The notes under the pieces: generated by a model
What the model was told of the DNA's origin: nothing
Database searches by the model: none
The model's input: the letters and a program-made list of their open reading frames with translations, nothing else
Source of the DNA: a virus
Length of the DNA: 35,902 bases
Virus record (IMG/VR): IMGVR_UViG_3300023442_000010
Span: 1-35,902 of that record
Strand: one strand, 5' to 3'
Program-made: the position numbers and the translations under genes
Part shown: piece by piece, positions 1 through 35,902 of the stretch
Layout of the letters: every line of letters begins with the position of its first letter
Numbering within the stretch: the stretch's first letter is position 1

Positions 1-2
1 AA

Positions 3-152
3 GCTCAGGCGATGCTGAAACAGAATTCCGCCCTCGGAGCGGAGCTGCGACGGACAATGGAGGAACTGCGGCGCGCGGCACGGTGTTACCCACTGAATGT
101 ATTGGCACCAGTGACGTGGGTGGCGGGAATGGATGGGAATGCGTGGTTTTGA
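3..152 (+). CDS. C-terminal end of an unidentified gene, truncated by the window edge
   Basis: An open frame enters from the left edge and stops at TGA 150-152, giving 49 residues with a charged, helix-like middle (LRRTMEELRRAARC) and a Trp/Gly-rich end. No start is visible and no family is recognised. It could be the host gene next to, or interrupted by, the prophage, or the last gene of a preceding element. It is weakly supported because only the tail of the frame is present. Confidence 0.3.
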   Translation, partial: AQAMLKQNSALGAELRRTMEELRRAARCYPLNVLAPVTWVAGMDGNAWF

Positions 153-297
153 GTGGTCAAACGGCCTGTTTATGCGGGTTTAAATGGCGTTGGCCGGGTG
201 AGCGTTGTGTGGCGGTGGTGACAAATTAACCGTAAGACTTTTTGAGGGCAATCTGACGTGTCTTGCGGCTGGTTTGGCACCACCATGTTCGAACCAT

Positions 298-915
298 TTA
301 CTTATTCAGAAGGGAAAGCAAGGTCCCCTCCAGTTTACCATTCGGTTGGCAGGTTGTGCCACCATCAAATGTTGCCCACTGTCCGGAGTTGAAAGAAACC
401 GTATCGCTTATCGTTTGATACCGGCCAGTAGCATTTAGCAACATAATTGTTTTGGTTACAATATACTTGGTATTGACGCTTGCTATACATTGATCGCCCT
501 GCTTTTCCTCGATTATTAAATTTATCCTCCCATCTAGACTCATCTTCCTCTTTACATGAAAATACGCCCCATTTTCAAGAGTTTCATATTCCTGATTTGC
601 CTTCGATGCGGGGAAATCATAGGTTCTTTCGCCCCTTGCGTTACTTACATATGAGACTATTCTTCCACAATCAATGTATTTTTCAGGGTCTCCGCTGTAG
701 CTTAAATTTATCAACCCAGAATCCTTGTCTAGATTGTTGATTACAAAAAATTCTTTTCCAAGAGCAGGGATAATTTTTTTCCAAATCTCATCTTTGCTTT
801 GGTGCAGAGTTATCGAATTGTCTGTAGGTGGTGTCCCTTTTGGATTGAAATACTCAACTTTTCCTGCACATCCAGATAAAAAAAATACCAACAGAATAAT
901 AACTGATTTTTGCAT
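298..915 (-). CDS. Predicted outer-membrane lipoprotein, probable prophage moron
   Basis: A 205-residue protein with a short signal peptide ending in a lipobox (LSGC, lipidated Cys16). Residue +2 is Ala, which by the Lol rule favours the outer membrane. The mature part has no domain I can name; conserved-looking stretches are the DEIW region and SGDPEKY. The start has a strong ribosome site (GGGGGAG, 6 nt upstream). It lies 17 bp behind the repressor stop codon in the same direction, so it is probably made from the repressor transcript and thus in the lysogen. The gene is visibly more AT-rich than its neighbours, a sign of separate acquisition. By position and type it could alter the cell surface or exclude other phages, like other prophage-encoded lipoproteins; that is inference. 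Confidence 0.85.
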   Translation of the reverse strand: MQKSVIILLVFFLSGCAGKVEYFNPKGTPPTDNSITLHQSKDEIWKKIIPALGKEFFVINNLDKDSGLINLSYSGDPEKYIDCGRIVSYVSNARGERTYDFPASKANQEYETLENGAYFHVKRKMSLDGRINLIIEEKQGDQCIASVNTKYIVTKTIMLLNATGRYQTISDTVSFNSGQWATFDGGTTCQPNGKLEGTLLSLLNK

Positions 916-932
916 AATCTCTCCCCCTTTAA

Positions 933-1688
933 CTACATCTTCCCACCGCGCCAGACCACCCGGCCTACGATGTTCAGATCGTTCTTGTTTATTTTTACGC
1001 GGTCGTACCTTTGATTGTCGCTTATGACCGTCACCTGGTCGCCGAAGCCGACCTGGAGTCGCTTGGCGAGCAACAGACCGTCGGTGCGGATCACGCTGAT
1101 GCCGCCATCGACAATGTTGGTCTGTGAGAGGTCGACCAGGAGCAGATCGCCGTCGTAGAAGGTCGGCTCCATGCTGTCTCCGCGGGCGGTGACCAGGACC
1201 AGGTTGCGCAGCTGCAGGCCAAGGCGTTGCAGCCAGGAGCGTTTGAAGGCGAGTTTTTCCACCACCTCTTCGCGATCCGGCCAGACGCCATGTCCGGCCG
1301 AGACCTCCACGGCATAGCGGGGCACCAGGTCGTAGTCATCCTGGATGTTTTTGTCAGACACGGCAAGCGCGTAGTGGTCTTGCTTCTCGTTGACGGTCAC
1401 CCCTTCCGACTCACCCGCCCGCATCGGGCCTTCGCCAGTAGCGAGCCATCCAGTGCGAACATTAGCGGCTTTAGCTATCGCGACAAGTCTGTCGAGGGAC
1501 GGGAAAGTCGCACCGCGCAAATAACTGCGCAGCACGGCATCTGATAGCCCGCACTTCGCAGCAAATCCCCTCACGCTGGTCTCACCAATTGCGCCTTTAA
1601 GGCGCTTCGAGAAACTTCCGACTTCCCCGAGAGAAGTCGGAAGTTTGCTGTTTTTTAAGTCGGAAGTTTCCAAGTTTTGATAACTCAC
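933..1688 (-). CDS. Phage repressor: N-terminal helix-turn-helix plus C-terminal S24/LexA-like domain
   Basis: Master lysogeny regulator, transcribed leftward away from the early genes. The N-terminal part carries an HTH (from FSKRLK to GWLATGEGPM). The C-terminal part is a LexA/CI-type S24 fold with the Ser in RGDSMEPTF and the Lys in LLLAKRLQ, equivalent to the self-cleavage dyad. The start is uncertain. The frame stays open to a TTG at 1811, but that extension overlaps the early promoter (1761-1789), so I chose the GTG at 1688; a TTG at 1673 is also possible. None has a good ribosome site. Three operator-like repeats fall within codons just before the HTH, so the true start might lie even further downstream, for example GTG at 1574. 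Repressor identity is firm; the start is not. Confidence 0.85.
   Translation of the reverse strand: MSYQNLETSDLKNSKLPTSLGEVGSFSKRLKGAIGETSVRGFAAKCGLSDAVLRSYLRGATFPSLDRLVAIAKAANVRTGWLATGEGPMRAGESEGVTVNEKQDHYALAVSDKNIQDDYDLVPRYAVEVSAGHGVWPDREEVVEKLAFKRSWLQRLGLQLRNLVLVTARGDSMEPTFYDGDLLLVDLSQTNIVDGGISVIRTDGLLLAKRLQVGFGDQVTVISDNQRYDRVKINKNDLNIVGRVVWRGGKM
1611..1670. promoter_or_regulatory. Three-copy operator cluster (AAGTCGGAAGTTT)
   Basis: The 13-base word AAGTCGGAAGTTT occurs three times: inverted at 1612-1624, direct at 1634-1646 and direct at 1657-1669. Centre spacing is about 22-24 bp, roughly two helical turns. The first two copies form a perfect inverted repeat with a 7-nt spacer, followed on the plus strand by six Ts (1651-1656). 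A weaker version (AACTCGGAAGCGC) lies near 1739-1751, just before the early promoter. Position between repressor and early genes suggests repressor binding sites. A hairpin terminator for rightward transcripts is the alternative reading for the first two copies. Confidence 0.65.
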
Positions 1689-1760
1689 CGTTTCTGCAAG
1701 GTTTTTTGCGCACCACAGGCCAAGCCGCAAGTAAATAAACTCGGAAGCGCGGATTTCCTC

Positions 1761-1789
1761 TTGACGTGCGTTTATTTCCTCGCTATCAT
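1761..1789 (+). promoter_or_regulatory. Probable early (lytic) promoter
   Basis: TTGACG (1761-1766), a 17-bp spacer and TATCAT (1784-1789) form a good sigma-70-type promoter pointing into the early genes, with a start expected near 1796. It lies about 90 bp beyond the operator cluster and upstream of the AAGGAG ribosome site of the first rightward gene. It is comparable in position to the Mu Pe promoter. Confidence 0.6.
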
Positions 1790-1847
1790 CTGCCCATATC
1801 ACGCTTAACAAAGTAAGCGAACCACATCAAAAAAAAGGAGCTAGACG

Positions 1848-2144
1848 ATGCCCCCCAAAAACAGTTCAGACATCGACGCGTTGCACGCGAAGATCGATTT
1901 CCTTCGAGAGCGGCTGACCGTTCAGGGAGGAACCATTTCCACCGAGGAACTGATTGCCGTCCTTGCCCGGGGGGTCCGTTGCCAGTCGCGCGACTGCCGG
2001 TTTTTGGTGTTTCCTGACCGGTGCTCTTTTCGCGAGCCGTTTATCCGATTTGGCCGGTGCCTGTACTACAACAACCAGTTGCCTCTCGAAGACGTGTTTC
2101 CGGCCTATCGAGACGTTACCCCCCCCGAAGCTCCGGGGGAATGA
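1848..2144 (+). CDS. Small cysteine-containing early protein, function unknown
   Basis: First rightward gene after the early promoter, 98 residues, with a strong AAGGAG site 8 nt before ATG. Residues 8-40 look helical; the middle carries four cysteines (C45, C50, C59, C71) that could bind a metal. No family recognised. Its 3' end overlaps a convergent leftward frame (2116-2313) by 29 bp. As the first gene transcribed after derepression it may encode a regulator or a host-takeover protein, but there is no direct evidence. Confidence 0.65.
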   Translation: MPPKNSSDIDALHAKIDFLRERLTVQGGTISTEELIAVLARGVRCQSRDCRFLVFPDRCSFREPFIRFGRCLYYNNQLPLEDVFPAYRDVTPPEAPGE

Positions 2145-2313
2145 CACACCTCGCCATGTCGCCTTCGCAGGGGCAAGGCGGATGGATTGTGCCAGGAGTA
2201 TGTTCCGATTCCGGGTGGGTGCAATGAGCTGTCGTACACCTTTCGGGTTTGTGGTGCCCCAGAACCGTACTGCGAACCAACGCATTTTCAACAATGAAAT
2301 GAGGGCATTTCAT
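2116..2313 (-). CDS. Small antisense-oriented Cys/His-rich protein
   Basis: A 65-residue frame on the minus strand begins with MKCPHF and has regularly placed Cys and His residues (C3, C26, C31, C47, C49, C56; HCTHPES), typical of a small zinc-binding protein. ATG at 2313 has an AAGGGAG site 8 nt upstream. It lies between two rightward genes: divergent from the Ner-like gene (33 bp between start codons) and overlapping the end of the previous gene. The competing rightward frame in the same DNA has no such pattern. No promoter is obvious, so confidence is moderate. Confidence 0.45.
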   Translation of the reverse strand: MKCPHFIVENALVRSTVLGHHKPERCTTAHCTHPESEHTPGTIHPPCPCEGDMARCVIPPELRGG

Positions 2314-2346
2314 GTGTCTGTCTCCCTTATTTGAAGGATCTGCAGA

Positions 2347-2544
2347 ATGAAACCGCAACGTATCCGCGCCCTGATGGTCGCCAAGAAAATTACCAATATC
2401 GAGATCGCCCGCGAGCTGGGCGTGTCCCCGGTGAATGTCCACGGGGTGATCTACGGCAAGTGGAGCAGTCGGCGGGTCGCCGTGACGATAGCCCGCAAGT
2501 TGGGAAAACCACTGGAGCAGGTTTTCCCGAAATATGCCGCGTGA
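2347..2544 (+). CDS. Ner/Nlp-like DNA-binding regulator
   Basis: A 65-residue protein made up almost entirely of a helix-turn-helix (IEIARELGVSPVNVHGVI) with the Ner-type ending KLGKPLEQVFPKY. Mu Ner is a small early protein that turns down both the early and the repressor promoters, and this gene occupies the matching place, before the transposase. An AAGGAT ribosome site lies just upstream of the ATG. Function as an early-phase regulator is inferred from family and position; the targets would be the operator region near 1611-1790. Confidence 0.8.
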   Translation: MKPQRIRALMVAKKITNIEIARELGVSPVNVHGVIYGKWSSRRVAVTIARKLGKPLEQVFPKYAA

Positions 2545-2579
2545 CAGCTAGACAGTACCAAATCAATTAAGGTGCCGCA

Positions 2580-3050
2580 ATGACTAGAAGGGGAAAAAGA
2601 ATCGTCAACGATCCGAATCAGCTGAGCCTGCTCGACCTGCTGCAGCAGGACCGCGAAGAGCGGCTTGCCAAGGCACCCGGACGGCTGTGCGTGTCGGCCA
2701 GGCTGCAGGCGGCGATAAGGGCGGCGGTCAAGTCCGCGCCGAAAAGCCGGGAGACGATCGCGGATGAGATGGCCGAGCTGACAGGCAGCGCGATCAGCGT
2801 GCACCAGATCAACAACTGGACCGCCGAGAGCCATCCGCACCGGATGCCTGCCGAGCTGGTGCCGGCGTTCTGTGAGGCGACCGGCAGCATCGAGCCGCTG
2901 CGGGTGCTGGCCGAGGCGGCCGGGGTGTTCACCCTGCCGGGCGCAGATGCCCTGCGGGCCGAGGTGCAGAAGCTGGACGAGCAGGCCAAGCGGATCGCCG
3001 CCGAGAAGCGCAAGCGTCTGCTGTTTTTACAGGAAATGGAAGCTCGATAA
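2580..3050 (+). CDS. Phage early protein with probable helix-turn-helix, function unknown
   Basis: 156 residues. The N-terminus carries a charged helix (LSLLDLLQQDREERLAK). The middle (RETIADEMAELTGSAISVHQ) resembles the HTH of phage CII-like or toxin-antitoxin regulators and is followed by a region rich in hydrophobic helices. The C-terminal ~40 residues are a basic coiled-coil-like helix. AAGGTG precedes the ATG. It lies in the early transcript between the Ner-like gene and the transposase. A DNA-binding or regulatory role is likely but not proven; no named family is assigned. Confidence 0.7.
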   Translation: MTRRGKRIVNDPNQLSLLDLLQQDREERLAKAPGRLCVSARLQAAIRAAVKSAPKSRETIADEMAELTGSAISVHQINNWTAESHPHRMPAELVPAFCEATGSIEPLRVLAEAAGVFTLPGADALRAEVQKLDEQAKRIAAEKRKRLLFLQEMEAR

Positions 3051-3071
3051 CCACATGAAGGAGGTCAAACG

Positions 3072-3437
3072 ATGCACGGACAAGAGAACCACATTGACAT
3101 GCGTGAGGATTACACCTGGTTTCTTACACGGGCCCACTCAAAGACGAGTCGTTTCAACGGTTTTATGGTTGTCGAAGAAACGGAAAGAATCAGGCATCTG
3201 CGCAACGCAGATGGAATCTTTTTCCTGATAGGAGTCGACGCGACAATTACAGGAAAATTCCCAATCGGCGGTGTTGTAGAAGATTGCACATTTATCGCGT
3301 TTCCGGCCACACGGGAAGGTTTTCGGAAAGCATACAGGGTTGCTCGTTGTCTCGTAAAGACCGGCCGGGCATCAATGCCGAAGATTGGGGCGCCCGACGT
3401 TTTTGTTCAGCCATCTATTTATCATCAGATCCATTAG
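3072..3437 (+). CDS. Early protein of unknown function
   Basis: 121 residues, ATG with a strong AAGGAGG site. It looks like a single compact alpha/beta domain (strands around FNGFMVVEE, IFFLIGVDA and CTFIAFPA). No catalytic motif or transmembrane segment is seen. Base composition is lower in GC than the transposase that follows, suggesting an accessory gene inserted ahead of the transposition genes. It ends about 45 bp before the transposase ATG. Confidence 0.65.
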   Translation: MHGQENHIDMREDYTWFLTRAHSKTSRFNGFMVVEETERIRHLRNADGIFFLIGVDATITGKFPIGGVVEDCTFIAFPATREGFRKAYRVARCLVKTGRASMPKIGAPDVFVQPSIYHQIH

Positions 3438-3484
3438 CAACACGCAAGCTGCAATCAACCGACCCACCAACACCGAGGCCAACT

Positions 3485-5593
3485 ATGGCGACACAGGAGT
3501 GGTACACAGCACAAGAAGCGGCCGGTCTGCCGGGGATGCCTGGTACCGAGCGCGGGGTTCGTGACAAGCTCAAACGCGAACGCGTTCGGCGGCGCAAGCG
3601 CGCCGGACGCGGCGGCGGATGGGAATATCACAAAAGCGGCTTCCCCAAAGAGACACAGGACTACCTGCTCGACGCTGCCATCGCCGCCCTGCCCGAGCCG
3701 AGCTGTCCCCTACCCGCCACCAGCCAGGCGCTGCCGCCGGCTGAACTCGAAGCCCTGCCCGCCCCGGCCACGCTGGCCAGGTGGCAGCGCGACACCATGG
3801 ATGCCCGGCTGACGATCCTTGCCCTGGTCGACCAGTTGGCGCAGACCGTCAGTCTCAACAAGGCGATCGACCGGGTTGTCGCCCAAGCGAAAGCCGAGCT
3901 GCTGCCACCCCACATTCAGGCGCTGATCCCGGTCGCCAACGCCCGCAGCGGCAAAGGTGGCGGTAAGCGTACCCTGTCGCGTCGCACCCTGTTCCGCTGG
4001 CGCGAGCTGCGCACCCTCGGCAGCACTGCTCTGGCCCCGACCGAGGCCCGCAAGAAGCCCGTGCCGCCTTGGGCCGTCTACTTTTTGAAGTGCTACCAGA
4101 TCCCCAGCAAACCCTCGGTGCCGCTGGCGTTGGAAGAGACGGAGAAGATCCTGCCCGATGGCATCGACCTGCCGAGCGAGTCACAGGCGCGCCGGTTCCT
4201 CGCCAAGATGAGTGCCGTCGAGCGCGAAAAAGGGCGCCGTAGTCCGAAGGAACTGAAATCCATCAAGTTATACCGCAAGCGCGACACCAGCGACCTGGTC
4301 CCGCTTGAAGTCGTGCAGTGCGACGGTCACAGCTTCAAGGCCCGGATCGCTCACCCGCGGCACGGCAAGCCCTTCCATCCTGAGGTCTGCGCCGTCATCG
4401 ACGCCGCCACCCGCCTGGTGGTCGGCTGGTCCGCGGGCCTGGCCGAATCCGCCGAAACCGTCGCCGACGCCCTGCGTCACTGCATCAGCACCGGCCCCGA
4501 CAAAGAGCGCGGCGGCATCCCGGCGATCTTCTACACCGATCCCGGCAGCGGCAACAAGGCCAAGGTCAACGCCGACCCGGTGTTCGGGCGCTACGCCCGG
4601 CTCGGCATCACCTTCAAGACCGGCATTGTCGGCAACAGCCAGGCGCGCGGTCTGGTCGAGCGACTGCAGCAGTCGCTGTGGATCCGCACCGCCAAGCTGC
4701 TGCCGACCTACACCGGCAAGGACATGGACAGCAGCGTCGAGCACAAGGCTTACCGGCTGCTGATGCAGGATGTCCGGCAACGCACCAACAGCGGACTGCT
4801 GCCGAGCTGGGGGCAGTTCCTCGATCTTTGTGCCCAGGCGGTTGACGACTACAACAACCGCCCCCACAGCGCCCTGCCGAAGATCACCGACGCCGGCGGC
4901 AGGCGCCGCCACATGACACCCGCCGAGATGTGGGACCTGCACATCCGCAACGGCTGGGAGCCCGACACCGTCGACGACCAGGAACTCACCGACCTGTTCC
5001 GGCCGCGCATCCAGGTCACCACCCGGCGCGGCACCGTGCGCCTGTTTACAAACGTGTATGCCCACAGCGACCTGCAGCATTACAGCGGCGAACAGGTGCT
5101 GGTTGAATACGAGCCCCAGGACGGTCGCTACGTCTACGTGCGTGATATGGACGAGCGCCTGATCTGCAAGGCCGGGTTTGAGTCCAACAAGAGCCGCATG
5201 TACCCGGTCAGCGCCACCGACGCCGCCATGGACAAGCGCGCCGACGCCCGGCGCAAGCGCCTGGAACAAAAACTGATCGAGGTTGAGGAGGAACGCCGCG
5301 GCGTGGTGGAGATCCTGCGCGAAGGCGAGACCCTGGTGCTGGGCAACAACGAAGAAAAGGTCGAGCGCCTGCAGCAGGTCCGCCGCCAGATCGAGCACGA
5401 GATGCAGCAGACAAATGTCGTCGAGATCCCGCAGGACGATGGCGGCCGCTACCGCTACTGGTGCCAACTGGAGCGAAGGGTCGAGGCAGGAGAGAGTTTA
5501 AGCGAGCGTGAACAGAGGTTTTACAAGGGGTTTGCGCGGACCGACATCTTCCGGTCGTTCCGCGAGATGGAGCAGGAACTGGCGATCAAATAA
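3485..5593 (+). CDS. A: Mu-type DDE transposase (MuA)
   Basis: A 702-residue transposase that cuts the phage ends and joins them to target DNA during integration and replicative transposition (MuA is 663 residues). The N-terminus (EWYTAQEAAGLPGMPG) is the Mu-type winged-helix DNA-binding domain. The catalytic core carries D280 (CDGH), D352 (YTDPGSG) and E392 (GLVERLQQ), matching MuA D269, D336 and E392. The C-terminal part after about residue 570 is a charged coiled-coil-like region, as in MuA domain III, which contacts MuB. The frame is open to 3284, but the ATG at 3485 gives the conserved N-terminus and has a GAGG site, so I use it. MuB follows. Confidence 0.95.
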   Translation: MATQEWYTAQEAAGLPGMPGTERGVRDKLKRERVRRRKRAGRGGGWEYHKSGFPKETQDYLLDAAIAALPEPSCPLPATSQALPPAELEALPAPATLARWQRDTMDARLTILALVDQLAQTVSLNKAIDRVVAQAKAELLPPHIQALIPVANARSGKGGGKRTLSRRTLFRWRELRTLGSTALAPTEARKKPVPPWAVYFLKCYQIPSKPSVPLALEETEKILPDGIDLPSESQARRFLAKMSAVEREKGRRSPKELKSIKLYRKRDTSDLVPLEVVQCDGHSFKARIAHPRHGKPFHPEVCAVIDAATRLVVGWSAGLAESAETVADALRHCISTGPDKERGGIPAIFYTDPGSGNKAKVNADPVFGRYARLGITFKTGIVGNSQARGLVERLQQSLWIRTAKLLPTYTGKDMDSSVEHKAYRLLMQDVRQRTNSGLLPSWGQFLDLCAQAVDDYNNRPHSALPKITDAGGRRRHMTPAEMWDLHIRNGWEPDTVDDQELTDLFRPRIQVTTRRGTVRLFTNVYAHSDLQHYSGEQVLVEYEPQDGRYVYVRDMDERLICKAGFESNKSRMYPVSATDAAMDKRADARRKRLEQKLIEVEEERRGVVEILREGETLVLGNNEEKVERLQQVRRQIEHEMQQTNVVEIPQDDGGRYRYWCQLERRVEAGESLSEREQRFYKGFARTDIFRSFREMEQELAIK

Positions 5594-5596
5594 GCA

Positions 5597-5620
5597 GACG
5601 CCGTGCTGCAACACGGCGTC
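5597..5620 (+). other. Perfect hairpin between transposase and MuB genes
   Basis: GACGCCGTG (5597-5605) and CACGGCGTC (5612-5620) form a 9-bp perfect stem with a 6-nt loop, starting three bases after the transposase stop codon. A second small hairpin (GGGC/GCCC around 5627-5638) follows. There is no T-run, so it is not a classic terminator. It might stabilise the upstream mRNA or tune the A to B ratio. Confidence 0.5.
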
Positions 5621-5662
5621 CAGGAGGGGCTTTTGCCCGAACAACAACCAACAGGAGGAAGC

Positions 5663-6400
5663 ATGACACACGGAACCGAAACCGTCAACACCGTCGCCCC
5701 GCTGGCCAACGTCGGCCTTTGCGCCGGCGCCCTGGAGCGGGCCATCAACCGCCCGGCGCACCTGCCCGGCATGAGCTGCCTGTACGGCCCGTCCGGCTGG
5801 GGCAAGAGCACCGCCGCCAGCTACGCCGCCAACAAGCACCGCGCCTACTACATTGAATGCAAGAGCACCTGGACCCGCAAGGCAGTGCTGCTGGCGATCA
5901 TCAAAGAGATCGGCCTGCCGCCGGCCAAGACCATCTACGAAATGACCGACCAGATCTGCGAGCAGCTGGCCCTCTCTGGACGGCCGCTGATCGTTGATGA
6001 GATGGACCACCTGGTCGACAAGGCTGCCGTTGAGATCATCCGCGACATCTACGAGGGCAGCGGCGCCGCCATCCTGCTGATCGGCGAAGAACGGCTGCCG
6101 GCCAAGCTGCAGAAGTGGGAGCGTTTCCACGGGCGGATCATGGACTGGGTTCCCGCACAGCCCGCCGACATGGACGACACCCGGCACCTGGCCCACCTCT
6201 ACTGTCGCGATCTGGACATCGCCGACGACCTGCTGCAGGCGCTGCTCGACGCCTCGCACGGCTCGGTGCGGCGGATCTGCGTCAATCTGCAGGCGGTGCA
6301 GCTCGAAGCCCAGGCCCAGGGACTCGACCGCATCACCCTGGCCGACTGGGGCAAGCGCCCCTTCTTCACCGGCCAGGCACCGGCACGGAGGATCGCCTGA
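5663..6400 (+). CDS. B: MuB-type AAA+ ATPase, target-DNA activator for transposition
   Basis: 245 residues. Walker A GPSGWGKST at residues 42-50 and Walker B LIVDEMDH at 109-116 define an AAA+ ATPase of the MuB family (Mu B is 312 residues). MuB forms ATP-dependent filaments on target DNA, stimulates MuA and provides target immunity. The ATG at 5663 follows a strong AGGAGG site; the frame upstream of it is only an open extension. The stop overlaps the next ATG (ATGA at 6400), indicating coupled translation. It is shorter than Mu B because the N-terminal HTH region is missing or reduced. Confidence 0.93.
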   Translation: MTHGTETVNTVAPLANVGLCAGALERAINRPAHLPGMSCLYGPSGWGKSTAASYAANKHRAYYIECKSTWTRKAVLLAIIKEIGLPPAKTIYEMTDQICEQLALSGRPLIVDEMDHLVDKAAVEIIRDIYEGSGAAILLIGEERLPAKLQKWERFHGRIMDWVPAQPADMDDTRHLAHLYCRDLDIADDLLQALLDASHGSVRRICVNLQAVQLEAQAQGLDRITLADWGKRPFFTGQAPARRIA

Positions 6401-6996
6401 TGTCGCTCAAGCCTGTTGATCAGAGATCTCCGGACGAAAAGCGTGAGGCGATCTGGGCCGCGATCCGCGAGCTGCAGACCTTTACCCTCAACCGGCTTTT
6501 CTGGAAGGTCCGCATGGAGCGTAACTCGATCCGCGACTATGTCCTCGGCCTGAAGAACGCCGGCTACATTGAGGATATCGGCGTCGTCGTCGAAAACACA
6601 CGCCAGGCCAAGCAGTACCGGCTGATCAAGGACATCGGTCTCGATGCCCCCAGGGTGCGCCGGGACGGCACCCCGGTCACCCAGGGACTGGCCCGCGAAC
6701 AGATGTGGCGGACCATGCGCATCCTCAAGGAATTCACTCCGGAGGAGCTCGCCATCAACGCCAGTACCGAGGCCTGCGAGGTCAAGGTCTCCGACGCCAA
6801 GAAATACTGCCAGGCTCTCAATAAGGCCAGTTACCTGATCGCCACGCAGCCGGGCCGGGGCCTCCACCAGTCCCGCTACCGGTTCCTGCCGAGCCGTTTC
6901 ACCGGCCCGAAACCGCCGCAGATCCAGCGTACCAAGCATGTCTACGATCCCAACCTCGGCGAGGTGGTGTGGAGCAGCCGGGAGGTGACCTCATGA
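6400..6996 (+). CDS. Winged-helix-like early protein, function unknown
   Basis: 198 residues, translationally coupled to MuB through an ATGA overlap. The N-terminal ~75 residues (AIWAAIRELQTFTLNRLFW ... YVLGLKNAGYIEDI) have the pattern of a winged helix with a tyrosine-rich wing, and a similar pattern seems to repeat at about residues 95-160. This suggests two tandem DNA-binding domains. Similar genes often follow MuB in Mu-like phages; their role is not known to me. No catalytic motif seen. Confidence 0.7.
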   Translation: MSLKPVDQRSPDEKREAIWAAIRELQTFTLNRLFWKVRMERNSIRDYVLGLKNAGYIEDIGVVVENTRQAKQYRLIKDIGLDAPRVRRDGTPVTQGLAREQMWRTMRILKEFTPEELAINASTEACEVKVSDAKKYCQALNKASYLIATQPGRGLHQSRYRFLPSRFTGPKPPQIQRTKHVYDPNLGEVVWSSREVTS

Positions 6997-7307
6997 CCGC
7001 GAACGACCGCATGAAACTGCTGCGCGAAAAGATCACCGAGCGCGGCCAGGCACAGGTTGCCCGCGAGCTGGGATACTCGGCCTCCGCCATCAATCAGGTG
7101 CTGCACGACAAGTACCAGGGGAGCCTTGACAACCTGCTCGAACGGGTCGCCGAGGTGTACGGCAGTGAGTCTGTCGATTGCCCGATGCAGGGCGAGATCC
7201 CGCTCGGCAAATGTGCCGCCGAACGCCGCCGCCCTTTTGCCGCGACCAACGCCCAGCGGGTACGCCAGTGGCGTGCCTGCCGCAACTGCCCGCTTAACAA
7301 GCGATAG
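6993..7307 (+). CDS. Helix-turn-helix protein with C-terminal zinc-type cysteines
   Basis: 104 residues. The N-terminal half is an XRE-like HTH (QAQVARELGYSASAINQVLH). The C-terminal half carries C63, C74, C96 and C99 in a CxxC-containing arrangement that could hold a metal. The start at 6993 overlaps the previous stop and has a near-perfect GGAGGTGA site. Small HTH-plus-cysteine proteins of this shape recur in early regions of Mu-like phages; a regulatory role is likely. Confidence 0.75.
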   Translation: MTANDRMKLLREKITERGQAQVARELGYSASAINQVLHDKYQGSLDNLLERVAEVYGSESVDCPMQGEIPLGKCAAERRRPFAATNAQRVRQWRACRNCPLNKR

Positions 7308-7315
7308 GAGGCTCC

Positions 7316-7441
7316 ATGGACTTTTACACCGGATTTTTTGTCGGCGCCGTGTTCGGCACCCTGATCGGCATCACCCTTATCTGCATCCTGGTGTTGCACA
7401 GGGATGGCGACGCAATGGAGGTGGATCATGAGGAGCAATAG
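7316..7441 (+). CDS. Small single-pass membrane protein
   Basis: 41 residues with one clear transmembrane helix (about residues 5-27, GFFVGAVFGTLIGITLICIL) and a short acidic tail. ATG follows a TAGGAGG site. The stop overlaps the following gene by 14 bp. Its size and single helix fit an early phage membrane peptide, but function is unknown. Confidence 0.6.
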   Translation: MDFYTGFFVGAVFGTLIGITLICILVLHRDGDAMEVDHEEQ

Positions 7442-7841
7442 CCGACAGGAGTCACTCCGCTGCCCGAAATGCGGCGCCGGGCGCTCCGCTCTCTATTTGG
7501 CTCACCGCTACCTCGAAAGCGGCCAGCAGCTGCAGGAGATCGCCTGCCGGATCTGCGCCTGCGTGCTGGCCAGCCGGGAGGTGTGGTTGACGCGGATGCC
7601 GGTGCCGGCGCCAGGCCGGAAAGCACCGCAGGGGCGGCTGGTCAACAACGTCCCCTGCGCCGTGGTTGGCTGCGACAAAAAGCACAGCGGACAGGCGCGG
7701 TTGCCGCTGTGCGGGAAGCATAACCACCGGCTGCACGGCTGGCAGCAGGGCAAAAAACATATCGTGCCGCCACCCGTCTCATACACCAACGGCGTCTGGA
7801 TCCCGCGCGAATCAACTGTCATCCCCGGCGTCCGTCTTTAA
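7428..7841 (+). CDS. Zinc-ribbon-like small protein with a C-x4-C...C-x2-H motif
   Basis: 137 residues, ATG with GGAGG site. The N-terminal part has two cysteine pairs (C12/C15 and C40/C43) typical of a zinc ribbon. The central part has C77-x4-C82-x12-C95-x2-H98, a second metal site that recurs with almost the same spacing in the gene at 9893, so the two proteins share a module. Probably a nucleic-acid-binding early protein; no enzymatic motif is visible. Confidence 0.75.
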   Translation: MRSNSRQESLRCPKCGAGRSALYLAHRYLESGQQLQEIACRICACVLASREVWLTRMPVPAPGRKAPQGRLVNNVPCAVVGCDKKHSGQARLPLCGKHNHRLHGWQQGKKHIVPPPVSYTNGVWIPRESTVIPGVRL

Positions 7842-7857
7842 GAAAAGGAGAACCACC

Positions 7858-8052
7858 ATGAGAATCAGTGACCAGCAACTGGAGCACCTGGCCGAGCGCT
7901 TTGTCGGCAACCGGGTGCGGCAGATCCTGAAGATCACCTTTGAGCAGTACTTGACCAGACCGGATGAGTACGACCGCATGACCGCCGCCTTCGAGGCCGG
8001 CTACGGTGTCAGCATCCAGAACGGCGTGCCGCGGGTTGTGACGGTGCATTAA
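7858..8052 (+). CDS. Small early protein of unknown function
   Basis: 64 residues preceded by an AAAAGGAG site. The sequence is helical and acidic (QLEHLAERFVGNRVRQIL) with a short strand-like C-terminus. No motif recognised. It sits directly before gam in the same transcript. Confidence 0.6.
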   Translation: MRISDQQLEHLAERFVGNRVRQILKITFEQYLTRPDEYDRMTAAFEAGYGVSIQNGVPRVVTVH

Positions 8053-8076
8053 TTAACCATTCAAGGAGCGATAAAG

Positions 8077-8604
8077 ATGGCCAGAAAAACCAAGATCAAG
8101 ACCGAAGCCCTGAACCTTAAAGTCCCGCAGAACCGCCAGGAGGCAACCGAGTACATCGCCGAGATCGGACGACTGCAGCGCGAGCGAGAGCGGATCCAGG
8201 CGGCGATGAACGACGAGATCGCCGCCATCAAGCAGCGCTACGAAGAACAGGCCCGGCCGATGGCGGACGATATCCGCCAGTTGACCGACGGCATCCATAC
8301 ATGGTGCGAAGCCAACCGGCAGGAACTGACCCACGGCGGCAAAGTCAAGACCGCCAATCTCAGCAGCGGCGAAGTGCGCTGGCGGGTGCGGCCGCCCAAG
8401 GTCAATCTGCGCAACATCCCCGGCGTGATCGAGGCCCTCAAAAGTCTTAAGTTGATCCGCTTTATCCGCACCAAAGAGGAGATCAATAAAGAGGCGATCC
8501 TGGCCGAACCGGAAGCCGTCGAGCACATCAAGGGCATCTCCATCACTCAGGGGGAAGACTTCGTGATCGTGCCGTTCGAAACCGAACTGGAGGAGGTGGC
8601 CTGA
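8077..8604 (+). CDS. gam: Mu Gam-like host-nuclease inhibitor (DNA end-binding protein)
   Basis: 175 residues, almost the same length as Mu Gam (174). It has the long N-terminal coiled coil (residues 20-75) followed by the Gam core (GEVRWRVRPPKVNLRN, LIRFIRTKEEINKEAIL). Mu Gam is a homodimer related to Ku that coats linear DNA ends and blocks exonucleases such as RecBCD. It would protect phage DNA ends in infection and after packaging. AAGGAG ribosome site; overlaps the next ATG by one base. Confidence 0.93.
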   Translation: MARKTKIKTEALNLKVPQNRQEATEYIAEIGRLQRERERIQAAMNDEIAAIKQRYEEQARPMADDIRQLTDGIHTWCEANRQELTHGGKVKTANLSSGEVRWRVRPPKVNLRNIPGVIEALKSLKLIRFIRTKEEINKEAILAEPEAVEHIKGISITQGEDFVIVPFETELEEVA

Positions 8605-8948
8605 TGTTGCTCGGCAGACACGCAACCGTCGTTGCCCGTAACAAGCTGGGCCTGTCAGACGATTGGCAGATCTACGCCTTCGATCGGATCGATGATACCG
8701 ACGCCACCAAGGTGAAGCTCGGCATCCCGACCAAACTCGGAAACGGAGATATCGTCTGGGGCGAAAAAGAGAGGCTCGCCGTTATCACCGAAGCTGAAGT
8801 AGCCGCAGAATTTGCCAGGTATGAAGCCGAAACCGGCAACTGCGGCATGTGCCTCGGCGAAAAAGAGATCTTTGCCAGATGGCACTATAAGGACGGCTTC
8901 ACCACGAAACCCTGCCCACGGTGCTGCTCAACCGAGGAGGTGGCCTGA
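8604..8948 (+). CDS. Small protein with two CxxC pairs
   Basis: 114 residues, start overlapping the gam stop (TGATG). The N-terminal 70 residues look like a compact beta-rich domain. The C-terminal part holds C80/C83 (CGMC) and C104/C107 (CPRC), a rubredoxin-like or DnaJ-like zinc knuckle. Function unknown. It ends with another TGATG overlap into the next gene, so three genes are translationally linked here. Confidence 0.7.
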   Translation: MLLGRHATVVARNKLGLSDDWQIYAFDRIDDTDATKVKLGIPTKLGNGDIVWGEKERLAVITEAEVAAEFARYEAETGNCGMCLGEKEIFARWHYKDGFTTKPCPRCCSTEEVA

Positions 8949-9121
8949 TGCGCATGGGAGTCACCATCGGCCAGCGGCACTACCTCAGCCGCGACAACAT
9001 CCCGGCCCAGGTGTTCGAACGGCCGTTTGTACGGTGCGAAGACTGCAGCGAGCGCTGCCGCGGTGACAACCCGGGACCTCTTGGCGGATGCCGGGCCGGA
9101 GAGAGGAGGAGACATGTTTGA
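8948..9121 (+). CDS. Very small cysteine-rich protein
   Basis: 57 residues with C30, C33, C37 and C48, probably one zinc site. The start overlaps the previous stop by one base and has a GAGGTGG site. The stop overlaps the next gene by 8 bp, where GAGGAGG inside this gene serves as the ribosome site of the following one. No family recognised. Confidence 0.6.
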   Translation: MRMGVTIGQRHYLSRDNIPAQVFERPFVRCEDCSERCRGDNPGPLGGCRAGERRRHV

Positions 9122-9290
9122 GGTGCGTGCCAACTGCGGCAACAGCCGCTGCAAGACCAAAGTGTTCGTGGTCGAGCGTCCGGACGGCTGTTGCGAATAC
9201 GCCAGCGGGAAACCTATCAAGATCATGAACGAATGGTGCCCTGAGTGCGGTATGCAGGCTACGGTGAGCATTGTCAAAAAGGTGAAATGA
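9114..9290 (+). CDS. Very small zinc-ribbon-like protein
   Basis: 58 residues, two cysteine clusters (C8/C13 and C42/C45, CPEC) framing a beta-hairpin-like centre, the pattern of a zinc ribbon. The ATG has an excellent AGAGGAGGAGA site. Its TGA stop at 9288-9290 directly touches the first nucleotides of the hammerhead ribozyme at 9291, so translation runs right up to the ribozyme. Confidence 0.65.
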   Translation: MFEVRANCGNSRCKTKVFVVERPDGCCEYASGKPIKIMNEWCPECGMQATVSIVKKVK

Positions 9291-9373
9291 GCGAAACCGG
9301 TCAAGGGGACAGGCACCTTACGGAGCCAGTCCCCATCCGGTCGGTCGGGGGTGGCGCCCCGGTCCTGATGAGC
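9291..9373 (+). ncRNA. Hammerhead ribozyme 1 (stem II open, type II permutation)
   Basis: All invariant hammerhead core bases are present in permuted order: GAAA 9293-9296, cleavage triplet GTC 9340-9342, CTGATGA 9365-9371. Stem III pairs 9296-9300 with 9337-9341 and continues through 9305-9310/9329-9334 and 9312-9314/9325-9327. Stem I pairs 9343-9350 with 9357-9364 around a GTGGCG loop. Stem II is only two pairs (9372-9292, 9373-9291). The loop I bases GTGGC (9351-9355) can pair with GCCAC (9375-9379), a possible tertiary pseudoknot. Cleavage would fall after C9342. A second copy at 11885 has the same core with compensating changes in stem I, which strongly supports a real structure. Confidence 0.85.
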
Positions 9374-9415
9374 AGCCACAACGACAACCGGGCGCGGCAT
9401 GCAGCGCCCACCTTG

Positions 9416-9458
9416 GCCGTCGGGGTTTTCACCCTCCTGGCCCCGGCGGCATTTTTTT
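9416..9458 (+). terminator. Intrinsic terminator downstream of ribozyme 1
   Basis: GCCGTCGGGG (9416-9425) pairs over 10 bp (one T-G) with CCCCGGCGGC (9441-9450), followed by seven Ts (9452-9458). This is a strong Rho-independent terminator within the early operon, about 45 bp after the ribozyme and before the next ATG at 9470. A smaller GC-rich inverted repeat (GGGCGC/GCGCCC) lies around 9390-9409. Confidence 0.75.
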
Positions 9459-9469
9459 ACGGAGACACC

Positions 9470-9682
9470 ATGCACTGCGGCGATTGCAGATACCTCGGCT
9501 GGTTCGGTTTGATGGCCTGGTGTCGGCACCCTGAGCACATCAGACAGATCAAGCACTGGGGCCGCAGCTGCAGTGAGCACGTTTTATACGACGTCAAACC
9601 CCTGCCCGGCCACCAGTTGCCCCACCCCGAGCCGGTCAACCTGGAGGAGAGTCATGGGAACGATCCGCTACGCCAAGGTTGA
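9470..9682 (+). CDS. Small cysteine-rich protein
   Basis: 70 residues. C3, C6, C18 and C34 with nearby histidines suggest a zinc site (HCGDC, WCRHPEH). The ATG at 9470 has a GGAG site. The frame is open to an earlier ATG at 9368, but that ATG is part of the hammerhead core and its product would cross the terminator, so it is rejected. The end overlaps the next gene by 29 bp, where a CTGGAGGAGAG site lies. Confidence 0.65.
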   Translation: MHCGDCRYLGWFGLMAWCRHPEHIRQIKHWGRSCSEHVLYDVKPLPGHQLPHPEPVNLEESHGNDPLRQG

Positions 9683-9893
9683 GAGCAGCCCCCGTCTGCA
9701 GCGGGCCCTCGATCTGCTGCAGGACGGTCAGTGGCACAGCACCCGCGATATCGTCCGGGCCGCCGATGTCTGCGCCGTCAACAGCATCATCACCGAGCTG
9801 CGTTGCAACGGGTTCGATATCGTGACCCGCTGCGTCGGGCGGGGGAGGTACGAATACCAGTTGGTGCTGGAGAACCAGGGGAGTCTTTTTTGA
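9654..9893 (+). CDS. Small winged-helix-like DNA-binding protein
   Basis: 79 residues. LQRALDLLQDGQWHSTRDIV followed by a second helix and a C-terminal RGRYEYQL wing is the classic small winged-helix pattern. Excellent GGAGGAG site. The stop TGA overlaps the next ATG (TGATG at 9891-9895). Likely a transcription regulator of the early or middle phase, but no target can be named. Confidence 0.7.
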   Translation: MGTIRYAKVESSPRLQRALDLLQDGQWHSTRDIVRAADVCAVNSIITELRCNGFDIVTRCVGRGRYEYQLVLENQGSLF

Positions 9894-10156
9894 TGGATCA
9901 GATGACGCAATGGCTCGACGCCAACACCATGACCTGTGAGCGATTCGAGGCACGGATCACCGCGGCCGCCTGCCGGTCCTACGCCAAGGCCAACCCGGCA
10001 CGCTGCGAGGATTGCGATCGCGCCGGTGGACGCCGCAGGAAGCGTTGCACCGTAGATGGCTGCCGGCGCGAATACTACGCCAAGGGGATGTGCAAATCGC
10101 ATTACCAGCAAGCCTCCCTGGCGCGGAAAAAAGAACGGGAAAGGGCTCGGCAATGA
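9893..10156 (+). CDS. Small zinc-binding protein with repeated C-x4-C...C-x2-H module
   Basis: 87 residues. The C-terminal half has C52-x4-C57-x9-C67-x2-H70 (CTVDGC ... GMCKSHY), the same module as in the gene at 7428, and is followed by a very basic tail. The N-terminal half has C15, C27, C38 and C41, a second possible metal site. Start overlaps the preceding stop. Probably nucleic-acid binding. Confidence 0.7.
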   Translation: MDQMTQWLDANTMTCERFEARITAAACRSYAKANPARCEDCDRAGGRRRKRCTVDGCRREYYAKGMCKSHYQQASLARKKERERARQ

Positions 10157-10362
10157 GCGATCGCTGCAATGCAAAAACCGAAGTCTGGGCGCGGGTGTGC
10201 GGGTTTTTTCGGCCGGTGAACCAGTGGAATCTTGGCAAAAAACAGGAATATCGCGACCGCAAGCACTACCAGGTCGACAGCGCCAGACTGGGCAACGTAA
10301 AGCGGTGCAAGGCCGAGTGCGGCGAGGATAGGCACGGCAAAGCGAAGCAAGGGAAACTCTAA
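10153..10362 (+). CDS. NrdD-like C-terminal domain protein (anaerobic ribonucleotide reductase fragment family)
   Basis: 69 residues. The stretch VWARVCGFFRPVNQWNLGKK followed by EYRDRK matches the C-terminal segment of class III (anaerobic) ribonucleoside-triphosphate reductase NrdD. The glycyl-radical and active-site regions are absent, so it cannot be a complete enzyme. It has its own ATG overlapping the previous gene and no sign of a longer decayed frame upstream, so it looks like a stand-alone small phage protein rather than a pseudogene. It may modulate host nucleotide reduction; that is speculative. Confidence 0.7.
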   Translation: MSDRCNAKTEVWARVCGFFRPVNQWNLGKKQEYRDRKHYQVDSARLGNVKRCKAECGEDRHGKAKQGKL

Positions 10363-10371
10363 GGGGCGCAC

Positions 10372-10794
10372 ATGAAACTGGCCAGCAAAAAGCAGATCCA
10401 GCTGATCCATATCGCCAAGGCAAAGCTGGGAATGGACGACGAGGCATACCGCGCCCTGCTGCACGATCGCTGCCGGGTCGCCAGCAGCAAAGACCTGACC
10501 TATGCTCAGGCCTCACGCCTGATCGACGAGCTGAAGCGTAAGGGCGGCATCGACCCGCGCAAAGGACGGCCGCGCAACATGGGCGGCCGCAACAGCCGCG
10601 ACCAGCAGTTGAGGAAGATCGAGGCGCTGCTGACCGTGGGCGGGAGGCCCTGGAGCTATGTCGATGCCCTGGCGCAGCGCATCTGCAAGGTCGACAAGGT
10701 GGCCTGGGTGCCGAACCATGAGCTTTACAAGCTGATCGCGGCCTTGAGGCGCCAGGCAAAAAGAGAAAACTGGGATCTGTCGGGGGAAAAATAA
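10372..10794 (+). CDS. gemA: GemA-like (Mu gp16, DUF1018) phage regulatory protein
   Basis: 140 residues. The N-terminus (LASKKQIQLIHIAKAKLGM, then DDEAYRALL) and the middle LTYAQASRLIDELKRKG are characteristic of the Mu gp16/GemA family; Mu GemA alters host gene expression and DNA supercoiling. The C-terminal third (VAWVPNHELYKLIAALRRQ) completes the domain. It ends just before the promoter of the C4-like RNA. Family assignment is secure; biochemical action is not known in detail. Confidence 0.85.
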   Translation: MKLASKKQIQLIHIAKAKLGMDDEAYRALLHDRCRVASSKDLTYAQASRLIDELKRKGGIDPRKGRPRNMGGRNSRDQQLRKIEALLTVGGRPWSYVDALAQRICKVDKVAWVPNHELYKLIAALRRQAKRENWDLSGEK

Positions 10795-10802
10795 TGCAGG
10801 GC

Positions 10803-10832
10803 TTGACACGGAAAACCGCAATCGGCTACCGT
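10803..10832 (+). promoter_or_regulatory. Promoter of the C4-like RNA
   Basis: A perfect TTGACA (10803-10808) with an 18-bp spacer and TACCGT (10827-10832) forms a plausible sigma-70 promoter immediately after gemA. The expected start lies near 10840, giving a transcript that would end at the terminator at 10917-10921. Confidence 0.55.
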
Positions 10833-10839
10833 GAACCCG

Positions 10840-10922
10840 CTGTCGGCAAAATCCGGCAGCCGGGTTTGGCAGCCCGGAATACCAGAGGCGGACACACCGC
10901 CTGCAATTCTGGCGGTCTTTTT
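10840..10922 (+). ncRNA. C4-antisense-like RNA
   Basis: The sequence folds as CCGGG/CCCGG (10860-10864 with 10873-10877) around a TTTGGCAG loop, then CCAGA/TCTGG enclosing GGCGG/CCGCC, ending in an alternative ACCGCC/GGCGGT hairpin (10896-10901 with 10911-10916) plus CTTTTT. Two short sequences are complementary to downstream mRNA: loop TTGGCAG (10866-10872) with CTGCCAA (11005-11011), and GGACACA (10890-10896) with TGTGTCC (10922-10928). This two-site antisense design and the primary sequence strongly resemble the C4 RNAs of phages P1, P7 and P4, which control a downstream reading frame. Assignment is from memory of the family, so moderate confidence. Confidence 0.6.
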
Positions 10923-11081
10923 GTGTCCACCACAAGCATGGTGCACCCGGTTGGGCGCGTCGTGCGGGAGGCCTTCGGGCCTGCCGGCTTCCTCTGGTGC
11001 CGGTCTGCCAACCCGTGCGGCGCGCCCTCTTTGCGTTTGGCAGCGCAAGGGGCGCAGAACCCCAACCAGAGGAGGCTCACC

Positions 11082-11297
11082 ATGCAGCACCCACCGCACG
11101 ACCATCCCATCGACATTCTGACCGACTGCGCCGGCAAGGCGGCGTTTCTCGCCGACGCCCTGGCCGGCTGCGTCCACCAGACCAGCCACGACCTGAGCCC
11201 GCGCGGGCTGCAGGGCCTTGGGCTCTACCTGACCGAACTGGAGCGCGACCTGGCCTGCGCCGCAACCCTGATTGAGCGAAAGGAGATGGAATCATGA
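11082..11297 (+). CDS. Small protein of unknown function downstream of the C4-like RNA
   Basis: 71 residues from ATG 11082, which has a perfect AGAGGAGG site. Mostly helical, with C17, C31 and C60. The same frame is open upstream to an ATG at 10938, which would add 48 residues (VHPVGRVVREAFGPAGFLWC ...). That peptide resembles the short frames found next to C4 RNAs in other phages, so a longer or second product under antisense control is possible. The stop overlaps the next gene (ATGATGA). Confidence 0.6.
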   Translation: MQHPPHDHPIDILTDCAGKAAFLADALAGCVHQTSHDLSPRGLQGLGLYLTELERDLACAATLIERKEMES

Positions 11298-11884
11298 TGA
11301 GCGAAATGACCGTACTGCCGCCGAATGCCCTAGTTGAAAAGAATGGCAAGATTGTGACTACCAGCCTGAAGGTTTCAGAGACTTTTGGAAAGCGGCATGA
11401 CAGGGTGTTGCGGGCCATCAAAGACCTTGATTGTACGGATGATTTTCGCCTCCCCAATTTTGGGGAGGGCCTCTACGCCGACAAAAACGGCCAGATGCGC
11501 CCCATGTACGAGATGACCAGAGACGGCTTCGTTTTTCTGGTTATGGGGTTTACTGGACCGAAGGCGGCTCGCTGCAAAGAAGCCTATATCACCGCCTTCA
11601 ACCAGATGGAGCAGGCCCTGCGTCAGCGGCTGTTCGTCGCGCCGGAGCCTAAAACCGTAGAAATCGAAGAGGCCGACTACTACAAGATGAAAGCCGAGCT
11701 GGCCGAACTGAAGCTGGAAAACGTTCTGCTGCGCGGCAAAAAGCGGATGCCGTTCAGTGACGAAGAGGAAGCCTATATGCTGAGGGCGCGGCAGGCTGGC
11801 GCCAGTTACGGCGAGATCGCCAAAGATCTCGACAGGGCCACCGGATCAGTCAGCAACTGGTTTCATCGGCGGCACAAACAATAA
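11294..11884 (+). CDS. rha: Rha-family phage regulatory protein
   Basis: 196 residues. The N-terminal ~100 residues (KVSETFGKRHDRVLRAI, then FRLPNFGEGLYADKNGQMRP and YEMTRDGFVFLVMGFTG) are the pRha domain found in many temperate phages, where Rha interferes with growth in hosts lacking IHF. The usual C-terminal ANT or KilA-C partner domain is replaced by a coiled segment and a helix-turn-helix-like end (YGEIAKDLDRATGSVSNWF). Start overlaps the previous stop. The stop codon at 11882-11884 abuts hammerhead ribozyme 2. Confidence 0.88.
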   Translation: MMSEMTVLPPNALVEKNGKIVTTSLKVSETFGKRHDRVLRAIKDLDCTDDFRLPNFGEGLYADKNGQMRPMYEMTRDGFVFLVMGFTGPKAARCKEAYITAFNQMEQALRQRLFVAPEPKTVEIEEADYYKMKAELAELKLENVLLRGKKRMPFSDEEEAYMLRARQAGASYGEIAKDLDRATGSVSNWFHRRHKQ

Positions 11885-11939
11885 GCGAAACAGGGCTTCG
11901 GCCCTGTCGTCCGGGGGTGGCGCCCCGGGCCTGATGAGC
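11885..11939 (+). ncRNA. Hammerhead ribozyme 2 (stem II open, type II permutation)
   Basis: Same permuted core as the copy at 9291: GAAA 11887-11890, GTC 11906-11908, CTGATGA 11931-11937. Stem III pairs 11890-11896 with 11901-11907 and is capped by a TTCG tetraloop. Stem I pairs 11909-11916 with 11923-11930 around the identical GTGGCG loop. Stem II is two pairs (11938-11886, 11939-11885). Predicted cleavage is after C11908. Relative to copy 1, stem I differs at several positions yet stays fully paired, and stem III is shorter with unrelated sequence but also fully paired. Cleavage would separate the rha message from the gene at 11955. Confidence 0.88.
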
Positions 11940-11954
11940 AGCCGAAGGGAAACC

Positions 11955-12746
11955 ATGCAACTCACCTGCCCCATGTGTCACGGTAAATTCAGCCTGGAGT
12001 CCGCCCTGGAAAGCGATGCCGCAGGCGAGCTGCTGGTGCTGCTCTCCCAGGCGGGACCGGTGGCGCGGCCGCTGGTCGCCTATCTCGGCCTGTTCCGCAG
12101 TAAAAGCCGGGCGCTCTCCTTTGAGCGCGCCCGGCGTCTAGCGTGCGAGGTTATGGATATGGGCATCGAGCCGAGCGTACTGATTGTTGCTCTCGGCAAA
12201 ACGGTAGAGTCATTGCGCCAGAAGCGCGACGCCGGGTATGTCCGCCCACTGAAAGACCACCGCTATCTGGCCAGCGTCATCGAGTCGACAAAAGCCGAAA
12301 CGAGTGCCACCGGTCTGTCTGCGTCACCGGCTTCTATGGACGCCGCGCCCCGCGGCAAACGCGCCCAGGCGATCGCCGCCCTGCAGCAGTGGGCCGGAGA
12401 CTGCTGGGTGCGCCGCGAGATCGCCCACGGGCTGCAGGCCCTGGTCGCTCTCTCCCGCCCCGGCACCCCGGCCGCCGACACCATCACCCTGACCGCCGAC
12501 GTCTGGGAGGTCGCCATCCGCGGCAACCACCGTATGGAACTGGAGGAGATCGACGGACCCCGGCTTCACAAGGCATTTAAGGGGCTCATAAAACAGCCCC
12601 TGAAAGACTGGCCCGACCCGGCCGCCCTGGCGCCGCACATGCCGACCCGGCCCGACCTCGACCGGCTGCCGACCCCGCCCCGCAGCGACGAAGAAACCGA
12701 GCGCGGCCTGAGTGCCGCGCGCAAGATCAGGGAGGTGTTGCAATGA
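11955..12746 (+). CDS. Mu-like phage early protein with N-terminal CxxC
   Basis: 263 residues beginning MQLTCPMCHGKF, a zinc-ribbon half-site (C5/C8), followed by a helical domain (GPVARPLVAYLGLFRSKSRA) and a long linker ending in a basic helix. Similar proteins occur upstream of mor in several Mu-like phages; I know no tested function. The ATG at 11955 follows GAAGGGA; an earlier in-frame ATG at 11934 is part of the hammerhead core and has no ribosome site. The stop overlaps the mor start (ATGA). Confidence 0.75.
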   Translation: MQLTCPMCHGKFSLESALESDAAGELLVLLSQAGPVARPLVAYLGLFRSKSRALSFERARRLACEVMDMGIEPSVLIVALGKTVESLRQKRDAGYVRPLKDHRYLASVIESTKAETSATGLSASPASMDAAPRGKRAQAIAALQQWAGDCWVRREIAHGLQALVALSRPGTPAADTITLTADVWEVAIRGNHRMELEEIDGPRLHKAFKGLIKQPLKDWPDPAALAPHMPTRPDLDRLPTPPRSDEETERGLSAARKIREVLQ

Positions 12747-13099
12747 GCGAAACCACCGGAACCCCGGAAAAACGCGGAACGCAGATGCTCTACAGCGTCG
12801 CCGAGTTGGTCACCGAGGCCCTGCGCGAGAACCAGGTCGAGCCGGATCAGGCCCGACAGGTCGGACTGGCGGCCGCCGACCTGGTGCGGCAGCACTATGG
12901 CGGCGAGCAGATCTACGTCCCCAAGGGACTGGCGCTGATCATCACCGAGCGAGACCGGGAGATCTACCGCAAGTTCCACGGCGGCAATCATTTTGCCCTG
13001 GCAAAGGAGTACGGCCTCACCGTGCGGCAGATCTACAGCATTGTGGCGCGGGTGAAGGAGGAAGAGTTTCTGGCGCGGCAGGGGGATTTGTTCGGGTGA
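12743..13099 (+). CDS. mor: Mor-family middle-operon transcription activator
   Basis: 118 residues. The C-terminal half (YVPKGLALIITERDREIY, FHGGNHFALAKEYGLTVRQI) is the Mor/C fold: a dimerisation strand, the GGNH-type turn and a helix-turn-helix. In Mu, Mor made from the early transcript activates the middle promoter, which lacks a good -35 box. Here it ends the rightward early operon and the lysis and head genes begin about 1.3 kb further on. No separate C-type late activator is seen in the window. Confidence 0.9.
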   Translation: MSETTGTPEKRGTQMLYSVAELVTEALRENQVEPDQARQVGLAAADLVRQHYGGEQIYVPKGLALIITERDREIYRKFHGGNHFALAKEYGLTVRQIYSIVARVKEEEFLARQGDLFG

Positions 13100-13107
13100 G
13101 TATGCCG

Positions 13108-13129
13108 AAAAAAGCCCCCTTGCGGGGGC
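13108..13129 (-). terminator. Intrinsic terminator of the leftward gene pair
   Basis: GCCCCC (13114-13119), loop TTGC and GGGGGC (13124-13129) followed, on the minus strand, by six Ts (complement of A 13108-13113). It lies 10 bp past the stop codon of the leftward gene ending at 13140. It also separates that island from the convergent mor gene. Confidence 0.85.
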
Positions 13130-13139
13130 AACGGTGGAT

Positions 13140-13661
13140 TTAGATGTCGAAACTTTTTAAAACACTCTTGATGGATGTCTCGCGTTGACGCAACAGCCCG
13201 CAAATATCGGCCCAGACACCGACAGGAATTGGGCGCTCTTTGGCCATCCACTGGCGGACGCGGCGAGCATCGGACAATCCGAGAGAACGGGACAGGGCTG
13301 TTTGCCAGCGGTCGCCGAAGAGTGCCTTGCCTGCCGCCTCAAGCTCTGCTGGTCCGTAGTTCTTGGCGTGATCAAGGGCAGATGCGTAGTGATAGTAGCC
13401 AGTCCAGAACGGCCCTTGATCTTCGCTTTTGACTCCGCCTTCCGGGTCGTGGATGTCGGCCAGCTTATCTACCAACTCGGCTATCATCTCCTGCTTTGCT
13501 GCAGTATTGGCCGGATGCTTGAGCATGAGCGCAAGCCCGGAAGCGGGGCGAGTCAACACCGTCTCGATGATGCTGTTGGGCGGGCTGTCAATATCACGGC
13601 CTCTCCCAGGCCAGATTGCGCGGCAGATCATGCCGATGGTGTACATGGTGTCTCTGTCCAT
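13140..13661 (-). CDS. Leftward accessory protein, possible DNA-binding C-terminus
   Basis: 173 residues, ATG with AAGGAGG. The C-terminal ~50 residues (GDRWQTALSRSLGLSDARRV, ending before ERPIPVGVWADI) look like an XRE-type helix-turn-helix. The N-terminal part is of unknown fold with a FWTGYYHYASALDHAKNYG segment. It is the second gene of a leftward pair placed between mor and the lysis genes, in opposite orientation to everything around it. Could act as the regulator of the 28-bp palindrome at the pair's promoter. No homologue recognised. Confidence 0.75.
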   Translation of the reverse strand: MDRDTMYTIGMICRAIWPGRGRDIDSPPNSIIETVLTRPASGLALMLKHPANTAAKQEMIAELVDKLADIHDPEGGVKSEDQGPFWTGYYHYASALDHAKNYGPAELEAAGKALFGDRWQTALSRSLGLSDARRVRQWMAKERPIPVGVWADICGLLRQRETSIKSVLKSFDI

Positions 13662-13682
13662 TTCGTTCCTCCTTATGTGGAG

Positions 13683-13702
13683 GCCCCGGCCGAAGCCGGG
13701 GC
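13683..13702 (-). other. Hairpin between the two leftward genes
   Basis: GCCCCGGC and GCCGGGGC form a perfect 8-bp stem with a CGAA tetraloop. No T-run follows on either strand, so it is more likely an mRNA-stabilising or processing element than a terminator. It lies just ahead of the AAGGAGG site of the 13140-13661 gene. Confidence 0.5.
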
Positions 13703-13711
13703 GGTGGCTGT

Positions 13712-14044
13712 TTACCAGATTTTAGACTTGGTGACTTTGTGCCCACCTTTGCCGTCGGCCACAATTTCGTCCCATGTTTCAGTGAGTTCCAGAGTTTTTT
13801 TATCAGCTTTAAGGGTGTTGCTAAAACCGAAACCCTTGACCCTGATGCCGGACGGCAACGACTGGAGGATGTGTTGCAAGCTGTAATCGCGGTAGTCGAT
13901 CCAGAATTCTGCATGATCGATGGAGAGGATTTTGTTTATAACGACGTCGTAGGCCTCAACTTTACCGAGGTAGTTTTGAGCTTCTTCGGTCATTTTCGCC
14001 TTGATGTCTTGTGCCCATTTGATTTGCTTTTCAGATCCTTGCAT
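13712..14044 (-). CDS. Leftward accessory protein with EKQIKWA motif, function unknown
   Basis: 110 residues. The ATG at 14044 has a GAGGAGG site; longer open extension to 14134 would run into the promoter and is rejected. The N-terminal motif (MQGSEKQIKWAQDIKAKM) is seen in many phage and conjugative-element proteins of unknown role. The rest is a mixed alpha/beta domain (IDHAEFWIDYRDYSLQHIL). Lower GC than the surrounding phage genes. First gene of the leftward island, expressed from the promoter at 14102-14130. Confidence 0.75.
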   Translation of the reverse strand: MQGSEKQIKWAQDIKAKMTEEAQNYLGKVEAYDVVINKILSIDHAEFWIDYRDYSLQHILQSLPSGIRVKGFGFSNTLKADKKTLELTETWDEIVADGKGGHKVTKSKIW

Positions 14045-14099
14045 GATCGCCTCCTCAGGCTTATCTTGGGCGGCCCCAATGGCCATCCCTTGTGTTAAT

Positions 14100-14130
14100 A
14101 CACTGTACCTAAATTTAGGTACAGTGTCAA
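14100..14130 (-). promoter_or_regulatory. Leftward promoter with a 28-bp perfect palindromic operator
   Basis: On the minus strand TTGACA (complement of 14125-14130), a 17-bp spacer and TACAGT (complement of 14102-14107) form a strong promoter. The whole spacer and the -10 box are covered by a perfect palindrome from 14100 to 14127 whose core is TGTACCTAAATTTAGGTACA. A dimeric repressor bound here would block the promoter completely. This is the clearest operator in the window apart from the repressor cluster. Confidence 0.85.
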
Positions 14131-14208
14131 GCAAAAGATGCAGCTTTTTTTATTTTTTTATTGTTGGGACGCCAGCTCGATCAGCGGCTGGTTTCACCGG
14201 CAAATACG

Positions 14209-14238
14209 TTGACACCAGACCCGCCTTTGCGCTATCAA
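14209..14238 (+). promoter_or_regulatory. Rightward promoter before the lysis genes
   Basis: TTGACA (14209-14214), an 18-bp spacer and TATCAA (14233-14238). It is the only good promoter-like sequence between mor and the endolysin and could be the middle or late promoter. A consensus -35 box is unusual for a Mor-dependent promoter. The stretch 14131-14455 contains no gene; apart from this promoter, the terminator at 14256 and two GC-rich hairpins (around 14374-14400 and 14417-14434) I see nothing in it. Confidence 0.5.
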
Positions 14239-14255
14239 TAAAACTCTTCAATTTC

Positions 14256-14286
14256 AGCCCTCTACCATCCCGGCAGAGGGCTTTTT
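14256..14286 (+). terminator. Intrinsic terminator 20 bp downstream of the rightward promoter
   Basis: AGCCCTCT (14256-14263) pairs with AGAGGGCT (14275-14282) over 8 bp, followed by TTTTT. If the promoter at 14209 is used, the transcript would end after only about 40 nt unless terminated transcription is overridden. It may instead end transcripts that read in from upstream. Confidence 0.8.
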
Positions 14287-14455
14287 CTTTGGAAACGCTT
14301 CAACTCCACATCCCCGCCTGAGTCCCCTATCCTGCCCCTATTCCGTGTCCATTGCTGGACCTCCTTTCTTGTTCAGGGGCGGGGCATAGGGTCCCGCCCC
14401 GCCTTAAACGTTGCCGCCGACCCTTCCCGGTCGGCCATTCGCACAGAGGGGCGAC

Positions 14456-14947
14456 ATGAGCGTATTCAACCAGGCCTTCGCCAAGGTCATCCAGCACGAG
14501 GGCGACTACGTCAACGACCCCGCCGATCCCGGCGGCGAGACCCGCTACGGCATCAGCAAGCGCAGCTACCCCGACCTGGACATTGCCAGGCTCACCCTTG
14601 AGCGGGCGCGCTCGATCTACTTCTCCGACTTCTGGCTGCGGCCCCACTTCGATCAGGTGCGGCACGCGCCCCTGGCGATCAAGTTGTTCGACCTGGGCGT
14701 CAACATTGGCCCCGGCATGGTCATCCGCAAGCTGCAGCAGGCGTGCAATGACCTGACAGGCGAGGTGTTGCGGGTCGACGGCATACTCGGCCCGAAGACC
14801 CTGGAGGAGGTCAACAGCTACCCGCACCCGGCGGCCCTGCTGTCGGCGTTCAAAACCCACGTCGGCGTCTACTACCTGAGCCTGGCCAAGGCCAAGACCA
14901 CCGCGCGGCGGTTCCTGGCCGGTTGGCTGACACGGCTCGATTCCTGA
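14456..14947 (+). CDS. Endolysin, GH108-type N-acetylmuramidase
   Basis: 163 residues. The N-terminal HEGDYVNDPADPGGETRYGI is the signature of glycoside hydrolase family 108 phage lysozymes, with Glu15 as the catalytic acid. The C-terminal half (LQQACNDLTGEVLRVDGILG) is the peptidoglycan-binding domain that usually accompanies it. No classical signal peptide, so release through the holin encoded two genes downstream is expected. A GAGGGG site precedes the ATG. First gene of the lysis module. Confidence 0.93.
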   Translation: MSVFNQAFAKVIQHEGDYVNDPADPGGETRYGISKRSYPDLDIARLTLERARSIYFSDFWLRPHFDQVRHAPLAIKLFDLGVNIGPGMVIRKLQQACNDLTGEVLRVDGILGPKTLEEVNSYPHPAALLSAFKTHVGVYYLSLAKAKTTARRFLAGWLTRLDS

Positions 14948-14958
14948 TGGAGGGCTTT

Positions 14959-15120
14959 ATGCACACACTGTTGTCGTTATTGATCATCGTCGTCACCTAC
15001 CTGCTGATCGGCGTCATTATCGGACTGGCGCAGGCCTGGATTTCCGGCGAACGCCCCCGGGGGCTCGACCTCGCCGAGTGGGCCATCGACTGGCCGGTGC
15101 TCTTCCGGAGGCGCCGGTGA
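14959..15120 (+). CDS. Small membrane protein of the lysis module
   Basis: 53 residues with one strongly hydrophobic helix at the N-terminus (LLSLLIIVVTYLLIGVIIGL) and a basic C-terminal tail (FRRRR). The ATG at 14959 follows GGAGGG; an ATG at 14947 overlapping the endolysin stop is an alternative. By position it could be a holin-like or spanin-like partner, but the sequence alone does not decide. Confidence 0.65.
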   Translation: MHTLLSLLIIVVTYLLIGVIIGLAQAWISGERPRGLDLAEWAIDWPVLFRRRR

Positions 15121-15653
15121 GCAACATCCTCGAGTCCCTGATCGACGGCGTCAAGGCGGTTGCTCCGGCGGTGGCCAACCTGGTTGTCCCGGGCAGCGGC
15201 CCGCTGCTGCACACCCTGATCCGCCAGGTCGCCGGCGACCCACCCGAGACGCCCATCGAAGCTTCGGCCGCCAAGGTGGTCGCCGATCCGCAGCTCTACA
15301 TCGAGTTGCAGTCCCGCATCATGGACCACGAGACCCGGCTGGCCGAGATTGACGGCAAGCGGCTCGAATCGGTCAACCAGACCATGCGCGAAGAGAGCCG
15401 CAGCGAGCGCTGGCCTCAGTACAGCTGGCGTCCCTACAACGGATTCCTCTACGGCACCACCATCTTCTGTGTCTACGTGCTGCTGCCGCTCTGCAATGTC
15501 ACGGTGCCGGATGTCCCGCAGTGGGTCTGGATCGGCTGGGGCGCCATCCTCGGGGTGACCACCTGGCACCGCGGCAAGGAGAAGCGGATCAAAGCCGGCG
15601 ACAACCGCCCGGGCATGATCGAGGGCGTCATCAAGGCGGTGCGGGGGGACTGA
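15117..15653 (+). CDS. Holin of the 3-TM gene-transfer-agent type
   Basis: 178 residues from GTG 15117, with a GGAGG site. The N-terminus is amphipathic (VVPGSGPLLHTLIRQVAGD), the middle is a charged helix, and the end has hydrophobic helices (LYGTTIFCVYVLLPLC and VWIGWGAILGVTTW). This arrangement, with the SRSERWPQYSWRPYNGFLYG lead-in, fits the GTA_holin_3TM family. It would open the membrane for the endolysin. Overlaps neighbours on both sides by a few bases. Confidence 0.85.
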   Translation: MSNILESLIDGVKAVAPAVANLVVPGSGPLLHTLIRQVAGDPPETPIEASAAKVVADPQLYIELQSRIMDHETRLAEIDGKRLESVNQTMREESRSERWPQYSWRPYNGFLYGTTIFCVYVLLPLCNVTVPDVPQWVWIGWGAILGVTTWHRGKEKRIKAGDNRPGMIEGVIKAVRGD

Positions 15654-15868
15654 TGCCAGACGAGATTGACCGCGCGAACGCGCTCAACGACGACTTCCAG
15701 GCGGCGGCCCTGCGTGCAGCTCGCCGCCGCCTGGCAGCCGGCGAAAGCCTGACCGAGTGCATCGACTGCGAAGAACCGATCCCTGAAGCGCGGCGGCGGG
15801 CTGTTCCGGGCTGCAGGCGCTGCATTCAGTGTCAACGAAGCCATGAAATGAAGACGGAGGGAATGTGA
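15653..15868 (+). CDS. TraR/DksA-type C4 zinc-finger protein
   Basis: 71 residues with C36/C39 and C54/C57 in the exact C-x2-C-x14-C-x2-C spacing of the DksA/TraR zinc finger (CIDCEEPIPEARRRA ... CRRCIQC). Proteins of this family can bind RNA polymerase in the secondary channel without ppGpp. A copy at this place, after the lysis genes, is common in Mu-like phages. Start overlaps the holin stop. Confidence 0.9.
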   Translation: MPDEIDRANALNDDFQAAALRAARRRLAAGESLTECIDCEEPIPEARRRAVPGCRRCIQCQRSHEMKTEGM

Positions 15869-16209
15869 ATTACGAAGCGTTGCGATTCTGGTTCGGCATT
15901 GTGCAATTCATTCTGACCGCCGGAGTCTGGGTCTATGTCTGGCTCTCAAACCGGCAGCGCGCCACAACCAAGCGGGTGCAGGATCTGGAGAAACTCACCC
16001 TGGAACGGCTGCAGGAGCATGACGGCTGGCTGAATCGCCTCGACACCAAGCTGAAATACATCCCGACCCGGGATGATCACTCGAAACTCAGCGACCGCAT
16101 CGAAGATCTGCACGGCGATCTGCACGAGATTTCCGGCGTCCTTTCCGGGTTGCGCCGGGCCGTGGACCTGATGAACGAACACCTGCTGAACAGGAGCGAC
16201 AAGGGATGA
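15865..16209 (+). CDS. Mu gp25-like membrane-anchored coiled-coil protein (DUF2730)
   Basis: 114 residues from GTG 15865 with a GGAGGG site. An N-terminal transmembrane helix (FWFGIVQFILTAGVWVYVWL) is followed by a long coiled coil. This is the DUF2730 architecture typical of Mu gp25, located between the lysis and terminase genes. Function is not established; a spanin-like role has been considered for similar proteins. Confidence 0.8.
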   Translation: MNYEALRFWFGIVQFILTAGVWVYVWLSNRQRATTKRVQDLEKLTLERLQEHDGWLNRLDTKLKYIPTRDDHSKLSDRIEDLHGDLHEISGVLSGLRRAVDLMNEHLLNRSDKG

Positions 16210-16505
16210 ACGCATTTTCCGAACTGATCACCGCCGACATCCGCCTGGTGATACTGCGCACCCTCGAATCCGACCCCGGTTATGACCTCAACGAATCTGT
16301 GTTGCAGTCGGTGCTGGCGTCACTCGGTCATAGCGTCAGCCGTGATCGGGTACGCACCGAGCTGCAGTGGTTGGCCGAGCAGGGGCTGGTGACCCTGAAG
16401 GACGTGGTCGGCGTGCAGGTTGCCACCCTGACCAAGCGCGGCGCAGATGTCGCCACCGGCCGCGCCCGGGTGCCGGGCGTCAAGCGGCCCGGCCCGGAGG
16501 GCTAA
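16206..16505 (+). CDS. Mu gp26-like winged-helix protein
   Basis: 99 residues with a winged-helix fold (IRLVILRTLESDPGYDLNES, DRVRTELQWLAEQGLVTL, then the wing VQVATLTKRGADVATG). It belongs to the ArsR-like phage family found immediately before the small terminase in Mu-like phages. ATGA overlap with the preceding gene. Role unknown; it could be a DNA-recognition component of packaging. Confidence 0.8.
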   Translation: MNAFSELITADIRLVILRTLESDPGYDLNESVLQSVLASLGHSVSRDRVRTELQWLAEQGLVTLKDVVGVQVATLTKRGADVATGRARVPGVKRPGPEG

Positions 16506-16509
16506 AGGC

Positions 16510-17085
16510 ATGGCGCGCAAGAAAAAGCAGCAGTCGAGCATCGACCGGCTGCCGACCGACATCCGCGAAAAGCTGCAGGAACTGCTGCGCGATCCGCGGG
16601 TAACTCAGACGGAGGCGACGCGGCGCATCAATGCCATCCTTGAGGAAGACGGGTCCCCCGAGCGGCTGAGCAAGAGCGCGGTCAACCGCTACGACCTGCA
16701 GATGCGCGAGGTCGGCAGCAAGCTGCGCCAGAGCCGTGAGATAGCCCAGATGTGGATTGCCAAGCTCGGTGCCACGCCCCAGGGACAGGTCGGCAACCTG
16801 GTCAACGAGATCCTGCGCACCCTCTCCTTCGACGCCGCTCTCTGGTTGCAGAACGGCGAGATTGACGCCGAAACCGCCCCGGCGGTCGCCAAGATGCTAA
16901 AAGATCTGGCGCTGACCACCATGCGCCTGGAGAAGGCCGCCAACCTGAATGTCGAACGCGAGCGCGAGATCCGGCAGCAGGCGCTGGAAGAGGCGGCCAA
17001 GGCTGTCGGCGAAGAAGCCCGGGCCCAGGGCATGAACGAAGACCAAGCCGAGTTCTGGCGCAGGAAAGTGCTGGGGGTCGGCTAG
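16510..17085 (+). CDS. Small terminase subunit candidate (Mu gp27, DUF3486)
   Basis: 191 residues. The start MARKKKQQSSIDRLP, the HTH region (RVTQTEATRRINAILEEDG) and the long helical C-terminus (VEREREIRQQALEEAAKAVG) are those of the DUF3486 family. Mu gp27 is the presumed small terminase that recognises the pac site near the left end. It lies directly upstream of the large subunit with one base between stop and next ATG, as in Mu. Confidence 0.87.
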   Translation: MARKKKQQSSIDRLPTDIREKLQELLRDPRVTQTEATRRINAILEEDGSPERLSKSAVNRYDLQMREVGSKLRQSREIAQMWIAKLGATPQGQVGNLVNEILRTLSFDAALWLQNGEIDAETAPAVAKMLKDLALTTMRLEKAANLNVEREREIRQQALEEAAKAVGEEARAQGMNEDQAEFWRRKVLGVG

Positions 17086-18705
17086 ATGGCACTGTCCCCT
17101 CTCAAAAGCACCCTGCGCGTCGTCGAATGGGACGAGCTGCCGGCTCAGGCGCGGGAAATTCCGGACGGGTTCAACCCTTTGGACGAAGGGGTCCTGATGC
17201 GTCACCAGGCGCAATGGCTGAGCATCAAAGCATCTCTCAAGGTCTGTCCCAAGGGTCGGCGGACCGGGATTACCTTCGCCCAGGCGCTCGATGACACCAT
17301 CACCGCCGGCAGCCGCAAGAGCGCCGGCGGCGACAACGTTTTCTACATTGGCGACACCAAGGAAAAAGGCCTGGAGTTCATCGGCTATTGCGCCAAGTTC
17401 GCCAGAGTGATCGCCGAAGCCCAGGGCCAGGGGGTCAGCGATATCGAGGAGTTTCTCTTTGAAGACCAGGACGACCGGGGGGACACGAAGCATATCAGTG
17501 CCTACCGTATCCGTTTTGCCTCGGGGTTTCAGATCGTTGCCCTGTCAAGCCGTCCGGCAAACATCCGCGGTCTGCAGGGCAAGGTGCGGATCGACGAGGC
17601 AGCGTTCCATGCTGATGTTCAGGGCGTTCTGGATGCCGCCACGGCGCTTCTGATCTGGGGCGGCGAAATCGTCGTGATCAGTTCGCACAACGGCAAGCGC
17701 AACCCCTTCAACGAGCTGATCAAGGACATCGAAGCCGGTCGCTACGGCGATGATGCCCGGGTTTTCACCGTCACCTTCGACCAGGCGGTAGAAAACGGGA
17801 TTTATGAGCGGGTCTGCATGATGAAGGGGTGGACGCCCTCCGCCGAAGGCAAGAAGAAGTGGTACACGCGGATCAGGGCGGCGTATGGCCCGCGCAAGGC
17901 CGCCATGCGCGAAGAGTTGGACGCCATCCCCCGCGACTCGGGCGGCGTGTGCCTGCCGGGGGTCTGGATTGAGCGGGCGATGACCGAAGAGCGCCCCATC
18001 GTGCGCCTGACCCTCGATGACGACTTTGTGCGCCAACCCGACCTGGAGCGCCGTGCCTGGTGTGACGACTGGATTCGGCAGTATCTGCGGCCGGTGCTGC
18101 TGCGGTTCAACCCGTCATTGGAGCATGTCGCGGGGATGGACTTCGCGCGACATCGACACTTTTCGTCCATCGTCCCTCTGGAAATCCAGCAGAACCTGAA
18201 CCGCCGTGTTCCATTTGTCGTCGAGCTGAACAATGTGCCGAACCGCCAGCAGGAGCAGATCCTGTGGGCGGTGCTCAAGGGTCTGCCGATGTTTCGGGGG
18301 GCGGCCATGGACGCGACCGGGCCCGGGCAGCAGATGGCCGAATACACTGCGGACGAGTTCGGTCATGACGTCATCCACCAGATCGACTTGTCCCGCAAGT
18401 GGTACAGCGCCTGGATGCCGAAAATGATCGGGCGTTTTGAAGACGGAACTTATGACCTCCCCCGGGATGCGTCCCTGGAGCAGGATCTGCGGGCGGTTGA
18501 AGAGCTCGACGGCATCCCCATGATCGCCAAAATCGAGCGCAGGGATCTGAAAGATCCTGACCTTGTGCGCCATGGAGACTTTGCCATCGGGCTGGCCCTG
18601 GCCGAGTATGCCGCGCTTAACAAGGTCATGACGCATATCGAATTTCAATCATCCCCCCTGCCCCGCACCACCGGCGGTGGGCTGAGTAACTTCATGAGGA
18701 CCTGA
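17086..18705 (+). CDS. Large terminase subunit (Mu gp28 family)
   Basis: 539 residues. The ATPase half has a Walker A-like segment (CPKGRRTGITFA, residues 54-65) and Walker B (VRIDEAAF, 167-174). The nuclease half starts at the first metal-binding Asp (D352 in AGMDFARHRH). It drives headful packaging of the phage genome together with flanking host DNA in Mu. Length and order fit Mu gp28 (about 550 residues). It is followed one base later by the portal gene. Confidence 0.94.
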   Translation: MALSPLKSTLRVVEWDELPAQAREIPDGFNPLDEGVLMRHQAQWLSIKASLKVCPKGRRTGITFAQALDDTITAGSRKSAGGDNVFYIGDTKEKGLEFIGYCAKFARVIAEAQGQGVSDIEEFLFEDQDDRGDTKHISAYRIRFASGFQIVALSSRPANIRGLQGKVRIDEAAFHADVQGVLDAATALLIWGGEIVVISSHNGKRNPFNELIKDIEAGRYGDDARVFTVTFDQAVENGIYERVCMMKGWTPSAEGKKKWYTRIRAAYGPRKAAMREELDAIPRDSGGVCLPGVWIERAMTEERPIVRLTLDDDFVRQPDLERRAWCDDWIRQYLRPVLLRFNPSLEHVAGMDFARHRHFSSIVPLEIQQNLNRRVPFVVELNNVPNRQQEQILWAVLKGLPMFRGAAMDATGPGQQMAEYTADEFGHDVIHQIDLSRKWYSAWMPKMIGRFEDGTYDLPRDASLEQDLRAVEELDGIPMIAKIERRDLKDPDLVRHGDFAIGLALAEYAALNKVMTHIEFQSSPLPRTTGGGLSNFMRT

Positions 18706-18706
18706 G

Positions 18707-20194
18707 ATGGCCGAGACCAGACAGAATAAGCCGGCAGTCGATGAGATAGCGTCCCTGGACCGAGATCAAGGGATCTTTAATGGGTTTTTAAATGTGCTGG
18801 AAAACCCGGACAAGATCCTGCGCCTGGAATGCGGCGGCGACATCACGGTCTATGACGATATCGGTCGTGATTCGCGCATCGGCAGCAACCTGCGCACCCG
18901 GGCCCAGGCGGTGATCGGCAAGGAGTGGGAGGTGTTGCCGCACAGCGACGACAAGAAGGATGTCGAGGTCGCCGACTACGTCAGGCGGGTTTTTCTGGCC
19001 TTCCCGTTTGATATGTCGCGGCGGGCGATTCTGCGTGGCGGGGTGCTCAAGGGGTTTGCCGTCTCCGAGGTGATGTGGGACGTCTCTGAGGGGGATGTCT
19101 TTATCCGCGAAATGAAACACCGCGCCCAGCGCCGGTTCCGCTTCGATCTGCAGGGGCACCTGCGGCTGCTGACGCCCGAAGACTCGCTGGACGGCATCGA
19201 CCTGACCCTCAAGCACCCGCGCAAATTCCAGACCTTCTATTTCGGCGACGAGCCGGAAACGCCCTATGGGGTCGGACTCGGCCGGGAACTGTACTGGCCC
19301 TGGTGGTTCAAGAAAAACGGCATCAAGTTCTGGTTGCAGTTCTGCGAGCGATTCGGCTCTCCGACCGGCCTTGGCCGTTATCCGAACGGCGCCACTCCGG
19401 ACCAGAAGGCGACCCTGCTCAACGCTCTCGATACCATGCGCAGCGGTTCCAGCATCATTGTTCCCGAGGGAATGAGCCTGGAGTTGCTCGAAGCCGCGAA
19501 GTCGGGCTCGGTGTCGACCCAGGCCGAGCTGGTGCGCTACATGAACGAGGAGATCTCGATCTGCATCCTCGGCCAGACGGCGACCACCCAGGGAACCCCG
19601 AACAAGCTCGGCAACGACACCGCCCAGGAGAATGTCCGCGAGGACCTGGTCAAGGCCGATGCGGACGCCCTGGTCGAGTTTCTGAATGACCAGGTGGTGC
19701 GTTGGCTGGTCGACTACCAGTTCCCCGGGTGGGGGCGTTATCCCTCCATGTGGATCCGCGCCGGCGAGGAGGCTGACCTCAACAAGATGGCGGAGCGGGA
19801 CAAGAACCTGCGCGAGGGTGAAGGCGGAGTGCGCTTCAAGAAGAGCTATTACGTCGGCACCTACGGCCTCAAAGAGGACGAGTTCGAGATCGCCGAACCG
19901 GCCAGGACCGCCCCGTCTGATCCGGCCGCCGAGTTCGCGGAAGGCGAGCCCTTCCCCGACCAGACAGCCGTCGACGAACTTGCCGACGGCGTGACGGCGG
20001 AGGATCTGCAGGCGCAGATGGAGGGCGTACTCAAGCCGGTACTCGACCTGATCGACCGGGGCGAATCCTTCGAGGCGATCCTGGCGCAATTGGCCGAGGC
20101 CTATCCGGACATGGAGACCGCCGGCATCGAGGAGATGCTGGGCCGGGCGCTGTTTGTCTCTGAACTGTGGGGGCGGCTCAATGGCGGGAATTGA
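18707..20194 (+). CDS. Portal protein (Mu gp29, DUF935)
   Basis: 495 residues. The stretches SRIGSNLRTRAQAVIGKEW, RELYWPWWFKKNGIKFWLQ and CERFGSPTGLGRYP are diagnostic of the DUF935 portal family. Twelve copies form the ring through which DNA enters the head and to which the tail attaches. The acidic C-terminus after about residue 400 is the region expected inside the capsid. The gene overlaps the MuF gene by 14 bp. Confidence 0.94.
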   Translation: MAETRQNKPAVDEIASLDRDQGIFNGFLNVLENPDKILRLECGGDITVYDDIGRDSRIGSNLRTRAQAVIGKEWEVLPHSDDKKDVEVADYVRRVFLAFPFDMSRRAILRGGVLKGFAVSEVMWDVSEGDVFIREMKHRAQRRFRFDLQGHLRLLTPEDSLDGIDLTLKHPRKFQTFYFGDEPETPYGVGLGRELYWPWWFKKNGIKFWLQFCERFGSPTGLGRYPNGATPDQKATLLNALDTMRSGSSIIVPEGMSLELLEAAKSGSVSTQAELVRYMNEEISICILGQTATTQGTPNKLGNDTAQENVREDLVKADADALVEFLNDQVVRWLVDYQFPGWGRYPSMWIRAGEEADLNKMAERDKNLREGEGGVRFKKSYYVGTYGLKEDEFEIAEPARTAPSDPAAEFAEGEPFPDQTAVDELADGVTAEDLQAQMEGVLKPVLDLIDRGESFEAILAQLAEAYPDMETAGIEEMLGRALFVSELWGRLNGGN

Positions 20195-21521
20195 CCTGAG
20201 CTATGCCTTCAGGCTGCCGCCGGAGAAGGCGATCGCCTATTTCCGCGCCAAGGGCTACGCCTTCTCCTGGGACTGGCATGACCTCTGGCAGGAGGCCCAC
20301 GCCAAGGCCTTCACTGTGGCCAAGGCGCTGCGCATGGATGTGCTGGAGGATATCCGCGACGCGGTCGACCGGGCCCTGAATGAGGGGCAGACCCTGGCCG
20401 AATTTCGCCGGGATCTGGAGCCGCGCCTCAAGGCCAAGGGCTGGTGGGGCAAGGTGACGGTCGGCGACGGCGAGGGCGGCGCGCGGCAGGTGCAGCTCGG
20501 CTCCCCCTGGCGGCTCAAGACCATCTACCGCACCAATCTGCAGACCGCCTACATGGCCGGGCGCTGGCAGGCGTTCATGGAGAATGTCGACGATCGGCCC
20601 TACCTGCAGTATGTCGCCGTGCTCGACTCGCGCACCCGCCCGACGCACCGGGCGCTGCATGGCAAGGTGTTCCGCTACGACGATCCGTTCTGGCGCGACC
20701 TTTATCCGCCCAACGGTTGGGGCTGCCGCTGCCGGGTGCGGGCGCTCTCAAGTGATGACATCGCAGCTCGCGGGCTGCGCGTCGAGCAGTCGGGCAAGCG
20801 GCTGTCGACGGAAGAGGCCCTGGTCAGCAAACAGACCGGCGAACTGCGCCAGGTGGCGGCCTATCGCTTCAGGGACCCGGTCACCGGCAAGCCCCTCACC
20901 ATGCGGCCGGACGTTGGCTGGAGCTACAACCCGGGGATGGCCTGGCAGGAACCGTTTGTCCCGCGGCAGGTGGAGGGTTCCTTGCCAGAAGCCGGCAGGG
21001 TTGTCGGGGCCGCTTTCCACCCCAAAACACCAATAGACAAACTGCCGGCAAAGCCGATCGGAAAAGACATGTTGTTGCCTCGCCACCAGGAAAGCGGCTG
21101 GAGCGAAGAGGAGTACATCAATGTGTTCCTGGCGGAATTCGGGACCAGCTTTGGGCAGCGCCCTGTTGTTTTTCGCGACGTGGTTGGCGATCCTCTGGTC
21201 GTATCGGCGGAGCTGTTCAGGGATCGTAAAGATGGTGGTTACAAGGTCAAGCGGGCGGATCGGGAAATTTATTTGAAACTGCTTGCCGACACGATCAAAG
21301 ACCCGACCGAGGTCTGGGTTACATGGGTTAAAAAGGGCGGCCGGGTGCGTCTGTGTAGACGCTACATCGGGCTTTACCGGGGAGACAAGAAGCGGTTGGG
21401 GGGGTATGTGGTTTTTGATCTGGTCGATGACACCTGGCAGGGAACAACAACTTTCAAGCCACGCAACCTGAGGTATCTCGATCAGCAACGAACAGGCACC
21501 CTGCTGTACACAAAAAAATAG
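20181..21521 (+). CDS. MuF head morphogenesis protein fused to a C-terminal toxin-like nuclease domain
   Basis: 446 residues. Residues ~1-200 are the phage Mu F (gp30) minor head domain (KTIYRTNLQTAYMAGRWQ, LDSRTRPTHRALHGKVF, the cysteine pair in GWGCRCRV). From about residue 306 the sequence changes to a different domain (WSEEEYINVFLAEFG, LLADTIKDPTEVWVTW, RRYIGLYRG, TTTFKPRNLRYL, and RTGTLLY at the end). It resembles the PBECR2 family (phage-Barnase-EndoU-colicin E5-RelE-like nucleases). MuF proteins with C-terminal toxin domains are a known class of phage-borne polymorphic toxins. No immunity gene is evident next to it. Base composition drops in the C-terminal part, consistent with a separately acquired domain. 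Confidence 0.88.
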   Translation: MAGIDLSYAFRLPPEKAIAYFRAKGYAFSWDWHDLWQEAHAKAFTVAKALRMDVLEDIRDAVDRALNEGQTLAEFRRDLEPRLKAKGWWGKVTVGDGEGGARQVQLGSPWRLKTIYRTNLQTAYMAGRWQAFMENVDDRPYLQYVAVLDSRTRPTHRALHGKVFRYDDPFWRDLYPPNGWGCRCRVRALSSDDIAARGLRVEQSGKRLSTEEALVSKQTGELRQVAAYRFRDPVTGKPLTMRPDVGWSYNPGMAWQEPFVPRQVEGSLPEAGRVVGAAFHPKTPIDKLPAKPIGKDMLLPRHQESGWSEEEYINVFLAEFGTSFGQRPVVFRDVVGDPLVVSAELFRDRKDGGYKVKRADREIYLKLLADTIKDPTEVWVTWVKKGGRVRLCRRYIGLYRGDKKRLGGYVVFDLVDDTWQGTTTFKPRNLRYLDQQRTGTLLYTKK

Positions 21522-21585
21522 AGGCTGGTGGTTCGCTGGCCCAGATAAGGTGCCTCCTCCCCGTAGGGAGCATCCCACAGCCTCT
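21512..21585 (-). terminator. Long hairpin after the MuF-toxin gene, terminator-like on the minus strand
   Basis: AGAGGCTG (21520-21527) pairs with CAGCCTCT (21578-21585); the stem extends with one bulge, and an inner CTCCC/GGGAG hairpin sits in the loop. On the minus strand the stem is followed by seven Ts (complement of A 21512-21518), which are also the Lys codons at the end of the MuF gene. No leftward gene ends here, so a small leftward RNA or an mRNA end-protection structure are both possible. Confidence 0.5.
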
Positions 21586-21618
21586 GAGTAAACCTAGCAC
21601 ACTGGGAAAGGTTGTCAA

Positions 21619-22059
21619 GTGATCAAGATTTCCGTCGACAGCAGCAGGCTCGATGCCCACCTGGCCGCCCTGCGGCGGCGCACGGACGATCTCTCGCCGG
21701 TCATGCGCCAGATCGCCGGGATCATGCACGATGCGGTGGAAGAGAACTTTGCGCAGCAGGGCCGTCCGCGTTGGGAGGGATTGGCGCCCGCGACGATCCA
21801 GCAGCGCAAGCGCAAGGGCTATTGGCCGGGCAGCATCCTGCAGCAGCGTGGAGAGTTGGCGGCGTCGATCGAGCAGGGGGCCAACAGTCGCCAGGCCTGG
21901 GTCGGCACCAACAAGCGCTATGCCGCCATCCAGCACTTCGGCGGCAAGGCCGGGCGCGGGCGCAAAGTGAAGATTCCGGCGCGACCGTACCTGGTTCTCC
22001 ACGCCGACGATCTGACGCAGATCGAAATGGCCGTTGTCCGGTTTTTGTCCAAAGGCTGA
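21619..22059 (+). CDS. Virion morphogenesis / tail completion protein (Mu gpG family)
   Basis: 146 residues from GTG 21619. The motifs LSPVMRQIAGIMHDAVEENF, RPRWEGLAPATIQQRK and AAIQHFGGKA are typical of the Mu gpG/P2 gpS phage_tail_S family, needed to join heads and tails. It is separated by about 100 bp from MuF, unlike in Mu where the genes are close, because of the hairpin region. The 200 bp that follow contain no gene that I can support. Confidence 0.88.
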   Translation: MIKISVDSSRLDAHLAALRRRTDDLSPVMRQIAGIMHDAVEENFAQQGRPRWEGLAPATIQQRKRKGYWPGSILQQRGELAASIEQGANSRQAWVGTNKRYAAIQHFGGKAGRGRKVKIPARPYLVLHADDLTQIEMAVVRFLSKG

Positions 22060-22221
22060 AAATCGCCCCAGAGAGACGAACGCCGCGCCTGGTGCGGGCG
22101 TAGGGTGCTGAAAATCGAGATCGTCGCACACGGGCAAATTTAAAGACGGTTTTAATGGGGTTCCAAGACAGGTCGTCGCAGTTTTTGAAGGACTTCACCG
22201 GGACAGACAGACAGTAACCCT

Positions 22222-22245
22222 CTACGGTGCGGGAACGCACCGTAG
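22222..22245 (+). other. Perfect hairpin upstream of the protease gene
   Basis: CTACGGTGCG (22222-22231), loop GGAA and CGCACCGTAG (22236-22245) form a 10-bp perfect stem with a GNRA-type tetraloop. It ends three bases before the ATGGAGG ribosome site of the protease gene. No T-run follows. It may affect translation of the head genes or mark an RNA processing point. Confidence 0.6.
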
Positions 22246-22259
22246 TGAATGGAGGCAGT

Positions 22260-23321
22260 ATGGCTCAGAAAATTGAAATCTTCAGACCGGGAACGCACAC
22301 CACCATGCACGGCGAAACGATCACCTTCACCGAAGACGATCTGCTGAGTATGGCCGCGTCCTATGACCCGCAACTGTTTGAGGCGCCGCTGGTTGTCGGG
22401 CACCCGAAACATGATCTGCCGGCATACGGTTGGGTCAAGGCGGTCGAATTCGCCGATGGCGTGTTGCGTGCCGATCCCGACCAGGTCGAGCCGCAGTTCG
22501 CCGAAATGGTCAAGGCCGGGCGTTTCAAGAAGATCTCGGCGCGCTTCTATCGCCCCGATGCCGCCGACAACCCCAAACCCGGAGCCTGGTACCTGCGCCA
22601 TGTCGGATTTCTGGGCGCCGCGGCACCGGCGGTCAAGGGCCTCAAGTCGGCCTCGTTTGCCGGGGACGAGGCGGGCACGGTGACGGTCGAGTTCGGCGAC
22701 TGGAGTGATGTGCAGACCGCGTCGCTGTTTCGCCGCCTTCGTGAATGGATCATCGACAAGTTTGACCAGGCCGAGGCGGACAAGGTTCTGCCCAATTACA
22801 TCGTTGAGGATATCGAACGAGAAGCCCACCGGGAACCGGCCGCGGCTGCGGTTCCCGGTCCCGAATTCAGTCAACCTGCAGACAAGGAGAGCACCATGAC
22901 CGAAGAACAGTTGAAGCAACAGAAAGAGGACCTGGAGAAGAAACAGGCCGACTTCGCCGAGCAGGAGCGCCGGTTCAGGGAACGCGAGGAACAGTTGGCC
23001 CGCCAGGCCGCCGAGTCGCGTCAGGCCGAAGCCGTCGCCTTCTGTGACGGCCTGGTCAAGGACGGTCGGCTGCTGCCCGCCCACAAGGAGCGGATGGTGG
23101 CCTTCATGACCAGCCTGTCGCCGGAGACCAGCGTCGAGTTCGGCGAGGGTGACGGCAAGAAAACCGAATCGCAGCTGGCGGCGTTCAAAACCCTGGCCCG
23201 GGAGATGCCCAAGGCGATCGAGTTCGGTGAGCGGGCCGGGGTCGACCTCGGCGATCCCCCGTCGCAGGCTGATGGCAAGAATGATGTGTCTTTCAGCGCC
23301 GACCTGACCGCCTGCGTGTAA
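22260..23321 (+). CDS. Head maturation protease with scaffold domain (Mu gpI-like)
   Basis: 353 residues. The N-terminal ~190 residues (EIFRPGTHTTMHGETITFTE, EAPLVVGHPKHDLPAYGWV, FKKISARFYRP) are the Mu-I-type prohead protease. The rest is a long charged coiled coil (KQQKEDLEKKQADFAEQERR) typical of a capsid scaffold, ending in a small C-terminal domain. It cleaves the scaffold and itself during capsid maturation. ATG 22260 with GGAGG. An internal start at 22896 gives the scaffold alone. Confidence 0.9.
   Translation: MAQKIEIFRPGTHTTMHGETITFTEDDLLSMAASYDPQLFEAPLVVGHPKHDLPAYGWVKAVEFADGVLRADPDQVEPQFAEMVKAGRFKKISARFYRPDAADNPKPGAWYLRHVGFLGAAAPAVKGLKSASFAGDEAGTVTVEFGDWSDVQTASLFRRLREWIIDKFDQAEADKVLPNYIVEDIEREAHREPAAAAVPGPEFSQPADKESTMTEEQLKQQKEDLEKKQADFAEQERRFREREEQLARQAAESRQAEAVAFCDGLVKDGRLLPAHKERMVAFMTSLSPETSVEFGEGDGKKTESQLAAFKTLAREMPKAIEFGERAGVDLGDPPSQADGKNDVSFSADLTACV
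22896..23321 (+). CDS. Nested scaffold protein (Mu gpZ-like) from an internal start
   Basis: An in-frame ATG at 22896, preceded by ACAAGGAGAG, would yield the 141-residue C-terminal scaffold domain separately, exactly as in Mu, where Z is nested in I, and in lambda, where Nu3 is nested in C. The internal ribosome site is better than chance and lies at the junction between protease and coiled coil. Confidence 0.7.
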   Translation: MTEEQLKQQKEDLEKKQADFAEQERRFREREEQLARQAAESRQAEAVAFCDGLVKDGRLLPAHKERMVAFMTSLSPETSVEFGEGDGKKTESQLAAFKTLAREMPKAIEFGERAGVDLGDPPSQADGKNDVSFSADLTACV

Positions 23322-23370
23322 GGCGGACTTCAAACCAGGCTTCAAGCACTTTTGATGAGGAGAAACGATC

Positions 23371-23970
23371 ATGACCATTAACGGAAAAACCGCATCTTTC
23401 GGGTGTAATGAAGAAAAAGCCGGCCTCCCCGGACACGGCCCGGTGCTGGTGGGGGTCTCTCTCACCTCCAATGACGGCATCTATCCGGTCGGCCTGCTGC
23501 TGACCCGCAATGCTGCCGATGTCGCCAAGCCTCTGCAGGAGGTGAGTGCCGAGAACCTCGGTGCCGGCGACGGCGCCGCGACCCAGTTCACCGGCACCCT
23601 GGCGGCCGCCCTGCCGGTCGAGCCCGGCACCCTCTCGATCACTGACGGGGTCGAGACGTTCGCCGATGACGGCAGTGGCCGGCTGACCGGCGATGCCGGC
23701 GGCAGCGGCACCATCAACTATGCCACCGGTGCTTTTGATGTGACGTTCAACGCCGCGCCGGTCAACGCCGCGCCGGTGACGGGCGACTACATCACCGCCA
23801 TCGATGGCGTGCTGGATGAGGAGGTCGACACGTCCGCCAGCGATTCGGGCAACGCCGTGGTGCACGGCACGGTTGCCAAGCAGACTCTCAAGGTCGGCGC
23901 GACCGCCAAGGCCGCACCGTCGGCGGCGCTGCTCAAGGCACTGCGCAACGACGGCATCTATCCGCTGTAA
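23371..23970 (+). CDS. Lambda gpD-like head decoration protein with an inserted beta domain
   Basis: 199 residues, GAGGAG site. The N-terminal part (SNDGIYPVGLLLTRNAADVA) and C-terminal part (LLKALRNDGIYPL) belong to the head decoration family. Between them, residues ~55-145 form a Gly/Thr-rich beta domain (ENLGAGDGAATQFTGTLAAA, INYATGAFDVTF) of the kind found repeatedly in phage surface proteins. The insert would be displayed on the capsid. Upstream of the capsid gene as in lambda. Confidence 0.85.
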   Translation: MTINGKTASFGCNEEKAGLPGHGPVLVGVSLTSNDGIYPVGLLLTRNAADVAKPLQEVSAENLGAGDGAATQFTGTLAAALPVEPGTLSITDGVETFADDGSGRLTGDAGGSGTINYATGAFDVTFNAAPVNAAPVTGDYITAIDGVLDEEVDTSASDSGNAVVHGTVAKQTLKVGATAKAAPSAALLKALRNDGIYPL

Positions 23971-23974
23971 TCAA

Positions 23975-24021
23975 TTCACCAGGAGATAAAGACACCAACC
24001 CTTCACAAGGAGATAAAGGCA
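23975..24021 (+). repeat. Tandem duplication of a ribosome-binding region
   Basis: TTCACCAGGAGATAAAGACA (23975-23994) and TTCACAAGGAGATAAAGGCA (24002-24021) are near-identical 20-mers (two mismatches) placed 27 bp apart. Only the second is followed by a start codon, that of the capsid gene. The first copy is an orphan ribosome site. Confidence 0.8.
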
Positions 24022-25133
24022 TGAAGAAACTCTTTTTCGGATTGATCCCCTGGCTGGCTCTGGCCATGCTGGCTGTTGCCCTCTTCCCGGCCGGCAGTGC
24101 GCTGGCCGCGCCGACCGGTCCGGATATCCACGCTCCCCTGCTCGGGATGGCCGGGTTCATCAGCTTGCGCAACCTGTTCACCGCCGACGCCATTGCCCAG
24201 TACCTGAAGGTTCTGCCCAAGTTGCGCACTCCGGTCATGGACACGGTGTTCGCAAACCGGCCCCAGTTGGGGCTGCCGATTGTCGGGCGAGACGAAGTCA
24301 ATACCGTAGTGCAGGCCATGCCGTTGCGCCGCCGCGGAGCCGGGTCGGTGCCGGTGCCGGGCAGCAGCGGATCGGCGGACTTCTACGAGCCGTTCCCGAT
24401 CAACCCCGACATTTTCGTCGGCGCGCATGATCTGAACAATCTCAAACTGCTCGGCCAGTCGAGCCTTGAGGCCTGGGCGCGGAGCAAGACCGACGTGCTG
24501 CGGCGGACGATCCGCGCGACCACCGAGGCGATGGCGGCCAAGGCGATCACCGGCACCCTGGCCTGGCCGGTGCTGCTGGAAGGCGGCGGCTACGATACCT
24601 ACCAGGTCAGCTTCGGATCGCCGCTGGCCTACGCGCCGACCAAGCTTTTCACCGATGCCGGAGCGACCATCAAGGACGTGTTCGAAACCCTCGACAATAT
24701 GGCCGAGTTGATCCAGGACAACGGCTACGGCAGCCAGATCGAGTTCTGGGCCGGAAAGACCGCCTACGGCGCCCTGCTGGGCCTGGCGGACAACCACAAG
24801 TCGACCGCCAAGATCCGGGTCGAGGTGACGTCCGAGGGGATCAACATCGGTGACTACCTGATGAAGCGGCGCACCGAAAAGAACCGCAACCCGCAGTCCG
24901 GCGCCATGGAGTCGGTGGTTGCCGACACCGACATGCTCGCCGTCGCCCTGGACGCCGGTCACCTGATGCCCTACACCGCCCTGGACGATCTGGACGCCAA
25001 GCTGCAGCCGCTGCCGATGTTCGTCAAGCCGATTGCGAAGCAGAACCCCTCCGGGGTGCAGCTGGTCGGCATGAGCAAGCCCTTCCCTTCGCCCAACATG
25101 AAGGGGATCTGCAAGGCTACCGTCGCTGCCTAA
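24021..25133 (+). CDS. Major capsid protein, lambda gpE-like, with an N-terminal signal-peptide-like extension
   Basis: 370 residues. From about residue 50 it matches the lambda gpE capsid family (LFTADAIAQYLKVLPKLRTP, MDTVFANRP, then PINPDIFVGAHDLNN, IRATTEAMAAKAITGT). It is not Mu gpT-like. The first ~30 residues form a textbook Sec signal peptide: MKK, a hydrophobic core (GLIPWLALAMLAVALF) and an ALA/AP-type cleavage site. Export of a capsid subunit makes no sense, so this is either an unusual processed leader or a start too far upstream; the next in-frame ATG is residue 43 (24147) but lacks a good ribosome site. ATG 24021 has AAGGAGA. Confidence 0.9.
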   Translation: MKKLFFGLIPWLALAMLAVALFPAGSALAAPTGPDIHAPLLGMAGFISLRNLFTADAIAQYLKVLPKLRTPVMDTVFANRPQLGLPIVGRDEVNTVVQAMPLRRRGAGSVPVPGSSGSADFYEPFPINPDIFVGAHDLNNLKLLGQSSLEAWARSKTDVLRRTIRATTEAMAAKAITGTLAWPVLLEGGGYDTYQVSFGSPLAYAPTKLFTDAGATIKDVFETLDNMAELIQDNGYGSQIEFWAGKTAYGALLGLADNHKSTAKIRVEVTSEGINIGDYLMKRRTEKNRNPQSGAMESVVADTDMLAVALDAGHLMPYTALDDLDAKLQPLPMFVKPIAKQNPSGVQLVGMSKPFPSPNMKGICKATVAA

Positions 25134-25167
25134 GCCGCAGCGCCTCCCGCTGCCATGACATGCCATC

Positions 25168-25200
25168 CCCGGGGCGGGTCCGCCCGCCCCGGGCCTTCTT
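25168..25200 (+). terminator. Strong hairpin after the capsid gene
   Basis: CCCGGGGCGGG (25168-25178) pairs with CCCGCCCCGGG (25183-25193) over 11 bp with a TCCG loop, followed by CCTTCTT. It is terminator-like with a poor T-run. Placed directly after the capsid gene it could partly stop transcription or protect the 3' end so that capsid mRNA is more abundant than tail mRNA. Confidence 0.6.
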
Positions 25201-25212
25201 GGATCCTAAGCC

Positions 25213-25647
25213 ATGAGCTACTGCACACAGACCGACATCCAGAACAAACGCATCCCCGAAGAAACCCTGATCCAACTGACGGATGATGTCGGGGTTGGGG
25301 TCGTTGACCCGGGCGTGGTCAGCGAGGCGATCGCCGAGGCGGACGACCTGATCGACGGCTACCTGCGCGGCCGTTATCAGTTGCCACTGGCCAGTGTACC
25401 GAAGGTGCTGGGCGGGCTGTCGGCTTCGATCGCGGCCTTCAAACTCTATGGCCGGCGGCCTGAATTCGGCACGCCGGAGCATGTGGTCAAGGCTCATGAC
25501 GCGGCCCTGAAGACTCTCGACAAGATTCAGAAGGGGGCTGTCCGGCTGGGGCTTCCGGATCTCGACGGCGTCGAAGAGACCGGGGACAAGCCTGAGGTCA
25601 GCGCCCCGACACAAATCTTTGACGACACGTCACTGGAGAATTTCTAG
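25213..25647 (+). CDS. Mu gp36-like head-tail connector (DUF1320)
   Basis: 144 residues. MSYCTQTDIQNKRIPEETLI, then a helical core (VVSEAIAEADDLIDGYLRGR, YQLPLASVP), is the DUF1320/gp36 family. It probably forms part of the neck between head and tail. The C-terminal ~30 residues are acidic and disordered-looking. Followed two bases later by the next gene. Confidence 0.87.
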   Translation: MSYCTQTDIQNKRIPEETLIQLTDDVGVGVVDPGVVSEAIAEADDLIDGYLRGRYQLPLASVPKVLGGLSASIAAFKLYGRRPEFGTPEHVVKAHDAALKTLDKIQKGAVRLGLPDLDGVEETGDKPEVSAPTQIFDDTSLENF

Positions 25648-25649
25648 CC

Positions 25650-26060
25650 ATGATCACCGAAACCAGCGACGCAATTCTGAGCCGCCTGAAAGAGATTCCC
25701 GGCATCAAGACCTTCGGCGAGTGGGCCGGGCAGGTGGAGGATTTACTCAGAAAACCGCAGCTGCTGCCCAGCCTGCATGTCGTCTACAACGGTGCCAAGT
25801 TCAGCCCGCAGGAGATTATCGGCGGCAACGTGGCGCCGCATCGGATGAATTTTGCCGTCATCCTCATCAGCCGGAACCTGCGCAGCAGGCAGAGTGGAGC
25901 ACTCGCCTGCTACCAGATTATTGAGAGTGTGAGGGCCAAGCTCATCGGATACCAGGTTGCCGCCGGCGGACTCTGGCCGGTGGAGGAAGAACTGATCAGC
26001 GCCAGCAAGGGCGTGCTGGCCTACGGGCTGGAATACACCATCGACACAGAAACGGAGTAA
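25650..26060 (+). CDS. Mu gp37-like protein (DUF1834)
   Basis: 136 residues. The motif LPSLHVVYNGAKFSPQ, AVILISRNLRSRQSGA and the C-terminal LAYGLEYTIDTET fit the gp37/DUF1834 family, thought to act as a head-tail connector or tail terminator. Order after gp36 is the same as in Mu. No catalytic residues. Confidence 0.85.
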   Translation: MITETSDAILSRLKEIPGIKTFGEWAGQVEDLLRKPQLLPSLHVVYNGAKFSPQEIIGGNVAPHRMNFAVILISRNLRSRQSGALACYQIIESVRAKLIGYQVAAGGLWPVEEELISASKGVLAYGLEYTIDTETE

Positions 26061-26063
26061 ACC

Positions 26064-26243
26064 ATGAAAATCGTCTACACCGAAGGACCTGACAAGGTCA
26101 CCATGGGCGCCGCCGGCGAGTTCCGCCGGGGTGAGCCGCGGGATGTCGCCGACGAGCTGGCCGAGCGGCTGCTCGCCAAGAAGAGCATCAATTTTCAGCC
26201 CGCCGAGGCTCCCTCCGGCGGCCGGAAGCGGAAGGAGGGCTAA
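26064..26243 (+). CDS. Small Mu gp38-like protein
   Basis: 59 residues, with an acceptable ACGGAG site 8 nt before ATG. A short beta-rich start (MKIVYTEGPDKVTMGAAGEF) is followed by a helix and a basic tail. Proteins like it occupy the slot between gp37 and the tail tube or sheath genes. Too short to assign firmly. Confidence 0.7.
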   Translation: MKIVYTEGPDKVTMGAAGEFRRGEPRDVADELAERLLAKKSINFQPAEAPSGGRKRKEG

Positions 26244-26246
26244 GCC

Positions 26247-27212
26247 ATGCCGCAAGCCAGAGGCGCGAACGCGCAGGTGATTATCCAGGAAGAGACGACC
26301 TTCAAGACCGATCCGGCCACGCCCGATGCCCACAAGGTGCATTTTTCCAGCTGCGGCATCAAGCTCTCCCGCGGGCTGGAGAGTTCGGACGTCATTCAGG
26401 GCAACCGCAATCCGTCGAAGCCGGCGCGCGGTGTCGACGACGTGTCGGGCGGGATCTCCACCGAGCTGCAGGCTTACATCGCCCTGCTGTTCAAGGCGGC
26501 GCTGGGCTCGGTGACCACCACCGGTACCGGTCCGTATGTGCATACCATCAAGGTCGGCTCAAGCCTGCCTTCCCTGCTGGTTGAAAAGGGCTTTACCGAC
26601 ATCAACCAGTTCTTCAAGTACAACGGCTGCAAGGTCTCGAAGATGACCCTGGCGGTGACGCCGAAGGGGTTTCAGAAGATCGATTTCGACTTCATCGGCG
26701 CCAAGGAGACGGTCTCCGGGACCTCGTTCGACGCCACGCCGACCGACCTCGGCAAGCAGAGCTTTAACGGCTTCGCGGTCGGCGCCATCGAGGAGGGCGG
26801 CGCGGCAATCGCCGACGTGGTCGGCATCGACGGGCTGTCGATCGAGAACAACCTCGACGGCGACCAGTACAGCGTCGGCGGGGTCGGCGAACGTGACGAC
26901 ATTCCCGAGGGGATGGTCAAGGTCAGCGGCACCCTGAAGGCCCGCTTCAAGGATCTGGCCCTCTACACCAAGGCGATCAACAACACCGAGAGCAGCCTGC
27001 GGATCCTCTGGCAGCTCGGCACCGGCGCCGGTTCGGCGGGCAACGAGAGCCTGGAGATCAAACTTCCGGAGCTGATCTACTCGCCCAACGCACCGATCAT
27101 CGACGGACCGAAGGGGATTCTGGTCGACCTGCCGTTTGAAGCGTTCTATGAGAACAGCAGCGAGGCGAGCGCCATGCAGATCATCATCAAAAACACCCAG
27201 GCAACGATCTGA
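26247..27212 (+). CDS. Siphovirus-type major tail tube protein
   Basis: 321 residues. ANAQVIIQEETTFKTDP, FFKYNGCKVSKMTLAVTPKG, DIPEGMVKVSGTLKARFKD and the final IIIKNTQATI are typical of long non-contractile tail tube proteins. In Mu the corresponding place holds the contractile sheath and tube genes, which are absent here, so the tail is of the flexible siphovirus type. The AAGGAGG site overlaps the previous gene. Confidence 0.87.
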   Translation: MPQARGANAQVIIQEETTFKTDPATPDAHKVHFSSCGIKLSRGLESSDVIQGNRNPSKPARGVDDVSGGISTELQAYIALLFKAALGSVTTTGTGPYVHTIKVGSSLPSLLVEKGFTDINQFFKYNGCKVSKMTLAVTPKGFQKIDFDFIGAKETVSGTSFDATPTDLGKQSFNGFAVGAIEEGGAAIADVVGIDGLSIENNLDGDQYSVGGVGERDDIPEGMVKVSGTLKARFKDLALYTKAINNTESSLRILWQLGTGAGSAGNESLEIKLPELIYSPNAPIIDGPKGILVDLPFEAFYENSSEASAMQIIIKNTQATI

Positions 27213-27223
27213 TGGAGGCGACG

Positions 27224-27679
27224 ATGGTCAAGCGGTATGAGATCGGCGGCAAGGCCTACACCCAGAAGAAGCTGGTGCTGGGGCAACTCCGCCAGCTGAT
27301 GGAGGTGCTGCAGGGCACGGCGCTGCCGGTCGAGGCCGGAGCGATGGCGATGGTGGCGGCGCTGGGAGAACGCCTACCGCTCTGCCTGGCGGTAGTGCTG
27401 ACCGAGGAGGGGCGGTCCCCGGCGGGCAAGGATCTGCCCGCCCTGGCGGATGAAATCGAATTCAGCATTACCCCGGAAACGGTGATGGAGGTGGTGGAGG
27501 ATTTTTTCGGCTGCAACCCGATTGTCTCTCTGCTCGACCGAGCAACGGCGATGATCGGGAACCTCTCGACCAGGATGATGCCGACACCGACCGCATCGAG
27601 CAACTCGTCGTCCTCCTCTCCGGAGGCGACATCACCAAACGGGACAGCATCCTCTGGGGATGCCGACTCGACGAGGTAG
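27224..27679 (+). CDS. Tail assembly chaperone, short (G-like) product
   Basis: 151 residues from ATG 27224 (GGAGG site). The first ~95 residues (QLRQLMEVLQGTALPVEAGA, ITPETVMEVVEDFFGC) form the conserved chaperone. The last ~45 residues are a low-complexity Ser/Thr/Pro tail (SSNSSSSSPEATSPN), exactly where the frame below carries a proper protein sequence. That shows it is the zero-frame end of a frameshifted pair, as with lambda G and GT. An earlier ATG at 27212 is open but less well placed. Confidence 0.85.
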   Translation: MVKRYEIGGKAYTQKKLVLGQLRQLMEVLQGTALPVEAGAMAMVAALGERLPLCLAVVLTEEGRSPAGKDLPALADEIEFSITPETVMEVVEDFFGCNPIVSLLDRATAMIGNLSTRMMPTPTASSNSSSSSPEATSPNGTASSGDADSTR

Positions 27680-27852
27680 CCCCTTACGCCCGCTACCAGG
27701 GGCGGCAGGTTCTGTTCCGGGAGGCGGTGATTGCGTTCCTCGGCGCAGGGGATGCGGAACGACCGGAAGACACCTACTGCACGGCCTGCCGGCAACTGGG
27801 TGACGATGACTGTGACAACTGCGACCGGCAAATCGAGGTGATTGATGTCTGA
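27508..27852 (+). CDS. Frameshift extension (T-like part) of the tail assembly chaperone
   Basis: The -1 frame is open from the slippery heptamer T TTT TTC at 27502-27508 (zero-frame codons GAT TTT TTC) to TGA 27850-27852, with no start codon of its own. Sliding back one base after TTC gives 114 extra residues, a 209-residue GT-like protein. The new sequence looks genuinely coding (RIEQLVVLLSGGDITKRDSI, PYARYQGRQVLFREAVIAFL) and ends in a CxxC...CxxC knuckle (YCTACRQLGDDDCDNC). The stop overlaps the tape measure ATG at 27845. In lambda the G/GT ratio is essential for tail assembly. Confidence 0.85.
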   Translation, partial: RLQPDCLSARPSNGDDREPLDQDDADTDRIEQLVVLLSGGDITKRDSILWGCRLDEVAPYARYQGRQVLFREAVIAFLGAGDAERPEDTYCTACRQLGDDDCDNCDRQIEVIDV

Positions 27853-29734
27853 CATGAAGCTGCAGCTGATTCTGGAGGCCCAGAACAGAACCGACAAAGC
27901 ATTGCAGGATCTGCAGAAGGAGCTTGGGAAGATAGAGAAGGCTGGTTTGAGCCTGAAAAAGCTTTTTGCGGTCGGCGGAGGACTGTTCGGCGGTCTGGCT
28001 CTGAAAAGTCTTGCGTCAGACATGCTGGATATCACTCGGCAGTTCCAGGGGTTGGAAGCCTCACTGGTTACGGTGACGGGTTCGGAACGGGCGGCAACCC
28101 AGGCATTCGCCAGGCTACAGCAATTTGCAACGGAAACTCCGTATCAGCTGACCGAGGTCGTTGAGGCGTTCACAAAACTGAAGGCGCTGGGCCTGGACCC
28201 AAGCACCGCAGCCATGCGTTCGTATGGCAACACCGCCAGTGCTATGGGCAAAAGCCTTGACCAAATGATCGAAGCTGTTGCTGATGCAGCGACAGGAGAG
28301 TTCGAACGGCTGAAAGAGTTTGGCATCAAAGCTCGCCAAAATGGCGATACGGTGCGTTTCACCTTCCGTGGCGTAACTACTGAGGTGAAGAACTCGGCCA
28401 AGGAGATCGAAGCTTACCTGCGGCGGATTGGCGAGGTCGAGTTCGCTGGCGGCATGGATCGGCAGATGGAGACCCTAGGCGGTGCTCTGTCGAACCTGGA
28501 AGACAACTGGGACAACCTGCTTACCGCCTTTGGCAACCTCTTGCCAATCCGTGAGGCGGTCGAAGCGTTGTCGACCCTGACGGCTCAAATCCGAGAACTT
28601 GTTGCTCCAACTCTGCGTGGGCAAATAGCCGACCTTGATCAGCAGATCCGGTTCGTCGGTGAGCAGATGAACGAGGCCGAAGAGATTGCCATGTACAGCG
28701 GTGGATCTGCCAACCTCAGTGGGTTGGAAAAGCAGATGGCCGAACTTGAAAAACGTCGGGCCAAGCTGCAGGCTGAGCTGGACAAATTGATGAAGTCCCC
28801 GAAAGAAAAATCACATGGTCGGGGTGGTGACACAAGGGGAGGTTCTGTCGACCCTGTAAAACAGAAGTCGCTGGCCGGACAGAATTTTTATGGTGACGGA
28901 ATATGGGAAAAACAGGCCAGAGAGCGTATTGCAAGAGAGAAAAAGGTTCTGGATGCGCTCTACGAAATGAACAAGGAAAGGTTCAAAGACATTGCCGCGG
29001 TTGGTATCGCCGAAGGGAGAAAAACTGCAAAAGATTCCTGGCGGGCCAAAGACGAAGAATTGGAACAGGTTAAAGACCGGGCCAAGTCAGCAAAGCTTGA
29101 GATCGATGCGTTGCTCAAAGATACAGACGGAGCCCTGACCGAGCTGACCCAGTTCGGCGTGCAGGCGGCGCGCAACATCCAGGACGCCTTCGCCGACTTT
29201 CTATTCAACCCCTTTGAAGACGGCCTTAACGGCATGTTAAAGGGCTTTGGCGACACGGTCCGCAAGATGCTTTCTCAGGTGGCGGCCAACCAGATTCTTT
29301 CGGGGCTGTTCGGCGGGCTGGCGGGCAGCAGCAACTCTTTTCTGTCGTTCATCGGTAAATCCTTCAGCACTCCGGTGCATCACGACGGCGGCACCTTCAC
29401 CCCGAAATTCCACGTCGGCGGCCTGAACAACAATGAGGGGTTCGCCATCCTGGAGCGGGGCGAGCGGGTGCTCTCGCGCGACCAGAACCGCACCTTTGAC
29501 AAACTGGCGGCGCTGCTCGACGGCGCCGGCGGCAGTGGCGGGACACGGGTGACGATCGTCAACCAGGGGGAGCCGGTGCAGGTGGCCGCAGTCAGCCAGT
29601 CACGCGGCAGCGACGGCACCCGCGAGCTGGTGATCCAGCTGGAGAAGAAGCTGGCCGGGCGGTTGTCGGCCCAGGGCGGCGCCCTGGCCGGAGCTCTGGA
29701 ACGCACCTACGGCCTGTCACGCACGGGGAGATGA
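27845..29734 (+). CDS. Tail tape measure protein
   Basis: 629 residues. The N-terminal half (LFGGLALKSLASDMLDITRQ, LQQFATETPYQLTEVVEAFT, FERLKEFGIKARQNGDTVRF) is the phage tape measure family; the middle is coiled coil with a Gly-rich linker. The C-terminal part (AFADFLFNPFEDGLNGMLKG, ANQILSGLFGGL) carries the usual hydrophobic segments. By the lambda rule of about 0.15 nm per residue it would set a tail of roughly 90-100 nm, shorter than lambda. Its ATG lies inside the end of the frameshifted chaperone gene; GAGGTG is the ribosome site. Confidence 0.93.
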   Translation: MSDMKLQLILEAQNRTDKALQDLQKELGKIEKAGLSLKKLFAVGGGLFGGLALKSLASDMLDITRQFQGLEASLVTVTGSERAATQAFARLQQFATETPYQLTEVVEAFTKLKALGLDPSTAAMRSYGNTASAMGKSLDQMIEAVADAATGEFERLKEFGIKARQNGDTVRFTFRGVTTEVKNSAKEIEAYLRRIGEVEFAGGMDRQMETLGGALSNLEDNWDNLLTAFGNLLPIREAVEALSTLTAQIRELVAPTLRGQIADLDQQIRFVGEQMNEAEEIAMYSGGSANLSGLEKQMAELEKRRAKLQAELDKLMKSPKEKSHGRGGDTRGGSVDPVKQKSLAGQNFYGDGIWEKQARERIAREKKVLDALYEMNKERFKDIAAVGIAEGRKTAKDSWRAKDEELEQVKDRAKSAKLEIDALLKDTDGALTELTQFGVQAARNIQDAFADFLFNPFEDGLNGMLKGFGDTVRKMLSQVAANQILSGLFGGLAGSSNSFLSFIGKSFSTPVHHDGGTFTPKFHVGGLNNNEGFAILERGERVLSRDQNRTFDKLAALLDGAGGSGGTRVTIVNQGEPVQVAAVSQSRGSDGTRELVIQLEKKLAGRLSAQGGALAGALERTYGLSRTGR

Positions 29735-29737
29735 TAG

Positions 29738-30094
29738 ATGGCGAATCCGACCTGGCCGGCCTCACTGCCGCAGAAATTTTCCCGCAACGGCTATGCTGAA
29801 AAACGCAACGTCGGCACGGTGCGCTCGAAGATGGACACCGGCCCGGACAAGGTCCGGCGGCGCTTCACCGCGGTGCCGACCACCCTGGCCGGCAGCATGA
29901 AGATGACCACCGCCCAGACCCAGACCCTGGACACCTTCTATCAGCAGACCCTGGCCGAGGGATCCCTGGTGTTTGACTGGGTGCATCCGCGCACCGGCGC
30001 GGCGGTGTCGATGCGGATGCTGGAGCCGCCGGATGTGCGCGATGCCGGTCCCGATCGGTGGGCTGTGAACATGAAGATGGAGATTCTGCCATGA
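29738..30094 (+). CDS. Minor tail protein (lambda gpM-like position)
   Basis: 118 residues, starting MANPTWPASLPQKFSRNGY, with a conserved-looking end (DRWAVNMKMEILP). It matches small minor tail proteins found after the tape measure gene in siphovirus-tailed Mu-like phages. It probably belongs to the distal tail complex. Overlaps the next gene by four bases. Confidence 0.8.
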   Translation: MANPTWPASLPQKFSRNGYAEKRNVGTVRSKMDTGPDKVRRRFTAVPTTLAGSMKMTTAQTQTLDTFYQQTLAEGSLVFDWVHPRTGAAVSMRMLEPPDVRDAGPDRWAVNMKMEILP

Positions 30095-30573
30095 GCCGCA
30101 CTTTGAGCCCGGCGGCAACCCGGGCGGCCTTTGACCAGCAGACCGCCGAGGCGTTTCTGTTCCGGCTGCAGATCGATCATCCATCCTTTGCCGCGCCGCT
30201 GCGCTTCATCAACGACCAGGTGGATCACACCGATGTTGGCGGCAACACCTGGACCGCCTATCCCTTCGCCCTGACCCTGCCGAATGACACGGACGAGGAG
30301 GTCAGCCAGGTGACGCTATCCATCGACAATGTCGACCGGCAGATCGTGCAGCAGATCCGCGCGATCAGCGGCGAACCGACGGTCAGCCTGTGGGTGGTGC
30401 TGGGCAGCGACATCGATGACATCGTCGCCGGGCCGTACCAGTTCAGCCTGCAGAATGCCAACTGGACGGCGCTGGTGGTGAGCGGCACGCTCGGTTTCGA
30501 ACCGATTCTGAATCTGGCCTGGCCGGCGCATCAATTTACGCCGGACACGGCCCCGGGGATGTTCTGGAAATGA
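30091..30573 (+). CDS. Minor tail protein, DUF1833 family
   Basis: 160 residues. RFINDQVDHTDVGGNTWTAY, then PFALTLPNDTDEEVSQVTL and SIDNVDRQIVQQIRAISGEP are typical of DUF1833, the counterpart of lambda gpL in the tail tip. Cysteine ligands for an iron-sulfur cluster, as in lambda gpL, are not seen. Overlaps by four bases both with the gene before and the gene after. Confidence 0.84.
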   Translation: MSRTLSPAATRAAFDQQTAEAFLFRLQIDHPSFAAPLRFINDQVDHTDVGGNTWTAYPFALTLPNDTDEEVSQVTLSIDNVDRQIVQQIRAISGEPTVSLWVVLGSDIDDIVAGPYQFSLQNANWTALVVSGTLGFEPILNLAWPAHQFTPDTAPGMFWK

Positions 30574-30971
30574 CCTGGTGGAACGATTACATGGAGATCC
30601 CCTTTGCCGACCATGGCCGCGACCGCCGCGGCTGTGACTGTTACGGCCTGGTGCGCCTGGTGCTGGCCGAGCGATTCGGCGTGGATCTGCCGCCGATGAC
30701 GGTCGGCTACGACAGTGCCGCCGACCGGGAGGCGGTGGCCGGGATGATCGCCGGCAATGCGCTGCTGACCGGCTTTGAACAGGTCAAGACGGTTCGGCCC
30801 GGCGATGTGCTGGTGATCCGTCAGGCGGGCAGCAACTGCCACCTGGCGGTGGTGGTGGCTCCGGGACTGGCGCTGCACACCGAACGGGGCAAGGGCGTGG
30901 TGGTTGAGAGTTACAACCGGCCGCATCTGCGGCCGCGCATCAGGGAGGTCTGGCGTCATGAGTCAATCTGA
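30570..30971 (+). CDS. NlpC/P60-type tail peptidase
   Basis: 133 residues. The catalytic cysteine lies in GCDCYGLVRL (C24) and the histidine in NCHLAVVV (H91), the NlpC/P60 pattern. It corresponds to the C-terminal domain of lambda gpK, located at the tail tip, and probably opens peptidoglycan during DNA entry. The Mov34/JAB half of lambda K is absent. Start overlaps the DUF1833 stop. Confidence 0.9.
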   Translation: MTWWNDYMEIPFADHGRDRRGCDCYGLVRLVLAERFGVDLPPMTVGYDSAADREAVAGMIAGNALLTGFEQVKTVRPGDVLVIRQAGSNCHLAVVVAPGLALHTERGKGVVVESYNRPHLRPRIREVWRHESI

Positions 30972-32031
30972 CCAGGTGCGGGTGGTCGCCTGTCCGAATC
31001 CCTTCAGGCAGGCCAGCGTCGACATGCTGGCGGCGCAGGGCAGCACCCTGCAGCAGATCATTGAACAGGCCCAGCCGGACCCGATTCTGCGGGCCCATGC
31101 CCATGTCTTTGTCGATGACCTGGAGATCGCGCCTGAGTTGTGGGCCGAGACGGTGCCGGAGACCGGCCAGCTGGTGATCCTGCGGGTGGTGCCGCACGGT
31201 GGCGGCGACGGCGACAAGAACCCGCTGGCAACCATTTTGTCGATCGTGGTGATCGCGGCGGCGGCGTTGGTGAGTAACGGTGCTGCTGCCGGGCTGCTCG
31301 GTTCAGCCTTTGCCGAAGGTACGGTCGGGGCCGCCGCCCTCGGTGCAGGTGTCGGCATCGTCGGATCGCTGGCGGTGGCGGCCATTGCTCCGCCCCCGAG
31401 CCAGAGGCTGGGCCAGCTCTCCGGATCCAGCGCCAAGGAAAGCCCGACCCTGAGCATCAGCGGCGCACGCAACCAGCTTCCGCCCTATCGGCCGATTCCG
31501 CGGCTGTACGGCAAACACAAGATCACGCCGTTCTTCGGCGCCCCGCCCTATACCGAACTGGTCGGGCAGGATCAATACCTGCGGCTGCTGTTCGTGCTCG
31601 GTTACGGGCCGCTCGACATCGACGAGTCGACGTTCAAGATCGGCGAGAACCTGCTCAGCGGTTACCAGGGCGTGCAGTACGAGGTGCGCGAGGGCTATGC
31701 CGGAGAGACGGCCTGCACCCTGTACCCGGGCCAGGTCACCGAGACCGGGGTCGGCACGCTGTTGAGCAATGCCGCCGGTTGGGTACAGCAGACGACGCTG
31801 CCGGACACCGACGAAGCGTCGATCGATGTCATCTTCGCGCGCGGGCTGGTGGAGTTTGACAACCAGGGCAACAAGCAACCGCTGACCGTCGACTTCGATG
31901 CCGAGTACCAGGCGGTGGGCGATACGGTCTGGACCAGTGTCAGCCCGATCGTTGACGTCCCGCAACAGACGGTGACGCCGCCGGCGCCGCCGGTCCCCTA
32001 TTACGATTACATCGAGGATCAGGGAGGATAG
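30958..32031 (+). CDS. Tail-tip protein: lambda I-like domain joined to the J N-terminus
   Basis: 357 residues from ATG 30958. The first ~80 residues (VRVVACPNPFRQASVDMLAA, LVILRVVPHGG) resemble a lambda-I/ubiquitin-like tail assembly domain. It is followed by Ala/Gly-rich hydrophobic segments (SIVVIAAAALVSNG, ALGAGVGIVGSLAVAAIAPP) and the N-terminal TipJ region of lambda J (YRPIPRLYGKHKITPFFGAP, LRLLFVLGYGPLDI). It ends with a Pro-rich tail at TAG 32029-32031. The next gene starts three bases later in the same frame, so one amber codon divides a J-like protein in two. Confidence 0.83.
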   Translation: MSQSDQVRVVACPNPFRQASVDMLAAQGSTLQQIIEQAQPDPILRAHAHVFVDDLEIAPELWAETVPETGQLVILRVVPHGGGDGDKNPLATILSIVVIAAAALVSNGAAAGLLGSAFAEGTVGAAALGAGVGIVGSLAVAAIAPPPSQRLGQLSGSSAKESPTLSISGARNQLPPYRPIPRLYGKHKITPFFGAPPYTELVGQDQYLRLLFVLGYGPLDIDESTFKIGENLLSGYQGVQYEVREGYAGETACTLYPGQVTETGVGTLLSNAAGWVQQTTLPDTDEASIDVIFARGLVEFDNQGNKQPLTVDFDAEYQAVGDTVWTSVSPIVDVPQQTVTPPAPPVPYYDYIEDQGG

Positions 32032-32034
32032 GAC

Positions 32035-35000
32035 ATGAGTTACGTCTATCCCTCACGCATTGACCTGTTCGTTGTGGACCAGGTGACCGGCGAGATTTCG
32101 GTCATCAAGGGCAAAGAGGGCGGCTCAACACCGACCGCTCCGGCGCACACCTGGCCGATCTGCAGTCTGCAGCGCACGGCAGATCGGTATCCGGTTGCCG
32201 GGGATCTGGTCGATCTACGCCCGGCCGCGGTCACGGCGCTGGACGCCAACACCCTGGCGCCGTCGCTGGAATCACCCGGCGCGTCACACAATGTCGTGTT
32301 CGCCGCGGGGCAACTGCAGACCGACAGCCTGTCTGTGCAGGCCAAGCGCGCCGAGGCGGTGCGTTACGGCATCCCGGTCAAGTTCCCGGCCCGCGGCCAG
32401 TACAACGTCCGGATCCGCCGCACCACCGCCGACCGCACCGGCAACAGCCAGTTCGACCAGGCGACCTGGTCAGTGCTGCGCAGCATCAAAAACGAGGATC
32501 CGATCGCCAAGCCCGGGCTGGCCAAGGTGGCGCTGCGGATCAAGGCCACCGATCAACTCTCCGGCGTGATCGACACCTTCAGCTGCATTGCCGAATCGGT
32601 GCTGCCGGACTGGGACAGCACCACCCAGAGCTGGATCACCCGCCGCACCAGCAATCCCGCCTCGATCTTCCGTGACGTGCTGCAGGGTGCCGCCATGAAG
32701 CTGCCGGTGGTCGACAGCCGCATTGACCTGGCCGAGTTGCAGACCTGGTGGCAGGAGTGCCAGACCAACGGTTACGCCTACCGGGCAGTGATCGACTACC
32801 AGAGCACGCCGTTTGAGATGCTGCGCAATGTCGCGGCGGTGGGCCGGGCGCGGTTCACGATGCGCGACGGGCTGTTTTCGGTGGTGCGCGACTCGGCGGC
32901 GATTTTGACGTCGGGCGTCAAGCAGGTGATCACTCCGCGCAACAGCTGGGACGTGAAGGGCGAGAAGTCGTTTGCCGAGATCCATGGGGTGACGGTCAAG
33001 TACATCAATCAGGCGCTCGACTACCGCCAGGACGAGGTGACGGTCTATGCCGCCGGCTACACCAGCAGCAACGCCACCAAGGTGGATGTCATCGAGCTGC
33101 CGGGCGTGACCATCTACGAGCAGGCCTGGAAGGCCGCCAACTACTACCTGGCGGTGGCGACCCTGCGGCCGGAAACGCACAGCCGGATGATGGACGTCGA
33201 GCACCTGGTGGTGACCAGCGGCGACCTGATCCGGGTGACCGACGATGTCGCCATGCACGGGCTCAGTGCCGGGCGCATCAGCGCCATCGCCACCGACGGC
33301 AGCGGCAACGTCACCGGCATCACCCTGGACGAGGTCTGCGCCATGGAGGCGGGCAAGACCTATGCGGTGCGGATCCGCTACGCCACCGGCGGTGACCTGT
33401 ATCGGGCGATCGACACGGTGGCCGGCGAACAGACCAGCCTGACGTTTTCGGTGGCGATTCCGCCTGCGCAGGCGCCGGAGGTTGGCGACCTGGTGGCCTT
33501 CGGCGAGACCGACCAGGAGACCGCCGAGAAGATCGTGCATCACATCGAGATGGGCGATGACCTGACCGCCCGCATCTACTACGTCGACGCGGCGCCCGGC
33601 GTCTATACCGCCGACAGCGGCACGGTGCCGGCCTACAACCCGCAGATGACCGTGCCGGCGGATATCCATGCTGCTTTGCCGGGCGTACCTGTGATTACCG
33701 GGGTGATCAGCGATGAGACGGTGATGACGCGCAACCCCGATGGCAGTGTGCAATATCACATTGCGGTCACCGTACAACCGACGGCGGGTACGGTGCCGAC
33801 CGAAGCGATCGAGCTGCAATACAAGATCTCGACCGAGCAGCCGCCCTGGACGGTGATCGGGCCGCAGCCGGTCGGCGACCCGGTGTTGCTGACCGGTCCG
33901 GTCGAGCGCGGCACGACCTACAATCTGCGGGCACGGGCGGTCAGCAGGTACGGCACCGTCAGTGACTGGATTTCGGTTGACGAAACGGTGATCGGCATGT
34001 CGCGTCTGCCGTCGCCGGTCAGCAACCTGCGTGTTGAAAACAGCACCGGCGACGGCGTTACCTTTGCCGACGTGGAATGCCACCTGGTGTGGGACGCCCC
34101 GTCCGGCCCGTGGGACGATCCGGCTCGGATCGACCATTACCATGTCGAGGTTTGGGACACGTCCCACACCACCTTGCTGCACAGCGAAGATGTGGATCAA
34201 ACCCGCTTTGACCTGACGCTTGCCAAGAATCAGGCGTTGACCGGCGGGCCGTACCGTACCTTCCAGGCGCAGGTCACGGTGGTTGACGTCTTTGCCGGTA
34301 ACAGCAGCCCGGCAACGATAACTCCCGTCAACCCGCAAAGCCCCCAGATTACCGGGATTGCGGCGGTCTCCGAATTCGGGGTGGCGCGTATCAGTTGGGA
34401 CGAGATTGCCGATCTGGCACTTGCCGGAGTCGAAATTCACGCCAGCCAGACCCCGGGGTTCACGCCCGGGGCGGGGACGCTGCAGGTTGTTGTGCCGGCG
34501 CGCACCCGCGAGCACCGGCTCAGTCTTGCGGACGGCCTTTGGTACATCCGGGCTGGGGCATTCGATGTCTTCGACAAGCAGGGCGTTACGTACAGTAGCG
34601 ACGTTTCGGTCACGGTATCGTCCACGATTGATGCCACAAATGTGACGGCCTTCTACGAACAAATCAGCAACCTGTACCCGGTGCCGGTCACCAAGGGTGC
34701 GGTTTGGACGACCGATGGCACGAATCTGAGCTGGAACGCGCATGAGCTTTACTACATGGGCGTCAAGTACAGCATTGCGGCGGGGTCTACTACCGGTGGC
34801 AACCCGTTTGTGTATTGGGACAAAGCGGTTTCCACCACCACTTATCAGGAGACCAATAACCAGACCACGTTTGACAATTTGGATCGGTCCGCAGACCAGT
34901 GGCAGATCGCCGTCAATAACGGCGCCAGCTTCGATCTGGCGTGGACTGCCGCCGCCAATATGGTCATCGGCACCGCGATGATTGGTAAGGCTGCTGTACA

Positions 35001-35902
35001 GGACGCCAACATTGGCGACATTATCCAGAGTGCGGGCTTTACCTGGGATGTTGCTGGTCAGAATTGTGTGGGTTGGCAGTTCGATAAGACCGGTACCTTG
35101 AGACTCAACGCCATTGAAGTGCGTAGGACCGACGGCACTCTTCTCATGGACGTCAACGGCACCGACTGGGCTGGAGTGATCGGAGCCGGAAAACCAGCAG
35201 ACAACGCCACGGTGGGGGCCACATGGGGAACTGACGTAAACGGGATCCCTCCGTACTTTGGCGGGGCCAACATGGTTCCTGCGGCTTACTCGACGTTCGA
35301 GGGGACAACGCTTCCGCCGGTTTCCTATAAGGCCACTTCAGTTTTGCCTGAACTTGACACGACGGTGGCGGGGCCGATTTCGTCACAAACTCTGCGGTTG
35401 ACCAACCTTGGTACGGATGGCTGGTGTTACTTAGATGCATCAGCCAATGGCCTCAACATCCCAATCACTCCCGGCAAAAAGTGGATACTGAGTTTCTACG
35501 CCAAGGGTGATACCGCAAGCATGTCTGCTCAGATGTACCTCCACACGAAAAACGGAGCTGGGACAGATATATGGAAGGTTAAATCGTTTACTCCCAGCAT
35601 CACTGGGTTTAACCGTGAGTTCGCCATCCTTGACCTCACCTCAGTGGTCGACGGCACCGGCCTCAATATCCGCATTGACAACGATGGCCCCGTCGGTTCC
35701 AAGCTGTGGATTGACGGCGTGATGCTGGAACCTTACGTTGAGGGTCAGACCGAGCCGAGTCCTTTCGTCAAACCTCTTCCGGGAGCCGGTAAGTTGGCGC
35801 TACAAAATACTGCCGATTGGGGTACCGATTTAGCGGGAGTCCCTGCGAATTTGGCGTCTTTGACGGGTGCGGAGAATATTAATAATCAGCAGATTGTCAT
35901 AA
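32035..35902 (+). CDS. Tail-tip / host-specificity protein (J-like), truncated by the window end
   Basis: An uninterrupted frame of 1289 codons from ATG 32035 (GGAGG site) to the last base. The N-terminal ~500 residues are J-type hub domains (IFRDVLQGAAMKLPVVDSR, RARFTMRDGLFSVVRDSA, KYINQALDYRQDEVTVYA). Then come fibronectin type III-like repeats from about 540 to 860. The C-terminal part seen here includes a jelly-roll domain (ITPGKKWILSFYAKGD, LWIDGVMLEPYVEG) like carbohydrate-binding modules. It would make the tail tip and contact the receptor. GC falls in the last kilobase, as expected for a receptor-binding part that changes by exchange. The 3' end and any tail fibre genes lie outside. 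Confidence 0.9.
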   Translation, partial: MSYVYPSRIDLFVVDQVTGEISVIKGKEGGSTPTAPAHTWPICSLQRTADRYPVAGDLVDLRPAAVTALDANTLAPSLESPGASHNVVFAAGQLQTDSLSVQAKRAEAVRYGIPVKFPARGQYNVRIRRTTADRTGNSQFDQATWSVLRSIKNEDPIAKPGLAKVALRIKATDQLSGVIDTFSCIAESVLPDWDSTTQSWITRRTSNPASIFRDVLQGAAMKLPVVDSRIDLAELQTWWQECQTNGYAYRAVIDYQSTPFEMLRNVAAVGRARFTMRDGLFSVVRDSAAILTSGVKQVITPRNSWDVKGEKSFAEIHGVTVKYINQALDYRQDEVTVYAAGYTSSNATKVDVIELPGVTIYEQAWKAANYYLAVATLRPETHSRMMDVEHLVVTSGDLIRVTDDVAMHGLSAGRISAIATDGSGNVTGITLDEVCAMEAGKTYAVRIRYATGGDLYRAIDTVAGEQTSLTFSVAIPPAQAPEVGDLVAFGETDQETAEKIVHHIEMGDDLTARIYYVDAAPGVYTADSGTVPAYNPQMTVPADIHAALPGVPVITGVISDETVMTRNPDGSVQYHIAVTVQPTAGTVPTEAIELQYKISTEQPPWTVIGPQPVGDPVLLTGPVERGTTYNLRARAVSRYGTVSDWISVDETVIGMSRLPSPVSNLRVENSTGDGVTFADVECHLVWDAPSGPWDDPARIDHYHVEVWDTSHTTLLHSEDVDQTRFDLTLAKNQALTGGPYRTFQAQVTVVDVFAGNSSPATITPVNPQSPQITGIAAVSEFGVARISWDEIADLALAGVEIHASQTPGFTPGAGTLQVVVPARTREHRLSLADGLWYIRAGAFDVFDKQGVTYSSDVSVTVSSTIDATNVTAFYEQISNLYPVPVTKGAVWTTDGTNLSWNAHELYYMGVKYSIAAGSTTGGNPFVYWDKAVSTTTYQETNNQTTFDNLDRSADQWQIAVNNGASFDLAWTAAANMVIGTAMIGKAAVQDANIGDIIQSAGFTWDVAGQNCVGWQFDKTGTLRLNAIEVRRTDGTLLMDVNGTDWAGVIGAGKPADNATVGATWGTDVNGIPPYFGGANMVPAAYSTFEGTTLPPVSYKATSVLPELDTTVAGPISSQTLRLTNLGTDGWCYLDASANGLNIPITPGKKWILSFYAKGDTASMSAQMYLHTKNGAGTDIWKVKSFTPSITGFNREFAILDLTSVVDGTGLNIRIDNDGPVGSKLWIDGVMLEPYVEGQTEPSPFVKPLPGAGKLALQNTADWGTDLAGVPANLASLTGAENINNQQIVI

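Follow-up and report, generated by a model that had tools for sequence, protein, structure and literature searches.

A type II hammerhead ribozyme behind rha as a candidate 3' boundary of a C4-antirepressor cassette in Mu-like phages

The type II hammerhead ribozymes, the pseudoknot that they form and their clustering around prophage genes have been known since 2011 (Perreault et al., PMC3088659); the clustered phage ribozymes cleave in vitro, and one of them also in E. coli. Like the ribozyme analysed here, these prophage hammerheads (RF02276) have a permuted order, an open 2-bp stem II and the same core, their stem I loop can pair with the 3' strand, and several copies flank genes of phage operons. 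The same paper discusses a variant from the haloviruses HF1 and HF2, in which the ribozyme likewise precedes an early gene, by 13 nt, and a mapped 5' end lies no more than 3 nt from the cut site. Hammerheads also stand at the unit borders of retrozymes and other ribozyme-carrying mobile RNAs (PMC4918200). The C4 motif is included in Weinberg 2010 (PMC2864571), and the C4/ant modules of the P1/P7 type (RF01695, RF03163) resemble our locus in that an a1b1 target, a C4 RNA and an antirepressor gene lie in one transcript. Here we describe a hammerhead that ends such a module: its motif, pairing and placement, the recurrence of its cassette in other phages, and two related phages, one with an empty and one with a filled site.

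The hammerhead between rha and D270

The window, i.e., the whole stretch of DNA analysed, is a 35,902-base IMG/VR virus record. Genes for Gam, GemA and Mor follow one another in this order on one strand, as in a Mu-like early operon, and the relevant features are these:

9291..9373, + strand: HHR1, the first hammerhead, type II, predicted cut 9342/9343 (Rfam 52.5 bits, E value 3.3e-8; cmscan match 9289-9381)
9416..9458, + strand: terminator-like hairpin with a CACCCTCCTG loop and a T-run, behind HHR1
10372..10794, + strand: gemA, left of the cassette (Pfam GemA, 3e-23)
10826..10880, + strand: c4-a1b1, the C4 RNA target (Rfam RF03163, 44.3 bits, just under the gathering score of 46.7)
10948..11032, + strand: C4 antisense RNA, 5' part of the cassette (Rfam RF01695, 55.5 bits, E value 3e-8)
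11082..11297, + strand: small ORF before rha
11294..11884, + strand: rha, antirepressor-type regulator (Pfam Phage_pRha, 1.3e-29)
11885..11939, + strand: HHR2, type II hammerhead ribozyme, with the 3' pseudoknot strand extending to 11944 (Rfam RF02276)
11891..11906, + strand: stem III hairpin of HHR2, CAGGGC-TTCG-GCCCTG, perfect
11909..11930, + strand: stem I hairpin of HHR2 with its loop
11931..11944, + strand: HHR2 core CTGATGA, stem II strand GC, and AGCCG
11955..12746, + strand: D270 (function not assigned; phrog_2161/8159), first gene of the predicted downstream cut product
12743..13099, + strand: mor-like late-transcription activator (Pfam Mor, 5.1e-30)

HHR2 was matched by cmscan to Hammerhead_II at 11883-11947 with 68.9 bits (E value 1.7e-12; gathering 37). 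A search for the same geometry returned exactly two elements in the window and none in 200 shuffles of 2-base blocks, which, together with the Rfam score, rules out a chance match. In the full-model alignment stems I and III are closed and stem II is open, the latter consisting of 2 bp (G11885-C11939 and C11886-G11938). All required core residues (GAAA, NUH, CUGANGA) are present, as GAAA at 11887-11890, U11907 C11908, and CTGATGA at 11931-11937, and the pair A11890-U11907 closes stem III. Stem I joins 11909-11916 to 11923-11930 by 8 bp around the loop GTGGCG (11917-11922). By inspection, the UGGC of this loop (11918-11921) can pair with GCCG (11941-11944) of the 3' strand AGCCG (11940-11944) through four pairs including one U.G, although covariation between the two strands is uninformative because both are nearly invariant. 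Judged by score and intact core, HHR2 is a genuine type II hammerhead, as originally predicted for the gap between rha and the next gene, and self-cutting is predicted after C11908, between 11908 and 11909.

The placement given by the original prediction also holds: the rha stop codon (TAA, 11882-11884) directly abuts the first base of HHR2, and the next start codon with a Shine-Dalgarno (SD) sequence is ATG 11955, that of D270. The C4 RNA and its a1b1 target lie upstream of rha on the same strand, forming a C4-antirepressor module, and an isrK-like match (RF01394, 52.7 bits, 10839-10922) overlaps c4-a1b1. By analogy with P1, C4 would repress the antirepressor. The small ORF at 11082-11297 has a 36% match that precedes rha in locus L135. 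A DNA search of annotated phage records returned only short matches to the rha region (Vibrio, Escherichia and Pseudomonas phages), and no D270 relatives were found in genome contigs. Farther upstream, at 10153-10362, a short protein matches anaerobic ribonucleotide reductase at its C-terminal end (Pfam NRDD, 3.5e-9), corresponding to the glycyl-radical region; the match is also present in L125, L127, L129 and L279.

Near-abutment to a stop codon is usual in phage hammerheads, 62% of which start within -6 to +3 nt of the preceding stop, as compared with 5.6% of random positions. Next-gene starts, where detectable, lay mostly 8-16 nt behind the hammerhead, in a count that demanded an SD match and had no control. 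The genes in front are typical of the Mu-like early region (HU-like, DUF3164, DUF2786/DUF7168, Gam, Mor) and those behind include GemA and DUF2786; among the genes preceding pattern-found phage hammerheads (n=99), Rha occurred only in the window. Such placement would suit a regulated switch, in which a ribosome at the rha stop covers stem II and the GAAA and delays folding, so that cutting reports the C4-controlled translation of rha. Ribozyme and stop codon are directly adjacent in the window, L278 and L388, and in L135 they overlap; in L379 and L359, however, about 180-205 nt separate the last antirepressor stop from the ribozyme behind it, and abutment may simply reflect compact phage genomes. 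We regard a switch of this kind as quite improbable. Several wider rules were also considered and rejected: most rha loci have no hammerhead behind them, C4 loci without a ribozyme exist, and neither L003 nor most D270 loci carry a hammerhead directly in front of D270.

Phage hammerheads occur in other arrangements as well. In a 57-kb virus record (IMGVR_UViG_3300017605_000570; L027), a stretch of about 4 kb contains eight type II hammerheads, between nearly every gene pair and all with different stems. Pairs enclosing one gene or a short stretch were seen in L102, L115, L029, L038, L045, L065 and L076; the interval is occupied by an ORF of about 225 codons in L102, L038, L065 and L076, and in L102, L115, L029, L038 and L045 each of the two hammerheads has its own conserved stem I sequence. 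In L126, a relative of the window phage, a hammerhead at 2304-2366 lies about 30 nt ahead of a transposase match.

HHR1 represents a module of its own, composed of a hammerhead, a terminator whose CCUCC(U) loop resembles an anti-Shine-Dalgarno sequence, and then an SD and a small gene (window 9291-9458; L125, L126/L020, L142, L144-L148, L150, L152-L157, L275, L367, L384 and L388). A CCUCC loop was present in 14/14 terminators detected within 80 nt behind a hammerhead, most of which had been fetched by a pattern demanding CCTCCT, versus 8/233 other terminators of the same loci, at least three of these eight also following a hammerhead that the filter had missed. In an unselected set the proportion was 5/5. 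The terminator hairpin of HHR1 matched no Rfam family. Cutting by HHR1 followed by termination would yield a 5'-OH RNA of about 116 nt (window 9343-9458), which might pair with SD sequences.

Covariation, kinship of the copies and the cassette border

The original prediction drew its evidence for selection from the two copies of the window, taken to be independent and to differ at several stem I positions. The difference amounts to only two pairs, one altered on both sides (G.U to U.G) and one on a single side (U.G to C-G). Nor are the copies independent, since their 3' halves share 36/42 letters and the 3' half of HHR2 is identical at 41/42 positions to the HHR1-type ribozyme of L278, as against 30/42 for the HHR2 of L278. 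With too few changes between copies that are not independent, this comparison was dropped as the main evidence; the argument from covariation is weak within the genome and strong across other phages. When viral hits were selected by their core letters only, pairing not being required, the stem I positions of the 138 distinct hits were paired in 92-98% of cases versus 47-88% with partners re-dealt, and their stem III positions in 82-96% versus 47-64%; 129 of the 138 have a stem I region of exactly 22 nt. The type II stems covary among the cassette-bearing relatives as well: over five lineages including the window, stem I pairs 1, 2, 4 and 8 change two-sidedly with pairing kept, while one stem I position is unpaired in L278 and one in L388. 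Going by these other phages, the hammerhead structure is under selection.

The border of the cassette can be located by comparing L126, which lacks it, with L278, which has it. The two align at 77-78% up to the last gemA codons, and the alignment resumes at 89% from GCAGCCAACAACAG onwards. This point coincides with the HHR2 3' strand in L278 and with the middle of a small reading frame in L126 (...KAKAANNRPLTKDK*), so the cassette probably replaced the front of that frame. The right border of the cassette is thus probably the ribozyme, within its 3' strand. The two ribozyme sites seem to have swapped their 3' halves. The suggestion of a duplicated mobile RNA element therefore stands in part: halves have apparently been swapped, and the ribozyme seems to travel at the end of a DNA cassette, but there is no sign of RNA-based mobility, no retroelement parts were noticed in the cassette, and its borders are explained by DNA exchange.

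These data also bear on the proposal that the hammerhead is mainly a DNA-level linker at gene borders, maintained by recombination between copies, with cutting of minor importance. The L278/L126 border, at a GCAGCC within the ribozyme 3' strand that is common to the empty site, would fit a linker, as would the HHR1-type 3' half of HHR2 and the greater likeness of stem I between paired copies of one phage than between phages (7.5 vs 8.5 differences, p 0.03, an effect largely masked by one 8-copy phage). However, six shared letters at a single junction are weak evidence. Base pairing would be superfluous in a linker, whereas the covariation of stems I and III is strong and stem III, re-invented in almost every copy, is still paired. 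On balance we consider it unlikely that HHR2 is mainly a linker.

The C4-antirepressor-hammerhead cassette in related phages

Related loci were sought by protein homology to Rha and D270, not by the letters of the ribozyme. The order C4, antirepressor, hammerhead was found in four further lineages, L278 (also retrieved as L150 and L368), L359/L360, L379 and L388. In L278, whose Rha, GemA and D270 are about 49% identical to those of the window, the arrangement is HHR1 with its terminator, GemA, C4, Rha, HHR2 touching the stop codon, and D270. Both members of the ribozyme pair, which the original prediction proposed to look for in related Mu-like phages, hence recur at their positions in a diverged relative.

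Conservation of both positions would be expected if the two ribozymes released the 2566-nt segment 9343-11908 and the host RNA ligase RtcB closed it into a circular or otherwise stable RNA carrying gemA, C4 and rha. RtcB joins 5'-OH and 2',3'-cyclic phosphate ends, and the end types left by the two cuts would suit it. Against such a product stand the terminator behind HHR1 and the many phages with only one of the two hammerheads; moreover, the 2011 study looked for splicing or circularisation of the products of clustered phage hammerheads and found neither (PMC3088659). We find a circular RNA very unlikely.

The antirepressor between C4 and the ribozyme is exchanged among the lineages, being Rha in the window and L278, P22_AR_N in L359, ORF6N in L379, and Rha plus ORF6N in L388. 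The cassette itself occupies two or more places in the operon; in L379 and L388 it follows D270 instead of preceding it. Among the D270 phages, every hammerhead located past GemA as well as the early genes upstream follows such a cassette, and the remaining hammerheads are HHR1-like or lie further upstream. In L379 (5930-6115) repeated palindromic hairpins around TGACAAATTGTCA occur near the antirepressor, and in L388 TGACAAATTGTCA hairpins occur near 7006 (stem III) and within the ORF6N gene; one of the hairpins seems to have become the ribozyme stem III of L388.

Related rha or antirepressor cassettes without a ribozyme were found in L279, L133, L366 and L124. L366 and L279 have C4 and an antirepressor, L124 has a C4-rha locus, and L133, like L135, combines an sRNA-Xcc1 match with Rha (the L135 match being just under the cut-off). 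In L135 stems III and I are present behind rha and CTGATGAG has been deleted from the core. Disrupted cores in related phages, which would have spoken against the original prediction, are thus represented by this one case, and there rha ends the operon, a different place. Because four cassettes lack the ribozyme and that of L135 is core-deleted, the cassette can do without it. In phages that bear a ribozyme elsewhere, four further C4 loci have no hammerhead within 1.5 kb. L393 (G051) was not scorable because its C4 lies at a contig end.

The core-deleted copy and the several cassettes without a ribozyme are what one would expect if HHR2 were a relic with no present role. Every required core residue is nevertheless kept in the window and the four other ribozyme-bearing cassette lineages, over proteins about 49% identical, and we think a relic very improbable. 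An intact ribozyme was present in 4/4 cassettes with early genes behind them (window, L278, L359, L379) and in 1/5 cassettes at an operon end (intact in L388, broken in L135, missing in L366, L279 and L133), a relation noticed post hoc over nine loci and to which L388 is an exception.

Proposed role and comparison with known systems

We propose that HHR2 would act in cis on the early transcript of the phage, cutting it directly after the stop codon of the antirepressor gene. Of the two products, the one upstream, containing the C4-controlled rha, would carry at its 3' end the stem III hairpin and a 2',3'-cyclic phosphate, and the downstream one, with D270 and mor, would begin with the 5'-OH stem I hairpin. 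HHR2 would then form the 3' boundary of a cassette that is exchangeable and inserts into Mu-like early operons; the inserted, C4-silenced antirepressor would become a separate message, whose repression or decay would spare the early genes behind. A separate antirepressor message is the most likely outcome given the position of the ribozyme, the conservation of its core and the intact copies where early genes follow. We infer cutting in cells, downstream insulation and a benefit to the phage. Counting against insulation, a post-transcriptional cut cannot undo Rho-dependent termination, if C4 acts in that way. Overall, we lean somewhat towards a working HHR2 that cuts in cis, bounds the cassette and insulates the downstream genes; the possible alternatives follow, in decreasing order of likelihood, as the DNA-level linker, the ribosome-gated switch, the circular RNA and the relic.

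More tentatively, C4, the exchangeable antirepressor and the hammerhead may constitute one transferable lysogeny-control cassette of Mu-like phages, by which a C4-silenced antirepressor could be plugged into the middle of the early operon with mor left unsilenced. If so, an antisense RNA would guard the 5' side of the cassette and a self-cutting RNA would seal its 3' side, linking two RNA devices in one lysogeny-control module and providing an example of a self-cleaving ribozyme as the message boundary of an acquired gene module. The role of the many hammerheads of phage operons, a question since 2011, would become testable here, as the same cassette is available with an intact, a core-deleted or no ribozyme, a related phage pair exists with and without the cassette, and the neighbouring regulator mor has a measurable output.

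Compared with the systems introduced above, the ribozyme itself is ordinary. The accessible text of the 2011 paper does not link the prophage hammerheads to C4/antirepressor cassettes, stop codons or terminators, and the variant of HF1/HF2 belongs, as described there, to an archaeal virus and has a variant core and no antirepressor cassette (PMC3088659). Unlike retrozymes (PMC4918200), the cassette of the window has no noticed retroelement parts, and its movement looks like DNA cassette exchange. The open literature on hammerheads with C4, Mu-like phages or phage operons yielded nothing beyond the 2011 paper. In contrast to the known C4/ant modules, a hammerhead ends the module in the window and in four other lineages, and this composite arrangement of C4, antirepressor and hammerhead is, as far as open papers go, new.
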